Shown: piece by piece, positions 1 through 64,000 of the stretch
Layout of the letters: each line of letters begins with the position of its first letter
How positions within the stretch are numbered: position 1 is the stretch's first letter
Assembly (NCBI GenBank): GCA_913060865.1
Contig: CAJXTU010000005.1
Location: forward strand, 62,001-126,000
Reading direction: 5' to 3'
Length of the DNA stretch: 64,000 bases
From: an uncultured Cycloclasticus sp.
GTDB lineage: Bacteria > Pseudomonadota > Gammaproteobacteria > Methylococcales > Cycloclasticaceae
The notes under the pieces: model-generated
Told to the model about the DNA's origin: nothing
Database searches by the model: none
The model's input: the letters and a program-made list of their open reading frames with translations, nothing else
Made by a program: the position numbers and the translations under genes

Positions 1-1038
1 CCTGGTTTAAGGGTCAAACCAAAACCTGACAACCAGCAAGGCGGACTCAACCGCATCGGGGTGGAGGTGTATGGCAGCCCCATTTTAGCCACCTTTACCG
101 ACCGCGACTTAAGTTTGGCAGGGCGAGTACACATTAACCAAGACGGGGCGCTATTTTCAAAACTAATCCATTTTAAACGGCCTTTTCTCCGGCTTCCCAA
201 TCTAGCTATCCACATGAACTCAACGGTTAATACAGATGGGCTAAAGCTAAACAAGCAGACAGAGCTGCCGTTATTACTATCCATTGCCAATACGCAATCA
301 GGTGAGCAGCCTAAATTGATAGATTTAATAGCCGCCGAACTCAATATCAGCCCTGATAATATTGCCGCATGGGAGCTACATACTTGCGACACTCAAGCAG
401 GGACTTTATACGGTGTTAATGATGAGTTTTATGCCAATAGCCAACTGGATAATTTAGCCTCATGCCATGCTGGACTTAGTGCCTTGCTATCTAACAACTC
501 ACTGACTGCTAAACAGTTTAATGTTTGTGCTTTTTTTGACCACGAAGAAATTGGCAGCAACAGCCATAAAGGCGCGGATGGCAGCTTTCTACCGGATGTA
601 TTAGAACGTATCGCCAGCTCTTTAGCTGTCTCCACAGAAGGCTATAAGCGCGCTCTATCCAACAGTTTTATGATCAGCGCGGACATGGCGCATGCCTATC
701 AACCCAATTTCCCTAATGCTTACGAACCCGATCACAAAGTCTTCGTTAATCAAGGGCCCGTTATCAAGGTAAACGCCAATATACGCTATGCATCAAACAG
801 CGCCTCGCAAGCTCGTTTTATCCAGTTATGCGATAGGGCTAACGTACCTTACCAACAGTATTCACACCGAACCGATATCGGTTGCGGCAGTACCATTGGC
901 CCTATGACATCGGCGCAATTAGGCATTCAGACCGTTGATGTTGGTTGCCCTATGTGGGCAATGCACAGTATTCGTGAAAGTGCTGGCGTCCTCGATCATG
1001 ACTACATGACCCGCGTATTTACTCAATTTTTTAGTTAA
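1..1038 (+). CDS. apeB: M18 family aspartyl/general aminopeptidase, 5'-truncated by window edge
   Basis: Zinc-dependent cytosolic aminopeptidase of family M18, which removes N-terminal residues from peptides. The reading frame is open from base 1, and the residues before the first in-frame GTG (position 61) already match the family (GLRVKPKPD, then GVEVYGSPILATF). The N-terminus of roughly 80-90 residues therefore lies outside the window. Visible motifs are the active-site segment FFDHEEIGSNS, the SADMAHA segment with its metal-binding Asp and His, and the C-terminal GCPMWAMHSIRES block typical of M18. The next gene starts 5 bases downstream, so the two may be co-transcribed. The family call is firm; apeB follows pseudomonad usage. 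Confidence 0.9.
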   Translation, partial: PGLRVKPKPDNQQGGLNRIGVEVYGSPILATFTDRDLSLAGRVHINQDGALFSKLIHFKRPFLRLPNLAIHMNSTVNTDGLKLNKQTELPLLLSIANTQSGEQPKLIDLIAAELNISPDNIAAWELHTCDTQAGTLYGVNDEFYANSQLDNLASCHAGLSALLSNNSLTAKQFNVCAFFDHEEIGSNSHKGADGSFLPDVLERIASSLAVSTEGYKRALSNSFMISADMAHAYQPNFPNAYEPDHKVFVNQGPVIKVNANIRYASNSASQARFIQLCDRANVPYQQYSHRTDIGCGSTIGPMTSAQLGIQTVDVGCPMWAMHSIRESAGVLDHDYMTRVFTQFFS

Positions 1039-1043
1039 ACATT

Positions 1044-1892
1044 ATGAAATTCAAATTTACCATTTTAATATTTGCCGTGGCTGCTGTAGCCATCTTTTTT
1101 ATGCGTCAAGAAAACTTCGTGCCACGCACTTCTCTTGATATTTATCAGCACTTTATTGATAAAACAGAAGCCGATGCCATACCAGGACTAACACCCGAGT
1201 CTGCTCTAGAAATTCAAAAACATGTCGTCTACGCCTTATCTGAAAACTGGGGGGGTATCGCCGGTTACAAAGCGGCGATAACTAACCCGAGCATTCAACA
1301 AAAAATGGGCATAAAAGAGCCTTTATTAGGTATTTTTCTAAACAAAATGCTACTCGACAGCCCTGCCACAATAAATATCTCAGATGCGACGCATCCATTT
1401 GCCGAAGCAAACCTATTAGTCCGCATAAAAGACACCTCGATCAACGAAGCACAAACGAATGAAGAAATTTTGGCTGCAATCGACCAAGTGATTCCATTTA
1501 TCGAAATCCCTGACCGTCTTTTTTCGACCAAAGACCCTTTAAATGCAGACATGCTGACAGCCATTAATACCGGCGCTCGGTATGGTGTTATGGGCGAGCC
1601 CATTCCAATGGCCGCGATTGGTAACCTTAACCATTGCCAGGTCGGAATCGTGTATGAAGACCGTAGTCATTTAAAAACAGGTGCTTGCTCCACACTTATG
1701 GGCAACCCTGTTAATGTTATTCGCTGGTTAAGAGACAAGCTATTAACCCTAAATTATCCTTTAAAACCAGGCTCATATTTGTCACTAGGTAGTTTAACCT
1801 CACCCGTCCCAATTAAAAAAGGACGTTTAACGGCGATTTATACGGGTTTGGGCACACAATCCCATGTGGCTGTTAATGTTACATTTAAATAG
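1044..1892 (+). CDS. Membrane-anchored 2-keto-4-pentenoate hydratase-like protein (MhpD/FAH fold)
   Basis: A 282-residue protein of the hydratase/decarboxylase superfamily that includes MhpD, which hydrates 2-hydroxypenta-2,4-dienoate in meta-cleavage pathways. Matching blocks are GYKAAIT (Lys76), MGIKEPLLGIF, PFIEIPDRL (Glu154), NTGARYGVMG, GNPVNVIRWL and PGSYLSLGSLTSP. Two features are odd. Residues 5-20 form a hydrophobic segment resembling a signal anchor, which cytosolic MhpD lacks. The metal-site motif ExE is changed: Glu121 is kept, but the second Glu is Asn123 (codon 1410-1412). The fold is well supported, but the reaction is uncertain and the protein may act at the membrane or in the periplasm. 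Confidence 0.72.
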   Translation: MKFKFTILIFAVAAVAIFFMRQENFVPRTSLDIYQHFIDKTEADAIPGLTPESALEIQKHVVYALSENWGGIAGYKAAITNPSIQQKMGIKEPLLGIFLNKMLLDSPATINISDATHPFAEANLLVRIKDTSINEAQTNEEILAAIDQVIPFIEIPDRLFSTKDPLNADMLTAINTGARYGVMGEPIPMAAIGNLNHCQVGIVYEDRSHLKTGACSTLMGNPVNVIRWLRDKLLTLNYPLKPGSYLSLGSLTSPVPIKKGRLTAIYTGLGTQSHVAVNVTFK

Positions 1893-1950
1893 CGTTAAAG
1901 GTCACTGGAGGAGGAATCGATATAGCATATCGACTGTCTCACACCATTAA

Positions 1951-2334
1951 ACCAAAGAAGCACACTGGGGCAACACATTATTTGAAAAATTAGGTGGTAA
2001 ACCTGCTGTAAATGCAGCTGTTGATATCTTTTATAAGAAAGTACTCGCCGATGATCGAATCAACCGGTTCTTCGACGGTATTGATATGGACAGACAAGCA
2101 GCAAAACAAAAAGCCTTTATGACGATGGCCTTTGGCGGCCCTAACCTTTATTCAGGCGATGACATGCGAAGAGGGCACGCTCACTTAGTTGAGACTGGTT
2201 TAGATGATAGCCACGTTGATGCTGTTGTTGAAAATTTGGCCGCTACTCTAACTGAACCGTGCGTATTTGATGACTTAATAGGTGGCGTTGTTGCTGTTTT
2301 TGAAGCAGTACGCGATGACGTTCTAGGTAAATAA
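1951..2334 (+). CDS. Truncated haemoglobin, group I, without a recognisable start codon
   Basis: The frame encodes a nearly complete group I 2-on-2 globin. It begins around LFEKLGGKPAVNAAVDIFY, continues with RFFDGIDMDRQ, AFGGPNLYSG and MRRGHAHLVETGLDDSHVD (proximal-His region), and ends with DDLIGGVVAVFEAVRDDVLGK. Such proteins bind O2 or NO. The frame is closed by TAA at 1948-1950. No ATG, GTG or TTG occurs in frame before the internal ATG at 2086, which would remove the first two helices. The 5' end may be mutated, frameshifted or mis-sequenced, or the gene may be a pseudogene. A purine-rich GGAGGAGG at about 1906 shows where translation would once have started. Confidence 0.75.
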   Translation, partial: TKEAHWGNTLFEKLGGKPAVNAAVDIFYKKVLADDRINRFFDGIDMDRQAAKQKAFMTMAFGGPNLYSGDDMRRGHAHLVETGLDDSHVDAVVENLAATLTEPCVFDDLIGGVVAVFEAVRDDVLGK

Positions 2335-2346
2335 AATTCTGTTATA

Positions 2347-2379
2347 AAAAGGCCGCTATATAATATATAGCGGCCTTTT
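2347..2379. terminator. Bidirectional Rho-independent terminator
   Basis: A perfect 15-bp stem (AAAAGGCCGCTATAT and its complement) with a 3-base loop, flanked by A and T runs. It lies between the globin frame (plus) and the cytochrome b561 gene (minus), which converge here, so it can serve both. Confidence 0.9.
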
Positions 2380-2415
2380 CACTTAACTATTTCCGTTCAT
2401 AAAACAGGAGTATAA

Positions 2416-2976
2416 CTACCCGATGTTTTTGCCCAACATCCTTCTTAGCGTGCCATCTTTATCCATAAAATGATGCTTTAGCGCACCCGCTAGGTGTAAA
2501 AGAAACGCGACAAACATTACCTTACCTGCAATTTCATGCGTCTCATGTGCCGTGCCAGCGAACGGGCCATTAATCGGTATCATCTTGCCAGCTTCATCAG
2601 GATCTGGTGTTGCTGCTAACAACTCCAACCCAAAAATGTCCAGCCCATACCCACCTAAGCCCGACATTAACATACCAGAAATTGGCATTACGACCGTTGC
2701 AATAATCAACACCCAGTGTACGACTCTAGATAAAGACTGTTCCCAAGCCTTATATTCACTGGCAGGTTCCGGCCAGCCTTGCTTTAAACGCCATATAACA
2801 CGCATCAGAATAACAATAAAAATAAGCATACCAACGGATTTATGAATTGGGTAAAGTGCATACACTTTAAAATCAGTCATGTAGACACCCACCGCCACCA
2901 TAACAATCATGGTTAATCCCACAATCCAATGTAATGCAACGGATACACCCGATAACTTTGCTTTCGAATCACTCAT
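2416..2976 (-). CDS. Cytochrome b561 family protein (CybB/YceJ-like)
   Basis: A 186-residue inner-membrane di-haem b-type cytochrome. Four hydrophobic segments are visible, with the family's typical start SVALHWIVGLTMIVM (haem-ligand His) and later His residues in YPIHKSVGMLIF, ARVVHW-like SRVVHWVL and HETHEIAGKVMFVAFLLHLAGALKHHF. Family members move electrons between quinol and periplasmic acceptors; YceJ works with the periplasmic protein YceI, which is not seen here. It is a single-gene unit, divergent from the dioxygenase-like gene at 3059 and convergent with the globin frame. The physiological partner is unknown. Confidence 0.88.
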   Translation of the reverse strand: MSDSKAKLSGVSVALHWIVGLTMIVMVAVGVYMTDFKVYALYPIHKSVGMLIFIVILMRVIWRLKQGWPEPASEYKAWEQSLSRVVHWVLIIATVVMPISGMLMSGLGGYGLDIFGLELLAATPDPDEAGKMIPINGPFAGTAHETHEIAGKVMFVAFLLHLAGALKHHFMDKDGTLRRMLGKNIG

Positions 2977-3016
2977 TTAAAACTCCCCTTCTTTTTTTAA
3001 GTTACTTAAGCATTAG

Positions 3017-3028
3017 ATGATATATCAT
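3017..3028. promoter_or_regulatory. 12-bp perfect palindrome in a divergent promoter region
   Basis: ATGATATATCAT lies in the short gap between the divergent cytochrome b561 and dioxygenase-like genes. It could be an operator, but an AT-rich palindrome of this length can arise by chance. Confidence 0.2.
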
Positions 3029-3058
3029 ATCTGTTCTAATTTAAACTATTTGAAACTC

Positions 3059-3868
3059 ATGTCTAACACTCGTTTTCCTTCTATATACATCCCTCATGGC
3101 GGCGGCCCCTGTTTTTTTATGGACTGGACACGTGGTCCGGCAGATACGTGGGACACCATGAAAAAATGGCTACAAAATCTACATAAAAGCCTACCAAGAA
3201 AACCAAAAGCTATTGTCATTATTTCTGCACATTGGGAAGAAAAAGTGATTAGAATCAACTCACAGCCTAACCCACCACTATATTTTGATTATTACGGCTT
3301 TCCACCCCACACTTACGAGCTAACTTACCCTGCCCCAGGTTCACCTGAACTTGCCAAACAGATACAAACACTTCTACACAACGCGGATATAAAGAGTGCT
3401 CTTGATCCGGATCACGGCTATGACCACGGTACGTTTGTCCCCTTAAAAGTGATGTTTCCTGATGCCGATATTCCCGTTGTTCAGGTTTCCTTACAGCATG
3501 ACCTAGACCCTGCCTACCATATTCAAGTTGGCGCAGCACTTCAGTCTTTAAGAGAGCAAGACATTTTTATTCTCGGTAGCGGCATGAGCTTTCATAATAT
3601 GGAGATATTAATGCAAGGCCAAGATACAGGCAATCATTCAACCCACTTTGACAATTGGCTAACCAGCGCCTGTACAGCTGAACCCAAAGAACGAAACAAG
3701 CAGCTTGAAAACTGGCTCAACGCGCCTTCCGCTCAACAGTCACATCCAAGGGAAGAGCACTTACTGCCGTTAATGGTCGTTGCTGGAACTGCCGGAGATG
3801 ACCTAGGAAAAAACATATTCAAAGACAATGTTATGGGAGCTAACGTATCAGCCTATCAATTTGGTTAA
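3059..3868 (+). CDS. Class III extradiol dioxygenase-like protein (LigB/DODA family)
   Basis: A 269-residue protein of the LigB/4,5-DOPA dioxygenase family, non-haem iron or zinc enzymes that open catechol-type rings. The likely metal ligands are in YIPHGGGPCFF, SAHWE, DHGTFVPL and SGMSFHN. The start at 3059 (MSNTRFPSIYIPHGG) fits the family N-terminus, and an upstream in-frame ATG at 3017 would add 14 unconserved residues. It is monocistronic and ends at a strong convergent terminator. Given the aromatic-degradation setting, ring cleavage is plausible, but bacterial DODA-type proteins have varied or unknown substrates. Confidence 0.85.
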   Translation: MSNTRFPSIYIPHGGGPCFFMDWTRGPADTWDTMKKWLQNLHKSLPRKPKAIVIISAHWEEKVIRINSQPNPPLYFDYYGFPPHTYELTYPAPGSPELAKQIQTLLHNADIKSALDPDHGYDHGTFVPLKVMFPDADIPVVQVSLQHDLDPAYHIQVGAALQSLREQDIFILGSGMSFHNMEILMQGQDTGNHSTHFDNWLTSACTAEPKERNKQLENWLNAPSAQQSHPREEHLLPLMVVAGTAGDDLGKNIFKDNVMGANVSAYQFG

Positions 3869-3964
3869 CTCGATACAGTCAACAAACCAGATCTCAACAC
3901 GAGTTAAAGCTTAATACAGGTAAAATCCAGCCGAGGTAACAAAGATGCTTTGTTGGATATAGTT

Positions 3965-3992
3965 AAAAAAGGGTGAGTAATCACCCTTTTTT
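3965..3992. terminator. Bidirectional Rho-independent terminator
   Basis: A 12-bp perfect stem (AAAAAAGGGTGA/TCACCCTTTTTT) around a GTAA loop. It separates the plus-strand dioxygenase-like gene from the 3' end of the minus-strand catabolic operon and can end both transcripts. Confidence 0.92.
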
Positions 3993-4002
3993 ATTATCAA
4001 AC

Positions 4003-4821
4003 TTACCAAGAGGTCCAGCCACCATCATGCGCGATGACTTGCCCCGTCATAAATGATGCTGCATCGCTAGCTAAATACACCAATAAGCCAGCTAATTCTT
4101 CAGGGTTGCCTGTTCTATTCAATGGCGTTAATTCATGTAGCTTGCCTACCATCGCGGCAATATCCGCCTCACTTAGCGGCAATGCCTCACGACCCAATTG
4201 CGTACCCAAGTGCCAGCCTGGCGCTATCGCATTACAACGAATACCTTCCTTTCCATATTCCACAGCAACTTGTTTAGTAAATGTGGCTACTGCACCTTTA
4301 GAGGCAGAGTAATTTGCGGCTACCGCAGACAAATCATTCGACACACCACCCAAACCAGCCACAGAAGAAATATTAATAATAGAGCCTTTCTTTTGAACCA
4401 TCATTTGCGGAAGCACTACTTTAGTACAAAGGAAAACACCCCGAGTATTAACCGCATTAACACGATCCCAGTCTTCTAGCAGCATGTCATGTATCCGATC
4501 TGCAGGGCTCGCTATGCCCGCATTATTCACGAGAATATCCAGCCGGCCATGCTCCTTAAGTGTCGTCGCGCTCATTGTCTCCACTGAGTCGGGATCACTC
4601 ACATCAACAGTTATTGATGTAGCCGTGCCGCCCGTAGCGCGTATTTCTTCAGCCGTCTTTTCCGCTGCGGCCAAGTCAATATCTGCTGAAACAACCGTCG
4701 CACCTGCCGTTCCAAGCGCACGCGCAAAGACATTACCTAAACCCGAGCCGGAGCCAGTAACAACCGCAACCTGTCCATCTAAGCGGAATAAATCTAATGA
4801 AAATGCTGGATACTGACTCAT
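4003..4821 (-). CDS. Short-chain dehydrogenase/reductase (SDR), last gene of the first Rieske operon
   Basis: A 272-residue classical SDR. It has the nucleotide-binding motif TGSGSGLG near residue 22, the NNAG motif, a Ser in SSVAG and the catalytic YSASK. A plausible role is oxidation of a cis-dihydrodiol or a related alcohol made by the upstream dioxygenase, as NahB-type SDRs do; this is inferred from position. Its start overlaps the stop of the preceding SDR by 4 bases, so translation is probably coupled. It is followed by the terminator at 3965-3992. Confidence 0.9.
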   Translation of the reverse strand: MSQYPAFSLDLFRLDGQVAVVTGSGSGLGNVFARALGTAGATVVSADIDLAAAEKTAEEIRATGGTATSITVDVSDPDSVETMSATTLKEHGRLDILVNNAGIASPADRIHDMLLEDWDRVNAVNTRGVFLCTKVVLPQMMVQKKGSIINISSVAGLGGVSNDLSAVAANYSASKGAVATFTKQVAVEYGKEGIRCNAIAPGWHLGTQLGREALPLSEADIAAMVGKLHELTPLNRTGNPEELAGLLVYLASDAASFMTGQVIAHDGGWTSW

Positions 4822-5576
4822 TGCGCTGTATACCCGCCGTCAATAGGAATAATCGCACCAGTAATAAACCTCGATTCTTCACTGGATAGAAACGCAACTA
4901 AGTTAGCAATTTCTTCCGGTTCTGCGCCTCGACCTAAGGGTGTCATACTCGATGCTGCCTCAATAAACTCAGGACCAATTCTCTTGACCATAGGCGTTAG
5001 CACAAGGCCGGGGCAAATAGCATTCGCTCGAATATTATGCGGCGCATAAGTCACCGCCCACGCTCGTGTTAACGAAATGACCGCCCCTTTTGAGGCACAG
5101 TAAGAATGCAAACCACCGGGCGTTCCAATCAGCCCGCCTATTGAAGACGTTGTTGTGATGGACCCACCTTTACCGCCCGCTATCATACTTTTAAGCGCAT
5201 ATTTAGCCGCCAAAAATACACCACGCGTGTTAATTGACTGAACTTTTTCCCAATCATCCACTTCCATTTCATCAGTATTGCCATCATTGTCTTCAAAGCC
5301 GGCATTATTAAAAAGGATAGATACTGGTCCAAAAGCGGCCTCTGCAGCGGCTGTCATACTTTTTACTAATGACTCCTCCGACACATCACAATACTCTGCA
5401 ATCGCACGACCACCTTGTTGCTTAATTAAGTCCAGCGTTTCGGCATTACCCTCTTTGTTAATATCCGCCAAGCAAACACTTGCTCCCTCTGAGGCCAAGC
5501 GAATGGCTGTTGCGCGCCCCATTCCCGATGATGAACCGGTTACTATGGCATGATGCCCTTCCATTCGTGCTGTCAT
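4818..5576 (-). CDS. Short-chain dehydrogenase/reductase (SDR)
   Basis: A 252-residue classical SDR with TGSSSGMG at the nucleotide site, NNAGFED, SSIGG and the catalytic YCASK motif. The C-terminus GAIIPIDGGYTAQ is typical. It lies between a Rieske beta subunit and another SDR on the same strand, 28 bases after the beta gene. A dihydrodiol or alcohol dehydrogenase role is likely, but the substrate cannot be read from sequence. Confidence 0.9.
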   Translation of the reverse strand: MTARMEGHHAIVTGSSSGMGRATAIRLASEGASVCLADINKEGNAETLDLIKQQGGRAIAEYCDVSEESLVKSMTAAAEAAFGPVSILFNNAGFEDNDGNTDEMEVDDWEKVQSINTRGVFLAAKYALKSMIAGGKGGSITTTSSIGGLIGTPGGLHSYCASKGAVISLTRAWAVTYAPHNIRANAICPGLVLTPMVKRIGPEFIEAASSMTPLGRGAEPEEIANLVAFLSSEESRFITGAIIPIDGGYTAQ

Positions 5577-5604
5577 TATCTCTCCTTACTTAAAATTTTT
5601 ATAA

Positions 5605-6147
5605 TCAGAAAAACATGTTTAGGTTTTTGTCGACGATCACCCGTTCAGGTAAAAATACCGTTCTTGAGACCAGTTTTAAACCATCACCTGTATCACGCAG
5701 CAAATCTTTGCGCGTACCCGTATGACTAATATGGTCTTTATCTCGCCTTGAGCGTAGCAAAGTAAACTTGCTTCGTACGTCGTAAACGCTAGCTTCATCG
5801 GTACAAAACGATTCAATATTTGTTACTGTGCGGATATGATGTGTCGCAGGGTCATTTAACCAAACCATGCCGGTATCTTCTCGAGCAGCGCGCTGCTTCA
5901 GCTTTTCAAAGTTTTCATCATAAATCATCGTTTCGCAGATCGAGCTTTTCCCTGGTCTGTTGCGTCGATACGTATTCATTGGTATAGGCATTTTATAAAC
6001 GATGCTTTCATCCAACATAGCTAACCAATCATCGTAACGCTCCTCATCCAAAACACGTGCTTCAGCTGCCAAAAACCGCTCAATTCGATATGCTGTTTCC
6101 ATATCAGTATCTTTACCCACCGCTGCTATTTTTTGTTTTTTAGCCAT
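5605..6147 (-). CDS. Ring-hydroxylating dioxygenase beta subunit
   Basis: A 180-residue structural small subunit of an alpha3-beta3 Rieske dioxygenase. It shows the typical pattern: a helical N-terminus with RIERFLAAEARVLDEERYDDWLAML, then YKMPIPM, and a C-terminal RKDLLRDTGDGLKLVSRTVFLPE block. Its start overlaps the end of the alpha gene by 8 bases, a strong sign that the two products are made together. It contains no catalytic metal site, as expected for beta subunits. Confidence 0.92.
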   Translation of the reverse strand: MAKKQKIAAVGKDTDMETAYRIERFLAAEARVLDEERYDDWLAMLDESIVYKMPIPMNTYRRNRPGKSSICETMIYDENFEKLKQRAAREDTGMVWLNDPATHHIRTVTNIESFCTDEASVYDVRSKFTLLRSRRDKDHISHTGTRKDLLRDTGDGLKLVSRTVFLPERVIVDKNLNMFF

Positions 6148-7495
6148 TGGCAGACTCCTTCTTAGCTAATTTCTTTGGCAAGATCTCATTGACTGATTCA
6201 GCTAACATCGTTCGTTGCCACTGCGCATAAAATTCACGCTGACAAAGCTCATTAACGATACCAGGAGACGCTTCCCCAGGCCCTTCCCAGTCCATTTTTC
6301 GCCCTTGAGCCATGCCTAACCAGCCTTTCATTTGCCGAGTTGCATAACCATTAGGCGAATGCGTAATCGCCTCGGTAAAGTCACCGTCGTCACCTTCTAA
6401 AATGCCAGCCGTGCCAAATGTTTGGCCAACATGTTTAACGATAATATCTTTTACTTCATCAGGCGTATTTTTATCCGCCATCGAGTAAGTCGCTACTTCA
6501 AAAGCACCTGGACCCTTGGGGTGAATAACACGGAGTAGGTTTAAGCCTTGAATAATTTGTAGATTAGGGAAAACACCCATATGAGTTTCTGAGCCCAGTA
6601 ACTGATTACCTCGAACATCACCTAAACGCTCTACAACGCTTGGCCTTACTTGCTCAAGATATTCAATACACGGCCCAGGATTATCGTATAAGGCATAACC
6701 AGACTGCCCATCAAGTGTGGATAAAACTGTATGCGGCGGTATTGCAACCTGCATTTGTCCGGAGTCATCAAAGCCGGTGTTATCTTTCCCGATCCCAAGT
6801 ACTGATTCGCCGCGCCCTTGGCCAATCGTACCAACCACTCGCATGGCACCTGCGTGCGCCCAAGCAACGTGGTAACCATCACCAATCGCATTTTCAACTG
6901 GTAATTTCCAGTTGCCTGGAATTTCTACTCGAAATGGCGTACCAATAAGCTCCATCCCTTCTGGAGAAGCATCAAGTACAACATCTAGGTAATACGCCAT
7001 ATCACCTAAGTACTCAACAAGGTCAGGGCCTTCTTCTGCAAAGGTGCCAAATATCATACCCTTGTAATTCTGCACACGAGCAACGGGAACTAAACCCAAT
7101 TTACTACGATCTAAATTGTCGTATATTGCCTCTTCGAGAGGAACCGCAGCTAGCTCGCCCATATTGTCATATGCCCAACCATGATATGAACAGGTAAAGG
7201 CTTTAGTTTTACCCCACTCCGCATGGCATACCTTGTTACCCCGATGCGTACAGGCATTCAAGAAGGCTCTTACTTCACCATCTTCACCGCGCACGACAAT
7301 TACGTCGTCTTCGCCCATGTAAGTACGCAAAAAATCACCCGCTTCGGGGATTTGGCTATCGTGCCCCAAAAAAAGCCAACAGCGATTAAAAATCTGTTTT
7401 AGCTCGTCTTGATATATCTCTGGTTCCCAAAAAATGCTGCGCGATTGCAACGCGGCGTCATTATCTATTAATTTATTATAATCAAACTTACTCAT
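6140..7495 (-). CDS. Aromatic ring-hydroxylating dioxygenase alpha subunit (naphthalene-dioxygenase-like)
   Basis: A 451-residue catalytic subunit. The Rieske [2Fe-2S] site is C82-x-H84-x17-C102-x2-H105. The mononuclear iron site lies in VENAIGDGYHVAWAH, with bridging Asp206 and ligands His209 and His214. The GDxYHVxW(T/A)H form resembles naphthalene dioxygenase, so attack on a polycyclic ring is a reasonable guess. Its beta subunit overlaps it directly downstream. No ferredoxin or reductase gene is next to it; the set at 60332-61778 could supply electrons. The start has a good upstream AGGATGAGAG region. Confidence 0.93.
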   Translation of the reverse strand: MSKFDYNKLIDNDAALQSRSIFWEPEIYQDELKQIFNRCWLFLGHDSQIPEAGDFLRTYMGEDDVIVVRGEDGEVRAFLNACTHRGNKVCHAEWGKTKAFTCSYHGWAYDNMGELAAVPLEEAIYDNLDRSKLGLVPVARVQNYKGMIFGTFAEEGPDLVEYLGDMAYYLDVVLDASPEGMELIGTPFRVEIPGNWKLPVENAIGDGYHVAWAHAGAMRVVGTIGQGRGESVLGIGKDNTGFDDSGQMQVAIPPHTVLSTLDGQSGYALYDNPGPCIEYLEQVRPSVVERLGDVRGNQLLGSETHMGVFPNLQIIQGLNLLRVIHPKGPGAFEVATYSMADKNTPDEVKDIIVKHVGQTFGTAGILEGDDGDFTEAITHSPNGYATRQMKGWLGMAQGRKMDWEGPGEASPGIVNELCQREFYAQWQRTMLAESVNEILPKKLAKKESANG

Positions 7496-7545
7496 CTCTC
7501 ATCCTCCATGAACGCCACACCTTGGCTAAGCGCTCGAATTGACTA

Positions 7546-8205
7546 CTAACCGATTTGTTCTTTACCAGCCTCCATATCAGACATCACCGCTGCTGCTGCC
7601 TGCCAAGATGGCTTTTCACGCAAACGAGCTAACCAAGATAAAATATTAGGGTAGGGTGTCAAATCAAGACCAAGAAGAAATGACAGAGACGTAACCGCAC
7701 CAATAGCAATATCAGCAATGGAGTAATCACCACAGACATAATCTTGCCCTGCTAGCTGCTTGTTCAAAATGCTTAAAGCGCCTAAAAATGCTTCTTTTGT
7801 GCTAGTAACTGTTGTCTCATCCGGTTCGGGCGCTGTCATAGCAAAAAAGAAATTTAGCAACGCCGGTGCAAATGATGCGCCTTCCCACGCTACCCATTGT
7901 TGAACTGTAGCGCGTTTTTTTGAGTCTCTTGGCAATAAGCCAGATGATGGGTTTGCATCAGCAAGGTATTGAAGAATAGCCCCAGACTCCCAAAGAATAA
8001 AACCATTGTCATCAATGGTTGGCGTGACACCATTGGGGTTTATTTGTCGGTAAGGTGCATCAGCAGGCCGACAATCTTCCATCCTATCGAGTGCGCTTAC
8101 TTCGTAAGCAACACCCATTTCTTCTAACGCAATAACGGCTTTGCAACCATTACGAGAACCACCAAACGGGTCTCCTTCTGCTTGTATATGGTAAAGCTTA
8201 ATCAT
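7546..8205 (-). CDS. Glutathione S-transferase
   Basis: A 219-residue cytosolic GST with an N-terminal thioredoxin-fold domain (the cis-Pro region NPNGVTPTI and the glutathione-contacting LWESGAILQYLAD) and a helical C-terminal domain. GST genes often accompany aromatic dioxygenase operons (BphK, for example), where they may detoxify epoxides or chlorinated and quinone intermediates. Here it lies between an SDR and the alpha1 gene on the same strand. The substrate is unknown. Confidence 0.88.
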   Translation of the reverse strand: MIKLYHIQAEGDPFGGSRNGCKAVIALEEMGVAYEVSALDRMEDCRPADAPYRQINPNGVTPTIDDNGFILWESGAILQYLADANPSSGLLPRDSKKRATVQQWVAWEGASFAPALLNFFFAMTAPEPDETTVTSTKEAFLGALSILNKQLAGQDYVCGDYSIADIAIGAVTSLSFLLGLDLTPYPNILSWLARLREKPSWQAAAAVMSDMEAGKEQIG

Positions 8206-8232
8206 GTTCTCTTCCTTATGTGATTTTTTAAA

Positions 8233-9012
8233 TTAAATAGCGGTGAGGCCGCCATCGATACAAAAATTTTGGCCCGTCGCGAAGCGAGATTCTTCTGAGG
8301 CAAGATAGAGTGCGCAATAGGCAATATCTTCAGGCTGCCCTAAAACATCCATCAACTGCAGCTTCATAATGTCATCTATCATTTTCTTTAAAACATCTTT
8401 ATCCGGAAAGACAGCAAACGCTGGCGTTTCAATTAAGCCGGGTGAAATGCTATTAACACGTATTTTGGCATCAGCAAATTCTGCGGCTAATGTTCGAGTC
8501 ATCGCAATCACACCGCCTTTCGTCATTGAGTGTGCAAACTGATGTATATGCCCTGCAAATGTTGAACCGATAACCCCCGCAGCAGATGCTGTGTTAACGA
8601 TTGAACCACCGCCTCGACGCTTCATAATTGGAAACGCGTGTTTTATGGCGTAATACACTAAATCGAGTTCATTTCGCACCAACCAGTGCCAGTCTTCAGT
8701 TGAGAATTCATCAATCTTGCCATAACGTACAGCGGAAGCATTGTTGTATAAAATATCAAAATCGCCGTAAGTCTTTACCGCGAAATCAATCCAACTTTTC
8801 ACCTCATCCTCATCACCCAAATCAACGATGCGGCTGACCATTTCACCACCTGCATCAACAACTCGGCGAACTGTTTCTTCATGCTCATCTTCTTTAACGT
8901 CACAGCCAACAATTTTTGCACCTTGTGCGGCAAACATTTCCGCTGCTGCACGGCCTTGACCACCAGCCGTGCCTGTAATTAAAGCTACCTTTCCCGCTAA
9001 ACGACCACTCAT
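8233..9012 (-). CDS. SDR-family protein with His in place of the catalytic Tyr
   Basis: A 259-residue SDR with the nucleotide motif TGTAGGQG at residues 14-20, NNAS at 90-93 and Ser143. The usual YxxxK reads H161-S-M-T-K165 (codon 161 at 8530-8532 on the minus strand is CAC). Loss of the proton-donating Tyr would change or abolish normal dehydrogenase chemistry. The rest is well conserved, including a typical C-terminal ATGQNFCIDGG, so the gene does not look decayed. It overlaps the 116-residue gene upstream by 4 bases. Confidence 0.85.
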   Translation of the reverse strand: MSGRLAGKVALITGTAGGQGRAAAEMFAAQGAKIVGCDVKEDEHEETVRRVVDAGGEMVSRIVDLGDEDEVKSWIDFAVKTYGDFDILYNNASAVRYGKIDEFSTEDWHWLVRNELDLVYYAIKHAFPIMKRRGGGSIVNTASAAGVIGSTFAGHIHQFAHSMTKGGVIAMTRTLAAEFADAKIRVNSISPGLIETPAFAVFPDKDVLKKMIDDIMKLQLMDVLGQPEDIAYCALYLASEESRFATGQNFCIDGGLTAI

Positions 9013-9359
9013 AAGATAACCCTATCACTAAAACCTGACTTCTTGACCATCCTAAGTGAATCAATACCTGTGCTTAAAACAGGTGTTTTCCATTTGTACA
9101 CGGCATTATCAACTTCACACATTGCAAGTGCTGCTCTCGATAGCTTGAGATCATCCCCTGCTAAATCAGCCAATTTGAATTGGTTTAAGTAATCGATGAT
9201 AGCGGGTAATTTTGGCAACATTGCATAATGGAAAGAGTTGATTTCATCCATCGTACTGTTCATACGTTTAACCAATCTATCTTCTGTGGTTGGCAGTGCC
9301 CAGAGATTAATTTCAACTTCAATATCGCTAACATCTGGACGGGCTATAGCTTGACTCAT
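9009..9359 (-). CDS. Unknown 116-residue protein coupled to a Rieske alpha subunit
   Basis: I do not recognise this family. The protein is short, probably mostly helical, with HYAMLPKLPAIIDYLNQ in the middle and no signal peptide, membrane segment or cysteine pair. It is joined to both neighbours by 4-base ATGA overlaps: the alpha gene (9356-9359) and the SDR (9009-9012). It occupies the place where a beta subunit (about 160-180 residues) normally follows alpha, but it does not look like one. It may be an assembly or accessory partner of the alpha2 oxygenase; that is inferred from position alone. Confidence 0.7.
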   Translation of the reverse strand: MSQAIARPDVSDIEVEINLWALPTTEDRLVKRMNSTMDEINSFHYAMLPKLPAIIDYLNQFKLADLAGDDLKLSRAALAMCEVDNAVYKWKTPVLSTGIDSLRMVKKSGFSDRVIL

Positions 9360-10585
9360 TTCGATTCTCCTGTTCCTTTCATTGCACTCATTAGGCGATG
9401 GTAGTAAGCACGTATAGGGATTTCCTGCTGATTGATGTAAACCTCTTTAATAACACCGGCATTAAAATTCATTTGAATCCCTTCTGCCGTGTATAAGTCT
9501 TCGGTCAGCACATCCCTAATTTGAATTCGACCTTGTTCAGAGTTAAATAGTTGACCAAAGTCTTCCACCTCACCTGTGTGGAAAAAATCCACTTCCCAAA
9601 AACACTCGCCGGGCGAAACAGGAAGCGTTCTTTGTACTAAAATTTGCCCCTTCTGGATAAATAAAACGACATTGGGAAATAACAAGTAAGCATCAAAAAT
9701 CCATAATGGGTGATCTTCGTTTAAAACACCTTCCCCATCATCCGCGCTAAACTCATTTTCAGATTTTGTGTATAAAGAAGTGGCACCGTGCTTGGCTGAC
9801 AATAAGGCCACGTCGGTTTGCACGCCTGCCATTTGCTCCGGACGGTACGCACAAACCCTTGCTGGCACACCAATGCTATCAGGGTAGACATCCGCTGGCG
9901 CATTGGCTCCTGGAATCGCGCCAGCAATCGTATTACGGTGGGTCTGATCAACGTGATAACCTTCAATTTGCGCGTCAACTAATAACTTCCAGTTTGCATT
10001 AAATTTAGACCGCCAACCATAACTCCATGTCCAGTCTTTATTTCCCAAATATTTATCATACGACTCGTTAAGTGGCTTCAAATATTCTTTCAATGAAACG
10101 CTAGGCTCAGGGTCTAAATTAATAAAAACGAACCCACCCCACACATCAACAGACACTTTCTTTAGCCCAAGCTTACTTTTATCAAAGTCGCCAAAAAGCT
10201 CTTCGCCAGGCACATCTGCTAATTTTCCTTCTGAATCAAAAACCCAACCATGAAAACCACAAGTCATGAACTTTGCTCGCCCACAAGGCTCATTCAAAAT
10301 ATGCGCTCCACGGTGTGTACAAGCATTATAAAAAGCGTTCACCTGCCCATTTTTATCTCTAGTAACAATGATTGATGTTTCCAATGCATCAATAAAAAAA
10401 GTAATGAAGTCGCCATGCTCGGCAACATCACTCTCTCTACCTGCCATCAACCATGTTTTTTTAAATATATGTTCTTTTTCCTGCTCAAAAAAGGCTTGCG
10501 ATGAATAGTGATCGGACGGAATAGCTTCCGTACCAAGTTCATGTGAGCCGAGTGGCGGTATAGCCATTATATTTGCGTTACCCAT
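9356..10585 (-). CDS. Rieske oxygenase alpha subunit with Glu at the bridging position
   Basis: A 409-residue protein. The start at 10585 is preferred over an upstream ATG at 10612 because GGAGGAAAAAGA directly precedes it. The Rieske site is C-x-H-x17-C-x2-H (ACTHRG, TCGFHGW). The mononuclear site reads DAQIEGYHVDQTH, so the residue that relays electrons from the Rieske cluster is Glu208 (codon 9962-9964) where almost all relatives have Asp; ligands His211 and His216 are present. Carnitine monooxygenase CntA is a known case with Glu here. The next gene is a 116-residue unknown, not a beta subunit. It is the first gene of an eight-gene operon. Confidence 0.9.
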   Translation of the reverse strand: MGNANIMAIPPLGSHELGTEAIPSDHYSSQAFFEQEKEHIFKKTWLMAGRESDVAEHGDFITFFIDALETSIIVTRDKNGQVNAFYNACTHRGAHILNEPCGRAKFMTCGFHGWVFDSEGKLADVPGEELFGDFDKSKLGLKKVSVDVWGGFVFINLDPEPSVSLKEYLKPLNESYDKYLGNKDWTWSYGWRSKFNANWKLLVDAQIEGYHVDQTHRNTIAGAIPGANAPADVYPDSIGVPARVCAYRPEQMAGVQTDVALLSAKHGATSLYTKSENEFSADDGEGVLNEDHPLWIFDAYLLFPNVVLFIQKGQILVQRTLPVSPGECFWEVDFFHTGEVEDFGQLFNSEQGRIQIRDVLTEDLYTAEGIQMNFNAGVIKEVYINQQEIPIRAYYHRLMSAMKGTGESK

Positions 10586-10612
10586 TCTTTTTCCTCCAAA
10601 ATTGTCTCGCAC

Positions 10613-10886
10613 CCTGTGGGTGAAGTTTACTTTTCATCAAAAAATTCTAACGAACTTTAATTAGTAAATCACACTATTCAACCACTGTCTATAATAAATA
10701 CCTTGTGTTGATAAGGGTGTGTAGAAGAGAATTTCACCCATGGCCTCTCATGTACTGTTTTCATAATTGAAGATGAAATAATTCCCACAAACCAGAGCTG
10801 TAATTGATTTTATCAGCCATAAAAAATTCACAGCTCAGTCGATGAGTGTTACGGTAAATACCAAATAAATAAATGAGGAAAAGATA
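10613..10886. promoter_or_regulatory. Divergent intergenic region holding two opposing promoters
   Basis: The 274 bases between the minus-strand Rieske operon and the plus-strand azoreductase gene must hold the promoters of both. It is AT-rich. I see no clear operator, and no regulator gene is adjacent. Confidence 0.4.
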
Positions 10887-11513
10887 GTGAGCAAACTACT
10901 TTATATCCAAGCATCACCACGCGGTGAACGTTCAAGTTCTACTGATGTCGCTAATACATACATTGATGCATTTAAGGCCGCTTCAACAGGCAACACTGTC
11001 ACTACATTAAATATTTGGGATATGGACTTACCCGAATTTGATGGTGATCGACTCAATGCCAAATACAGCTTTTTGCACGGCCAAAACCCCAGTGAAGCTG
11101 AAGCTGCTGCTTGGCAAGAAATTGTGGCCGTTACCGAACAGTTTAAAGACGCCGATTGCTATTTATTTAGCGTGCCTATGTGGAATTTTTCTATTCCTTA
11201 TAAACTAAAACACTACCTTGATGTTATTACCCAACCTGGCTTAACCTTCAGTTTTGACCCCGAAACAGGCTTTTTTGGCCTCGTCACCGGCAAACCCGTT
11301 ACGGCTATTTACTCACGCGGTGGTGAGTACACCAATGCTGAAGCGAAAGGCATGGATTTCCAAAAGCCATATTTAGAAATGGCCATGGGGTTTATTGGCT
11401 TCAGAGAAATCAGCAGTGTAATAATTGAACCTACGTTAGCCGATCCAGATACGGTTAATAGCGCCATCAACACCGCAAAACAGCAAGCGGCAACATTAGG
11501 AGCAAATAGCTAA
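10887..11513 (+). CDS. azoR: FMN-dependent NADH:quinone/azo reductase (AzoR family)
   Basis: A 208-residue flavodoxin-fold reductase. The N-terminus SKLLYIQASPRGERSSS is the FMN phosphate loop, and VPMWNFSIPYKLKHYLD and a GGEY segment are typical AzoR motifs. AzoR enzymes reduce quinones and azo compounds by two electrons, which protects against the quinones formed during aromatic degradation. The start is GTG at 10887 with GAGGAAAAG just upstream. The stop overlaps the next start (TAATG), so the following SDR is probably co-translated. Confidence 0.9.
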   Translation: MSKLLYIQASPRGERSSSTDVANTYIDAFKAASTGNTVTTLNIWDMDLPEFDGDRLNAKYSFLHGQNPSEAEAAAWQEIVAVTEQFKDADCYLFSVPMWNFSIPYKLKHYLDVITQPGLTFSFDPETGFFGLVTGKPVTAIYSRGGEYTNAEAKGMDFQKPYLEMAMGFIGFREISSVIIEPTLADPDTVNSAINTAKQQAATLGANS

Positions 11514-12301
11514 TGGACTTACAAATCGCTAACAAAAAAGCCCTCGTATCCGGCTCTAGCCAAGGCATTGGTTTTGCCATTGCTAAAACACTCGCGGGTG
11601 AAGGTGCTCAGGTCGTCATTAACGGCAGAAATGAAGCCAAACTGGTCGCGGCTAAACAAAAGATTTTGGTTGAATACCCACAAGCACGCGTTGAATACGT
11701 TGTCGCTGACCTATCAACCAGCGAAGACTGCAATCAATTAGCTTCAAAGCATCCGCAAATAGATATTTTAGTAAATGCCTTGGGTATTTTCGAGCCTAAA
11801 GAATTTATGGATATTCCTGACGAAGACTGGCAGCGATTTTTTAACGTTAACGTACTCAGTGGCGTTCGGTTATCCCGCGCTTACTTACCCTATATGCAAG
11901 AAAAAGACTGGGGTCGCATTATCTTTATTAGTAGCGAAAGTGCCATCCAAATTCCGCAAGAAATGATCCATTACGGTACCACCAAAACAGCCCAACTGGC
12001 TGTTTCGCGTGGCTTAGCAGAAACCTGCGCAGGTACAGGCATTACTGTTAACGCCGTGTTACCTGGCCCAACACGTTCAGAAGGTGTGGTTGAATTTGTC
12101 GATCAAGTCAGTGGTGGCCAGAATTTTGAAGCGTTTGAAAAAGAGTTCTTTCAGTCCATGCGCCCTTCATCACTCATCAAACGTTTTGCCGACACACAAG
12201 AAGTAGCAAATATGGTCACTTATTTATGCAGTCCATTGGCATCGGCCACTACCGGAGCAGCAATTAGGGTAGATGGCGGCGTTGTTAAAGCGTGCGTTTA
12301 G
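11513..12301 (+). CDS. Short-chain dehydrogenase/reductase (SDR)
   Basis: A 262-residue SDR with SGSSQGIG at the nucleotide site, VNALGIF in place of NNAG, Ser in SSESA and the catalytic YGTTK. The C-terminus GAAIRVDGGVVKACV is typical. It shares one base with the azoreductase stop codon, forming a two-gene operon that might handle quinone or ketone intermediates. The substrate is unknown. Confidence 0.9.
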   Translation: MDLQIANKKALVSGSSQGIGFAIAKTLAGEGAQVVINGRNEAKLVAAKQKILVEYPQARVEYVVADLSTSEDCNQLASKHPQIDILVNALGIFEPKEFMDIPDEDWQRFFNVNVLSGVRLSRAYLPYMQEKDWGRIIFISSESAIQIPQEMIHYGTTKTAQLAVSRGLAETCAGTGITVNAVLPGPTRSEGVVEFVDQVSGGQNFEAFEKEFFQSMRPSSLIKRFADTQEVANMVTYLCSPLASATTGAAIRVDGGVVKACV

Positions 12302-12435
12302 TACGCACCTTTTCAACGCAACTCAGTATTTAGCTGAGCGCCTAAAACAAGGCCCTATTACTAACTTACCGTAGTCATTAACCGTTTTATGCTAATTTTT
12401 GGTTAAAACGCCTGTTTAATTACCTGTTTGTTTAT

Positions 12436-12454
12436 TTGATCTGATACAGATCAA
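12436..12454. promoter_or_regulatory. 19-bp dyad upstream of the OmpW gene
   Basis: TTGATCTGATACAGATCAA is a perfect inverted repeat (8-bp arms, 3-bp centre) 66 bases before the OmpW start codon. Its outer arms match FNR/Anr half-sites (TTGAT, ATCAA), but their spacing is 9 instead of 4, so a classical FNR site is not supported. ompW is oxygen- and stress-controlled in several bacteria. Confidence 0.45.
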
Positions 12455-12519
12455 TTACACTTTTACTATATCGCAATACAATTTCTCTCGATTATTTTTA
12501 TAAATGGATTGGAGATAAA

Positions 12520-13191
12520 ATGACACGTAAAAAAAGTTTAGTTAGTTTATTAGCCGCGCTTGCAGTGACTGCAACCGTAACACCTGCACTAGCCTATGAA
12601 GCAGGCGACCTTATTGTTCGTGGTCGTATTATTAGCGTTGACCCACAAGATGACAGTAGCACAGTGAGCATTGATGGCGGTTCAGTACCTGCTAGTGGTG
12701 CTTCAGTTAACTCTGATATTATGCCCGAGGTTGATTTCACCTACATGCTAGACCCTCATTGGGGCTTAGAGTTAATTTTGGCTTACACCGATCATGAAGT
12801 TGACGCTAGCGGCTCTTTAAGTGGTTTAAACCAAATTGCCGAAACTAAAGTATTGCCGCCTACTTTAACGCTGCAATATCATTTTGCACCAACATCAAAT
12901 GTTCGCCCTTATGTAGGTGCTGGTATTAACTACACGCATTTCTTCGACTCAAAAGTAAAGGGTGCTTTAGATACACCAGGATCAGATCTTGACATTGATG
13001 ACTCATGGGGACTTGCCGCACAAGCGGGCGTAGATATTGACCTTAATGACACATGGTTTGTTAACTTCGATGTTAAATACATTGATATTGATGCGGATGC
13101 GCACATCAAGGACTCTATCGCAGCTGACATTAAAGTTGATATTGATGTAGACCCTATCGTTTGGGGTATCGGTATTGGCCGAGTATTCTAA
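12520..13191 (+). CDS. ompW: OmpW family outer-membrane protein
   Basis: A 223-residue small beta-barrel. A signal peptide ends near ALA-YEAGD (residues 1-25). Repeated amphipathic strands follow, with the family's PPTLTLQYHF and RPYVGAGINYTHFF blocks, and the C-terminus GIGIGRVF ends in the Phe expected for outer-membrane insertion. OmpW-type barrels have a lateral hydrophobic channel and are linked to uptake of small hydrophobic molecules such as naphthalene or alkanes, which fits this organism. The GGAGATAAA ribosome site is clear. Confidence 0.92.
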   Translation: MTRKKSLVSLLAALAVTATVTPALAYEAGDLIVRGRIISVDPQDDSSTVSIDGGSVPASGASVNSDIMPEVDFTYMLDPHWGLELILAYTDHEVDASGSLSGLNQIAETKVLPPTLTLQYHFAPTSNVRPYVGAGINYTHFFDSKVKGALDTPGSDLDIDDSWGLAAQAGVDIDLNDTWFVNFDVKYIDIDADAHIKDSIAADIKVDIDVDPIVWGIGIGRVF

Positions 13192-13207
13192 GCTTATTTA
13201 GCCGCTT

Positions 13208-13237
13208 AAAAGGCTACTCCTAGGTGAGTAGCCTTTT
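13208..13237 (+). terminator. Rho-independent terminator after ompW
   Basis: A perfect 12-bp stem (AAAAGGCTACTC/GAGTAGCCTTTT) with a 6-base loop, followed by more T residues, 17 bases after the ompW stop codon. Confidence 0.92.
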
Positions 13238-13487
13238 TTTTTGCCTTGAACTTTATCTGCTTTGCTACACATCTTAAATATCAGCAATAGCTGTTTCTTC
13301 GTTGATGAATTAAACGCGCTAAACGACTTTATAAAAGAGAGCTCAGCTTTTTATAACAAAATGCGGAGGCTTTGTAGCAGCAAAAAGCTATTGACCGGTA
13401 AGGCCATGAGATGAGCCGCCGTATTGTTTTACAGCCCCCAAAAACCTCAAAAACAGCATTTTAAATGCACGATAGCAAATTAAGCGT
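13238..13487. other. Gene-free stretch downstream of ompW
   Basis: About 250 bases between the ompW terminator and the 3' end of the DsbB-like gene. I see no credible reading frame, tRNA or repeat in it. Confidence 0.5.
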
Positions 13488-14015
13488 CTATGACTCGGCA
13501 GGCTTAGCAACAAGCAACATTAAAAAAAGTATAAAGACAGCCATTGCACTAAAAAAGACCAGCAATACTTCGGCCATCGTAAAACCAAAAGCAACGTCAG
13601 GCGTATAGCCACAGGTGGTATGTACCTTAAATAGAAACGGTAGCCATTCATTTAGCGCTAACCACGCCGGTAGGCCTAAATCAAAACCACAGCTAGCAAA
13701 AATAAAACCTCGCTCAGTACCCAACAACATCCATGAACGCTCGATTGAAACTGCACAGATCCCTAATAAAGCCAACAGGCTGGCAAACCGTAAAGATATA
13801 TAGCTCCTTAGACACAAACCAAGGCAAGCAAAAATAAAAAAGCCAGCTAATAATAGTCTAATATGGATACACACCACGCAAGGCGGGTAATCGAAAGCAT
13901 ATTGATAAACTAACGCAACTGATTCCAATATAAGACTGATCAACATAAACATCAGCCAAACTGGCTGTTTACTTGGTAGAACTATAGCGCTTAGTTTCAT
14001 CATCTTAATTTTCAT
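13488..14015 (-). CDS. DsbB-like disulfide bond formation membrane protein
   Basis: A 175-residue four-helix membrane protein. The first periplasmic loop holds CVVC (in DYPPCVVCIHIR) and the second holds a Cys pair (SCGFDLGLPAW and HTTCGYTP), the arrangement by which DsbB reoxidises DsbA and passes electrons to quinone. The N-terminal region has several possible Met starts (codons 1, 5 and 6), so the exact start is uncertain. No dsbA is nearby. Confidence 0.87.
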   Translation of the reverse strand: MKIKMMKLSAIVLPSKQPVWLMFMLISLILESVALVYQYAFDYPPCVVCIHIRLLLAGFFIFACLGLCLRSYISLRFASLLALLGICAVSIERSWMLLGTERGFIFASCGFDLGLPAWLALNEWLPFLFKVHTTCGYTPDVAFGFTMAEVLLVFFSAMAVFILFLMLLVAKPAES

Positions 14016-14294
14016 ATCTATTACTCATCGTTCATTTTAACGAATATTCAACAAAATTAACTCTGTTAACTTTCAATACAAATATTCATCGTGTGGAAAG
14101 ACACACTCGGCCAGATTTTACCTTGGTCGGATAAAGAATACCCCACCTCTTTATAACGGTCACCTGCTTACTTAAGGTAAGGAGGTCTCCCAAATAATAT
14201 CCAGTAATACTGATGCATATCAACACCCCCATGTAATAGAGTAATTACAATACAACGTACTAAATAACTAGATTTCTAAAAAGAAGGTGTTGTT

Positions 14295-14429
14295 ATGGAG
14301 CTTTGGTCAGAATTATTAAGTACTTGGGGTGGCATATTATCACTGGGTTCTATTGTCTTTATGATTAGTATGGCTGTTTTTATTCCTTGGTTTGTCTCAA
14401 GGAAAAAAGGTAATTCTAAAAAAGAATAA
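14295..14429 (+). CDS. Small DUF3149-like membrane peptide
   Basis: A 44-residue peptide, MELWSELLSTWGG followed by a hydrophobic segment (ILSLGSIVFMISMAVFIPWF) and a basic tail RKKGNSKKE. This matches the pattern of DUF3149, a family of tiny single-pass proteins of unknown function in proteobacteria. AAGAAGGTG lies upstream as a ribosome site. It stands alone, with about 280 bases free before it and 247 after. Confidence 0.75.
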   Translation: MELWSELLSTWGGILSLGSIVFMISMAVFIPWFVSRKKGNSKKE

Positions 14430-14676
14430 ACTCAACATTACGGCTCAGTTACTTTAAAAAATCACCTTAAGAATGAATCGAACATAAAGTATTTTCCATG
14501 TGCCGAGCATCGCTATCACTGCCTTCATCAATTGGGCATAAGCGATGTAATCAATAGCTTAACGCGCATTTATCAATACTGGCTTCATCAAACTGTCCCG
14601 CCTTCTTCATCTAACTGTCACACCACGCCGATAACCTAACAGCTAGTTTTAATACTCGCTGAGAAGGACTGTTTAG
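14430..14676. other. Gene-free stretch before the ELM1-like gene
   Basis: About 250 bases. I see no open frame with coding character and no structured RNA. It should contain the promoter of the glycan genes starting at 14677. Confidence 0.4.
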
Positions 14677-16011
14677 ATGAATATAGCCATTGTGGCCGGT
14701 AATCACCAAAAATCAAAAGATCCATGGTCTATTACATTGGCCGCCAATGCCCTCACTTTATTTCATCATAATGTAACGCTTATTACTGCTGACAGTTTGT
14801 GTGCGGGTAACGAACAAACCGCAACAAACCACCAACTATTAAACATTTTAGAACAGAAAAAGGTAGAGCATATTTACCTAACCGGTGATGGCGTTTTAAC
14901 CCGTCGCGCTAAAGCATGGGCTCACAAAAAAAATATTCGCTTAAGTTACTTAAACCACACACACCAAACCCCTCATAAAGCATCATTAAGCAATCTCCTT
15001 GCTTTTCTTGATATTTCTAAACGTATTTTAGCCAATTGTTTACTTAGAAAACTACCGACAACGACTCCTCTGTCACACAAAACGCTAAAATTATGGGTCT
15101 ATACTGATGGAAAACCTGGGCATAAAAGCCAACTGAATGGATTAATACAATCTTTAAAAAGTCGTACAGCACTAGAAGTTAAATGGATCAATACTCATCA
15201 AGAAAAGCAGCAAGGGCTATCAAAACGTATAGAGCGCCTAAAACAAAATAAAAACAATGTGGACTTCGTGTTAGGCGCCGGACATGCAACACACATTCAT
15301 ATGTTATTGGCTAGCTTATTTACCGGCGCAAAAAGCATTGTGTTAATGAAACCCAGTTTGCCCATTAGTTGGTTTGATTTAGCCATCATTCCTAAACATG
15401 ATGGAGTCACTAACAAAAAAAATGTTATCACCACAAAAGGCGTATTGAACACTGTTCAGCATTCAACAATAAAAGACCCCACTAAAGGGCTCATTCTAAT
15501 TGGCGGAGCCTCTAAACACTTTAGTTGGAATAGCAAAAAAATAGCCCAGCAAGTTAATGCCATTATCAGCCGTACCCCTCACATTAACTGGCAATTAACA
15601 ACCTCTAGAAGAACACCTGATGACACTTTAAACCACCTAGATTTATTACAAGAGAATCTCCAAGTAATACCTTACGAGGATACTGATTCTCAATGGGTAA
15701 ACACGCAACTGGAACAAGCATCTCAAACTTGGGTCAGCGTTGATAGTAGCTCGATGATCTTTGAAGCACTCACATCAGGTACCAACGTAGGTATTTTCGA
15801 TTTACCTGCTAACAAAAATAGTCGGTTACAACGTTGTGTTAATCAACTAATAAACGATCATCTCGTGATGCCTTTTAATACCTGGGAAAAGTCTAAGCAA
15901 CTTTATCCCAACATGGCTCAACTGCATGAATCTTCACGTTGCGCCAACCTTATAATGGATAACACTATTGAAAACTCACAAAGCGCTGAGCATTATCCAA
16001 GTCCTGCCTAA
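14677..16011 (+). CDS. ELM1-like (DUF1022) glycosyltransferase-fold protein
   Basis: A 444-residue protein. Residues from about 145 onward match the mitochondrial fission ELM1/DUF1022 family: LWVYTDGKPGHKSQLNGL, VLGAGHATHIHMLLAS, IVLMKPSLPISWFDLAIIPKHDG, LILIGGASKHFSW and VSVDSSSMIFEALTSG. The bacterial members have a GT-B-like fold and sit in LPS or capsule loci. The first 130 residues form an extra N-terminal domain (MNIAIVAGNHQKSKDPW) that also looks like a GT-B half. The 3' end overlaps the next glycosyltransferase gene by 44 bases. Confidence 0.82.
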   Translation: MNIAIVAGNHQKSKDPWSITLAANALTLFHHNVTLITADSLCAGNEQTATNHQLLNILEQKKVEHIYLTGDGVLTRRAKAWAHKKNIRLSYLNHTHQTPHKASLSNLLAFLDISKRILANCLLRKLPTTTPLSHKTLKLWVYTDGKPGHKSQLNGLIQSLKSRTALEVKWINTHQEKQQGLSKRIERLKQNKNNVDFVLGAGHATHIHMLLASLFTGAKSIVLMKPSLPISWFDLAIIPKHDGVTNKKNVITTKGVLNTVQHSTIKDPTKGLILIGGASKHFSWNSKKIAQQVNAIISRTPHINWQLTTSRRTPDDTLNHLDLLQENLQVIPYEDTDSQWVNTQLEQASQTWVSVDSSSMIFEALTSGTNVGIFDLPANKNSRLQRCVNQLINDHLVMPFNTWEKSKQLYPNMAQLHESSRCANLIMDNTIENSQSAEHYPSPA

Positions 16012-17089
16012 TTTAAATGGCGGTGGTGTTGAGCAGGGCACCTTGGAAATAGGGAATTATCTCGTTGAAAATGGTAATCGCTCTATTGTTATCTCCGGTG
16101 GCGGGCGTATGGTCGAGCAACTATTGAACCAAGGTAGCGAACATATACAGGCCAATATCGGCGACAAAAAACTCTCAACGCTTAAATATATCGCTTGGTT
16201 CAAGCATCAATTAATTAAAATACAGCCCGACATCATCCACTTGCGATCAAGGTTGCCAGCTTGGATTTGTTATTTAGCATGGAAACAACTTCCAAAAGCG
16301 ACGAGGCCTCACTTAGTAACGACAGTCCATGGTCAACATTCTGTTAACGCCTACAGTAATATTATGAATATTGGCGAACAGGTCATCACCGTGTCACATT
16401 ACATGCGTGAGCACCTGATTAAAAACTACCCAAAAATTGAAAAATCAGCTATCCGCGTCATACACCGAGGTGTGGACAATACCGTCTTCTACTCAAGCTA
16501 CCAACCCAGTCAACAGTGGAAAAGACTCTGGTATTCACAATACCCAGCGCTTAAAAACAAAATAATTATCACCCTGCCAGGTCGACTTTCAAAACGCAAA
16601 GGCGCCACAGATTTTTTAGATATCATTGATAAAAGCCGTCACGTTTTACCCTCTATCCATGGCTTGATTGTTGGTGAGCCAGAAACAGATAATAACGAGT
16701 ATATGGCAGAATTACGTGACCTGATAAAGGACAAAGGCCTTAACAATTACATCACGTTCACAGGCCACCGAAATGACCTAAAAGATATTATGTCTTCATC
16801 AGCGGTCATAGTATCTCTATCAAATAAACCTGAAGCCTTTGGCCGTACCGTCGCTGAAGCCTTATCACTAGGCATTCCAACCCTAGGGTATGATCATGGT
16901 GGGGTATCTGAACAGCTTCGCGCCGTTTTTCCACAAGGGCTGACGCCTTTAGCAAACACCGCAAAAGCAAGCGCCAAACTCATTGATATTATTCAAAATA
17001 ATATCAATGTAACCTCAGAGGTTCCGTTCAGTTTAAATAACATGTGCGATCAAACATTATCGCTGTACAAGTCTTTAGCGAATGCATAA
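15968..17089 (+). CDS. Glycosyltransferase family 4
   Basis: A 373-residue retaining GT-B enzyme of GT4. The N-terminal acceptor domain starts SIIQVLPNLNGGGVEQGTLE. The C-terminal donor domain has LPGRLSKRKGATDFLDII, VGEPETD, FTGHRNDLKDIM and the EAFGRTVAEALSLGIPT sugar-nucleotide motif. The start is TTG at 15968, inside the ELM1-like gene; an in-frame stop just upstream excludes longer forms. It probably adds a sugar to lipopolysaccharide or another surface glycan. Confidence 0.9.
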   Translation: MKTHKALSIIQVLPNLNGGGVEQGTLEIGNYLVENGNRSIVISGGGRMVEQLLNQGSEHIQANIGDKKLSTLKYIAWFKHQLIKIQPDIIHLRSRLPAWICYLAWKQLPKATRPHLVTTVHGQHSVNAYSNIMNIGEQVITVSHYMREHLIKNYPKIEKSAIRVIHRGVDNTVFYSSYQPSQQWKRLWYSQYPALKNKIIITLPGRLSKRKGATDFLDIIDKSRHVLPSIHGLIVGEPETDNNEYMAELRDLIKDKGLNNYITFTGHRNDLKDIMSSSAVIVSLSNKPEAFGRTVAEALSLGIPTLGYDHGGVSEQLRAVFPQGLTPLANTAKASAKLIDIIQNNINVTSEVPFSLNNMCDQTLSLYKSLANA

Positions 17090-17146
17090 CGCAAGTGATT
17101 GAATAATGACCAACCTCATTGATATTTCCGCATCAACCATTAACAG

Positions 17147-17890
17147 ATGAAACAAATTGTTTGCATGAAATGGGGCTCATTATACCCAGCAGATTATGTT
17201 AATAAACTATATGCGATGGTTAGCAGACATTTAGACAGTGAGTTTCGTTTCATTTGTCTAACCGATGATTCCAGCGGAATCCGAGAAGAAGTAGAATGCT
17301 TACCATGCCCTAAGGTTAATATTCCACCACCTTATAACAATACTGGTTGGCGAAAAATTACCTTATGGGCGAATCACTTGCCCTCCATGCACGGTCAGTG
17401 GCTGTTTCTTGACTTAGACCTTGTCATTACTAGCGACATCAATGATTTCTTTAATTACAAACCAGAACAGCCCTTTATTGTTATGCAGAACTGGACTCAA
17501 CCAGGCACCGGCATTGGCAATACCTCCGTTTTTCGTTTCGATGTAGGTCATTACCCATTTTTATTAACCGAGCTGATCGATAAGCCCTTGCAGATCATCA
17601 AAACATTTAAAAATGAACAAACTTTTGTTTGTAAACGAGTTGAACACGTTGTTTTTTGGCCAGACGACTGGTGCATCTTATTTAAAACGCATTGCGTACC
17701 AGTATTACCCATGCGCTGGTGGAAAACCCCAACACTTCCTTCAACGGCAAAAGTTGTTGCCTTTCCTGGAGACCCCAACCCGGATATGGCCGCAATTGGC
17801 TGTTGGCCTGCTAAGAATCCTATCAAGAAAGTTTATAAAACCATTAGACCGACCTCATGGATTAATGAGCACTGGCATGAATCCACGTAA
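17147..17890 (+). CDS. Putative glycosyltransferase with DLD motif
   Basis: A 247-residue protein resembling GT-A glycosyltransferases. It has FRFICLTDDSSGI, a metal-binding-like LFLDLDLVITSDIND motif, and later conserved aromatic blocks (MPMRWW-like VLPMRWWKTP, VAFPGDPNP). It follows the GT4 gene by 57 bases on the same strand and probably works in the same surface-glycan pathway. The GT family cannot be fixed by eye. Confidence 0.75.
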   Translation: MKQIVCMKWGSLYPADYVNKLYAMVSRHLDSEFRFICLTDDSSGIREEVECLPCPKVNIPPPYNNTGWRKITLWANHLPSMHGQWLFLDLDLVITSDINDFFNYKPEQPFIVMQNWTQPGTGIGNTSVFRFDVGHYPFLLTELIDKPLQIIKTFKNEQTFVCKRVEHVVFWPDDWCILFKTHCVPVLPMRWWKTPTLPSTAKVVAFPGDPNPDMAAIGCWPAKNPIKKVYKTIRPTSWINEHWHEST

Positions 17891-18004
17891 CAATTATCCA
17901 AACTTAAGTAACAATACCTCTACGTTTTCAATAACGATTTACCCCGCTCTACTAATGACCACTCGCTTTACCACAACACCCCTAAACTATCTGGAGAAAA
18001 CTTT

Positions 18005-18688
18005 ATGAGCGCCCGTCGTAAAAAAGAAAAGTTCTATGTAGTCGATAACCGCCCAGAAATATTGGCCAAAAATTTCACGCAAAAGGAGTATATTCGAGCC
18101 ATTTTTGAAAATGATATGGTTTGCGTTATGGGGCCAGCCGGTACGGGTAAAACATACATAGCTGCTACATTAGCTTCGCGTATGTACTTTGATGGCGAAA
18201 TTAACAAAATTGTCTTAACCCGCCCTAATGTATCGGCATCAGAATCACTTGGCTTTTTCCCCGGCACACTTACTGAAAAAATGGCGCCTTGGGTTGCTCC
18301 ATTTACCGATGTTATTCGACAACAATTAGGCGAGGGAACCTATGACACCATGCTTAAAAACGGCAACCTAGAAATAGCCCCTTTTGAAACGATGCGTGGG
18401 CGATCTTTTAATGATGCCTTTGTTATTTTAGATGAAGCACAAAATACCAGTCCTAAAGAAATGGAAATGTTTGTCACGCGGGTTGGTGACAATTCACGCG
18501 TCATCATCAATGGCGACATTATGCAGTCTGACATCATGGGCTCAAATGGCTTACACAAGGTTCTACAGCTCATCAATAAACTGAGCTTACCGGTGCCTAT
18601 TATTGAATTTCATGTTGAAGATATTGTTCGCTCACCCCTATGCAAAATGTGGATAGAAGCCTTTATGGAAGACACCCAATACAATTAA
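18005..18688 (+). CDS. PhoH-like predicted ATPase
   Basis: A 227-residue protein with the PhoH ATPase core: Walker A GPAGTGKT near residue 46, TRPNVSASESLGFFPGTLTEKM, RGRSFNDAFVILDEAQN (Walker B) and VTRVGDNSRVIINGDIMQSD. Family members are linked to RNA metabolism. It is short compared with PhoL (about 330 residues) and lacks N-terminal additions. CTGGAGAAAAC supplies the ribosome site. Its last codons overlap the convergent glycosyltransferase gene by 4 bases. It has no obvious link to the glycan genes around it. Confidence 0.9.
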   Translation: MSARRKKEKFYVVDNRPEILAKNFTQKEYIRAIFENDMVCVMGPAGTGKTYIAATLASRMYFDGEINKIVLTRPNVSASESLGFFPGTLTEKMAPWVAPFTDVIRQQLGEGTYDTMLKNGNLEIAPFETMRGRSFNDAFVILDEAQNTSPKEMEMFVTRVGDNSRVIINGDIMQSDIMGSNGLHKVLQLINKLSLPVPIIEFHVEDIVRSPLCKMWIEAFMEDTQYN

Positions 18689-19710
18689 GGTTGTAATACT
18701 TGCCGATAAATAGCTGATGTTTGGTTAGCCATATAATCCAAAGTCAGCTCTTTATCGGCTCGTTCATAAACACCGGCCATTTCCCGCTGCCAATCTTGAA
18801 TATTAAACCCGTACTTTTTGATTTTTTGATGAATTGAAGCCGATTCCTTGCGCATAATTAAACTGTTCGGCAGAAATTCCTTTGCTGAAACATCGGTTGA
18901 AATTATCGGTACCTTAGACCTTAGAGCCTCAACAAATACATACGAAAAGCCCTCGTTTATGGATGAAATGACCATCCCATCTACGGCCTTTAAAACAGCC
19001 ATCACGTCCGGTCTATACCCAGTCAATACAACTTTATCATCAAGCTTTAGCCGTTTTATTTGTTGCTTAAGCTTAGGCATTAATTCGCCATCACCAATAA
19101 TCAGCAAATGCACATCTAAGTCCTGCATCGCGTCTATTAGTAGACCAAATCCTTTCGCATCAACTAAGCGGCCAATACTACAGAGCATCACTTTGTCACC
19201 TGTTAACTTATATGCTGTCATTAAATCTTTTTTTGTAAGCCCTATCGTCTTTAAAGCTTGATTGGCCTTAATCCCGTTGTAAATAACTGACGTAGGGCAT
19301 TTTGGATTAATTAATAGCGCCGCTTCTTGGCTAACAGCAATCGCATGATCTAGGTTTTTAAATGGCTTACCTTTATTCTTCCTTGTGTTATGCAAGGTAC
19401 CGATTAGTTTGGCATTTAATACCTTTTTCATTTTACTCACCATGTAAACGGCTTTATTCGCTTGCGCATGAATAATATCAAAGCCTCCTTGCCTAAATAT
19501 CCGCAATAAATCATTATAAAGGAATGGGTTGTAACGACTTCTATCAAAATCTACTGCTATAAAATTAACGGATGACGATATCGCTATACGCATGTCAGCA
19601 GGTGCTATCAACGTCACATCATGCTTTATTGCAAGCTCCTCACTTAAATCAATCACGTGACGCTCAAGCCCACCCACTCCAGAGCTTGCGATGACCTGAC
19701 ATATTTTCAT
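18685..19710 (-). CDS. Glycosyltransferase family 4
   Basis: A 341-residue GT-B enzyme. The start MKICQVIASSGVGGLERHVIDLSEEL is typical for GT4. The donor domain has LCSIGRLVDAKGFGLLIDAM, LLIIGDGELMPKLKQQI and SSINEGFSYVFVEALRSKVPI. It overlaps the upstream O-antigen ligase gene by 4 bases, so both are likely translated together in surface polysaccharide assembly. Confidence 0.9.
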   Translation of the reverse strand: MKICQVIASSGVGGLERHVIDLSEELAIKHDVTLIAPADMRIAISSSVNFIAVDFDRSRYNPFLYNDLLRIFRQGGFDIIHAQANKAVYMVSKMKKVLNAKLIGTLHNTRKNKGKPFKNLDHAIAVSQEAALLINPKCPTSVIYNGIKANQALKTIGLTKKDLMTAYKLTGDKVMLCSIGRLVDAKGFGLLIDAMQDLDVHLLIIGDGELMPKLKQQIKRLKLDDKVVLTGYRPDVMAVLKAVDGMVISSINEGFSYVFVEALRSKVPIISTDVSAKEFLPNSLIMRKESASIHQKIKKYGFNIQDWQREMAGVYERADKELTLDYMANQTSAIYRQVLQP

Positions 19711-20981
19711 ATTAAATGACCTCGCGGCTGCTTAGCTGGTAACAAGCAAGCACAGCTCATTGCGACAACAAACCATGCCAACTGACTATAAGTACTGCCA
19801 TATAATGAGACGTGCGTATTCAGTGGGAAAAATACCATCATGACACTAATTAACGATATAGCCGCTTCATAATTTAAAACCACCTTTTGATGAGCAATAA
19901 AGAACAATAATATAAAGGGCACTAAAGCAGCAGCAAAAACACCCACCAGCCCCATCTCCGCGAACGTTTCAAGTATGAATAAATGTGGATGTGTGACTTG
20001 TCGTTGACGGAAAGGGCTATCTGCTGCTTCATACTGATGAAATTTCTGTCTGAAGTTTCTTACACCAACACCCGTTACTAGATTATCTAATGACATGTCC
20101 CAAGCTGAGTGCCAAATAGTTAGCCGATAAGAGGTTGCTTTATTAACCTCGTCATAATCATTACTTACTATGTTAAGTGTAGCGTCAACTCTTTGTTTTA
20201 TTCCAGAATGAACGTTAACACCAATAGCCCCCACCGTTAAAAATAATACGACAAACCCAAACATTATCGGCGCAAAGTTTTTAACACCACGCCTTAAACA
20301 ATAATAACAAAAAAGACTCAAGCCAAATCCTAATACAACAAAACTTGCTCTGCTACCGCTTAACAGCAAAACACAAAGAACGGTTATCATCGCTATAATG
20401 AAAACAGCTAGGTGGTAATGTCGTGCAATATAAAGCAGTACAAATGGCAGTAGAACACTCATATACACGGGCATAATTAATTTGTTGAAAGGCCCACTTA
20501 AACGACCACCACTATAGGTAATTCCTAATATATCAACGCCACTCAATAACTGAAATATAGAATCTGCTAACCAAAAAAACACCGCTAAACTAATCCATTT
20601 AAGTACTTGCCGCTTCAACTTAGCGTTTTTAAAGATAACAATAATGGCGACCCCAAGAAATAAAAATCGCATGTAAAGCAACAGTGTTTTAAGCGAACGC
20701 TCTATATCAACCGACTGATATAAACTGAACGCCATTGGTAACCAGAGTAGTAGAAATATTAGCCCGAATAACTGAACCGCAGGCTCTTTTAAGACATCTT
20801 GCGTTTCCTCTTTAAGCAAAAACAATAGCCCGATGATGGCTAATATAGCCGTTGGAATTTCGGCTGAACGCCCAAAAGGAAGCAAACCAACACAAAGAAC
20901 AGCCAAGCAGACCCAAAGGCGACCGTTGACTAATTCTTTATTTTGGAAATTATTATTAATAAATGGACTTATATTGAACAC
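19707..20981 (-). CDS. O-antigen ligase/polymerase (WaaL/Wzy superfamily)
   Basis: A 424-residue inner-membrane protein with about ten to twelve hydrophobic segments. A large periplasmic loop near residues 265-330 contains GVGVRNFRQKFHQYEAADSPF and THPHLFILETFAEMGLVG, the conserved O-antigen ligase signature. It transfers polysaccharide from the lipid carrier to lipid A-core, or polymerises repeat units; the two types cannot be told apart here. It is coupled to the downstream GT4 gene. Confidence 0.88.
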   Translation of the reverse strand: MFNISPFINNNFQNKELVNGRLWVCLAVLCVGLLPFGRSAEIPTAILAIIGLLFLLKEETQDVLKEPAVQLFGLIFLLLWLPMAFSLYQSVDIERSLKTLLLYMRFLFLGVAIIVIFKNAKLKRQVLKWISLAVFFWLADSIFQLLSGVDILGITYSGGRLSGPFNKLIMPVYMSVLLPFVLLYIARHYHLAVFIIAMITVLCVLLLSGSRASFVVLGFGLSLFCYYCLRRGVKNFAPIMFGFVVLFLTVGAIGVNVHSGIKQRVDATLNIVSNDYDEVNKATSYRLTIWHSAWDMSLDNLVTGVGVRNFRQKFHQYEAADSPFRQRQVTHPHLFILETFAEMGLVGVFAAALVPFILLFFIAHQKVVLNYEAAISLISVMMVFFPLNTHVSLYGSTYSQLAWFVVAMSCACLLPAKQPRGHLI

Positions 20982-21037
20982 AGCCTCACGATGCCTCCCT
21001 CATTATTATTTTTGGCGTCGCTCTAGTGCTTTAAAGA

Positions 21038-22213
21038 CTAGGCATCGTTACCAAATAAATCCCTTGTATACACCTTGGACAACACGTCATCCAAATCATT
21101 TGAAAGGCGATTTGCAACAATGATATCTGCTTGATTTTTAAAAGCGTCTAAATCGGTTATGACGGCGGAATTAAAAAATGTCGTTGCATCCAACACCGGC
21201 TCATAAACAATCACTGTAATGCCTTTTGCTTTAATCCGCTTCATAATGCCTTGTACTGCGGAAGACCGAACATTATCAGAACCTTTTTTCATAACAAGCC
21301 GATATATTCCCACTACTTTTGGCTTAGTTTTTATCACCTGTTCGGCAATAAAGTCCTTACGGGTATTGTTCGCATCTACGATGGCCTGAATTAAATTGTT
21401 CGGTACCTGTTGATAGTTCGACAATAATTGCTTGGTATCTTTAGGCAAACAGTACCCCCCGTAACCGAATGAAGGGTTGTTGTAATGTTGACCAATTCTT
21501 GGGTCTAGGCCAACGCCCTCAATCACTTGACGCGTATCCAATTGATGCAATTCACAATAACTATCAAGTTCATTAAAATAGGCCACCCGCATTGCTAAGT
21601 AGGTATTTGAAAATAGTTTGACCCCTTCAGCTTCAGTAGAATGTGTAAATAAAACAGCTATCTCATCGGCTAGTAATCGCGCACCATCAACAAGCAGATT
21701 GGCAAACACTTCCGCTCTGTGAGACTTTTCACCCACAATAATACGAGAAGGGTAAAGGTTGTCATGCAGGGCCTTTCCTTCGCGTAAAAACTCTGGCGAA
21801 AATAATATATTTTTTGTGCCGAACTTTTCTCTTATTTTATAAGTGTAACCAACAGGAATTGTTGACTTAATAACCATGATCGCGCCAGGGTTAATACTCA
21901 AAACATCTTCAACAACCGCTTCTATAGAGGACGTATCAAACGCATTTGTATCAGGATCATAATTAGTAGGCGTAGCAATAATAATATAATTGGCATCGCT
22001 ATACGCCTCATACTTATCACTGGTGGCCGTTAATGAAAGCTTATCATCCTTTAAAAATCGCTTAACTTCCGAATCGTCTATAGGCGATTTCCTCTGCTTT
22101 AATAAAGCAATTTTCAAAGGCGAAATATCAAAAATAGCAACATTATTCCTTTGCGAAAGTAAAAGAGCCAACGATAAGCCGACATAGCCCGCACCTGCTA
22201 CCGCTATTTTCAC
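21038..22213 (-). CDS. ugd: UDP-glucose 6-dehydrogenase
   Basis: A 391-residue nucleotide-sugar dehydrogenase. It has the Rossmann motif [14 protein letters not shown] at the N-terminus, [26 protein letters not shown], and the catalytic Cys in [11 protein letters not shown]. The C-terminal domain has [19 protein letters not shown]. It oxidises UDP-glucose to UDP-glucuronate for acidic surface glycans. It lies 3 bases after the Mpo1-like gene and 56 bases before the O-antigen ligase gene. Confidence 0.93.
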
Positions 22214-22216
22214 CGT

Positions 22217-22861
22217 CTAACTTTCTCGGCTAGTTTTGTTTAAACTACCCTGTAAACTCTCGTCATACCAATCACTCATTTCATCATACATATCGCCCTT
22301 AAATAAAAGGTAAGGTGATTTGTAATAAATGTATATATCGTGAAATGGGTCTGTAATAATTTTACTGCACCAGACTAATCCCGACTGAACGCCCATTATA
22401 AAAAACAAATGAACTGTTCTAAATATAATGGCGCCAATACCAACGATCAACCAAATAATTGAGGTGTTGTATAAATAATCGTAGGTGGTTGAGGCGTATT
22501 CAAATAATCCGAAAAAACTTGGGCTTATCAATAAAAATAAAGGAGAAAGCAGCCAGACACTCAACAAAATTATTTTACGGTGTAGGTTATAACCAACCTT
22601 CACTTTCTCTTTGTACTCATGAGACGCGTTGTTAACATCATCATAGGTTTTAGGCTCAAAAAAGAAGTGCCCTGTCTGCCTTAACATCATAGCCATTAAC
22701 CAACCGACCATAACCGCTTTAACCGGGTCTTTGAGCAAATAGTAATAACTCACCAGAAAACTAAGTGCGCTGAAGAAATGTAACGCCTGGTTGACTCTAT
22801 TATGATGATAATAACGATGATCATCCCAACGCTGTTGACGCAGTTCTTCAAAAAAACCCAT
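22217..22861 (-). CDS. Mpo1-like (DUF962) multi-pass membrane protein
   Basis: A 214-residue protein with about four membrane segments. HHNRVNQALHFFSALSFL and LRQTGHFFFEPKTYDD recall the DUF962/Mpo1 pattern (H...N...H and GH..FE). In yeast these residues bind iron in an enzyme that shortens 2-hydroxy fatty acids. The match is judged by eye and is partial. Its position between phosphatidylserine decarboxylase and ugd suggests a lipid or envelope role. Confidence 0.6.
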   Translation of the reverse strand: MGFFEELRQQRWDDHRYYHHNRVNQALHFFSALSFLVSYYYLLKDPVKAVMVGWLMAMMLRQTGHFFFEPKTYDDVNNASHEYKEKVKVGYNLHRKIILLSVWLLSPLFLLISPSFFGLFEYASTTYDYLYNTSIIWLIVGIGAIIFRTVHLFFIMGVQSGLVWCSKIITDPFHDIYIYYKSPYLLFKGDMYDEMSDWYDESLQGSLNKTSRES

Positions 22862-22965
22862 AGTTTAAAACCCAGTTATTAACTTAATAACTAGCTTGCC
22901 GTTTTTAAGTGACATTAGCATGTCATCTATATGACCGTTTCGAGAACCGTAATAGCGCTTACTCA

Positions 22966-23838
22966 CTATTGAAATGTAGCGTTGTGTAAGAGCGGTGCAC
23001 CCATTTTTATACGCTCCCCTTGTTTAATTTCCTCATTTATTACAAATTGGCTGGATGCAAACACTAAAATAGTTGAACCATGTTCAAAATAGCCCATTTC
23101 ATCCCCCTTGTTATAACGTGATGAACAAGGCAATACATTAGGCCCTTTATAGCGAAGATTCAGGGTTTTATCTAAGCAGTGGAACCGCATGCTAGCCACT
23201 AAAATAGCCGCAACAGGCACTAGCACGAGGCATTGATTCTTATATTCTGTCTTTAACTCAATAAACGCCCGTTCATTTTTACAAAACAGGTTCTCAATAC
23301 GTGCTAACGCAATGGGGTTCACATTCCACGTATCACCCGATATATAAGTCACTTTATCTATGTCACAATCAATTGGCGCATGGAAGCGATGGTACATAGT
23401 TGAGGTTAACCTTAACGTAACATAGCAGCCGTTTTGCAGCCGTTTTTGCAAATCTTCATCTGGAATTAAGTCTGCAACGTTGTAAGGGAAGCCCTTAGCC
23501 TGATAGACAACCCCGTTATCGATCATGCCGCTGCTCCCAACAATGCCATCACAAGGACTAACGATGTTACTTTTTTGTTTATCTATAACTCTTACACCTT
23601 CTTTTAACTCTCGAATAAAACAATCATGCAATGAATTAAATATGCTCTTCTTTGCTTCAGAAAAATCTAAATCAGGTGAAAAAATACGCCAAATGCGAAT
23701 GGATAAGCGTGTCAGCAATGGGCTTTGTATCTGGCTATACCAGCCCATTAGGTGCGTAAGAAGTTTTCGAGGTATGCGGTTTGTTAATAAGAAATTTACC
23801 CGCTCGATTCGTGTTAATCTAGAAATCATCACGATCAA
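22966..23838 (-). CDS. psd: Phosphatidylserine decarboxylase proenzyme
   Basis: A 290-residue membrane-associated pyruvoyl enzyme that makes phosphatidylethanolamine. The self-cleavage motif is H253-G-S-T256 (in FEHGSTILVF), against LGST in E. coli; cleavage before Ser255 would form the pyruvoyl group. SPCDGIV (Asp97) and YHRFHAP (His150, His153) complete the catalytic set. It lies in an unusual setting beside a PHP-glycosyltransferase fusion and an aminotransferase, 35 bases after the former. Confidence 0.92.
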   Translation of the reverse strand: MIVMISRLTRIERVNFLLTNRIPRKLLTHLMGWYSQIQSPLLTRLSIRIWRIFSPDLDFSEAKKSIFNSLHDCFIRELKEGVRVIDKQKSNIVSPCDGIVGSSGMIDNGVVYQAKGFPYNVADLIPDEDLQKRLQNGCYVTLRLTSTMYHRFHAPIDCDIDKVTYISGDTWNVNPIALARIENLFCKNERAFIELKTEYKNQCLVLVPVAAILVASMRFHCLDKTLNLRYKGPNVLPCSSRYNKGDEMGYFEHGSTILVFASSQFVINEEIKQGERIKMGAPLLHNATFQ

Positions 23839-23873
23839 CCAACGTTAAAATCTAGCTACATAAAAAGTAATCA

Positions 23874-26549
23874 TCACTCGCTAAGCCCAAGATTTGTCAA
23901 AAATTCCGCCATGATTGGCTCAGCTTGATATTGCTGACATCTATTGAGGGCATTTTCCCGCATCGCCGCTCTATTAAAATTGGTAGAAAAAAATTGCTCT
24001 ATTTGATCAACCATTTGTTGCTTATCGTCAACCAAAAATCCATTAATACCATCTTCAATAATATCTTTAGGCCCCTTTGTATTGTATGCAATCACCGGCA
24101 TGCCTTGGGTAAAGCCTTCTAAAACAACATTTCCAAACGTATCAAAGCGCGATGGAAACACCTTTAAGTCAAGCCCCGCGTATGCACCTGCCATTGTTTG
24201 CTTATCCACCCAGCCCAAAAACTTTGCATCCGGCATTTGAACTTTTAATTCCTCTTCATCTGGCCCTGAGCCTGCAATAACAAAACGGATTTCAGGAATT
24301 CGCTTCTTCAATTCTTCGTAAATATACGGTAAGTCAAATATGCCTTTTTCTTTACTTAGCCGACTTGCAAATAGCAGTACAGGCGTTTCATTTTTTGCAT
24401 CACTAAACAGGTCTTCCTTTCTCAACGGCGTTACTTGAATGTCATCAAATTTCCCCACATGATGAGCAGTTAGGTGCACACGGCTTTCTTCTAATTGCAT
24501 ATGATGCCCTGTGAGCCATGACTGATGCTCCGTATTTAGCACAAAAATACCTTCAAATTGTTTATAAAAGAAGCGAAGGGCTCGCCTGACTCTATCTATT
24601 TCATGTTGTGTTAAATCCGTTGTATTTTTAATAAACTCTATCCAATCGGTGTGCATAAAAAAGAACGCTGGCACATTAAACATATGCTTAAGTGCCAGTG
24701 AAACAATCGCCATTGGGCCTTCAGTCGAACAAATAATTCGATCATAACCCCCTTCATAAAACACCTTCGCCACTTCCAGAAAATCAGGCACTCTAAGCTC
24801 TTGCTCTCCAAATTTCCCAACACTAAACCTGGTTATTGGCTTAACAACATATAAATGAGACTCCTCCTCAATGTCATTGCTACAAACAAGGAAGTCAATT
24901 GGCAAATCTGACTGCTGAATCTCCTTAAGCTTCGCTGACAAAGAGTTAGATACCCCGTTTTTATCTCTTAGCGTATCGGTTAAATAAAGCGCACGCTTTG
25001 GGTGTTGGTTGCAGCCTAAATGGTCTGCAAACTCATTAAGAAATGATCTGTTTTGATATAACAATCGTGTACTAGCGAATGTTGCACTAAATAGAACCAT
25101 GCTCACCAACATAGGGAACGAAAGATGATCTAAAAGCTCACCAATATTAATATTACTGATTGAGTCTTGCTCTGGCTTGTCTTTATAAAACAAAGCCGTT
25201 AGCTGACTTGGAATTTCAAATTTACTGGTTATGTCTGCCGTAGAAAAACTGCCTAGTTGATTGCCCGACCCAACTGATGACGTCTTCAGCCTCTCAATAA
25301 TTAATAAACTCAATTCTTTGTATAGTGCCTGAACAGATGTATTAACTGTATTAACAAAAACATCCGGCGGCCCAACTTTACTATCAGCAATACGCTCTAG
25401 GTGCTCTATGCAAAATTTATAATCTTTTTTTACCTTCCAAGTCAGCAGTTTGCTCGGCTTTTTCCCTTGCAGTGCCTTATGAATAAATTTAAAAAAATTC
25501 TGAGCATTCTTACTCTTTTTTAGCTCCAATAATAAATTGGCAATAATAAAGCAGGCCACTTTATCTGATGTTTCCCCTCGGTGAAAAAATAACCTGAGTA
25601 AGCCGGGGTCTTCTATTTTAGTAGCTGCTTGTGCAAAGTAGTCCAACAAGGCAATATTCAGTTTTTGATTTTCTTCTACATAACCGAATGGCACAACGCG
25701 CCCCTCAATCAACGCTTCTAATGCTAACGCAGAGGGTTTCTCCTTTTTCAAGCGCTCAGCTAAGTTTGGCACATAAAGATACGAGCCACATTCTCCTGCA
25801 AACACACCCATATGATCGTCGGAGCCGCCTGTTAATACCTTAGGCTGGTTAGGATCAACAGCAAAATCAGCTGGCGTTAATCCGTGCTTTTCGGCGTACA
25901 TGTTAATTTTTTCTGGTGTTAAGGTTTTCACCCAATTTAAGGTTAAAACACTTTGCCATAAATCTCGTTGGCCATTGAGTACTTCATAACGCTGAAATAT
26001 GACCGCTATTTTCTCGAATAAAGCTCGTTCGATATTATTATCACGGGTATACAAATATAGTGGGTGGGGCAAAATAACAGGGATGTTTTGAGACGCGGCA
26101 AACTTCAAAAACTCATAAATATTTTCTCGTAAATTGTTAAGTTTTTTTTCTTGCTCGGCATCAAAACCATACGCCAGCACATGAACAAATAAATTATATT
26201 CAGGAAAATAACAGGTGAACTCAGTACCCACGAGTACATCCTGCCCATCAGCAATCAAGTCCCAACATGACCGAGCATTATTATGATTTGTTATTGTTAC
26301 AACGTCGCAATCATTTTTCTGTAGGCATTTGACTAGACTGTCCGTTTTAAGCCATGTTTCCGGTAACCCAAGGATTCTCCCCCAAAGCTCATCGGGGACA
26401 TCACTATTGTGATCATGACAATGAAAATCAATCTTCAGGCAGTTTTCGTAATCCAAACTCTCATGCGCCTCACGTAGATAATGAGTAAACTCATCTTTTA
26501 ATGACTGACGAAAATAACTAATACTGCCTTTAGAAGTGAAATCGATCAT
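23874..26549 (-). CDS. PHP phosphoesterase-glycosyltransferase family 4 fusion
   Basis: An 891-residue two-domain protein. The N-terminal part (about 35-290) is a PHP domain with an intact metal site: IDFHCHDHNSD, TITNHNNA, GTEFTC, ILPHPLY and GGSDDHMG. A helical middle (about 300-480) is unlike anything I know. The C-terminal part (about 510-885) is a GT4 domain with LLFASRLSKEKGIFDLPYIY, FVIAGSGPDEEELK, FLGWVDKQTMAGAYAG and SRFDTFGNVVLEGFTQGMPV. It could both transfer a sugar and hydrolyse a phosphate ester. It overlaps the aminotransferase gene by 4 bases. Confidence 0.85.
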   Translation of the reverse strand: MIDFTSKGSISYFRQSLKDEFTHYLREAHESLDYENCLKIDFHCHDHNSDVPDELWGRILGLPETWLKTDSLVKCLQKNDCDVVTITNHNNARSCWDLIADGQDVLVGTEFTCYFPEYNLFVHVLAYGFDAEQEKKLNNLRENIYEFLKFAASQNIPVILPHPLYLYTRDNNIERALFEKIAVIFQRYEVLNGQRDLWQSVLTLNWVKTLTPEKINMYAEKHGLTPADFAVDPNQPKVLTGGSDDHMGVFAGECGSYLYVPNLAERLKKEKPSALALEALIEGRVVPFGYVEENQKLNIALLDYFAQAATKIEDPGLLRLFFHRGETSDKVACFIIANLLLELKKSKNAQNFFKFIHKALQGKKPSKLLTWKVKKDYKFCIEHLERIADSKVGPPDVFVNTVNTSVQALYKELSLLIIERLKTSSVGSGNQLGSFSTADITSKFEIPSQLTALFYKDKPEQDSISNINIGELLDHLSFPMLVSMVLFSATFASTRLLYQNRSFLNEFADHLGCNQHPKRALYLTDTLRDKNGVSNSLSAKLKEIQQSDLPIDFLVCSNDIEEESHLYVVKPITRFSVGKFGEQELRVPDFLEVAKVFYEGGYDRIICSTEGPMAIVSLALKHMFNVPAFFFMHTDWIEFIKNTTDLTQHEIDRVRRALRFFYKQFEGIFVLNTEHQSWLTGHHMQLEESRVHLTAHHVGKFDDIQVTPLRKEDLFSDAKNETPVLLFASRLSKEKGIFDLPYIYEELKKRIPEIRFVIAGSGPDEEELKVQMPDAKFLGWVDKQTMAGAYAGLDLKVFPSRFDTFGNVVLEGFTQGMPVIAYNTKGPKDIIEDGINGFLVDDKQQMVDQIEQFFSTNFNRAAMRENALNRCQQYQAEPIMAEFLTNLGLSE

Positions 26550-28258
26550 GACTTAACCTCGTTCGCCCGACTTGTTGGTAACAGTGACTTCATCATGTCT
26601 TTCATCATTCGCCTTGTTATCCATTTATTCGTTAATGCTGAATGGTGCCACCACCAGCCATCTTTTTTCATTTGTATCCCCGCGGCCACAAAACGTTTAA
26701 TAACCTCATTAAATTCATCGTCAGTGAAGTTATGACTCATAATCAACCGCCCCGTTCCTATCCAACTGAGTAGAAGCCCTTCATTTCTTAGATAGTACTG
26801 ATACATCCAGTTATAACGGCTTGGTTGGGTATACAACACGGTAAGAATAGACGTTAGGTTAGCTAATTTGATCGGTAAGCCAGCCTCTTCTAGTGCTTGA
26901 TTCATCTTCTTAACCCTATCATTCCAAACCTGTTCCAGTACTTGATAGGAATGTTGAATACTCTCGGCTTGAATCGCTTGTAGAAAAGCATTCATACTGG
27001 CTAGGACATAGGGGTGTGAATTAAATGTGCCACGTGCGAAAGAAACATTGACGGGACGGTCGTCTTTAAACCGTTGCATCAACTGATGCCGGCCGCATAA
27101 AACACCCACCGGCAAACCACCGCCTAATGTTTTACCATAAGTAACCAAGTCGGCTTGCACACCAAAAAAACCTTGAGCGCCTTTGTGGGACAACCTAAAC
27201 CCTGTAAACACCTCATCAAAAATTAATACAATTGACTGCTCTTTACAAACTTGTTGAAGCGTTTGTAACCACTCACTGTAGGCGATTTTATCAAAGGCAG
27301 CCGTTCGCCCACTGCCAATCAACGTCGCATCACTTGATGCATCTGAATTTGGGTGAAGCCCTTGTAATGGGTTAACCAGTACGCATGCAATATCTTTACG
27401 TGTTCGCAAAACACCCAGTGTGCGCTCACTCATGTCACTGAGCGTATAAACATCACTCGTCTTACGTTGATTACCTATTCCAGGTTGAACCCCATCCCAC
27501 CAGCCATGATAAGCACCGCAGAATCGAACTAAATATCGCTTGCCGGTGTGATAACGCGCCAAGCGTACCGCCTGCATCACAGCCTCTGTGCCAGACATAT
27601 GAAACGACACTTCATCAAGACCCGATAACCGCTTTAATTCCTCAACATTATCTTTAATTAGTGGGTGATAGGGACCCAAAACGGGGCCAAGACGTTTAGC
27701 GCTTTCTAAACCTTTATCTAAGCAGGATTTATAAAAATCATAACCGAACACGTTTACCCCATATGACCCGCTTAGATCCATTCCTTTATGTCCATCAAAG
27801 TCTTCAAGCATAACTCCTGATGAGCTCGTCACAATGGAGGCCGACTTTATATGCCGCGCAATATAATTACGGTACGGGTAAGGGACACGGTATAAGTTAG
27901 TAAACTTCACATCCGACACACTCTCTTCTAAACTAGCGTAAAGGGCTGTCGATTTTGGCGAATAGCGCTTTAAATTCTCGCTCAGTCGATTAAAGCCATC
28001 ACGTCGTTGTTTAACAACGTCTATCGGCGCATCATCGCTGCTAAAGAAATGCTCGTCTTCGTAAGAAAAAAATGGAATCCATTTTGCAACTCGCCTAGAC
28101 CATTTTGAATGCCCCCTAAGGGAGGGGTGCTTCGCTCTAGAAAGCTTTAACCGTGCATAAGCTTTTATTGATATAAAAAAAGATAAAAAAACAACCGCTA
28201 TATAAAGGACATAATCGTCTGGCATATGAATAATAATTTGCAACAGAATGTGTTGCAA
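26546..28258 (-). CDS. Class III aminotransferase (glutamate-1-semialdehyde aminomutase-like) with N-terminal membrane anchor
   Basis: A 570-residue PLP enzyme. Residues about 15-32 form a membrane segment (YVLYIAVVFLSFFISI), followed by a basic linker; the catalytic domain starts near residue 130. HemL-like motifs are SGTEAVMQAVRLAR, GAYHGWWDGVQPG, IFDEVFTGFRLSHKGAQGFFG and the PLP-lysine block TYGKTLGGGLPVG. True HemL is about 430 residues and soluble, so a role in haem synthesis is unlikely. Overlap with the PHP-GT4 gene suggests a joint role in making an amino-modified lipid or sugar; this is inferred. Confidence 0.85.
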   Translation of the reverse strand: MQHILLQIIIHMPDDYVLYIAVVFLSFFISIKAYARLKLSRAKHPSLRGHSKWSRRVAKWIPFFSYEDEHFFSSDDAPIDVVKQRRDGFNRLSENLKRYSPKSTALYASLEESVSDVKFTNLYRVPYPYRNYIARHIKSASIVTSSSGVMLEDFDGHKGMDLSGSYGVNVFGYDFYKSCLDKGLESAKRLGPVLGPYHPLIKDNVEELKRLSGLDEVSFHMSGTEAVMQAVRLARYHTGKRYLVRFCGAYHGWWDGVQPGIGNQRKTSDVYTLSDMSERTLGVLRTRKDIACVLVNPLQGLHPNSDASSDATLIGSGRTAAFDKIAYSEWLQTLQQVCKEQSIVLIFDEVFTGFRLSHKGAQGFFGVQADLVTYGKTLGGGLPVGVLCGRHQLMQRFKDDRPVNVSFARGTFNSHPYVLASMNAFLQAIQAESIQHSYQVLEQVWNDRVKKMNQALEEAGLPIKLANLTSILTVLYTQPSRYNWMYQYYLRNEGLLLSWIGTGRLIMSHNFTDDEFNEVIKRFVAAGIQMKKDGWWWHHSALTNKWITRRMMKDMMKSLLPTSRANEVKS

Positions 28259-28337
28259 ACATTAACAGCCAAACATGACAAACGTGTTTCAGTTAGCTGA
28301 CAGCCCTCTTACCAAACACAATATTAAGGGATATGCT

Positions 28338-29912
28338 CTACTCAAAATCCCATGGCACCGAAAGGCGACCGTCTTTGAACATTGCTTGGATTTCTTTTTT
28401 AAGTACTTTGCCCGTTAGCCCTTTTGGCAAGTCATCTATTAAAACAAGTGCTTTCGGCACTTCAAACTTTGCCATTTTTGATTTGCTGAAAGCAAGAATA
28501 TCGTCGGTATCGAATTCATTTTTATTCGTTGGAATAATCACTGCAACAACCGCCTCATCCCAATCAGGGTGTGGAACCCCAACAACCGCCACTTCTTTAA
28601 TTTGTGGGTGCTCATCAAGTACATTCTCTACCATACTTGGGAAAACATTAGCGGAACCGGTAATAATAAGGTTATTTTTTCGATCAGTTAGATAAAGAAA
28701 GCCTTCTTCATCTATATATCCCATATCATTAGTACACAGCCAGCCACCTTGTAAGGCTTCTTTAGTTTGCTGCTCTAGGCCCAAATACCCGATCATTAAG
28801 GTGTCTGATTTGACCCATACCTCGCCGGTACTACCAGCGGCACAAACTTTATGGTTTTTATCACGAATTTCAACATCAAAGTGTAGGGCAGGTCGACCAC
28901 ATGACCGCAACAAGTGCTCCTCTCCATTTAGCCCTCTTAGCGTATCTTCAGGTGGCATAACACTTATCCAGCCCCCGGTCGTCTCGGTCACACCATACAT
29001 TTGCGCCAAATCACATTTAAATATCTCGGCTGCTTTGCGTATCAATTGTGGTGTTGTGGGTGAGGACCCATAGGTAATTAGCCGGACAGATGGCAACTCC
29101 ACGCTATCTCTTTGCATAATTTCAATTAATCGGCGCATCATAATCGGCACCATAATGGTTACCGTTACTTTGAATCGGTTAATGTCATTAAAGTAGCGTT
29201 GCACTTCAAAGTCGCCCTCGGGTAGAACCACCGTCATGCCATTGACACTGTTCATGGTAATAAGCACAAAGGTTATCCATGCTGAGGATGTTGGCGCATA
29301 CCACACATCGCTTGGGGTTAAGCCCATATTCAACACTGTGTGCATCATCGCTTCCCTTAACCCAAGCTGAGACAGCATAACGCCTTTTGGTGAGCCCGTG
29401 GTTCCCGAGGTATAACTTAACGCGGCCATGTCTTGCCCATCAATAGCTGGGCTATCGACAAGCCCATCACTCGCGGCTAATAGTGTTTCGTAATCGTAGG
29501 GTAACGAGTGTTCGCCGCCATATCCAATTAAAATAATGCCTTCTTCAATGAGCTGCTGTGGCAAGTGCCCCATCAGCTCTACACAGTTTGCTTGAACCAT
29601 GATCACTCGTGCTTCTGAGTCATGAATCACATGTAACATTTCTTTTGGTGAAAAACGCCAATTAATGCCAACTCTAGGTGCACCTAATTTTAGACAGCTA
29701 TGAAAATGCTCATATACTTCAATATGCTCATGCGACAATATAGCCACCACATCGCCTTTGCTAACGCCTTTATCTTGTAGCGCTTTAGCAAATAAATCGG
29801 ACCGTTTATTCAAATCATGCCAGGTAATTGACCGATCACCTTCATAAAAGGCAACTTTTTTGGGCATAGCTTTCGCCGCTCGTACTAAAAAATCTCTTAC
29901 TAACGCTGTCAT
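28338..29912 (-). CDS. AMP-forming acyl-CoA synthetase/ligase
   Basis: A 524-residue ANL-superfamily ligase. The P-loop is YTSGTTGSPKGVMLS. Further motifs are MYGVTETTGG, GEVWVKSDTLMIGYL, NDMGYIDEEGFLYLTDRKNNLIITG split by the hinge Asp, and the catalytic Lys in PKGLTGKVLKK. It activates a carboxylic acid as its CoA thioester. As the last gene of the alkB operon, 4 bases overlapping the DUF35 gene, it probably supplies the CoA ester used by the thiolase-fold protein. The substrate is unknown. Confidence 0.92.
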   Translation of the reverse strand: MTALVRDFLVRAAKAMPKKVAFYEGDRSITWHDLNKRSDLFAKALQDKGVSKGDVVAILSHEHIEVYEHFHSCLKLGAPRVGINWRFSPKEMLHVIHDSEARVIMVQANCVELMGHLPQQLIEEGIILIGYGGEHSLPYDYETLLAASDGLVDSPAIDGQDMAALSYTSGTTGSPKGVMLSQLGLREAMMHTVLNMGLTPSDVWYAPTSSAWITFVLITMNSVNGMTVVLPEGDFEVQRYFNDINRFKVTVTIMVPIMMRRLIEIMQRDSVELPSVRLITYGSSPTTPQLIRKAAEIFKCDLAQMYGVTETTGGWISVMPPEDTLRGLNGEEHLLRSCGRPALHFDVEIRDKNHKVCAAGSTGEVWVKSDTLMIGYLGLEQQTKEALQGGWLCTNDMGYIDEEGFLYLTDRKNNLIITGSANVFPSMVENVLDEHPQIKEVAVVGVPHPDWDEAVVAVIIPTNKNEFDTDDILAFSKSKMAKFEVPKALVLIDDLPKGLTGKVLKKEIQAMFKDGRLSVPWDFE

Positions 29913-30337
29913 GACTTATCTCCATCCAGTACTTGAAAATACAAGAGTTCATTTTTATCGTTTATGGTTTTATAACAGGCTCTAACGGGTGAGCCAACGC
30001 TATATTCTTGGCCAGAATTGGTTTCTATATGCCCCATCACACGCGGCCCCTCGTCTAACTCAACCAGCGCAACCGTGTAAGGTACTTTGTCATCATAGTA
30101 AGGGTGAAAACTTCTATGAAAAACAACATAACTGTAAATAATGCCTGTTCCTTTTGCTTCAATCCATTCGAGTTTGTTGTTTCCGCAGTGGTCACAGGTA
30201 ATGCGGCCGGGTGCTTGGAATGTTTGGCAGGCAAGACACTGCTGAATCAATACTTTATGTTGTTGCATACCGTTATAAAAGGGCTTAGCAACATCCGGTA
30301 CCACTGGCCAAATAACGCCTTCTTTTGGATATTCCAT
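29909..30337 (-). CDS. DUF35 zinc-ribbon/OB-fold protein
   Basis: A 142-residue protein with an N-terminal helix, a zinc ribbon made of two CxxC pairs (QQCLACQTF and ITCDHCGN) and an OB-fold (GTGIIYSYVVFHRSFHPYY to SVGSPVRACY). DUF35 proteins pair with thiolase-fold enzymes. In the Ltp2-ChsH2 complex of steroid side-chain degradation such a domain is needed for aldolase activity. The gene lies 8 bases after the thiolase-fold gene, which supports a complex of the two products. Confidence 0.92.
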   Translation of the reverse strand: MEYPKEGVIWPVVPDVAKPFYNGMQQHKVLIQQCLACQTFQAPGRITCDHCGNNKLEWIEAKGTGIIYSYVVFHRSFHPYYDDKVPYTVALVELDEGPRVMGHIETNSGQEYSVGSPVRACYKTINDKNELLYFQVLDGDKS

Positions 30338-30345
30338 AATGTCCT

Positions 30346-31509
30346 CTATTGGCCCATAATTAAAGCGGCATGAAACTGCATTCTGCCGCCATAACCCGTT
30401 ACTAACATATTGTCTAATTGACTAAGTTGTCGCTCACCCGCCCTATTACGTAACTGCATAATCGCTTCTGAAACAGGTGTAGCCCCTTGCATATAGTAGG
30501 ATGACAAATGACCACCTCCAGTATTAACCGGCAATTCCCCACCCGGGCCAATACCTTTTTCAGCAATAAATTCAGCGGCTTGTCCCGGCGGACAAAAACC
30601 ATACATTTCAAGGTTGACTAAGGTTGAAATACTGAACGCATCATAAAACTCACAGGCCTTAATATCACTTGCGGTAATACCGGCCATTTTATACGCTGTT
30701 TCACCAGCCATACGTGCGCCTGTTTCAATTTCTGGCTGAAAACCACGTCTATTAATATTACCGGCGTGGCCCTGCCCCATCCCATAAATATAAGCCGCAG
30801 GCTGCGGATGTTCTTTAGCCAAGCTGGCCTCACTAACAACAACGGCAATCGAGCCATTAACAGGATAAGCACAATCTAGCATTCGTAGAGGTTCCACCAA
30901 CCAAGGTGACGCATGATGGTCTTCTAATGTCATCGGTTTACGTATTTTTGCCAGTGGATTCAGCATAGCCCACTGTCTATTGGCTATCGCCACGGCTGCA
31001 AAATCATCCGTTGTCCTGTCGTAAACCGCTAAATAACGCTGAGCAGCCATCGCATAAGCAGCAATAGCACTATAAAATCCATTCGCGACTTCTATCCCAA
31101 GTTGCCCCATCATTGGCATCGCAATGGCAAAAGACTCTGCCGCTGATATATCGGGTCTTAGGGGTGTATCAGCAAATACGCACACAATTTTTTTCGCCAA
31201 ACCCGATTTAATGGCCATCGTTGCTTGCTGCAACGTTTGCACCATTGAGCTGCCCTCGGCTTCGACGACATTCAGTAAGTTTAGACGACTTAAACCCGCA
31301 TAGTCTTGCAAATCCATCGGTAAGGCAGATAGGTCTTCTATGGGGCTTTTATTAATTAACAAGCCATCAATGTCTTGGTGTGTTAACCCTGCATCGTCTA
31401 TGGCTAAGCCAATGGCCTCAACTGCTAACTGCCATGACGCAACCGTATAATCACGCCGCAACTCCGTCATGCCCAGCCCGATAACGGCTGATAAAGGATC
31501 CCTACTCAT
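30346..31509 (-). CDS. Thiolase-fold protein lacking catalytic Cys/His, Ltp2-aldolase-like
   Basis: A 387-residue SCP-x/lipid-transfer-type thiolase homologue. The position of the nucleophilic Cys reads E85-G86-S-S-M. The usual GHP catalytic His reads S-Y338-Y339-M in NTGGGHLSSYYMQG, and the C-terminal CxG is absent (VTGYGGRM). Claisen thiolysis is therefore unlikely. Steroid-pathway aldolases such as Ltp2 also lack the thiolase nucleophile and rely on Tyr residues, so retro-aldol cleavage of a beta-hydroxyacyl-CoA is the better guess. It lies between Rieske beta (4-base gap) and DUF35 (8-base gap). Confidence 0.85.
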   Translation of the reverse strand: MSRDPLSAVIGLGMTELRRDYTVASWQLAVEAIGLAIDDAGLTHQDIDGLLINKSPIEDLSALPMDLQDYAGLSRLNLLNVVEAEGSSMVQTLQQATMAIKSGLAKKIVCVFADTPLRPDISAAESFAIAMPMMGQLGIEVANGFYSAIAAYAMAAQRYLAVYDRTTDDFAAVAIANRQWAMLNPLAKIRKPMTLEDHHASPWLVEPLRMLDCAYPVNGSIAVVVSEASLAKEHPQPAAYIYGMGQGHAGNINRRGFQPEIETGARMAGETAYKMAGITASDIKACEFYDAFSISTLVNLEMYGFCPPGQAAEFIAEKGIGPGGELPVNTGGGHLSSYYMQGATPVSEAIMQLRNRAGERQLSQLDNMLVTGYGGRMQFHAALIMGQ

Positions 31510-31513
31510 ATAA

Positions 31514-32008
31514 CTAGATCAAAAAAGACAAGGTTGATATAGGCTCCAGTGCGTTCACTAAGACAATTTTCTTACTGTGTATCTGGAAGCTATCTCCTTT
31601 GCGACTTACGATATAGGTATATCGACCAGACCAAATTCTAAAATCATGTGTCGATTGAATCGAATACTCGGGTAAATAGAAGTTCGCTTCCACCCTAAAC
31701 TTGTCATCACTTTCACCAAAAAACTCGTAGTTTGAAATCACTCGACGCATCCCAGAAATAGGAACTTGGCTAAATCGATTACCGGTATTGAGCTGTTTAA
31801 TCCTGGTCGTTAATCTTGAATAGTTATCATACAAATGTGACGCTTTATGCGCTGGGTCGTCCCCATCTTTGAGTGGTACCCAATAAACGGCATCGTCTGC
31901 CCACAATTCATACCATGCTTGATATTGGCCTTCATCTGCATATTTGGCTTCTTGAATAATGAACGCTTCAAGCTCTCTTGTTACCTCAAATGCCACTGAA
32001 TTACTCAT
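31514..32008 (-). CDS. Ring-hydroxylating dioxygenase beta subunit
   Basis: A 164-residue small subunit. The N-terminal helix VTRELEAFIIQEAKYADEGQ is followed by YQAWYELWADDAVYWVPL, and the pattern FRIWSGRYTYIVSRKGDSFQIHSKKIVLVNA is typical of the family. It starts one base after the alpha stop codon, so alpha3 and this subunit most likely form the alpha3-beta3 enzyme of this operon. Confidence 0.92.
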   Translation of the reverse strand: MSNSVAFEVTRELEAFIIQEAKYADEGQYQAWYELWADDAVYWVPLKDGDDPAHKASHLYDNYSRLTTRIKQLNTGNRFSQVPISGMRRVISNYEFFGESDDKFRVEANFYLPEYSIQSTHDFRIWSGRYTYIVSRKGDSFQIHSKKIVLVNALEPISTLSFLI

Positions 32009-32009
32009 G

Positions 32010-33251
32010 CTACTTCTCTCCCAACATCATTGAGCGATAATGGTGCCAAAAACCTCTGTTTGAGGTTTCGTCACTCATACGAGATTCTTTAACGCCATCC
32101 TCTCTAACAATTTCTCTATCAATGCCTCGGCTTAAATCACACCAAGGCGTACCCGCTTGAAGTGCCTTTTGAGCTCGTTCAGCAATGGTTGCATCATCCG
32201 CCAATAAAAAAGCGGCTGGCCCTAATGCGCCTTCACTTTGCCTTAATAATTTAAAGTTCAACTCTGGCACACCCTTTAAAAACATCGGTGTACTCCATTG
32301 CACACAAGAATTAACACTTGTTGGCTGGAAGATAACAATATTCATTTCTGCTAAAAACAAGTTTGGGAAAATACAGGAGTGTGGAGGCCCATCAAACATC
32401 CGCCTATCCCCTTCTTCTTCACCATAAGCCGCATGCATTTTTTCAACATACGATTTAGACTTCTCAACCGTTGAACCCAGCCAGTCCAATGTATTGACAT
32501 ACCCAGCGGCAAAATCAATTTCTGTATGCCCATTGCCCCAGTCTCTTATCACACCCTTATTAGTATCTTCGCCACCCACAAACTCGTTATATTGAGAAGG
32601 AATAACTTGAACAAATGATTGGTGAACATAGTTTACATGGTAGCCATCGGTATCATTCTCTGGAAGCATTTTCCAATTCGCATCAAACTTTTGACGTACC
32701 CAGCCTCCCGTTAAATCTACCTCACCCTCTGGTGATAAATTACACGCACGGTCAATTAACTTTTTGCCATTCCCAAGATAGTCATCAAAACTCCTTGTTG
32801 GCTCTTTAAAACTTGCAAAAACGAAACCGCGATAACTATCGGTCACTAGCTTCTGTAAACCATGGTCTTTTTTATCCTTAGTAAAGCCATCAGGGTAAGG
32901 AACATCTAATAAATCACCATTTAGAGCAAAAACCCACCCATGATATAAACAAGAAAAGTTGCGTTTATTACCGTCCATTTCATTACATAAATTATTCCCA
33001 CGGTGGGAACAGCGATTCACCAATACATTCACTGTATTGTCTTTATCTCGAACCATAATGACAGCTGAACGACCTATATCCCTTGAAACAAAGTCTCCCG
33101 CCTCTTTTATCTCGCTTTCATGCCCGACATAAAACCAGCTGTTTTGAAAAATTTTTTCCATTTCATCAGCATAAATATCTTCTGATGTATATAACGAACC
33201 GTGAACTTTGTCCGCTTGAATCAAGTGGTTATAATCTATACTTCCTATCAT
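32010..33251 (-). CDS. Ring-hydroxylating oxygenase alpha subunit in the alkB operon
   Basis: A 413-residue catalytic subunit. The Rieske site is C81-x-H83-x17-C101-x2-H104. The mononuclear site is in ENDTDGYHVNYVH, with bridging Asp202 and ligands His205 and His210. The overall pattern is closer to benzoate/toluate-type 1,2-dioxygenases than to naphthalene dioxygenase, judged by eye. Its beta subunit follows directly. An AGGAGAG ribosome site precedes the ATG. With AlkB before it, the pathway may hydroxylate both an alkyl group and a ring. Confidence 0.93.
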   Translation of the reverse strand: MIGSIDYNHLIQADKVHGSLYTSEDIYADEMEKIFQNSWFYVGHESEIKEAGDFVSRDIGRSAVIMVRDKDNTVNVLVNRCSHRGNNLCNEMDGNKRNFSCLYHGWVFALNGDLLDVPYPDGFTKDKKDHGLQKLVTDSYRGFVFASFKEPTRSFDDYLGNGKKLIDRACNLSPEGEVDLTGGWVRQKFDANWKMLPENDTDGYHVNYVHQSFVQVIPSQYNEFVGGEDTNKGVIRDWGNGHTEIDFAAGYVNTLDWLGSTVEKSKSYVEKMHAAYGEEEGDRRMFDGPPHSCIFPNLFLAEMNIVIFQPTSVNSCVQWSTPMFLKGVPELNFKLLRQSEGALGPAAFLLADDATIAERAQKALQAGTPWCDLSRGIDREIVREDGVKESRMSDETSNRGFWHHYRSMMLGEK

Positions 33252-33316
33252 TTCGCTCTCCTATTTAAGCCTGATATTGAAAACAAGGCTATCACTTCGT
33301 ACCATGTTTTGACGCT

Positions 33317-34519
33317 CTACTTACCAGCAATTACGGCTCTTTCGACAAAGCGCTCTGGCAAGGTGTTTGGTAACGCATAAGGTACGATATCCGCTGTGTC
33401 ATAAAACTCTTCAATAATTGGGTGCATGATTTTTCTCCATAAAGGAGGAACCATCGTTACAAATAAGATATTGAGGTAACCTAAAGGTAGGCGTGGTGCT
33501 TTTTCCATCACCCTTAATACTTGATATGGCCGCCCAACATTCGCATGATGATCAGAGTGTCGATCAATTTGACACATAAAGAAACTACTTATAATCATGC
33601 TGTCATCCCAAGCATGTTCTGGCCTCACTTTTTCGTAACTACCATCTTCGAGCTGCTTACGCATTAGACCGTAGTGCTCTGCAAAATCTGCGGTCGCTAA
33701 AAGCATTCTTGGGAAAAGGTATTGCATAATGAACAAAGGTAGTGAAATCCAACCAAAGAGATAAACCAATAGTGAAAACCATGAGATTTGTGCAATGGTT
33801 ATTTTGATCATTTTATTATCAATATTAAACCAACTTGAACCCTTACGGCCAAGACGCTCAGCTTCTACTTTCCACGCTACAATGGATTTTTGGACAATGC
33901 TCCGCCCTGCAAAACGCCAGAAATTCTCACCATATGGGGATGTTGCAGGGTCTAGCGGTGTCGCTACGTGAATATGGTGATGGAAGTTATGATAGACGTA
34001 GAAGTCGGCCATGCTTAGCGGCGTCATGAGTGCTTGCCCCATAAAACGATCAAATTTATTTCCATGATGGCAGAGCTCATGCCCAGGCGTTGCACCAAAT
34101 GCTGTAACAAGACCCAATGAAATAGCTAAGCCAATCATTTCCGCTGTTGTTAACGCATGGTAATTAACACCCAATACGGTAAACATCTCCATGGGGGTAT
34201 TGCTAATCAATGAATAGCCAAACAAGGTAATTAAAAATTGAATGGGAATATATATCCAGAGCATAAAGCGGTAAAAAATGCTTTGCTCCAAATCTTTTTC
34301 CATCTCAGCAGGCGCGTTAATGGGATCATCACCCACTATCGGGTCAAGAATCATACAGATAACAAACGCCGCAACGGTCAGCCAGTACCAATATCCACCA
34401 CCTAAGAAGTGCGCTACAACTGGCGTTGTGGCAAAAAGTAATATAGGTATCGTTGTGAAACGGGTCACTATGCTAACTTTTCGTTTAATAGTCTCTGGGG
34501 CATTCACTGTGGGAAACAT
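33317..34519 (-). CDS. alkB: AlkB-type alkane/alkyl-group monooxygenase
   Basis: A 400-residue membrane di-iron hydroxylase that puts an OH on a terminal methyl group. All histidine boxes are present: HELCHHGNKFDR, YHNFHHHIHVATPLDP (EHNxGHH in P. putida AlkB), DFAEHYGLMRKQ (AlkB signature NYIEHYG) and RHSDHHANVGRPYQ. About six hydrophobic segments occur. It needs rubredoxin and rubredoxin reductase, which are not in the window. It is the first gene of a six-gene operon and has a strong AAGGAGAGAG ribosome site. Confidence 0.93.
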   Translation of the reverse strand: MFPTVNAPETIKRKVSIVTRFTTIPILLFATTPVVAHFLGGGYWYWLTVAAFVICMILDPIVGDDPINAPAEMEKDLEQSIFYRFMLWIYIPIQFLITLFGYSLISNTPMEMFTVLGVNYHALTTAEMIGLAISLGLVTAFGATPGHELCHHGNKFDRFMGQALMTPLSMADFYVYHNFHHHIHVATPLDPATSPYGENFWRFAGRSIVQKSIVAWKVEAERLGRKGSSWFNIDNKMIKITIAQISWFSLLVYLFGWISLPLFIMQYLFPRMLLATADFAEHYGLMRKQLEDGSYEKVRPEHAWDDSMIISSFFMCQIDRHSDHHANVGRPYQVLRVMEKAPRLPLGYLNILFVTMVPPLWRKIMHPIIEEFYDTADIVPYALPNTLPERFVERAVIAGK

Positions 34520-34563
34520 TCTCTCTCCTTTGCATCATTAAGTTGCATTTATATTTTTTATTG

Positions 34564-34569
34564 ATTATA
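34564..34569 (-). promoter_or_regulatory. Candidate -10 element of the alkB operon
   Basis: The minus strand reads TATAAT about 45 bases before the alkB start, which would leave a leader of nearly 40 bases. No good -35 hexamer stands out, so activation by a regulator is possible. The region is AT-rich and divergent to the hydrolase gene. Confidence 0.35.
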
Positions 34570-34716
34570 ACCACTTGTACAAACTGAACGCTAGTTAGAA
34601 TCAATCATTTTTATAGATATAAATCATTTTCCTATCCAAAATATTTTTCTTAAAACTAACTTTCTTAACTATATTTTAGATACCATAACTACAAACTTTT
34701 TATATCAGGAATCAGC

Positions 34717-35565
34717 ATGCAGACATCAAATATTCAAACAGGTTCTTTTCAGACTTTTTTAAATGAAACGGGCATCGAAAACGATACCTGTATTTTATTA
34801 CTGCACGGTTCTGGCCCGGGTGCTAACGCTATGTCAAACTGGCATTATGCATTGCCTTTTTTAGCCGAAAACTACCATTGCCTTGCACCTGATATTGCAG
34901 GTTTTGGCCTTAGCCAGCACGATTCTCCGCCAAACGGAACCAGTCAATGGATTGATGTTTGGGTTCAGCAACAAATAGATTTATTAGACGCTAAAGGCAT
35001 CGAACAAGCACATATTGTCGGCAACTCTATGGGTGGCGGCGTTACCTTACACCTACTAAATAGACACCCCGAACGTTTTAAGAAAGCCGTTCTTATGGGC
35101 CCAGTTGGCGCACCCTTTGAACCCACTGATGGCCTTACTAAAGGATGGGAGTTTTATAAAGACCCCTCCAAAGAAACTTTAGAGTACTTAATTACTAAAT
35201 TCCTTTTTGACCCAAGCTTACTGGGCGATGATATTGCCAGCATAGCTGCTCAACGGTTCGATAACGTTATGAAGGATGAGGTACGCGTTCAGTTTGAAGC
35301 CATGTTTAGCGGCGGAACGAAAAAAGGTATTGATGCCTTTGTTTTATCCGATGAAGAACTAAATAATATCCCCCATCAAATGCTAGTCACCCATGCACGT
35401 GAAGACTTTTTTATTCCACTCAATAATGCATATCACTTAATTGAGAGAATTCCAAAAGCGCAATTACACGTGTTTGACCATTGCGGCCATTGGATACAAA
35501 TTGAAAAGAAAAAAGCGTTTAATAATTTAACTAAACTATTCTTTGATGGTGCTTTTGATGACTAA
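34717..35565 (+). CDS. Alpha/beta hydrolase, meta-cleavage product hydrolase type
   Basis: A 282-residue hydrolase of the BphD/TodF/XylF group, which cleaves C-C bonds in ring-fission products. The oxyanion-hole motif LLLHGSGPGANAMSNW is diagnostic. The nucleophile is in GNSMGGG (Ser near residue 110), the acid is in THAREDFF and the His is in FDHCGHWIQIEKK. It is read divergently from alkB and convergently with the NagG-like alpha gene. No matching extradiol dioxygenase is adjacent; the LigB-like gene at 3059 is far away. Confidence 0.9.
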   Translation: MQTSNIQTGSFQTFLNETGIENDTCILLLHGSGPGANAMSNWHYALPFLAENYHCLAPDIAGFGLSQHDSPPNGTSQWIDVWVQQQIDLLDAKGIEQAHIVGNSMGGGVTLHLLNRHPERFKKAVLMGPVGAPFEPTDGLTKGWEFYKDPSKETLEYLITKFLFDPSLLGDDIASIAAQRFDNVMKDEVRVQFEAMFSGGTKKGIDAFVLSDEELNNIPHQMLVTHAREDFFIPLNNAYHLIERIPKAQLHVFDHCGHWIQIEKKKAFNNLTKLFFDGAFDD

Positions 35566-35604
35566 ACAGCACTCTCAACACACGGATTAAACACACTTTT
35601 AATT

Positions 35605-35645
35605 AAAACAATAAAGCCCAGACTTTCTCTGGGTTTTATTGTTTT
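35605..35645. terminator. Bidirectional Rho-independent terminator
   Basis: An 18-bp stem with one G-T pair around a 5-base loop, with A and T runs on both sides. It lies between the converging hydrolase gene and the last gene of the transport-oxygenase operon. Confidence 0.9.
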
Positions 35646-35676
35646 AAGATTCATACCTCTCCATCTTATTCAAGAC

Positions 35677-36927
35677 TTAAAAGCCCATCATCTCTCGATA
35701 CCCTTGCCACATTGAACGAATCATTCCTTCTGTGACTAGGTGCTTTGCTCCTTCAGGCTCTTTACCATCCATCTCTATCACGCTGGTGTACTCCCCATCC
35801 CGAACTATCGCTTTTTGACATAGCTCTGTTGATTCCCCATCTTCCATTGAAATCAACCCAGCCGGTCCGATAAGGTTAAATTGCTTTAAACGAATATTGC
35901 GAAGTTCTTCGGTGTCATCTTTATAACCAAAGTAAGTCCAGACCAACTCAAATTCATCTTTACCTTTAGGCAGAATCTGACGAAAAGCTAGGGTGTTCTG
36001 AATTTGCTGTAACACTAGCGAAGGAAACATCGATAATATATCCAAGCTATGTCCGTCTTCAAACTCCTGCTGGCCTGCCAGTAAAGACTCATCTGCCAAT
36101 GCATAATTTCCTTGTTGCATCGTTCTAAGGTTCTCTTTCTTAACATCGTCCAGAGCACTTTTCTTTTCTTCAGAACTCTTAACCCAAATTAAACAATGAA
36201 CTTTATTATTAACGATTGATTCACCTTGTTGAGATGAGCGGTACAACCCAAAGGTGGCATGAAAGAGGTGTAGCAAACTTGCATGGTAAGGATCTTTGGT
36301 ATTTTCTGCATAAAACTTCCAGTTCCCTTTAATATGTTGCCGAGTGGTACCGAGTATTTCAATCGGCCTATTTAAAATTCGGCGCATGTGATAACTCACA
36401 TCATCACCCATATAGTCTTCAATATCGGGAGTTTCTTCGCTGAACGTTCCAAAAATGGCACCATGATAATTAACCGTACGCACTTTCCTTAAGCTGTGTT
36501 TAGTTTTATCAAAGTCTTTAGGCATCCCACCTTTACCACCCAACCCACGCTGAAAGGGAACTCCCCTTAAATCACCTTTCGCATCAAATGACCACTGGTG
36601 ATAAACACAGGTATAGGCGCCGTCTTCCTTACGCCCATGGCGTTCACGACAAATTTCAGCCCCCCTATGCGCGCAACGATTTACCCAAGCGTATATTTCA
36701 TTATCTTGGCCTCGTGTTACAACAACAGGCGTATCCCCTATATATGTTGATTTAAAGCTCCCCTTATCGGGGAGCTCTTCTTCAGCGGCTAAAAAACACC
36801 AGGTTTTTCCGTTATAAATTTTTTCCTGTTCAAGATCATAAACCTCTTGGCTATTAAAAACCGAATACGGTACGGCAGTACAACTTGCATCCGCAGGCCA
36901 CTTTAGGTGATCAGCTGTACTACCCAT
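35677..36927 (-). CDS. NagG-like Rieske oxygenase alpha subunit without an adjacent beta gene
   Basis: A 416-residue alpha subunit. The Rieske site is C85-x-H87-x19-C107-x2-H110 and reads CVYHQW where most relatives have CxYHGW. This and VPFQRGLGGKGGMPKDFDK are seen in salicylate 5-hydroxylase (NagG)-type subunits. The mononuclear site ENTKDPYHASLLH has Asp212, His215 and His220. Substrate may be a salicylate- or anthranilate-like acid; this is inferred from family resemblance. It is the last gene after four transport genes, and no beta subunit lies next to it. Confidence 0.9.
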   Translation of the reverse strand: MGSTADHLKWPADASCTAVPYSVFNSQEVYDLEQEKIYNGKTWCFLAAEEELPDKGSFKSTYIGDTPVVVTRGQDNEIYAWVNRCAHRGAEICRERHGRKEDGAYTCVYHQWSFDAKGDLRGVPFQRGLGGKGGMPKDFDKTKHSLRKVRTVNYHGAIFGTFSEETPDIEDYMGDDVSYHMRRILNRPIEILGTTRQHIKGNWKFYAENTKDPYHASLLHLFHATFGLYRSSQQGESIVNNKVHCLIWVKSSEEKKSALDDVKKENLRTMQQGNYALADESLLAGQQEFEDGHSLDILSMFPSLVLQQIQNTLAFRQILPKGKDEFELVWTYFGYKDDTEELRNIRLKQFNLIGPAGLISMEDGESTELCQKAIVRDGEYTSVIEMDGKEPEGAKHLVTEGMIRSMWQGYREMMGF

Positions 36928-36996
36928 AAAAGTACTCCATTATAAAACGTTCAAAAACCAGCCATTAACAATCTTGTTCGCTTTGTCCGTACCGAA

Positions 36997-39366
36997 TTAT
37001 GATTCGGATTGCACCTCTTCTTTTTGCTCATCAAGCGGGTAAAGAAAACTAGCCAGTGCAGGAATAAGAATAATCGCGCCCAACATATTAACGAAGAACA
37101 TATACGCCAACAGGATACCCATATCTGCCTGAAATTTAAGGTCTGAAAAGTACCATGTAGCTACGCCAAGCGTCATCGTTACGGAGGTAAAAACAACCCC
37201 TGTCCCTACTTCTTTTAACGACTCGTAGTATGATTTCTGTAACGATTCACCCGCAGATTTATGCGCCACCATTCTAGCGAAAAGGTAAATACCATAATCC
37301 ACCCCAACACCAACACCCATGGCCAATACAGGCAGGGTAGACACTTTTAAGCCGATACCTAGATGAACCATCACTGCATTGGCTAAATAAGCAACGAGCG
37401 CCAACGGAGCGACGATACAAATAGTAGCTCGAATAGACATAAACGTTACAAAACAGAACAAACCAACCGCAGCAAATAGGATCAATTCAATTTTAGTTTG
37501 CGCTTTAGCCACAATCTCATTAGTCGCCGCCATAATGCCTGCATTGCCCATCGCTGGTACGAAAGTAACGTGTTCGTTTGTATTACTTTCATTGAAGCGG
37601 GCAACTGCATCCATTACTCGATCTAAGGTCTCTGCTTTATGGTCCGTCAAATAAATGGTCACTGGCATAATCGTGCAATCATTTGAAAATAGCGCTTGAG
37701 ACATCTCCACTCTATAAATATTTGCTGAAATCATTTTCTCATTGCGAGGAATACCCAAAAACTTAGGGTTGGCTTCATAATTGCCGATATTCCTTTCACG
37801 AATCACCTGAGACAAGGCTTTAACAGACTGTACACCTTCTACATTTTTAAGCTGCCAAACAAAGTCATCAATGGTTTGCATAATATTGAAATTAACACAG
37901 GAACCTTTTTCATCTGCCTTCGCTAAAATCACCAGTTCATCCAAACCAACCGAAAACTTAGACTGTATTGCATCCGCATCTTGGTTGTATCGCGCTTCAG
38001 GCCAAAACTCGGGTGCCCCAGCCTCTACATCACCCACGATTAATTGATCTTGCACAGACATGGCATAGATCCCTAAGCCAGCGGCTAAGACTAGAATAAT
38101 GGCTGCATTTTTACGTTTAGTAAACTGCGATAACGCCATCCAAAAAGCATGATCTGTGCCCTTAATGTTACTCTCTGCACGCTTAATTTCCTTATCGTTT
38201 AGTTTTATATAAGATAAAAGAATGGGCAGCATAATTTTATTAGTCAGCAGCATCACCGCCACACCAATACTCGCAATAATGCCGAGTTCTCTAATGATAG
38301 GGATATCAATTAATACAATAACGCCGAAGCCAACCGCATCGGAAATAAGTGCCGTTGCGCCGGGAATAAAGAGCTTATAGAAGGCCTGACGCGCTGATTC
38401 TACCGAGCTATCGCCCTTTGCTACGCCCAGTCGCCAAACGTTGGTCATTTGAATAGCGTGGCTTACGCCTATCGCTAGAATAAGGAATGGAACCAATATC
38501 GACATCGGGTCTACACCATAACCCAATATTTTTACGATTCCCAGCTGCCAACTCACCGACACCAGCGCGGTAATAATAACCGCCACCGCTAGCTTGATTG
38601 AGCCTGCAAAAAAGACCAATAAAACAAATGTGATAATCAAGGTAATAATGAAAAAACCTATAACACCTTCTGCGCCATTAATAACGTCACCAATAAAAGG
38701 TGCAAACCCAATGATATGAATAGCCATTGAATCAGTTTGATAGGTATCCCTAATTTTACTGAGCCTTTCAGCAAACACTTCATAATCAATTTTTTGTTTT
38801 GTTATCGGATCAATTTCTACCAAATCAGCAATAACCAGCGCGCCAGATAAGTCTTTAGCTACCGTCTTACCAATTTCAGAAGATTTAAACAGGTTGCTTT
38901 TAACCTCTTCGATACGCTCCATTGTCGCAATAAAATCTGCTGGCACAATTTTGGAGCCCGTAAAACCTTCTTCGCTTACTGCAACATAATTAACATTGGG
39001 TGTAAAAAGAGAGGTCACTGTTCGTGCATCCACGCCATCCATCACGAGAACATCCGAGGTGATTTTCTCAAGAACCGTAAAAAATTCTGGGGTGAACATA
39101 TCACCATTCTTATTTTCTACAAAAATAGTTACCCGGTTCGCGCCACCAAATTCATCACGGTGGTCAGTAAATGTTTTCATATAAGGATGTGATAAAGGAA
39201 TCGCTTTATCAAATCCCGGTGAAAGCTGCTGATTAAGCCCTTGATATGCCAAAAATGCCGTCAGCAATATACCTATCGTTAAAATAACTAGCCGATGGTT
39301 TAATAAACCATCGGCTAGAAAATTTGAAATTTTATGGACTAAATTAGATTCATGTTTCATTGTCAT
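36997..39366 (-). CDS. RND/MMPL-family transporter (HpnN-like)
   Basis: A 789-residue inner-membrane permease with two repeats. Each has a large periplasmic loop and a block of about six helices. The charged/polar helix motifs are GVSHAIQMTNVWRLG in the first half and GVGVDYGIYLFARM in the second. MMPL/HpnN-like RND proteins move lipids and other hydrophobic molecules between the inner membrane and the periplasm. The gene follows the propeller gene by 16 bases and precedes the NagG-like alpha gene. Confidence 0.9.
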   Translation of the reverse strand: MTMKHESNLVHKISNFLADGLLNHRLVILTIGILLTAFLAYQGLNQQLSPGFDKAIPLSHPYMKTFTDHRDEFGGANRVTIFVENKNGDMFTPEFFTVLEKITSDVLVMDGVDARTVTSLFTPNVNYVAVSEEGFTGSKIVPADFIATMERIEEVKSNLFKSSEIGKTVAKDLSGALVIADLVEIDPITKQKIDYEVFAERLSKIRDTYQTDSMAIHIIGFAPFIGDVINGAEGVIGFFIITLIITFVLLVFFAGSIKLAVAVIITALVSVSWQLGIVKILGYGVDPMSILVPFLILAIGVSHAIQMTNVWRLGVAKGDSSVESARQAFYKLFIPGATALISDAVGFGVIVLIDIPIIRELGIIASIGVAVMLLTNKIMLPILLSYIKLNDKEIKRAESNIKGTDHAFWMALSQFTKRKNAAIILVLAAGLGIYAMSVQDQLIVGDVEAGAPEFWPEARYNQDADAIQSKFSVGLDELVILAKADEKGSCVNFNIMQTIDDFVWQLKNVEGVQSVKALSQVIRERNIGNYEANPKFLGIPRNEKMISANIYRVEMSQALFSNDCTIMPVTIYLTDHKAETLDRVMDAVARFNESNTNEHVTFVPAMGNAGIMAATNEIVAKAQTKIELILFAAVGLFCFVTFMSIRATICIVAPLALVAYLANAVMVHLGIGLKVSTLPVLAMGVGVGVDYGIYLFARMVAHKSAGESLQKSYYESLKEVGTGVVFTSVTMTLGVATWYFSDLKFQADMGILLAYMFFVNMLGAIILIPALASFLYPLDEQKEEVQSES

Positions 39367-39382
39367 AGCTTCTATCCTTGAT

Positions 39383-40333
39383 TTAATCCGTTAGTTGTTT
39401 AAGTGACATTTTTTGTACCCCGCCCGCCATCGACGCCAAATAGGCAGAATCGCCGAGTACCGTCACAGCGGTATAATCAACTCGACTTGGATCTTCTATC
39501 GCTTTGACTAATTCACCTTTATCGTCGAGTACTAAAATAACCCCTCCACGACCGACAACGAGTACCCGCTTATTATCAGAAGTTGCGACTGAGTCCAATA
39601 AAAACTGGTCTGTTCCCGTATGAATTTTTGTCCACTCTAAAGAGGAGGGGCTTATTAAGTATAAATGCCCACTCATACCAAAAACCAAGTATTGATTAGC
39701 TATTACATTAACGCCAAAAAAGGAACCTTCATAAGGCGATGGAACTGTCTGCCAATCAGTTAAGCCATCTTCAGAATAAAAAATGCCACCACGTTCGGCA
39801 ACAACGAGAGCAGTTTTTTCAAGTTTCTCAATGGCAAATAAATGATTCTGATACCACTCTTCTACTGATAATATTGTGAGTTTCCATGATTTTCCGCCAT
39901 CTTCTGTCACTCTCAACTCACCATCGGTACCCAATACATAACCCTGAAGTGGATTGACAAAATTGACCGACATGTAAAATCGCTCTTCCTCGGGTTTATA
40001 TTGGTTTATCGTCCATGTCGCCCCGCCATCAACCGAATGTAAAATGGTCGACTCATGACCAACAATCCAACCGTCTGTTTTAGAGGAAAATGATATCCCT
40101 GTCAGGGTCACATCCACTGGTGATTTAATCTGACTCCATGACATGCCGCCATCACTCGAGCTTAATATAATGCCTCGCTCTCCAACGGCAAAAACCTTTT
40201 CTTCATGTTCTTCCAAATCAAGGAAGATAGCTTTCGTTGATAACGGCAGCTCCTGTGCTGGCCTAGCGACTGTTTCTGCAAACGCATAACCACCTACCAA
40301 TAGAGACAAGCACAAAATAATTCTTAACATCAT
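39383..40333 (-). CDS. Exported YCF48-like beta-propeller protein
   Basis: A protein of 316 residues with a signal peptide (MMLRIILCLSLLVGGYAFA). It then has repeats of the BNR/YCF48 type: ILSSSDGGMSWSQI, ILHSVDGGATWTI, LRVTEDGGKSWKL and IFYSEDGLTDW. YCF48/Hcf136 proteins are assembly factors, but bacterial homologues are often partners of RND transporters. The start at 40333 is preferred to a TTG at 40354 because AGGAAATAAA precedes it and the signal peptide then starts properly. It is likely periplasmic. Confidence 0.85.
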   Translation of the reverse strand: MMLRIILCLSLLVGGYAFAETVARPAQELPLSTKAIFLDLEEHEEKVFAVGERGIILSSSDGGMSWSQIKSPVDVTLTGISFSSKTDGWIVGHESTILHSVDGGATWTINQYKPEEERFYMSVNFVNPLQGYVLGTDGELRVTEDGGKSWKLTILSVEEWYQNHLFAIEKLEKTALVVAERGGIFYSEDGLTDWQTVPSPYEGSFFGVNVIANQYLVFGMSGHLYLISPSSLEWTKIHTGTDQFLLDSVATSDNKRVLVVGRGGVILVLDDKGELVKAIEDPSRVDYTAVTVLGDSAYLASMAGGVQKMSLKQLTD

Positions 40334-40355
40334 TTTATTTCCTATAAATTTCAAT

Positions 40356-40389
40356 AAAAAGACCGAGGCTAAATTTTCTAGCCTCGGTC
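40356..40389 (-). terminator. Intra-operon terminator or attenuator
   Basis: A perfect 11-bp GC-rich stem (GACCGAGGCTA and its complement, 7-base loop) is followed on the minus strand by TTTTT. It lies between the DUF1329 and YCF48-like genes of one operon and could reduce read-through to the propeller, permease and oxygenase genes. Confidence 0.85.
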
Positions 40390-40422
40390 CTAATCTAATT
40401 ACCTAAAACAACATTATGATGA

Positions 40423-41886
40423 TTATCTACGTCCAAATTTTCTTAGGCCTTGAGGAGTGAAAATCTCAACGTTATATTCAATCTCCGCTGCTTTAGATAC
40501 AATCTTAGGTCCACCTAAACCCAGATCCTTACCTGCTTGGAACTGCCAGTTAGGAAATGTAGTGTAACGACCATTGATCAAATCAACCTGCACATCACCT
40601 ACAGCACGCGTGATATTTGGGCCATAAAAGAATACGTTGTATTGCTCACCCACACGCCATAAACGATCTTTCGCATCGTAGGCTTCAAAGGCTAGACCAA
40701 TCCATGAGTCTTCATCAAAATAAGCTGTATGACGCTTATATAGGTGGCGTTGACCTGCTTTCAGCGTTGAGTCTACAACCCATACACGGTGTAATTCATA
40801 ACGAATTAAGTCTTGGTTAATATGATCCTCACCAAAAATTTCGTCATAAGGCATATCCGCATTCGTTAGCTTATAATTGTTATACGCTACAAATAACTCT
40901 TTACGCACAGGCTTCGAATATTCATGTCTAGGATAGCTTCCACCAAACCAATGCATCCAGCGACTTGCAACAGTACGCTGACCATCAGAACCAAAAGAAG
41001 GACTATCATGGAAACCGATTTCTGGCGCCTTTCTTACTCGGCGTTGACCAGGAATATAGAGATACACCTGAAAGTCGTAGTTATCAACAAAGTTACAGCC
41101 GCCAAATACTAAGCCAGAAGAACGAGGTGGTTTCTCAATCTGCCATGAATCACACAAGAGCGCACCCTTGTCTCGCTTCATCCACTTTGAGTCCTTCATA
41201 CCATCGCCAACTTGCGCCCACCAAGGCCATGTTTGGCGTTGACGAACCACCACATCAGTTCTGCCGCCATATGAGTCTACTAAGGCTCCATTACCCGCTG
41301 TGTCTATCGACAAGCCTCTAAATGCCATGTAATGATTCCATGCCGCCTCTTCACCTGTTTTAGGAATGGGGAAAGGTATGCCGCCGCCTTCAATATGGTC
41401 ACTCAAGCAAATACGGCCTTTTTCAGCATAGTCTGGACAAATCTTTACATTTTTTGCCTGCGCCAGGGTTGCATCATAAACCCAAGGATCATTCGCACCA
41501 GTTCTATGTGTTGGATACACATGCATACGGAATGATTCAGGGTATTGCTTAAACATACCTACCTGACCCGGTGTCAGCTTATCTGCATACTCTGTGTAGT
41601 TTGCTGCTGTGATGGTAAATAGCGGCTTTTCGTCTGCAAATGGATCCGCCAAACTATCACCATAGCCATTTGCCACACCTTTAATAGGTTCACTATTCCA
41701 CTCAGGTATAGTCCCATCAGCATTTCCAGCACGAATCGCACCTGATGGAGTTAGCTCTGTTCCACTAACGCCCAGTTTTGCCATTTCATCTGCGTTTAGT
41801 TGCGCTAATGCAATGCCTGGTAACAAGGCCGCTGATAACACAACTGCCATCTGTTTCTTTATTCTTGATGTTAAAAATTTCATCAT
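40423..41886 (-). CDS. DUF1329 periplasmic/outer-membrane-associated protein
   Basis: A 487-residue exported protein with a signal peptide ending near IALAQLNADEM. Family signatures are LTPSGAIRAGNADGTIPEW, PFADEKPLFTITAANYTEYADKLTPGQ, FRMHVYPTHRT and YELHRVWVVDSTLKAGQRHLYKRHTAYFDEDSW. DUF1329 is related to LolB-type lipid-binding folds, suggesting it carries lipophilic cargo in the periplasm. It starts 42 bases after the DUF1302 gene. Confidence 0.9.
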   Translation of the reverse strand: MMKFLTSRIKKQMAVVLSAALLPGIALAQLNADEMAKLGVSGTELTPSGAIRAGNADGTIPEWNSEPIKGVANGYGDSLADPFADEKPLFTITAANYTEYADKLTPGQVGMFKQYPESFRMHVYPTHRTGANDPWVYDATLAQAKNVKICPDYAEKGRICLSDHIEGGGIPFPIPKTGEEAAWNHYMAFRGLSIDTAGNGALVDSYGGRTDVVVRQRQTWPWWAQVGDGMKDSKWMKRDKGALLCDSWQIEKPPRSSGLVFGGCNFVDNYDFQVYLYIPGQRRVRKAPEIGFHDSPSFGSDGQRTVASRWMHWFGGSYPRHEYSKPVRKELFVAYNNYKLTNADMPYDEIFGEDHINQDLIRYELHRVWVVDSTLKAGQRHLYKRHTAYFDEDSWIGLAFEAYDAKDRLWRVGEQYNVFFYGPNITRAVGDVQVDLINGRYTTFPNWQFQAGKDLGLGGPKIVSKAAEIEYNVEIFTPQGLRKFGRR

Positions 41887-41928
41887 TTCTCCTAAAATCT
41901 TTTTAATAAGGTACGCTTTTCGCCGGTC

Positions 41929-43611
41929 TTAAAACGAATAGCTAATATTAGCTTGAACAAAGTCGCGGTCTGTACGACCATTCAAACGACTACCCGCTTG
42001 ATTAACCATCGCTTCTGCTCCATCAAACATGGTCCAACTAACGCCACCCGTCCACGTGCCACCACCGTAGCCAAAGTTCGCACCTACTGTTAACGCTTTT
42101 CTATCATCTACAAACAAAGGAACAATCTCGTTAGATACACCATCTACGTCATATTTAAATGCAATAAAAGGAGACACTGAAGCAACATTAAATAATGCTG
42201 CCTCGTACGTAAGTGATTGTTTGACCTGAAAGCCCCAAAAGTGCTCGGTTACTTGAGGGGTAAATACAGATCTAAACCCTCCACCAATAGGCTCATTTTG
42301 CTCTGGCAAACCATCAACCCAACCATAGGCCACTTCAGCTAAGGTGCTATTAGCATCTGCACCCATAAAGCCAACACCCCAAATACGTTGAAACGTCATT
42401 TGTAATTGATGACGATCAACAAGTTCATAACCTTTTTGGTAATCACCAGGAGCGCAGCCATCACATGCTATACCAAATAACCCGCCCCCTGCACCAGCAA
42501 GGCCATTTAGCACAGGCGCAGTCATTTGAATTGGAGCATCTTTACGTACATGGTATTCACCAGCAACAACCCAGCCTTCTATATTGGTATTAAATGAAAT
42601 TCCCAAACGTTCAATATTTTCTACATATTCTAAAAAGAATGCACCCGTATTGTAATAAGTAGAGATCATTGGTACGTGGTCATGAAGGTTTTGATAATAA
42701 ATAGCGATTTCACTGCCATTAAACAAGTTTGGGAAAAATTTTCTTATGGCTAGGCCGTATTGGCCACCTTTAGCGGCTCTGTCTCCGACCCTAACTAAAT
42801 TACCACCAACAAGTCCACAATCATCTAGGCCATCAGGCGATTGACATGACCCTAGTGGCGTGCCAAATGGCCCAGGAAGGTTCTCCCCTACAACACCATC
42901 ACCATCACTATCAAAACCACCGCCAGCACCGACAGCATCCAAGGTTGTCCAAAATGAACCCGCTGGATCTAACTGAATTTGATCAAATTCAAATAGGTAA
43001 AAAGACTCAATCGTCCATTCATCATCAACATTCCATGAAACATAAGCTGCATTTGTACCAATAAACGCATCCTTAAGTGCTCGACCAGGCTGCCTTAGTT
43101 TATTTAAGTCAACGGTATTAATGTCATTAATTGAGCCTTGAATAAAGGTATTCTCACCCCAACTAATCACCTGTTTACCAAGCCTAATATTGACTTGGTC
43201 GTTATCACCAAAATAGCCATAGACCATTAAATCTGTAAGCGAAAAGTCTCGTGCTAGTTTGTCATGCGCTTTGTCTGCTAAGTTTTCATTATCATAAACA
43301 TGATCGTAAAAATAGTTACCCCGCGCAAGCATGCCAAAATCACCATACTCTAAACTTAGCGTACTCGAACCACGAATAGCATTACTAAAGATGTCTCCCG
43401 CATCCTTAAACGCTCTGTTACCGGCAGCGCCCATCTTGTCATGATCAGCATCTTCTGTACGAGCTGCAATGGCATAGGTTAAATCTGTATCAAGCGCTCC
43501 TCTAAGTTTGCCTTTATTAAAGCTAAACGCTTGTGCCGTCCCGATTTGGGACAATAATAGTGCCGAGCTGAGTGCAATACCCGCGCTCGATTTTATAATC
43601 GATTTCTTCAT
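41929..43611 (-). CDS. DUF1302 outer-membrane protein
   Basis: A 560-residue protein with a signal peptide (to about residue 28, AQAFSFNKGKLRGALDTDL) and many alternating beta strands. NIRLGKQVISWGENTFIQGSIND is the DUF1302 signature, and the C-terminal NISYSF ends in the Phe expected for insertion into the outer membrane. Family members pair with DUF1329 proteins in many proteobacteria that use hydrophobic carbon sources. It is the first gene of the operon and is probably its outer-membrane pore. Confidence 0.9.
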   Translation of the reverse strand: MKKSIIKSSAGIALSSALLLSQIGTAQAFSFNKGKLRGALDTDLTYAIAARTEDADHDKMGAAGNRAFKDAGDIFSNAIRGSSTLSLEYGDFGMLARGNYFYDHVYDNENLADKAHDKLARDFSLTDLMVYGYFGDNDQVNIRLGKQVISWGENTFIQGSINDINTVDLNKLRQPGRALKDAFIGTNAAYVSWNVDDEWTIESFYLFEFDQIQLDPAGSFWTTLDAVGAGGGFDSDGDGVVGENLPGPFGTPLGSCQSPDGLDDCGLVGGNLVRVGDRAAKGGQYGLAIRKFFPNLFNGSEIAIYYQNLHDHVPMISTYYNTGAFFLEYVENIERLGISFNTNIEGWVVAGEYHVRKDAPIQMTAPVLNGLAGAGGGLFGIACDGCAPGDYQKGYELVDRHQLQMTFQRIWGVGFMGADANSTLAEVAYGWVDGLPEQNEPIGGGFRSVFTPQVTEHFWGFQVKQSLTYEAALFNVASVSPFIAFKYDVDGVSNEIVPLFVDDRKALTVGANFGYGGGTWTGGVSWTMFDGAEAMVNQAGSRLNGRTDRDFVQANISYSF

Positions 43612-43706
43612 GAAACTCCCCCTGTTATGTTTTTACTACACTTTTTTATCTAAGTGTTGCGTAAAACATACGCTTAAGATCTATCGATCGTTAGAATTTT
43701 CGCTTG

Positions 43707-43730
43707 AAAAAGTGATTTAAATCATTTTTT
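43707..43730. promoter_or_regulatory. AT-rich 12-bp inverted repeat between glmS and the DUF1302 gene
   Basis: Arms AAAAAGTGATTT and AAATCATTTTTT (one G-T pair) meet without a loop. It lies in the 149 bases between the glmS stop codon and the DUF1302 start. It could be an operator for the transport operon or a weak terminator for glmS. Confidence 0.35.
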
Positions 43731-43760
43731 CCATGGGAGTAAAAAGAATAATCTTATGCC

Positions 43761-45590
43761 TTATTCTACTGTTACCGATTTAGCTAAGTTACGCGGCTGA
43801 TCCACGTCTGTACCTTTTAAGACGGCTACGTGGTAAGCCAATAGCTGAAGCGGCACCGTGTAGATAATTGGCGCAACAATTTCATCGATCTCTGATACTC
43901 GAATAATTTTCAACCCATCCACTTCTTCAAATGCAGCATGAACGTCTGCAAATACAAACAATTCTCCACCGCGTGCATGCACTTCTTGCAGGTTCGATTT
44001 TAATTTTTCCAACAAATCATTATTCGGCGCAACAGCTACCACTGGCATTTGGTCATCCACTAATGCTAAAGGCCCATGTTTTAACTCGCCTGCTGGGTAG
44101 GCTTCTGCATGGATGTATGAAATTTCTTTTAGCTTTAAGGCACCCTCCATTGCAACGGGATATTGCTCACCTCGACCTAAGAATAACGCATTATGTTTAT
44201 CGCTAAATGTCTTCGCGAATTCTATAATTTCAGGTTCCAGGCGAAGCACTTCAGCCACTTGCTCAGGCAAAATTTCCAGCTGCTTTACAATCTCTACGTG
44301 CTTCTTGTCATTAATTTTATGATGTTTACCCAACGCAATAACTAACAATAACAGCGCTGTTAATTGCGTGGTAAACGCCTTCGTTGAAGCAACGCCTATT
44401 TCTGGTCCGGCTCTGGTCATTAATGCCCATTCGGATTCTCGGACCAATGAACTTTCCGGTACGTTACAAATCGTCAATGTATGCGCATAACCAAGCTCAG
44501 CAGAGGCTTGCAGAGCCGCCAATGTGTCTGCCGTTTCTCCAGACTGAGATATAGTGACAAACAACGTTTTGTTTTTAACGATATGTGGCCGATACCTAAA
44601 TTCACTGGCCACTTCAATATGGCAAGGTAGACCCGCAATAGACTCAAACCAATACTTTGCAACTAACCCGGCATGGAAACTGGTTCCACACGCTACAATT
44701 TGAACTTCCTCTATACTTTCAAATGCTTTTTCTGCCTCATTACCAAAACAGCTTGCTGCTACACGACCATTCTCAATTCGGCCATCAAGCGTCTGCTTGA
44801 GAACGGCTGCCTGTTCGAAAATTTCTTTTTGCATGTAGTGGTCATAATCACCTAAACCCGTTTCACCTGCTTGTAATTTGGTTTTATTAACCTTGCGCTT
44901 AACCTGTTCACCTTGCTCATTGTATATAGTCACACTTGAACAACTAATGTCAGCCACATCACCTTCTTCTAAATAAATGAAGTGCTCCGCTTCCCCTAAC
45001 AATGCAAATACATCAGATGCGATAAAATGCTCATTTTCACCAATACCAATCACCAGAGGGCTACCTTTTCTCACAGCTACTAGGTGTTCGCCATTACCTT
45101 TTTCTACAACTCCTAGCGCATACGCACCATCTAACGTTTTAACCGTGTCTTGAACTGCCTTGAGTAAGTCATTACTTTTCTCATAGGCATCAGAAATCGC
45201 ATGGACAATGACTTCGGTATCAGTTTCAGAGTCAAATTCATGACCAGATTCGAGCTGTTGCTTACGTAATAACTCATAATTTTCGATAATACCATTGTGT
45301 ACTAACGCAATATCTTGGCAGGTATGTGGATGTGCATTTGCTTCTGATGGCACGCCATGTGTTGCCCAACGAGTATGAGCGATTCCACAGAACCCAGACA
45401 AAGGATTACCTTCTATTCGGTCTTGAAGGTTTTTTACTTTCCCTTCTGTACGCCGCCTTTCTATTTCACCATTGCCTGCAATAACAGCCACCCCAGATGA
45501 ATCATATCCACGGTATTCAAGCCTTTGTAGGCCTTTTACTAAAACCCCTGTTATATCTCTTTGTGCCACTGCACCAACTATTCCACACAT
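43761..45590 (-). CDS. glmS: Glutamine-fructose-6-phosphate aminotransferase (isomerizing)
   Basis: A 609-residue cytosolic enzyme that makes glucosamine 6-phosphate for cell wall and LPS. Cys2 (MCGIVGA) is the glutaminase nucleophile, with HTRWATHG and EYRGYDSSG following. Two SIS domains carry CGTSFHAGLVAKYW, TISQSGETADTLAAL and AEAYPAGELKHGPLAL, and the C-terminus is DQPRNLAKSVTVE. It lies 10 bases after glmU in the same operon, as in many gammaproteobacteria. Confidence 0.98.
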   Translation of the reverse strand: MCGIVGAVAQRDITGVLVKGLQRLEYRGYDSSGVAVIAGNGEIERRRTEGKVKNLQDRIEGNPLSGFCGIAHTRWATHGVPSEANAHPHTCQDIALVHNGIIENYELLRKQQLESGHEFDSETDTEVIVHAISDAYEKSNDLLKAVQDTVKTLDGAYALGVVEKGNGEHLVAVRKGSPLVIGIGENEHFIASDVFALLGEAEHFIYLEEGDVADISCSSVTIYNEQGEQVKRKVNKTKLQAGETGLGDYDHYMQKEIFEQAAVLKQTLDGRIENGRVAASCFGNEAEKAFESIEEVQIVACGTSFHAGLVAKYWFESIAGLPCHIEVASEFRYRPHIVKNKTLFVTISQSGETADTLAALQASAELGYAHTLTICNVPESSLVRESEWALMTRAGPEIGVASTKAFTTQLTALLLLVIALGKHHKINDKKHVEIVKQLEILPEQVAEVLRLEPEIIEFAKTFSDKHNALFLGRGEQYPVAMEGALKLKEISYIHAEAYPAGELKHGPLALVDDQMPVVAVAPNNDLLEKLKSNLQEVHARGGELFVFADVHAAFEEVDGLKIIRVSEIDEIVAPIIYTVPLQLLAYHVAVLKGTDVDQPRNLAKSVTVE

Positions 45591-45600
45591 ATAAATCCTT

Positions 45601-46959
45601 TTAATTCTTAACCGGTTTTTTCCAGCTCTTTAAAGTTATTTGTTTTGCTCTTGTAACCGTTAACGTATCTGCTGGAGCATCCTTAGAAAGCGTAGTACCC
45701 GCACCCAACGTAGCCTCAGCACCTACCGTAATAGGAGCAACTAACTGTGTGCCTGAACCGATAAAGGCGCCATCTTTAATTTCAGTTTTATGTTTATTAA
45801 CACCATCGTAATTACAGGTGATCGTACCCGCACCAACATTCACGCCTTTGCCTATCTCAGCATCACCTATATAGCTTAAATGATTAACCTTTGAACCTGC
45901 TCCAATTGTTGTTTTTTTAATTTCAACAAAATTACCAATATGTACATCATTTGCCAGTTCTGCGCCCGGACGAAGCCTAGCAAAAGGCCCAATAGTGCTA
46001 TTTTTACCAACAATACAGTTTTCCAAAACCGAATTCGCTTTAATCACAACACCATCTGAAATAACTGCATTTTGTATCACACAGTTTGGACCAATATGTA
46101 CATTCTTCCCTAAGCTAACGCGCCCTTCAAATACATTATTAACATCAATATAAATATCGCTTCCCGTAAGAATGATGTCACCTCGAATGTCGATTCGGGC
46201 TTTATCGGCTAATGTAACCCCTAAACCCATCAATTCAAGCGCTTTAAGCTGTTGATATTCCCTTTCTAATTCATTTAGTTGGATTTTAGAATTAACGCCT
46301 TGTACTTCAAATTCATTATCAGGGTGAATGCTCTTGATAAGCACACCCTCATTCACCGCCATTTCGATGATATCTGTTAGATAGTACTCCCCTTGCGCGT
46401 TGTTATTGTTCAGCCGACCTAACCATTCAATAAGCTTTGCACCCTTAACCGCCATAATCCCTGTATTAACTTCATCAAGTAATAATTCAGTTTCAGATGC
46501 ATCTTTTTGTTCAACTATTTTAGTAACCTTATTGTTTACTCTGACAATTCGACCGTATCCATCAGGGTTTGCTAGCCTTACTGTCAGTAATGACATAGAT
46601 CGGTCGCCCACAGCCCCAACCATTTGTTCGAGCGTAGTCGATTTGATTAACGGTACGTCACCATACAAAATTAAAACAACATCATTTTTGTCGATAAGAT
46701 CTAGCGCCTGTTTAACTGCATGACCGGTACCCAATTGCTCAGTTTGCTCGACCCAAGAAATATTAAATCCAGAATGCGCTTGCTTAACCTGTTCACCATC
46801 ATGCCCATAAACGACGAGAACCTTGCTATCTAACTCTTTAGCAGACTCAACAACCCTTTGAAGCATAGATTTACCTGCAATCTCATGAAGTACTTTGGCT
46901 TTTTCTGACACCATCCGCGTACCTTTCCCCGCGGCGAGAATAATTGTTTTTAAATTCAT
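45601..46959 (-). CDS. glmU: Bifunctional UDP-N-acetylglucosamine pyrophosphorylase/GlcN-1-P acetyltransferase
   Basis: A 452-residue enzyme. The N-terminal uridylyltransferase domain has AAGKGTRM, LYGDVPLI and NPDGYGRIVR. The C-terminal left-handed beta-helix has hexapeptide repeats and the acetyltransferase block KTEIKDGAFIGSGTQLVAPI. It gives UDP-GlcNAc, the precursor of peptidoglycan and lipid A. It lies between the ATP synthase terminator and glmS. Confidence 0.98.
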   Translation of the reverse strand: MNLKTIILAAGKGTRMVSEKAKVLHEIAGKSMLQRVVESAKELDSKVLVVYGHDGEQVKQAHSGFNISWVEQTEQLGTGHAVKQALDLIDKNDVVLILYGDVPLIKSTTLEQMVGAVGDRSMSLLTVRLANPDGYGRIVRVNNKVTKIVEQKDASETELLLDEVNTGIMAVKGAKLIEWLGRLNNNNAQGEYYLTDIIEMAVNEGVLIKSIHPDNEFEVQGVNSKIQLNELEREYQQLKALELMGLGVTLADKARIDIRGDIILTGSDIYIDVNNVFEGRVSLGKNVHIGPNCVIQNAVISDGVVIKANSVLENCIVGKNSTIGPFARLRPGAELANDVHIGNFVEIKKTTIGAGSKVNHLSYIGDAEIGKGVNVGAGTITCNYDGVNKHKTEIKDGAFIGSGTQLVAPITVGAEATLGAGTTLSKDAPADTLTVTRAKQITLKSWKKPVKN

Positions 46960-47000
46960 ATTTAATGGTATTTTTATATTTGAACCAGTTTAACAGGTAT

Positions 47001-47026
47001 AAAAAAACCCGCCTAATGCGGGTTTC
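47001..47026 (-). terminator. Rho-independent terminator of the ATP synthase operon
   Basis: On the minus strand AACCCGC and GCGGGTT form a stem around ATTAG, followed by a T run. It lies 75 bases past the atpC stop codon and before glmU, so glmUS probably has its own promoter or depends on read-through. Confidence 0.9.
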
Positions 47027-47100
47027 AATTTGTTAATCATCAAAACTTAAGTTTAAGCGCACCAATATCTTTTACACAATTTATGATGTTACTGTTAGTT

Positions 47101-47517
47101 TTAACGTGACTTTCTCAAGCGACTAATCGCTTGTAATTGGGCCGCTGCTTCCGCCAATTCAGCTTGTGCTTTAGCAAAATCAATGTCTGATGATTTATCG
47201 GCTAAAGCCTCTTCCGCTTGTTTCTTAGCCGCCAGAGCCTTAGCCTCATCAAGGTCATCCGCTCTAATAGCTGTATCTGCTAATACTGTAACAAGGTGCG
47301 GCTGGACCTCTAATATACCGCCAGAAATAAAGAAACCTAACTCTTCCTTTCCCGTATTAACCCTAACTTCTCCAGGCTTTAAGCGAGTAACCAGTGGTGC
47401 ATGTCGTGGTGCAATACCCAACTCACCCAACTCACCCGGCGCAAAGACCATCTCAGCTAAACCAGCATAAATAGACGCTTCTGCACTTACAATATCTACA
47501 TGTATTGTCATGCTCAT
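47101..47517 (-). CDS. atpC: ATP synthase F1 subunit epsilon
   Basis: A 138-residue subunit that links the gamma stalk to the c-ring and inhibits ATP hydrolysis. The N-terminal beta-sandwich has [38 protein letters not shown], here split for reading, and the C-terminal part is a helical hairpin rich in Ala, Glu and Lys. Last gene of the atp operon, 15 bases after atpD. Confidence 0.97.
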
Positions 47518-47532
47518 TTTAGACCCTTTTTA

Positions 47533-48924
<1,392 letters not shown>

Positions 48925-48977
48925 TCAATAGTCTTAATTTAAATTTTTTTGTATAGCCTTCGGCCATAAGTCTCGTT

Positions 48978-49066
48978 GAAGCAAAAATGCTTCCCTACTG
49001 TTTATTCAGCCTATGCTCATAACGCATAGGTGTCGTTGTTGCCAAAGGCTTAACCTCCGACTGAAT
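48978..49066 (-). promoter_or_regulatory. Folded mRNA segment between atpG and atpD
   Basis: Three nested or adjacent stems are visible: CCTATGC/GCATAGG (49010-49016 with 49024-49030), ATTCAG/CTGAAT enclosing it (49004-49009 with 49061-49066), and GAAGCA/TGCTTC (48978-48983 with 48988-48993). They could act in processing or translation control of the beta subunit. No T-run typical of a terminator follows. Confidence 0.4.
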
Positions 49067-49072
49067 ACAACG

Positions 49073-49936
49073 TTAAACTGCTGCTGCGCCAGCAACAATT
49101 TCCGACAATTCTTGTGTAATTGCTGCTTGCCTTGCTTTGTTATAAATTAGTTGCAACTCATCAATCAAGGTACCAGCATTATCTGAGGCACTTTTCATTG
49201 CGACCATTCGAGCAGCTTGTTCACAGGCATTGTTTTCTAGCACACCTTGATAGACTAAAGATTCAACATATCTAATCAACAATTGATCCAATACTTCTTT
49301 AGCATCAGGTTCATAAATATAATCCCAGTGATGCGTTAGTTGGTCATCTAACTCTTCAGTATAGACTGGTAATAACTGCGTGATCTCTGGCGTCTGAGTC
49401 ATCGTATTTACATAGTCATTATGGGCTATATAAAAACGATCAATCTTACCTTCGTCATACTCAGTCAGCATTCCTTTAACTACGCCAATGATATCTTCTA
49501 ACAAAGGTGTCTCACCGATATGTGTCACAGAGCCAAGTACGTTACCACCTAAACGCCCTAAAAAGCCTTCGCCTTTTGAGCCAATAGAGGCCATCACTAC
49601 TTCTGTTCCTTCTTCGTTCCAATCTTTAAGCTGGCCAACGAATTTACGAAATAAATTTGAGTTTAATCCACCACACAAACCACGGTCACTACTAATAAGT
49701 ATTATGCCAACACGCTTACACTCTCTCTCGGCCAAGTAAGGGTGTTTATATTCTGATCTAGCTTGTGCCAAATGGCGAATAACCTGACCCATTTTCTTAG
49801 CATAGGGACGTGCTGCCAAGACGCGTTCCTGTGTTTTACGCATCTTACTTGCAGCGACCATTTCCATTGCGCGTGTTATTTTCTGCGTACTTTGAACACT
49901 CGCAATTTTGGTCTTGATTTCTTTTCCGACTGCCAT
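49073..49936 (-). CDS. atpG: ATP synthase F1 subunit gamma
   Basis: A 287-residue rotor stalk. The N-terminal coiled-coil begins [32 protein letters not shown], abbreviated here by its conserved part [28 protein letters not shown] and the C-terminal helix [20 protein letters not shown] are typical. It starts 12 bases after atpA. Confidence 0.98.
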
Positions 49937-49948
49937 AGCTTTTCTCGC

Positions 49949-51490
49949 TTACCAGGTTTGTGTTTTTACAAACTCTTCGATGGAAGATTTCAATTCCGCA
50001 ATGATGTCGTCATTATAATTACCTTCATTACCAATTGCTGCCACTACGTCTGCCTTCTCTCGTTCCATATAAGCATGTAAAGCTGCTTCGAAATCTAGCA
50101 CTTTATCCACGTCAACGGCATCAATAAAACCTTCGTTGGCTGCAAATAATGATATTGACATTTGTGGCACACTTAACGGTGCGTATTGATTCTGTTTCAT
50201 CAATTCGGTCACACGAATACCACGATCTATCTGTGCTTTAGTAGCCGCATCTAGATCTGAAGCAAACTGCGCAAACGCTGCCAATTCACGATACTGTGCT
50301 AAATCAAGGCGTGTACCACCACCTAGTTTTTTAACTGATTTAGTTTGTGCTGCTCCACCTACTCGCGACACTGATAAGCCAGCATTAACTGCAGGACGAA
50401 TACCGGCATTAAACAAATCTGTTTCTAGGAAGATTTGGCCATCTGTAATAGAAATTACGTTAGTTGGAACAAAAGCTGATACGTCACCCGCTTGAGTTTC
50501 AATAATTGGTAACGCCGTTAATGAGCCTGTTTTACCTTTTACCTTACCGCTTGTTAACTTTTCAACTTCTTCAGCGTTAATACGAGCAGCTCGCTCCAAT
50601 AATCTTGAATGAAGGTAGAAGACATCACCCGGGTACGCTTCACGTCCTGGTGGACGACGAAGTAATAATGAAATTTGACGGTATGCCCATGCTTGTTTTG
50701 TTAAATCATCGTAAATGATTAACGCATCTTCGCCTTTATCACGGAAGTACTCGCCCATTGCACAACCAGCATAAGGTGCAATAAATTGTAGTGCTGGAGA
50801 GTCCGCAGCGCCCGCAACAACAACTGTTGTATGCGCCATCGCACCGTGCTCTTCAAGTTTTTTTACAACGTTAGCAATAGATGATTGCTTTTGACCAATA
50901 GCAACATAAACACACTTGATGCCTTTACCTTTTTGGTTAATGATCGCATCAATGGCAATCGCTGTTTTACCCGTTTGACGGTCACCAATGATTAGCTCAC
51001 GTTGGCCACGACCTAGTGGGATCATGGCGTCAATGGACTTAAGACCTGTTTGTACAGGTTCATCAACTGATTTACGTGCAATAACACCCGGTGCAATACG
51101 CTCAACGGGGGATGATGACTCAGCATCAACCGCGCCTTTGCCGTCAATAGGAGCACCTAAAGCATCAACCACACGACCCAGTAATGCCTCGCCTGTTGGA
51201 ACCTCTAAAATGCGTCCTGTACATTTTACGCTATCACCTTCTGAAAGGTGCAAGTAGGAACCCATGATAACAACACCCACGGAATCTCTTTCTAAGTTAA
51301 GCGCCATACCGTATGTTCCGCCAGGGAACTCCAACATCTCGCCTTGCATTGCATCTGACAGGCCATGTACTCGAGCAATACCGTCTGTTAAAGAAACGAT
51401 TGTGCCTTCAGTTTTAGCTTCTACGTCTGTATCGAAGTTTTCGATTTTTTTCTTGATAAGATCACTTATCTCGGATGGATTTAGTTGCAT
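49949..51490 (-). CDS. atpA: ATP synthase F1 subunit alpha
   Basis: A 513-residue regulatory subunit of the F1 head. It has Walker [26 protein letters not shown], the arginine-finger region [14 protein letters not shown] and the N-terminal helix that meets delta. It lies between atpH (14-base gap) and atpG. Confidence 0.98.
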
Positions 51491-51504
51491 CGTTTTTACC
51501 TTTG

Positions 51505-52038
51505 CTATTTTAGCTTATTAGCCAATTGTTTAATCTGACTATTTAAAGAGCCGTCAATCACTTTATCACCAGCACGAATTATCATGCCGCCTATTAAGCT
51601 TGAATCCTCTTCAACGTTAATCGTTACTTTTTTACCGAATGAGTCTGATAAGGATACACTTAATTTACCCTTATCTTCGTCAGTCATAGGAAAGGCTGAT
51701 ATTACTTTCACACCAAGCTCTCCGCATTTTTCAGCTTTTTTAATTTCGTACTGGTTGGTAATTTCGCTGGTTAATGACAAGCGATTGTTTTTAGTCAGTA
51801 GCTTAACGAAGTTGACCCCTCTAGCATCCATTTGACCTTCACAAATACCAGTTATGGCATTCTCTAGGTCACTTTTGGATAATTTTGGGTTATCTACTAG
51901 CTTCTTGACTTGTTCGTCACTCATGACTAGATTTAAAAAACCTAACATTTTTGACCATTGGTCAAGCTCACCTTTTTCATCTGCCATTAAGAACACAGCT
52001 TCAGCATAAGGTCTCGCAAGCGCTGCTAACTCAGCCAT
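51505..52038 (-). CDS. atpH: ATP synthase F1 subunit delta
   Basis: A 177-residue peripheral-stalk cap joining F1 to subunit b. The N-terminal helix [17 protein letters not shown] and the C-terminal [23 protein letters not shown] are family hallmarks. Its ATG shares one base with the atpF stop (TAATG), so translation is coupled. Confidence 0.97.
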
Positions 52039-52517
52039 TAAACCGCACCTAATTTGCCACTGATATCGTCAATGATAACTTGGTGCTTGGACGCATCGAT
52101 TTCGCTTTTAATAATTTTCTCTGCCGCCGATATGGCTAGAACAGACACCTGCTGACGAAGCTCTTCACGTGCACTAGCAATTTCTTGCTCAATTTCTGCT
52201 TCCACACCTTTCTTAACTTTCGCCGCTTCTTCTGCTGCTTTGCCTTTGGCTTCTTCTACCATTTCACCAGCGCGTACATTGGCCAGATTAATAATATCCG
52301 ATGCTTCAGCCCGGGCTTCTTGTAACACTTCTTTAGCGCGCTTTTCTGCTAATTCATGTTCCTTTTGACCACGCTCACCGGCAGCTAAACCTTCAGCGAT
52401 TTTACTTTTTCGTTCTTCCATAGCTGCCATTAATGGCGGCCATACATATTTCATGCAGAACCAAACGAACATAAAAAATGCTATCGTTTGGCCTATTAGG
52501 GTTGCATTAATATTCAT
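52038..52517 (-). CDS. atpF: ATP synthase F0 subunit b
   Basis: A 159-residue subunit. One N-terminal membrane helix (MNINATLIGQTIAFFMFVWF) is followed by a long charged coiled-coil rich in Ala, Glu and Lys that forms the peripheral stalk. The length matches E. coli b (156). It lies 36 bases after atpE. Confidence 0.97.
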   Translation of the reverse strand: MNINATLIGQTIAFFMFVWFCMKYVWPPLMAAMEERKSKIAEGLAAGERGQKEHELAEKRAKEVLQEARAEASDIINLANVRAGEMVEEAKGKAAEEAAKVKKGVEAEIEQEIASAREELRQQVSVLAISAAEKIIKSEIDASKHQVIIDDISGKLGAV

Positions 52518-52553
52518 TATTAAGCCTTAGTTTAGGGTTAATCTTCGTTTAAT

Positions 52554-52799
<246 letters not shown>

Positions 52800-52829
52800 C
52801 TATTGAGTTTACTAAAATTAATAAAAAAA

Positions 52830-54027
<1,198 letters not shown>

Positions 54028-54088
54028 TTTATAATGCTCGTCGCATTCAGCCGCCCATTATAATTTTTGCCGCACCTCATAGTCAAGT

Positions 54089-54937
54089 TTATTTAAAATG
54101 ACCTAACACACCCTCTAATTCATCCAATGATGAAAATTGAATAACTATCTTTCCATCTCCTTTACTAGAGTGGCTAATCTTCACATTAGCACCTAGTTTC
54201 TCTGCAATATCCTGCTCCAGCCTCTCAACGTCAGGGTCTTTCACTAGGGTGCTTTTCTTTTCTCCGCCACTTTTTAGCACTCGCTTTACCATTGCTTCTG
54301 TTGCGCGCACCGACAAGCCGCCGGCCACTACTTTACTGACTACGCTTGATTGTTGTGACTCACTCAAGGCTAATAAGGCTCTTCCGTGCCCCATTTCAAT
54401 TTTTCCAGCTCGAAGACTTTCTTTTGCCTCCTGACCTAACTCTAATAAACGTAATAGATTACTGACCGCAGCCCTTGATCTACCCACTGCATCCGCTCCC
54501 TGCTGATGCGTCATCTCAAACTCATTAATTAGTCGCTGCAAGGCCTCCGACTCATCCAGTATATTTAAATTTTCTCGTTGAATATTTTCGATCAATGAAA
54601 TAGCAATTGCCGAACGATCGTCAACGTCATTAATGACCACATCAACATCTTGCAGCCCCGCTAATTGTGCTGCCCTCCAGCGTCGTTCGCCAGCTAAAAT
54701 TTCATAGCTATTAGCACCAACAGGACGTACAACAATCGGCTGAATAATTCCCTGCGCGCTAATCGAATCAGCTAATTCTTGAAGTTGAATCTGATCAAAC
54801 TCTGTTCTTGGCTGATATTTGCCGCGTTGTAATAAATCTATCGGCAATTTAGTGGCTTCTTTTTTGACGTTACCTGTTACTGATTGGCTTAATAGCGCAT
54901 CTAGCCCTCGGCCTAGGCCTCTTTTCTTTATAGACAT
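54089..54937 (-). CDS. parB: Chromosome partitioning protein ParB
   Basis: A 282-residue DNA-binding CTPase. The N-terminus KKRGLGRGLDALL is typical, followed by RGKYQPRTEFD, the CTP-binding GERRWRAAQLAG and ENIQRENLNILDEAEALQ-like residues, a helix-turn-helix with GRSRAAVSNLLRLLEL, and a C-terminal dimer domain. It loads on parS sites; no full parS palindrome was found in the window. It overlaps parA by 10 bases. Confidence 0.97.
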   Translation of the reverse strand: MSIKKRGLGRGLDALLSQSVTGNVKKEATKLPIDLLQRGKYQPRTEFDQIQLQELADSISAQGIIQPIVVRPVGANSYEILAGERRWRAAQLAGLQDVDVVINDVDDRSAIAISLIENIQRENLNILDESEALQRLINEFEMTHQQGADAVGRSRAAVSNLLRLLELGQEAKESLRAGKIEMGHGRALLALSESQQSSVVSKVVAGGLSVRATEAMVKRVLKSGGEKKSTLVKDPDVERLEQDIAEKLGANVKISHSSKGDGKIVIQFSSLDELEGVLGHFK

Positions 54938-55710
54938 TTTTTATCCTGGTCATATTTCTCATCAAGTTCACGCGCCAAATCCATATAAGCTTGCGCACCA
55001 CGTGAACTTTTATCATAAAGAATAGCGGGCAAGCCAAAACTAGGAGCCTCGGCAAGCCTTATGTTTCTTGGCACAACCGTTTCGAATACCCTATCGGAGA
55101 AATGCGTCATTAATTGCTCACTCACGTCCCGAGTTAATCGACTACGCCCATCAAACATCGTCCTCAACAGACCCTCTAATACCAGTTCTTTATTTACTGT
55201 TTCCTGTACCTGTTTCAACGTATCCATTAAAGATGACAAGCCTTCAAGAGCGAAGTACTCGCACTGCATCGGCACTAACACACTATCCGCGGCAACCAGC
55301 GCATTGACCGTTAACATATTCATTGACGGTGGGCAGTCGATGAATATGTAATCATAGTCAACCAGCAAGCTAGCCAACGCTTTTTTTAAACGACTTTCAC
55401 GGTGGCCAACGTCTAACAAGTGCACCTCCGCACCTGCAAGATCCATATTGCTAGGTAATACATGGTGCTTGATATTGTCTGAACTGACGACCGCTAGAAG
55501 AGGGTCACAATCTTCCAGCAAGACATCGTAGCAAGACCATTCAATATCCTGCTTATTCACACCACTACCCATCGTCGCATTACCTTGAGGGTCCATATCA
55601 ACCAGTAACACTCGTCGGCCCAGCTCAGCGACCGACGCCGCTAAATTAACACTGGTTGTCGTTTTACCCACACCACCTTTTTGATTAGTAACCGCTATTA
55701 TTCTTGCCAC
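54928..55710 (-). CDS. parA: Chromosome partitioning ATPase ParA (Soj)
   Basis: A 260-residue Walker-type ATPase. The deviant Walker A motif KGGVGKTT is at residues 11-18, VLLVDMDPQGNATMG and IFIDCPPSMNMLTVNAL follow. It moves the origin region in concert with ParB. The order rsmG, parA, parB, atpI is the pseudomonad arrangement. Confidence 0.97.
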   Translation of the reverse strand: MARIIAVTNQKGGVGKTTTSVNLAASVAELGRRVLLVDMDPQGNATMGSGVNKQDIEWSCYDVLLEDCDPLLAVVSSDNIKHHVLPSNMDLAGAEVHLLDVGHRESRLKKALASLLVDYDYIFIDCPPSMNMLTVNALVAADSVLVPMQCEYFALEGLSSLMDTLKQVQETVNKELVLEGLLRTMFDGRSRLTRDVSEQLMTHFSDRVFETVVPRNIRLAEAPSFGLPAILYDKSSRGAQAYMDLARELDEKYDQDKKCL

Positions 55711-55746
55711 TTAAGCCACTCTCTCTTTAATCATAATGATGCCCAA

Positions 55747-56370
55747 CTACACAGCTGTATAAATAACCAAGTTTCTCGTAGCATCTACGTTCGGTATCAC
55801 CAGCGATTCCACGCCCACGAATTGAAATTCTTTACTCTCAATAGCCGTTGTTTCTTTTGACTTCATTGCCAGTAGCTTCCCCCCTGATGCTAACAGGTGA
55901 CGTGTTTTCGATAACAAATCTGGCATTGCGGTAAATGCACGAGCAGTTACCGTATCAAATTTTTGTTCCGGCCGATACTCCTCAACTCGTTCATGCAAGG
56001 CCACCACATTTTCTAAGCCTAACTCAATACATGCTTGCTGTATAAATCGTGTTTTTTTGGAATTGCTATCTAACAAACCAAAACGCATATCTGGTCGCGC
56101 GATTGCTAATGGTAAACCCGGCAAACCAGCGCCAGTGCCTACATCAATACAGCTATTACCGTATAAAAAGGGCAGCACTGCCAAACTGTCTAACAAATGC
56201 AAATTCACCATATCGCCTGGTTCTTTAATAGCCGACAAATTATACACACGGTTCCACTTCACCATCATACGAAGAAACTCAATAAGCTTATCTAAGCCCT
56301 CAGATGGCAACGTAATGCGCATTTCTTTAAGGCCTTGCTCTAATTGGTTCTGGTGCGATTTATTAAACAT
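55747..56370 (-). CDS. rsmG: 16S rRNA (guanine527-N7)-methyltransferase
   Basis: A 207-residue SAM-dependent methyltransferase that modifies G527 of 16S rRNA. The SAM site is in SCIDVGTGAGLPGLPLAIARP, and YNLSAIKEPGDMVNLHLLDSLA and VTARAFTAMPDLL are family blocks. It begins 5 bases after mnmG and is probably co-transcribed with it. Confidence 0.97.
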   Translation of the reverse strand: MFNKSHQNQLEQGLKEMRITLPSEGLDKLIEFLRMMVKWNRVYNLSAIKEPGDMVNLHLLDSLAVLPFLYGNSCIDVGTGAGLPGLPLAIARPDMRFGLLDSNSKKTRFIQQACIELGLENVVALHERVEEYRPEQKFDTVTARAFTAMPDLLSKTRHLLASGGKLLAMKSKETTAIESKEFQFVGVESLVIPNVDATRNLVIYTAV

Positions 56371-56375
56371 GACTA

Positions 56376-58250
56376 TTACGCACTTTTTTTCTTTAAATGC
56401 ACCAACAACAAAGAGATTGCAGCAGGTGTTACACCTTGTATTCTACCGGCTTGCCCTAATGTTTCTGGCTTATGCCTGTCCAGCTTTTCGATAACTTCCG
56501 ACGATAAGCCAGGTACATGGCGATAACTCAGCGTCGATGACAAAGCAAATTCCTCATAACGTAATGAACGCAAAACTTCTGTTTGCTGACGATCAATATA
56601 GCCCGCGTATTTCGCTTGAATCTCTACCTGATCACGTACCGAACTATCCTCTACCTTGCTCTCAACGCCCGTTAAGTTGGCAATATTGCTGTATTTCACC
56701 TCAGGTCGACGTAATAAATCCAATAAATTAGCTTCTCGTTGTAGCGGGGTTTTCAAAAATTTATCCGCGTCTTCAGATGCTGCTGTTTTAGGCTGCAACC
56801 AAGTTGACTTTAAGCGAGCTTGTTCAAGCTCTATTGCTTCTCTTTTCACACAAAATTTTTGCCATTGAGCCTCATTCACAAGGCCCATTTGGTAACCTAT
56901 TTCGGTCAACCTTAAGTCGGCATTATCCTCTCGTAGCAACAATCGATACTCGGCTCGACTAGTAAACATTCGGTAAGGTTCTAACGTGCCATTCGTGACT
57001 AAATCATCAATCATGACGCCAATATAGGCTTCGTCTCTACGTGGGCACCATGCCTCTAAGTCTTGTGATTGACGCGCCGCATTTAAACCTGCAATAAGCC
57101 CTTGGGCCCCAGCTTCTTCATAACCCGTCGTACCATTAATTTGTCCAGCAAAAAACAAACCTGGCATATGTTTAGTTTCCAAGGATGACTTTAAATCTCT
57201 TGGGTCAAAAAAATCATATTCAATCGCATAACCAGGACGCACGATATGGGCATTCTCAAACCCTTTAATCGTTTTGATAAAGGCGTATTGAATATCAAAC
57301 GGTAAGCTGGTTGAAATACCATTTGGGTATACTTCTGTTGTTGTTAAGCCCTCAGGTTCTACAAAGATCTGGTGCGAATTTTTATCCGAAAAGCGCATCA
57401 CTTTATCTTCAATTGACGGGCAGTATCGTGGACCGACTCCCTCAATAACACCTGTGTACATAGGCGAGCGATCTAACCCTGAACGAATAATGTCGTGACC
57501 CTGCTCATTCGTTCTGGTGATAAAGCAAGATATTTGCTCAGGATGATCTTCGACCGAGCCCATAAAAGAAAAAACTGGTAACGGCGTATCACCCGGTTGC
57601 TCTTGCATCACACTAAAGTTAATACTTCGGCCATCTATTCTTGGGGGTGTGCCTGTTTTTAATCTATCAACATTAAAGGGTAGGGCGCGCAATCGTTGAG
57701 ACAAGGCATTGGATGGCGCATCACCCGCACGACCGCCTTCATAATTCTCAAGGCCGATATGAATTCTACCGCCCAAAAATGTCCCCACTGTTAACACAAC
57801 GGTTGATGCCACAAATTTAAGACCCATTTGAGTCACCACGCCTTTAACGCAATCGTTCTCTACAATCAGGTCCGACACTGTTTGCTGAAACAAACTTAGG
57901 TTTTCTTGGTTTTCTAAGGTTTCCCTAACCGCATGCTTATACAGTAGACGGTCTGCTTGAGCACGTGTTGCACGTACAGCAGGGCCTTTACTCGAGTTCA
58001 GTATGCGAAACTGTATGCCCGCCTTGTCGGTTGCTTTCGCCATAACCCCACCAAGGGCATCAATCTCCTTAACTAAGTGGCCTTTACCAATACCACCAAT
58101 CGCTGGGTTACAGCTCATCTGCCCCAAAGTTTCAATATTTTGGGTTAATAATAAGGTTTTAACGCCTGTACGTGCAGCCGCTAATGCCGCCTCTGTACCA
58201 GCATGTCCGCCACCGACAACGATAACGTCAAAAAAATTTGGATGTTGCAT
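56376..58250 (-). CDS. mnmG: tRNA uridine-5-carboxymethylaminomethyl modification enzyme MnmG
   Basis: A 624-residue FAD enzyme that works with MnmE on the wobble uridine of tRNAs. It has the FAD motif [39 protein letters not shown] and the C-terminal [15 protein letters not shown]. The start at 58250 ([14 protein letters not shown]) fits the family better than an ATG 13 codons upstream at 58289. Confidence 0.97.
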
Positions 58251-58386
58251 AACTCTAACTTTATATAGATAAGTGGTTGATTTTAACATTATTCAATACA
58301 TTTAGTTGCCGCGTTCAACGCACAGGCAAATTCTATTTGCTAGAATAATCTCTTTAGCTCTTCAACCCTAACTGCTTACGCCTCTT

Positions 58387-59301
58387 ATGAACCCATCCAT
58401 TCAAGTTTTTTTAGAACAAGCCAATGCCATTATCTTAGGGAAAGAAAAAACGATTAAGTTGGCACTAGCCTGCATACTCGCAAAGGGGCACCTTTTAATA
58501 GAAGACATACCCGGTGTTGGCAAAACGACCCTTGCCCATACCTTCGCGATATTATTTGGACTAAACTTTCAACGCATTCAATTTACCAGCGACTTATTAC
58601 CCGCTGATATTATCGGCTCTAGTGTCTTTGACAGAAATAACAGTCGCTTCGAGTTTCATCCCGGCCCTATTTTTTCTGATTTTATATTGGCAGATGAAAT
58701 TAACCGTGCAACCCCTAAAACTCAAAGCGCGCTGCTAGAAGCAATGGAGGAGCGACAGGTAACCATTGAGAAAAAAACTCACCCAATGAGCAATCCATTT
58801 ATTGTGATTGCTACGCAAAACCCAGGCTATCAAATTGGCACTTTTCCACTTCCCGAATCGCAGCTCGATCGATTTTTAATGCGCCTATCTATTGGTTATC
58901 CAGACCCTACCTCTGAAAAGCTACTGCTAAATGGCCAGAACACGCGTTTAAAACTCAACTCTTGCAAAACAATTATCGACTCTGATCAACTCGTTTCTCT
59001 TCAACAACAGGTTGTTGATATTCATGTTGCCGAGCCGTTAATCGGTTACGTACAGGCCTTATTAGAGTTTTCAAGAACATCACCTTTGTTTTCTCAAGGT
59101 CTATCGCCACGAGCTGGCATCGCCTTAATTCAAGCCGCCAAAGCGTGGGCTTTAATCGATAACCGAGACAGTGTTTACCCTGAGGATATTCAAGCCGTAC
59201 TTCCATCTATTACAGACCATAGACTCACCTTACAAAATGGCGCTACGTCGTCAGACCAACCATTATCCGCAACATTACTCACTGAAGTCGCCATACCCTA
59301 A
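58387..59301 (+). CDS. MoxR-type AAA+ ATPase
   Basis: A 304-residue AAA+ chaperone-like ATPase. It has Walker A PGVGKTTLAH, Walker B ILADEINRATPKTQSALLEAMEERQVT and sensor 1 VIATQNP. MoxR proteins usually lie beside DUF58 and von Willebrand-factor genes and activate metal-dependent complexes; here neither partner is adjacent. It is divergent from mnmG and shares one base with the following GNAT gene. Confidence 0.92.
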   Translation: MNPSIQVFLEQANAIILGKEKTIKLALACILAKGHLLIEDIPGVGKTTLAHTFAILFGLNFQRIQFTSDLLPADIIGSSVFDRNNSRFEFHPGPIFSDFILADEINRATPKTQSALLEAMEERQVTIEKKTHPMSNPFIVIATQNPGYQIGTFPLPESQLDRFLMRLSIGYPDPTSEKLLLNGQNTRLKLNSCKTIIDSDQLVSLQQQVVDIHVAEPLIGYVQALLEFSRTSPLFSQGLSPRAGIALIQAAKAWALIDNRDSVYPEDIQAVLPSITDHRLTLQNGATSSDQPLSATLLTEVAIP

Positions 59302-59729
59302 TGCTAAGTTTATCGGTAAAAACTGGAGCTTGGGCTGACCTAGAGGAATACTGCAAGCCGATTCGGCTATCTGTTTTTGTTGAAGAACAGGGCGTGCCCC
59401 AACATATAGAGTTAGATGAACAAGATGAGCATTTTTTGCATGTCGTTATTTTTAATAACGACAACACAGCCATTGCAACCGCGCGGTTAGCACCTAATGG
59501 TAAGTTTGGAAGAATGGCTGTTCTAAAGGAATATCGCCAGCAAGGGCTGGGAGCCGAACTACTAAAACAAATGACAACGCTTGCCGACTCACTTGAACTC
59601 CAACAATTACGTTGCCATGCACAACAAAGCGCTGTTGATTTTTATAAAAAAAATGGCTTCCAAATAATAGGGAAGCCATTTCAAGAAGCGGGTATTGCAC
59701 ATATTAAAATGCTGAAGAACTTAACCTAA
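59301..59729 (+). CDS. GNAT-family N-acetyltransferase
   Basis: A 142-residue acetyltransferase. The acetyl-CoA loop is RQQGLGAELL, after FGRMAVLKEY, and HAQQSAVDFYKKNGFQIIG is the typical C-terminal motif. RLSVFVEEQGVPQHIELDE is common in the YjcF/ElaA-type subgroup. It is coupled to the MoxR gene by TAATG and converges on nahD with a 4-base overlap. The acceptor is unknown. Confidence 0.9.
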   Translation: MLSLSVKTGAWADLEEYCKPIRLSVFVEEQGVPQHIELDEQDEHFLHVVIFNNDNTAIATARLAPNGKFGRMAVLKEYRQQGLGAELLKQMTTLADSLELQQLRCHAQQSAVDFYKKNGFQIIGKPFQEAGIAHIKMLKNLT

Positions 59730-60322
59730 CTCTTGCGACCCTTAAGATATTCTTCAATAAACATAAAGCGGTCATTACCCCACCAAGCCTGGTCATCTAA
59801 CTTCATGATAGGCGCACCAAAAACACCTTCTTTATGTGCCTCTACACAAGCCTTACGGAAACGAGTTCGCCCTTCATTTGACTGCACATAAGCAATAAAC
59901 TCATCCGTGTTCCAGCCCATTTTATCAGCAACTTGTGATAATTCAGCCATGTCTGTTGGGTCACAACCATCTGCCCAAATCTTTGCATAGGCGGCATTAA
60001 CATAGGCTTCTGCTTGACCCTTATCATTAGCATATAAAACACCAACATTCCAAGGCTCTACTTCAAGGTTTTTGGGAAATGTAAAAGGAACATCATAATG
60101 TGCTGCCCAGCGTTTAATATCTGCCAACATAACATCTATTTTAGCAGGCACTTCGCGATTCGAAGGGCCGTAATTCCCTGCCGCAATTTTTGCTGGCGGT
60201 ATACTCATAGGTAAGTAATTAACCGTTAAGCCGTATTTTCTTGCCAAATCAGGCAATTGAGTATGAGCCAAATAACTAAAAGGGCTCATCATGTCAAAAT
60301 AAAAATCTATAGATGTTTGCAT
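59726..60322 (-). CDS. nahD: 2-hydroxychromene-2-carboxylate isomerase (NahD-like, kappa GST fold)
   Basis: A 198-residue DsbA/kappa-GST-fold protein. The catalytic Ser is in FDMMSPFSYLAHTQL near the N-terminus, and the C-terminal VFGAPIMKLDDQAWWGNDRFMFIEEYL is characteristic. NahD isomerises a ring-cleavage product in the upper naphthalene pathway and needs glutathione. It is followed upstream by ferredoxin and reductase genes, which matches aromatic-degradation loci. Confidence 0.88.
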   Translation of the reverse strand: MQTSIDFYFDMMSPFSYLAHTQLPDLARKYGLTVNYLPMSIPPAKIAAGNYGPSNREVPAKIDVMLADIKRWAAHYDVPFTFPKNLEVEPWNVGVLYANDKGQAEAYVNAAYAKIWADGCDPTDMAELSQVADKMGWNTDEFIAYVQSNEGRTRFRKACVEAHKEGVFGAPIMKLDDQAWWGNDRFMFIEEYLKGRKS

Positions 60323-60331
60323 ATTATTTGC

Positions 60332-60649
60332 CTAATTATTCGCTTCAGGAATACAAACATTGCCATCTTCAATCGTGACAGGGTATGTTTTAACCGGTAT
60401 TTGGCAAGGAAATGATGTTGCCTCACCTGTCTTTATAGAAAACGCGCCGCCATGAAATGGGCACTCTACTTCATCACCATCTTGGTAACCGTCTGTCAGC
60501 ATAGCCATCCCGTGTGTACACAAGTTGTCGGTGACAAAATACTCACCTTCAAATACATAAACCGCTAATGCTGGAAAACCATCTGGCGTAACCGCTATAG
60601 GCGCTTCGTCTTTAACCTCTTCTGTTTTACATAATATTACATTACTCAT
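60332..60649 (-). CDS. Rieske-type [2Fe-2S] ferredoxin of a dioxygenase system
   Basis: A 105-residue ferredoxin with C44-x-H46 and C63-x2-H66 (NLCTHGMAMLTDG, ECPFHGGAF), the NahAb-like electron carrier to a ring-hydroxylating oxygenase. It lies 9 bases from nahD and 106 bases after the reductase gene. With no oxygenase beside it, it probably serves the alpha subunits at 6140-36927. Confidence 0.93.
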   Translation of the reverse strand: MSNVILCKTEEVKDEAPIAVTPDGFPALAVYVFEGEYFVTDNLCTHGMAMLTDGYQDGDEVECPFHGGAFSIKTGEATSFPCQIPVKTYPVTIEDGNVCIPEANN

Positions 60650-60755
60650 AATTTTAACTCTTTTATATATTGATAAAAATTCACTTAATAGTCACAGGCC
60701 ATAATATCCAAGCCTAGTAAAAAGTGACTGTCGCTTACTTTACTCTACTTAAGGT

Positions 60756-61778
60756 TTAATAAAAACGATCATAGTTAATTTGCTCAAGCGGAACCTTGTA
60801 TTCCGTTACCAACATACGCGTTAAAGCGTCTGTCATTGGAGGAGGGCCGCAGAAATAAAACTCGTGCTCTGGCAACTTCTCGCCCAACGTTTTTCCTAAT
60901 AACTCATGGATAAACCCAACATCACCATCCCAACCAGCAGCTTCAGCAGCTTCAGCATCTGACACCGCATTAAAATTCTTAATTCGGCCTTTTAAATCAG
61001 CATCTGCTTCAATAAGGGCTGGCGGGCAGATATCCTTTGGTGTACGACCTCCATAGAATAAGTAAATGTTTCTATCATCCAAGCGAGCATCTTTCGCGGC
61101 CGCTTTAATAATAGACATTTCAGGAGATAGACCTGAGCCACCACCTACACACACTACGTCCCTAGGAATCTCTGGTTTTAAATATGCCAAGCCGTATGGC
61201 CCATCGATAACAATCTCTGCACCTATTTCATAGTCTTCAAATAACGTTGTTGTTGCGCTACCGCCCGGCATTTTTTTAATAATAAAGCGCCACTCGCCTT
61301 CTTCATTAGGCAAGTTACACATTGAGTAACCACGTGAGCCTGTAATGCCTGGAAAGTCTAGTAAGGCAAATTGTCCCGCTTCAAAGTTCGCGGCATGTTC
61401 CGTTTTAAAACAAAACTCCGCCATATCATCCGTTAGTTTATTTATTTCAAATAAAACTGCCGCTGATTTAATCGGCTTATGTACCGGCATTGCTTCAGGA
61501 TTTAAACGTACCTTTATCTCAAGGTCTTCTGTCGGAATACATTGGCAGCTTAACTTGCGGCCTTTTTTAATATCACGAGGAGATAGCCCTGGCGCGCCTT
61601 CCCAAATGTCATTCACATTACCGTCTAGCACCTCTACTTTACAAGCACCACAACCACCAGAGTTACACTCGTAAGGCATACCTATACCTGCGCGTAATGC
61701 CGCACGCAAAATAGTATCGCCTTCCTCGCACTTAAACTCTAACTCCTGCCCACTTATTTTTACGTTATAACTGCTCAT
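60756..61778 (-). CDS. Ferredoxin-NAD(P)H reductase with plant-type [2Fe-2S] domain
   Basis: A 340-residue reductase of the NahAa type. The N-terminal plant ferredoxin domain has Cys38, Cys43, Cys46 and Cys78 (ECNSGGCGACKVE, LSCQC). An FAD domain has GSRGYSMCNLP and a NAD(P) domain has VCVGGGSGLSPEMSIIKA and YFCGPPPMTDAL. The start at 61778 is preferred over 61793 because AGAGGGGA directly precedes it. It passes electrons from NAD(P)H to the Rieske ferredoxin. Confidence 0.93.
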   Translation of the reverse strand: MSSYNVKISGQELEFKCEEGDTILRAALRAGIGMPYECNSGGCGACKVEVLDGNVNDIWEGAPGLSPRDIKKGRKLSCQCIPTEDLEIKVRLNPEAMPVHKPIKSAAVLFEINKLTDDMAEFCFKTEHAANFEAGQFALLDFPGITGSRGYSMCNLPNEEGEWRFIIKKMPGGSATTTLFEDYEIGAEIVIDGPYGLAYLKPEIPRDVVCVGGGSGLSPEMSIIKAAAKDARLDDRNIYLFYGGRTPKDICPPALIEADADLKGRIKNFNAVSDAEAAEAAGWDGDVGFIHELLGKTLGEKLPEHEFYFCGPPPMTDALTRMLVTEYKVPLEQINYDRFY

Positions 61779-61871
61779 GCATCCCCTCTTCATCTAAACG
61801 CTATTAATTTAATTAATATAAAAGGTTATTATATTCAGCACAAACAAACAAGTGGTGTTTTAAATCAACTT

Positions 61872-62573
61872 TTGGTGACTAATTCTGTGAGCACATCTTT
61901 TTATAGCAAGAATACTTTCGATTTTTTGCAAAAACTAAGTGGTAACAATAACCGAACTTGGTTTAATGAGCGAAAAGCACTTTATGAAGAGGCGGTACGC
62001 TCACCTTCACTCGCTTTCATTGAGGCTATGGAACCGGGCATTAAATCACTATCGCCAAACTTTACTGCAGTGGCGAAAAAAACGGGAGGTTCACTTATGC
62101 GAATCTATCGAGATGCCCGTTTTAGCAAAGATAAAACACCGTATAAAACCAATGTTGGCATTCAATTTAGGCATATTGCGGGCAAGGATGTGCACGCGCC
62201 TGGCTTCTACCTACATATCTCACCCGATGAATGTTTTGTGGGGGCAGGTATTTGGCGCCCTGATAGCAAATCATTAAGCAATATTAGAGAGATGATTAGT
62301 GACAGTCCTAATGCTTGGAAAACAATTACCCGCAATAAAACCTTCCAACGCTATTATTCCTTATCGGGCGATTCATTAAAAACTTACCCGCGTGGTTACG
62401 CAAAAGACCACCCTATGATTGACGATTTGAAACGCAAAGATTTTATTGCTATCCACCCCTTGAGCCGTAAGGAAGTTTTAGGCCCCAATTTAACAGAAAC
62501 AATCCATCATCGTTTTAAAGTTGCCAGTGATTTGATGGATTACCTGTGTAATGCGTTGGAGTTACCCTATTGA
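61872..62573 (+). CDS. DUF2461 family protein
   Basis: A 233-residue member of the widely distributed DUF2461/TIGR02453 family of unknown function. The conserved blocks are FLQKLSGNNNRTWFNERK, RIYRDARFSKDKTPYKTN, FYLHISPDECFVGAGIWRPDS and LKTYPRGYAKDHPMIDDLKRKDF. The start is unclear: TTG at 61872, GTG at 61875 and GTG at 61887 are possible. It is divergent from the ferredoxin reductase gene. Confidence 0.9.
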   Translation: MVTNSVSTSFYSKNTFDFLQKLSGNNNRTWFNERKALYEEAVRSPSLAFIEAMEPGIKSLSPNFTAVAKKTGGSLMRIYRDARFSKDKTPYKTNVGIQFRHIAGKDVHAPGFYLHISPDECFVGAGIWRPDSKSLSNIREMISDSPNAWKTITRNKTFQRYYSLSGDSLKTYPRGYAKDHPMIDDLKRKDFIAIHPLSRKEVLGPNLTETIHHRFKVASDLMDYLCNALELPY

Positions 62574-63212
62574 TTAGTCTGACTTTGAACTAAAGCTCGA
62601 GTGATTTTTTGCCAATGCCTGCCGTACATGCGGTTCTCTCAAAAAATAATGTTTTTGCTGCGGCAAGGGCGTCCATTTCTTTTTACGAAAAAAAAATGGA
62701 TCAAAGAAAACGTCGCCCACATCGCAAAGTTTAATTTGTTTCGTGTGAACACTAAACTCGGTGCGTTCTACCCAAAGGGCATAAGTCTCACTCAAATGAC
62801 AAAACTATTTGGCTCGGCTTTAAAACAACGCGCCTACTCTTCCGAAACCATTCAAACTTTTAACGCGATAAAAGGGGCTTGATTTAAGTCCCCTTTTAAC
62901 CTCTCAGAAAGATTATTGTATTTATAGTACTTCCCGTTGTGGCTGTCTGAACCCATTTTTTGGCAAGTTCCACAACGGCTATAAAAACAACTAGCTTGAG
63001 GGAACCGTAGGTGAGGTTTAGGGTTCCTTTTTTGGTCCGTTATTTGGCAGCGCAAAAAATGAACACCCAGATGGCAAGCAAAAAATTCGCGAGCAAGTCG
63101 AAGGCCAAGAGGCTAGCATTTCTTGAGATCGTCTCAACGAGTAATAATTACACGTCCCAGCATGTCAAATAATGGATGAATCGTACTATTTATAAATGTT
63201 TTACTTTTTAAC
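62574..63212. other. Gene-poor stretch between the DUF2461 gene and trpB
   Basis: No recognisable gene. A minus frame of 73 codons (62574-62795, TTG start) and an overlapping plus frame of 93 codons (62601-62882) cannot both be real, and neither has a good ribosome site. A 37-codon plus frame starts at 63059. A 9-bp inverted repeat CCGTTGTGG/CCACAACGG lies at about 62934-62979. The stretch may be a decayed insertion or gene remnant. Confidence 0.4.
62870..62897 (+). terminator. Probable Rho-independent terminator
   Basis: AAAAGGGG and CCCCTTTT form an 8-bp stem with a 12-base loop and a flanking T run, almost 300 bases after the DUF2461 gene. It overlaps the last codons of the doubtful 93-codon plus frame. 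Confidence 0.6.
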
Positions 63213-64000
63213 CTATAACCCCAACTTATCCGCAATAAAGTCCGCATCCTTATCACCACGGCCTGAAAGATTGACTAGAATGGTCTCGCTCGAGCTCATA
63301 CTTTTTGCTTTTTTTATAGCGTATGCCACAGCATGCGCACTTTCTAGCGCCGGAATAATACCTTCTACCCGTGACAACGTCATAAATGCATCAATACACT
63401 CTTCATCGTCTACAGCAACGTACTCCACACGCCCTAAATCTTTTAATAAACAGTGCTGCGGCCCAACCCCTGGATAATCTAATCCCGAAGCAATCGAGTA
63501 AACGGGCAGCGGCTCACCAGATTCATCTTGTAAGTTGTAACACTCAAACCCGTGTAAAGCACCTTTAACCCCTTTACTCATCGTTGCTGCATGGTCATCC
63601 GTATCTAACCCTCTTCCCGCCGGCTCAACACCAACGATATTAACTTCCTCATCATCTAAAAATGCCGTAAATAAACCAATTGCATTCGAGCCACCACCAA
63701 CACAGGCGGTAATAACATCTGGCAGCTTCCCTTGCTCATCAAGGAACTGCGCCCGTGCTTCATCACCAATAATGCTTTGAAAATCTCGAACCATCATCGG
63801 GAAGGGGTGCGGCCCAACAACTGAACCTATGGCATAAATAAAGTTAACTGGGTCTTTTAGATATTCTTCAAACGCACTATCAACAGCATCTTTCAGGGTT
63901 TTAGTACCTCGGCTGACAGGAACTAAAGTACACCCCAATATTTTCATTTTAGTAACGTTCGGGTGCTCTTTAGCAATATCCACCTCACCCATATGGATTT
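63213..64000 (-). CDS. trpB: Tryptophan synthase beta chain, truncated by window edge
   Basis: C-terminal 260 or so residues of the PLP enzyme that joins indole and serine. Visible are [31 protein letters not shown], the phosphate-binding [49 protein letters not shown] and [11 protein letters not shown]. The frame stays open to the right edge, so the N-terminal part with the PLP Lys is outside. Neither trpA nor trpF is seen downstream. Confidence 0.95.

Follow-up and report, generated by a model that had tools for sequence, protein, structure and literature searches.

A known-type AmeABCD-like transporter cassette followed by an orphan Rieske oxygenase alpha gene in one Cycloclasticus lineage

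Background

How hydrocarbons and their intermediates move across the envelope of obligate PAH degraders is poorly known. The closest described system is AmeABCD of Castellaniella defragrans, which consists of a DUF1302 protein, a LolA-like DUF1329 protein, a COG4447 (YCF48-like) protein and an HAE3 RND permease, encoded in that order; its authors reported that gene order and composition are conserved across the lineage (PMC6394551). Deletion of AmeABCD lowered monoterpene tolerance and raised Nile Red accumulation, the mutant grew normally on functionalised monoterpenes, and the two Castellaniella strains showed nearly equal Nile Red efflux in real time (PMC6394551). The same families are split in P. 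putida between PP_0765/PP_0766 and PP_2018/PP_2019, and both loci are needed on Tween20 (PMC10866462). In a benzene-degrading consortium, the proteins of a 'Nanopod' cluster were abundant during anaerobic benzene degradation (ORM2a, PMC13101534). For Cycloclasticus, a transposon screen of strain P1 for PAH growth, which was not exhaustive, mapped 22 genes, including OmpW, OmpT and two permeases and none described as DUF1302, DUF1329 or RND (PMC8547461). Papers on gene expression in C. pugetii PS-1 and on the ecology of Cycloclasticus contained nothing on these genes.

Gene content of the locus

The window analysed here is a stretch of 64,000 nucleotides (C5:62001-126000) from a Cycloclasticus genome of 2.43 Mb in 39 contigs. 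The genome has 22 ring-hydroxylase alpha and 19 beta matches, which is expected for a PAH specialist. Five intact minus-strand ORFs follow one another in the order A-B-C-D-R, and the features of the locus are as follows.

41929..43611, minus strand: A, DUF1302 outer-membrane porin-like barrel, AmeA-like (PF06980, 385 bits; AlphaFold barrel)
40423..41886, minus strand: B, DUF1329 periplasmic LolA-like protein, AmeB-like (PF07044, 346 bits; model)
40359..40391, minus strand: hairpin between B and C, terminator/attenuator-like (15 pairs, then a TTTATTG tail)
39383..40354, minus strand: C, YCF48-like exported beta-propeller, AmeC-like (PF14870, YCF48/PSII_BNR, 113 bits)
36997..39366, minus strand: D, RND/HAE3 (MMPL) inner-membrane permease, AmeD-like (PF03176, 101 bits; TIGR00921)
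35677..36927, minus strand: R, orphan Rieske oxygenase alpha, aryl-carboxylate group (Rieske and Ring_hydroxyl_A domains; AndAc, 547 bits)
34717..35565, plus strand: HsaD/BphD-like hydrolase, convergent with R and the landmark of the empty site in G008 and G004

The spacers measure 42 (A-B), 16 (C-D) and 69 (D-R) bases, while the B-C spacer depends on the YCF48 start (68 with TTG, 89 with the internal ATG). The five genes, their order, strand and gaps agree with the first-pass annotation, whose gap of 89 is the ATG version. The signal peptides, barrel C-terminus and permease motifs that it listed are also visible, namely signal-peptide-like N-termini on A, B and C, the barrel end ...ANISYSF on A and the GVDYG motif in TM10 of D.

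For the DUF1302 barrel, the sequence search for solved relatives gave no match, and for DUF1329 it gave weak matches only; since it provided no useful solved relatives, structure models were made for A and B. For A, AlphaFold gave a porin-like barrel with low to moderate confidence (pLDDT 64.5); porins are its top PDB matches. The model of B is confident (pLDDT 89.3) and contains a LolA-like half-barrel at residues 174-487, which matched LolA3 (9tp6) with Z 19.1 over 236 residues at 3.0 A and the small DUF1329 protein 4z48 with Z 17.2. C matched YCF48 structures with E about 1e-20. The top NCBIfam model for D was HAE3 TIGR00921, matched over the full length with 139 bits (cut-off 352).

Compared by family and order, A-D have the same four families as AmeABCD in the same order and likewise adjoin hydrocarbon-catabolism genes; D resembles the HAE3 permease, scoring under the model's cut-off. 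The context of AmeABCD is monoterpenes, however, and no Rieske gene is described behind ameD. The P. putida proteins also comprise DUF1302, DUF1329, a periplasmic protein and an efflux-type permease, which share a growth phenotype and are predicted to interact, but they are encoded at two separate loci, are tied to Tween20 growth and have no accompanying oxygenase. In the ORM2a 'Nanopod' cluster, a porin-like protein, DUF1329, a YCF48-like protein and an MMPL permease are again tied to an aromatic hydrocarbon, whereas the organism is an anaerobic member of the Desulfobacterota, the cluster has additional stress proteins and the oxygenase is missing. Because A-D have the families and order of AmeABCD, a function has already been published for such a set, even though transport direction is contested. 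On families and order, A-D belong to the known AmeABCD type of tetrapartite transporter, and the five-gene set should not count as a new system; the earlier statement that no function had been described for the combination does not hold for its A-D part (PMC6394551; related systems in PMC10866462 and PMC13101534). We consider it likely, with a probability of about 0.75, that the locus combines an AmeABCD-type transporter with a separate, duplicated orphan alpha. The direct basis of this reading is gene content, order and distribution, the hairpin, the missing beta gene, and the conserved catalytic and carboxylate residues.

Distribution of the cassette and of R

A close homologue of D was found in 45 of the 369 genomes searched, two of them Cycloclasticus. 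The loci outside the genus belong to distant gammaproteobacteria; a permissive tblastn placed C upstream of D at 28/28 of them and detected B at 26/28. At 21 of these loci the sequence continues for about 1.4 kb or more past D, and none of the 21 has a Rieske alpha there. Within the genus, nine genomes carry an orthologous cassette, defined by an RND identity of 82% or more. R lies behind D in four of these nine loci (the genome of the window, G000, together with G001, G015 and, at a contig edge, G003). Between glmU and the acyl-CoA ligase, G008 and G004 keep the gene order of the window and lack only R; blastn and tblastn found no trace of an R remnant in the corresponding gaps (310 and 173 bp). 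In G005, G011 and G013 the orthologous cassette is relocated, R is absent and another gene is next. The more distant G009 and G017 have a related cassette without R, and that of G009 adjoins acyl-CoA genes, while the sequence read there contains no Rieske gene.

Since R is missing at sister loci and outside the genus, it does not belong to the conserved set. R is a lineage-specific passenger attached behind a known cassette, not a part of the machine. The first-pass annotation had proposed a single five-gene operon for uptake (or export) of an aromatic or lipophilic compound, with delivery at the inner membrane to the Rieske oxygenase. Its idea of a trans-envelope set that recurs and handles hydrophobic compounds stands for A-D and fails for R; among the loci examined, the five-gene order occurs at the four Cycloclasticus loci above and at 0/21 informative loci outside the genus. 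The orthologous loci of close relatives (G008, G004, G005, G011 and G013) lack the oxygenase, which is the result that the annotation itself had named as refuting it. The locus offers a natural experiment, with closely related cassettes that do and do not carry the oxygenase.

The gene found in the place of R encodes a Porin_O_P-like outer-membrane protein in G005 and G011 (L083:12774-14132 and L088:12375-13730) and a similar 451-residue protein in G013 (L089:12281-13636).

Other cassettes and their Rieske neighbourhoods

Two further cassettes are present in the genome of the window. The second (L093:3654-17288, contig C1) has the co-oriented order C-D-(barrel position)-B-B', followed by a PQQ-cytochrome dehydrogenase, a Rieske alpha, a beta and an SDR; the protein at the barrel position has no Pfam match and was placed by position only. 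The third (L095:6205-15215, contig C2) has the order C-D-A-B followed by same-strand Rieske alpha and beta genes, and a terminator-like hairpin and 300 bp lie between its DUF1329 gene and the oxygenase genes. In two complete genomes, 5/9 (G008) and 3/3 (G015) DUF1329 genes had a ring-hydroxylase alpha gene no more than 10 kb away, compared with 7% and 11% expected for random places. Because catabolic genes cluster in general, this proximity describes a neighbourhood and not a mechanism.

These neighbourhoods, together with the co-orientation and short gaps of A-B-C-D-R, are what the five-gene uptake operon has in its favour. Against it stand the absence of R from sister loci and from every informative locus outside the genus, the lack of a beta gene adjoining R, the membership of R in the aryl-carboxylate group, a terminator-like hairpin inside the set, and the hairpin and 300 bp that precede the oxygenase genes on C2. 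We regard that operon as improbable. Coupling between transporter and oxygenase may nevertheless be real at the genus level: the proposed Rieske link persists in the C1 and C2 cassettes, which lie upstream of alpha-beta pairs, but not for R itself, which is lineage-specific.

A conserved hairpin between B and C

The hairpin between the DUF1329 and YCF48 genes (40391-40359, minus strand), which the first-pass annotation does not mention, has 15 pairs, a T-rich tail and a z of -4.4. It is present in all 11 Cycloclasticus cassettes examined (L082-L092), two of which are only distantly related. Among the nine close cassettes the stem sequences vary, while 72/72 cells are paired and both-sided compensatory changes occur at pairs 4 to 8; in these nine, neither the A-B nor the C-D spacer held a comparable hairpin. 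Outside the genus, a B-C hairpin was found in 6/26 loci with a usable spacer under a strict rule, which indicates a Cycloclasticus feature rather than a family-wide one. Terminator-like hairpins also lie behind the DUF1329 genes of the C1 and C2 cassettes.

A conserved terminator-like hairpin inside the set makes 'one operon' doubtful, and the single-operon claim is weakened to that extent. The hairpin fits either partial termination, with A-B expressed above C-D, or separate transcription units; behind B, it would probably lower or separate C-D expression relative to A-B. The order of the A-B and C-D halves is swapped in the other cassettes of this genome, and the two halves are separable in P. 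putida (PMC10866462). This conserved internal hairpin, which splits an outer (A-B) from an inner (C-D) half, and the orphan alpha are the most original points of the locus.

Between D and R, no terminator was seen in G000, G001 and G015, and a strong terminator-like hairpin separates the two genes in G003. As R and D are co-oriented and 69 bp apart with no terminator between them in the first three genomes, R may be transcribed with D, and it may have become functionally linked to D in that lineage.

Identity and orphan state of R

The closest full-length structure matches of R are TphA2 and 7vju, followed by NagG. Against the NCBIfam model of the AndAc anthranilate 1,2-dioxygenase (NF041684), R scored 547 bits, under the equivalog cut-off of 750. 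R has full-length similarity to the TphA2/AndAc/NagG group, and both the Rieske CxH..CxxH motif and the 2-His-1-Asp iron site are present. R316 aligns with TphA2 R309 (chain position 311), the group-wide arginine that binds the substrate carboxylate, and the TphA2-specific R390 is replaced by Leu. In its full-length match, iron ligands and substrate-carboxylate arginine, R resembles TphA2, AndAc and NagG; unlike these alpha-beta enzymes, it has no adjoining beta gene. Chains of the naphthalene-dioxygenase type match only about the first 230 residues of R, and R was rejected as a hydrocarbon dioxygenase of that type.

Given its place in the aryl-carboxylate group and the retained arginine, R probably oxidises a soluble aromatic acid, not a hydrocarbon. 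Its substrate is most likely an aromatic monocarboxylate, predicted from the family and this one residue to be a late intermediate rather than a hydrocarbon. The group to which R belongs also makes a direct hand-over of hydrocarbon to the oxygenase at the inner membrane, as first proposed, unlikely.

The three full-length R sequences form a single clade (support 100/100), which lies beside two other Cycloclasticus clades that are about 80% and 75% identical; the best named relative of R, at 94% identity, comes from an uncultured Cycloclasticus MAG. For all 10 alpha genes checked in the two related clades, a beta gene lies upstream at a distance of no more than about 70 bp. No beta gene adjoins R, and the nearest one, 3.7 kb off, belongs to another oxygenase; an adjacent beta gene is usual for the aryl-carboxylate group but not strictly defining. 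Selection on R is strongly purifying (dN 0.03-0.05 vs dS about 1 or more). A pseudogene was rejected, as the ORF is intact and dN/dS is well below 1. With no beta gene nearby and purifying selection acting on it, R is probably an orphan alpha that borrows a beta subunit, and we infer that it probably works with a beta, a ferredoxin and a reductase made elsewhere. R would represent a duplicated aryl-carboxylate alpha that came to lie behind D, without its beta gene, in one Cycloclasticus genome set.

The assembly apparently breaks inside close paralogues of R (C1:1, C38:1, the end of C5, and C35 in G000), so that their copy number is uncertain; the beta genes of these paralogues seem to be placed at the ends of C5 and C35.

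A further possibility is that the alpha was recruited into the AmeABCD unit, where it would act on a compound delivered or left behind by the transporter with the help of a distant beta, and where the internal terminator would set the ratio of outer to inner components. We find this doubtful, and prefer the reading of a known transporter with a separate orphan alpha.

Proposed role and direction of transport

As a known transporter, A-D would carry a hydrophobic compound between inner membrane and cell exterior. A would be the porin-like barrel in the outer membrane, B a LolA-like periplasmic carrier with a fold that binds hydrophobic ligands, C a propeller in the periplasm, probably keeping the complex assembled, and D the HAE3-like RND permease. 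In a hydrocarbon degrader, the likeliest role of the cassette would be to regulate how much of a hydrocarbon or catabolic intermediate the membrane carries. For the direction, AmeABCD would favour export and the P. putida growth phenotype would favour uptake.

The cassette might be purely an exporter of toxic hydrocarbons or intermediates, with R separately consuming an aromatic acid of the same pathways. This has a substantial but less than even chance. Increased Nile Red accumulation, reduced monoterpene tolerance and normal growth on functionalised monoterpenes in the AmeABCD mutant agree with export (PMC6394551), whereas P. putida requires its homologues for growth on Tween20 (PMC10866462), and the two Castellaniella strains hardly differed in Nile Red efflux followed in real time (PMC6394551). 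The Tween20 phenotype and the near-equal efflux speak against a purely exporting cassette.

A somewhat more tentative alternative is an uptake route for a hydrophobic growth substrate, leading from the barrel through the LolA-like carrier to an inward-working RND protein, with R incidental. It is consistent with the Tween20 growth phenotype of P. putida (PMC10866462), with the abundance of related 'Nanopod' proteins during anaerobic benzene degradation (PMC13101534) and with the catabolic neighbourhoods of the cassettes, one of which has acyl-CoA genes as neighbours and no Rieske gene within the sequence read. However, the cited literature contains no demonstration of RND import in this lineage, and no DUF1302, DUF1329 or RND gene was among the 22 mapped in the non-exhaustive PAH-growth screen of P1 (PMC8547461).

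Further observations

A search of viral contigs with the RND protein D gave no match. Ser-His in TM4 and Asp-Tyr in TM10 are present in 40/40 aligned RND (D) proteins (residues about 291-316 and 677-706 of the D protein in the window). Many MMPL proteins have an acidic pair in TM4 where the D set has Ser-His. On the strength of this alignment, the SH/DY signature is a possible mark of this RND (AmeD) branch.

The catabolic block adjoining the cassette (window 28338-35565) contains an AMP ligase, an OB-fold and thiolase-like pair, Rieske alpha-beta genes, a hydroxylase of the fatty-acid-desaturase family (AlkB/XylM-like) and the HsaD-like hydrolase. The block is linked to the cassette in five genomes, and the hydroxylase sits on a separate contig in G005 and G013.
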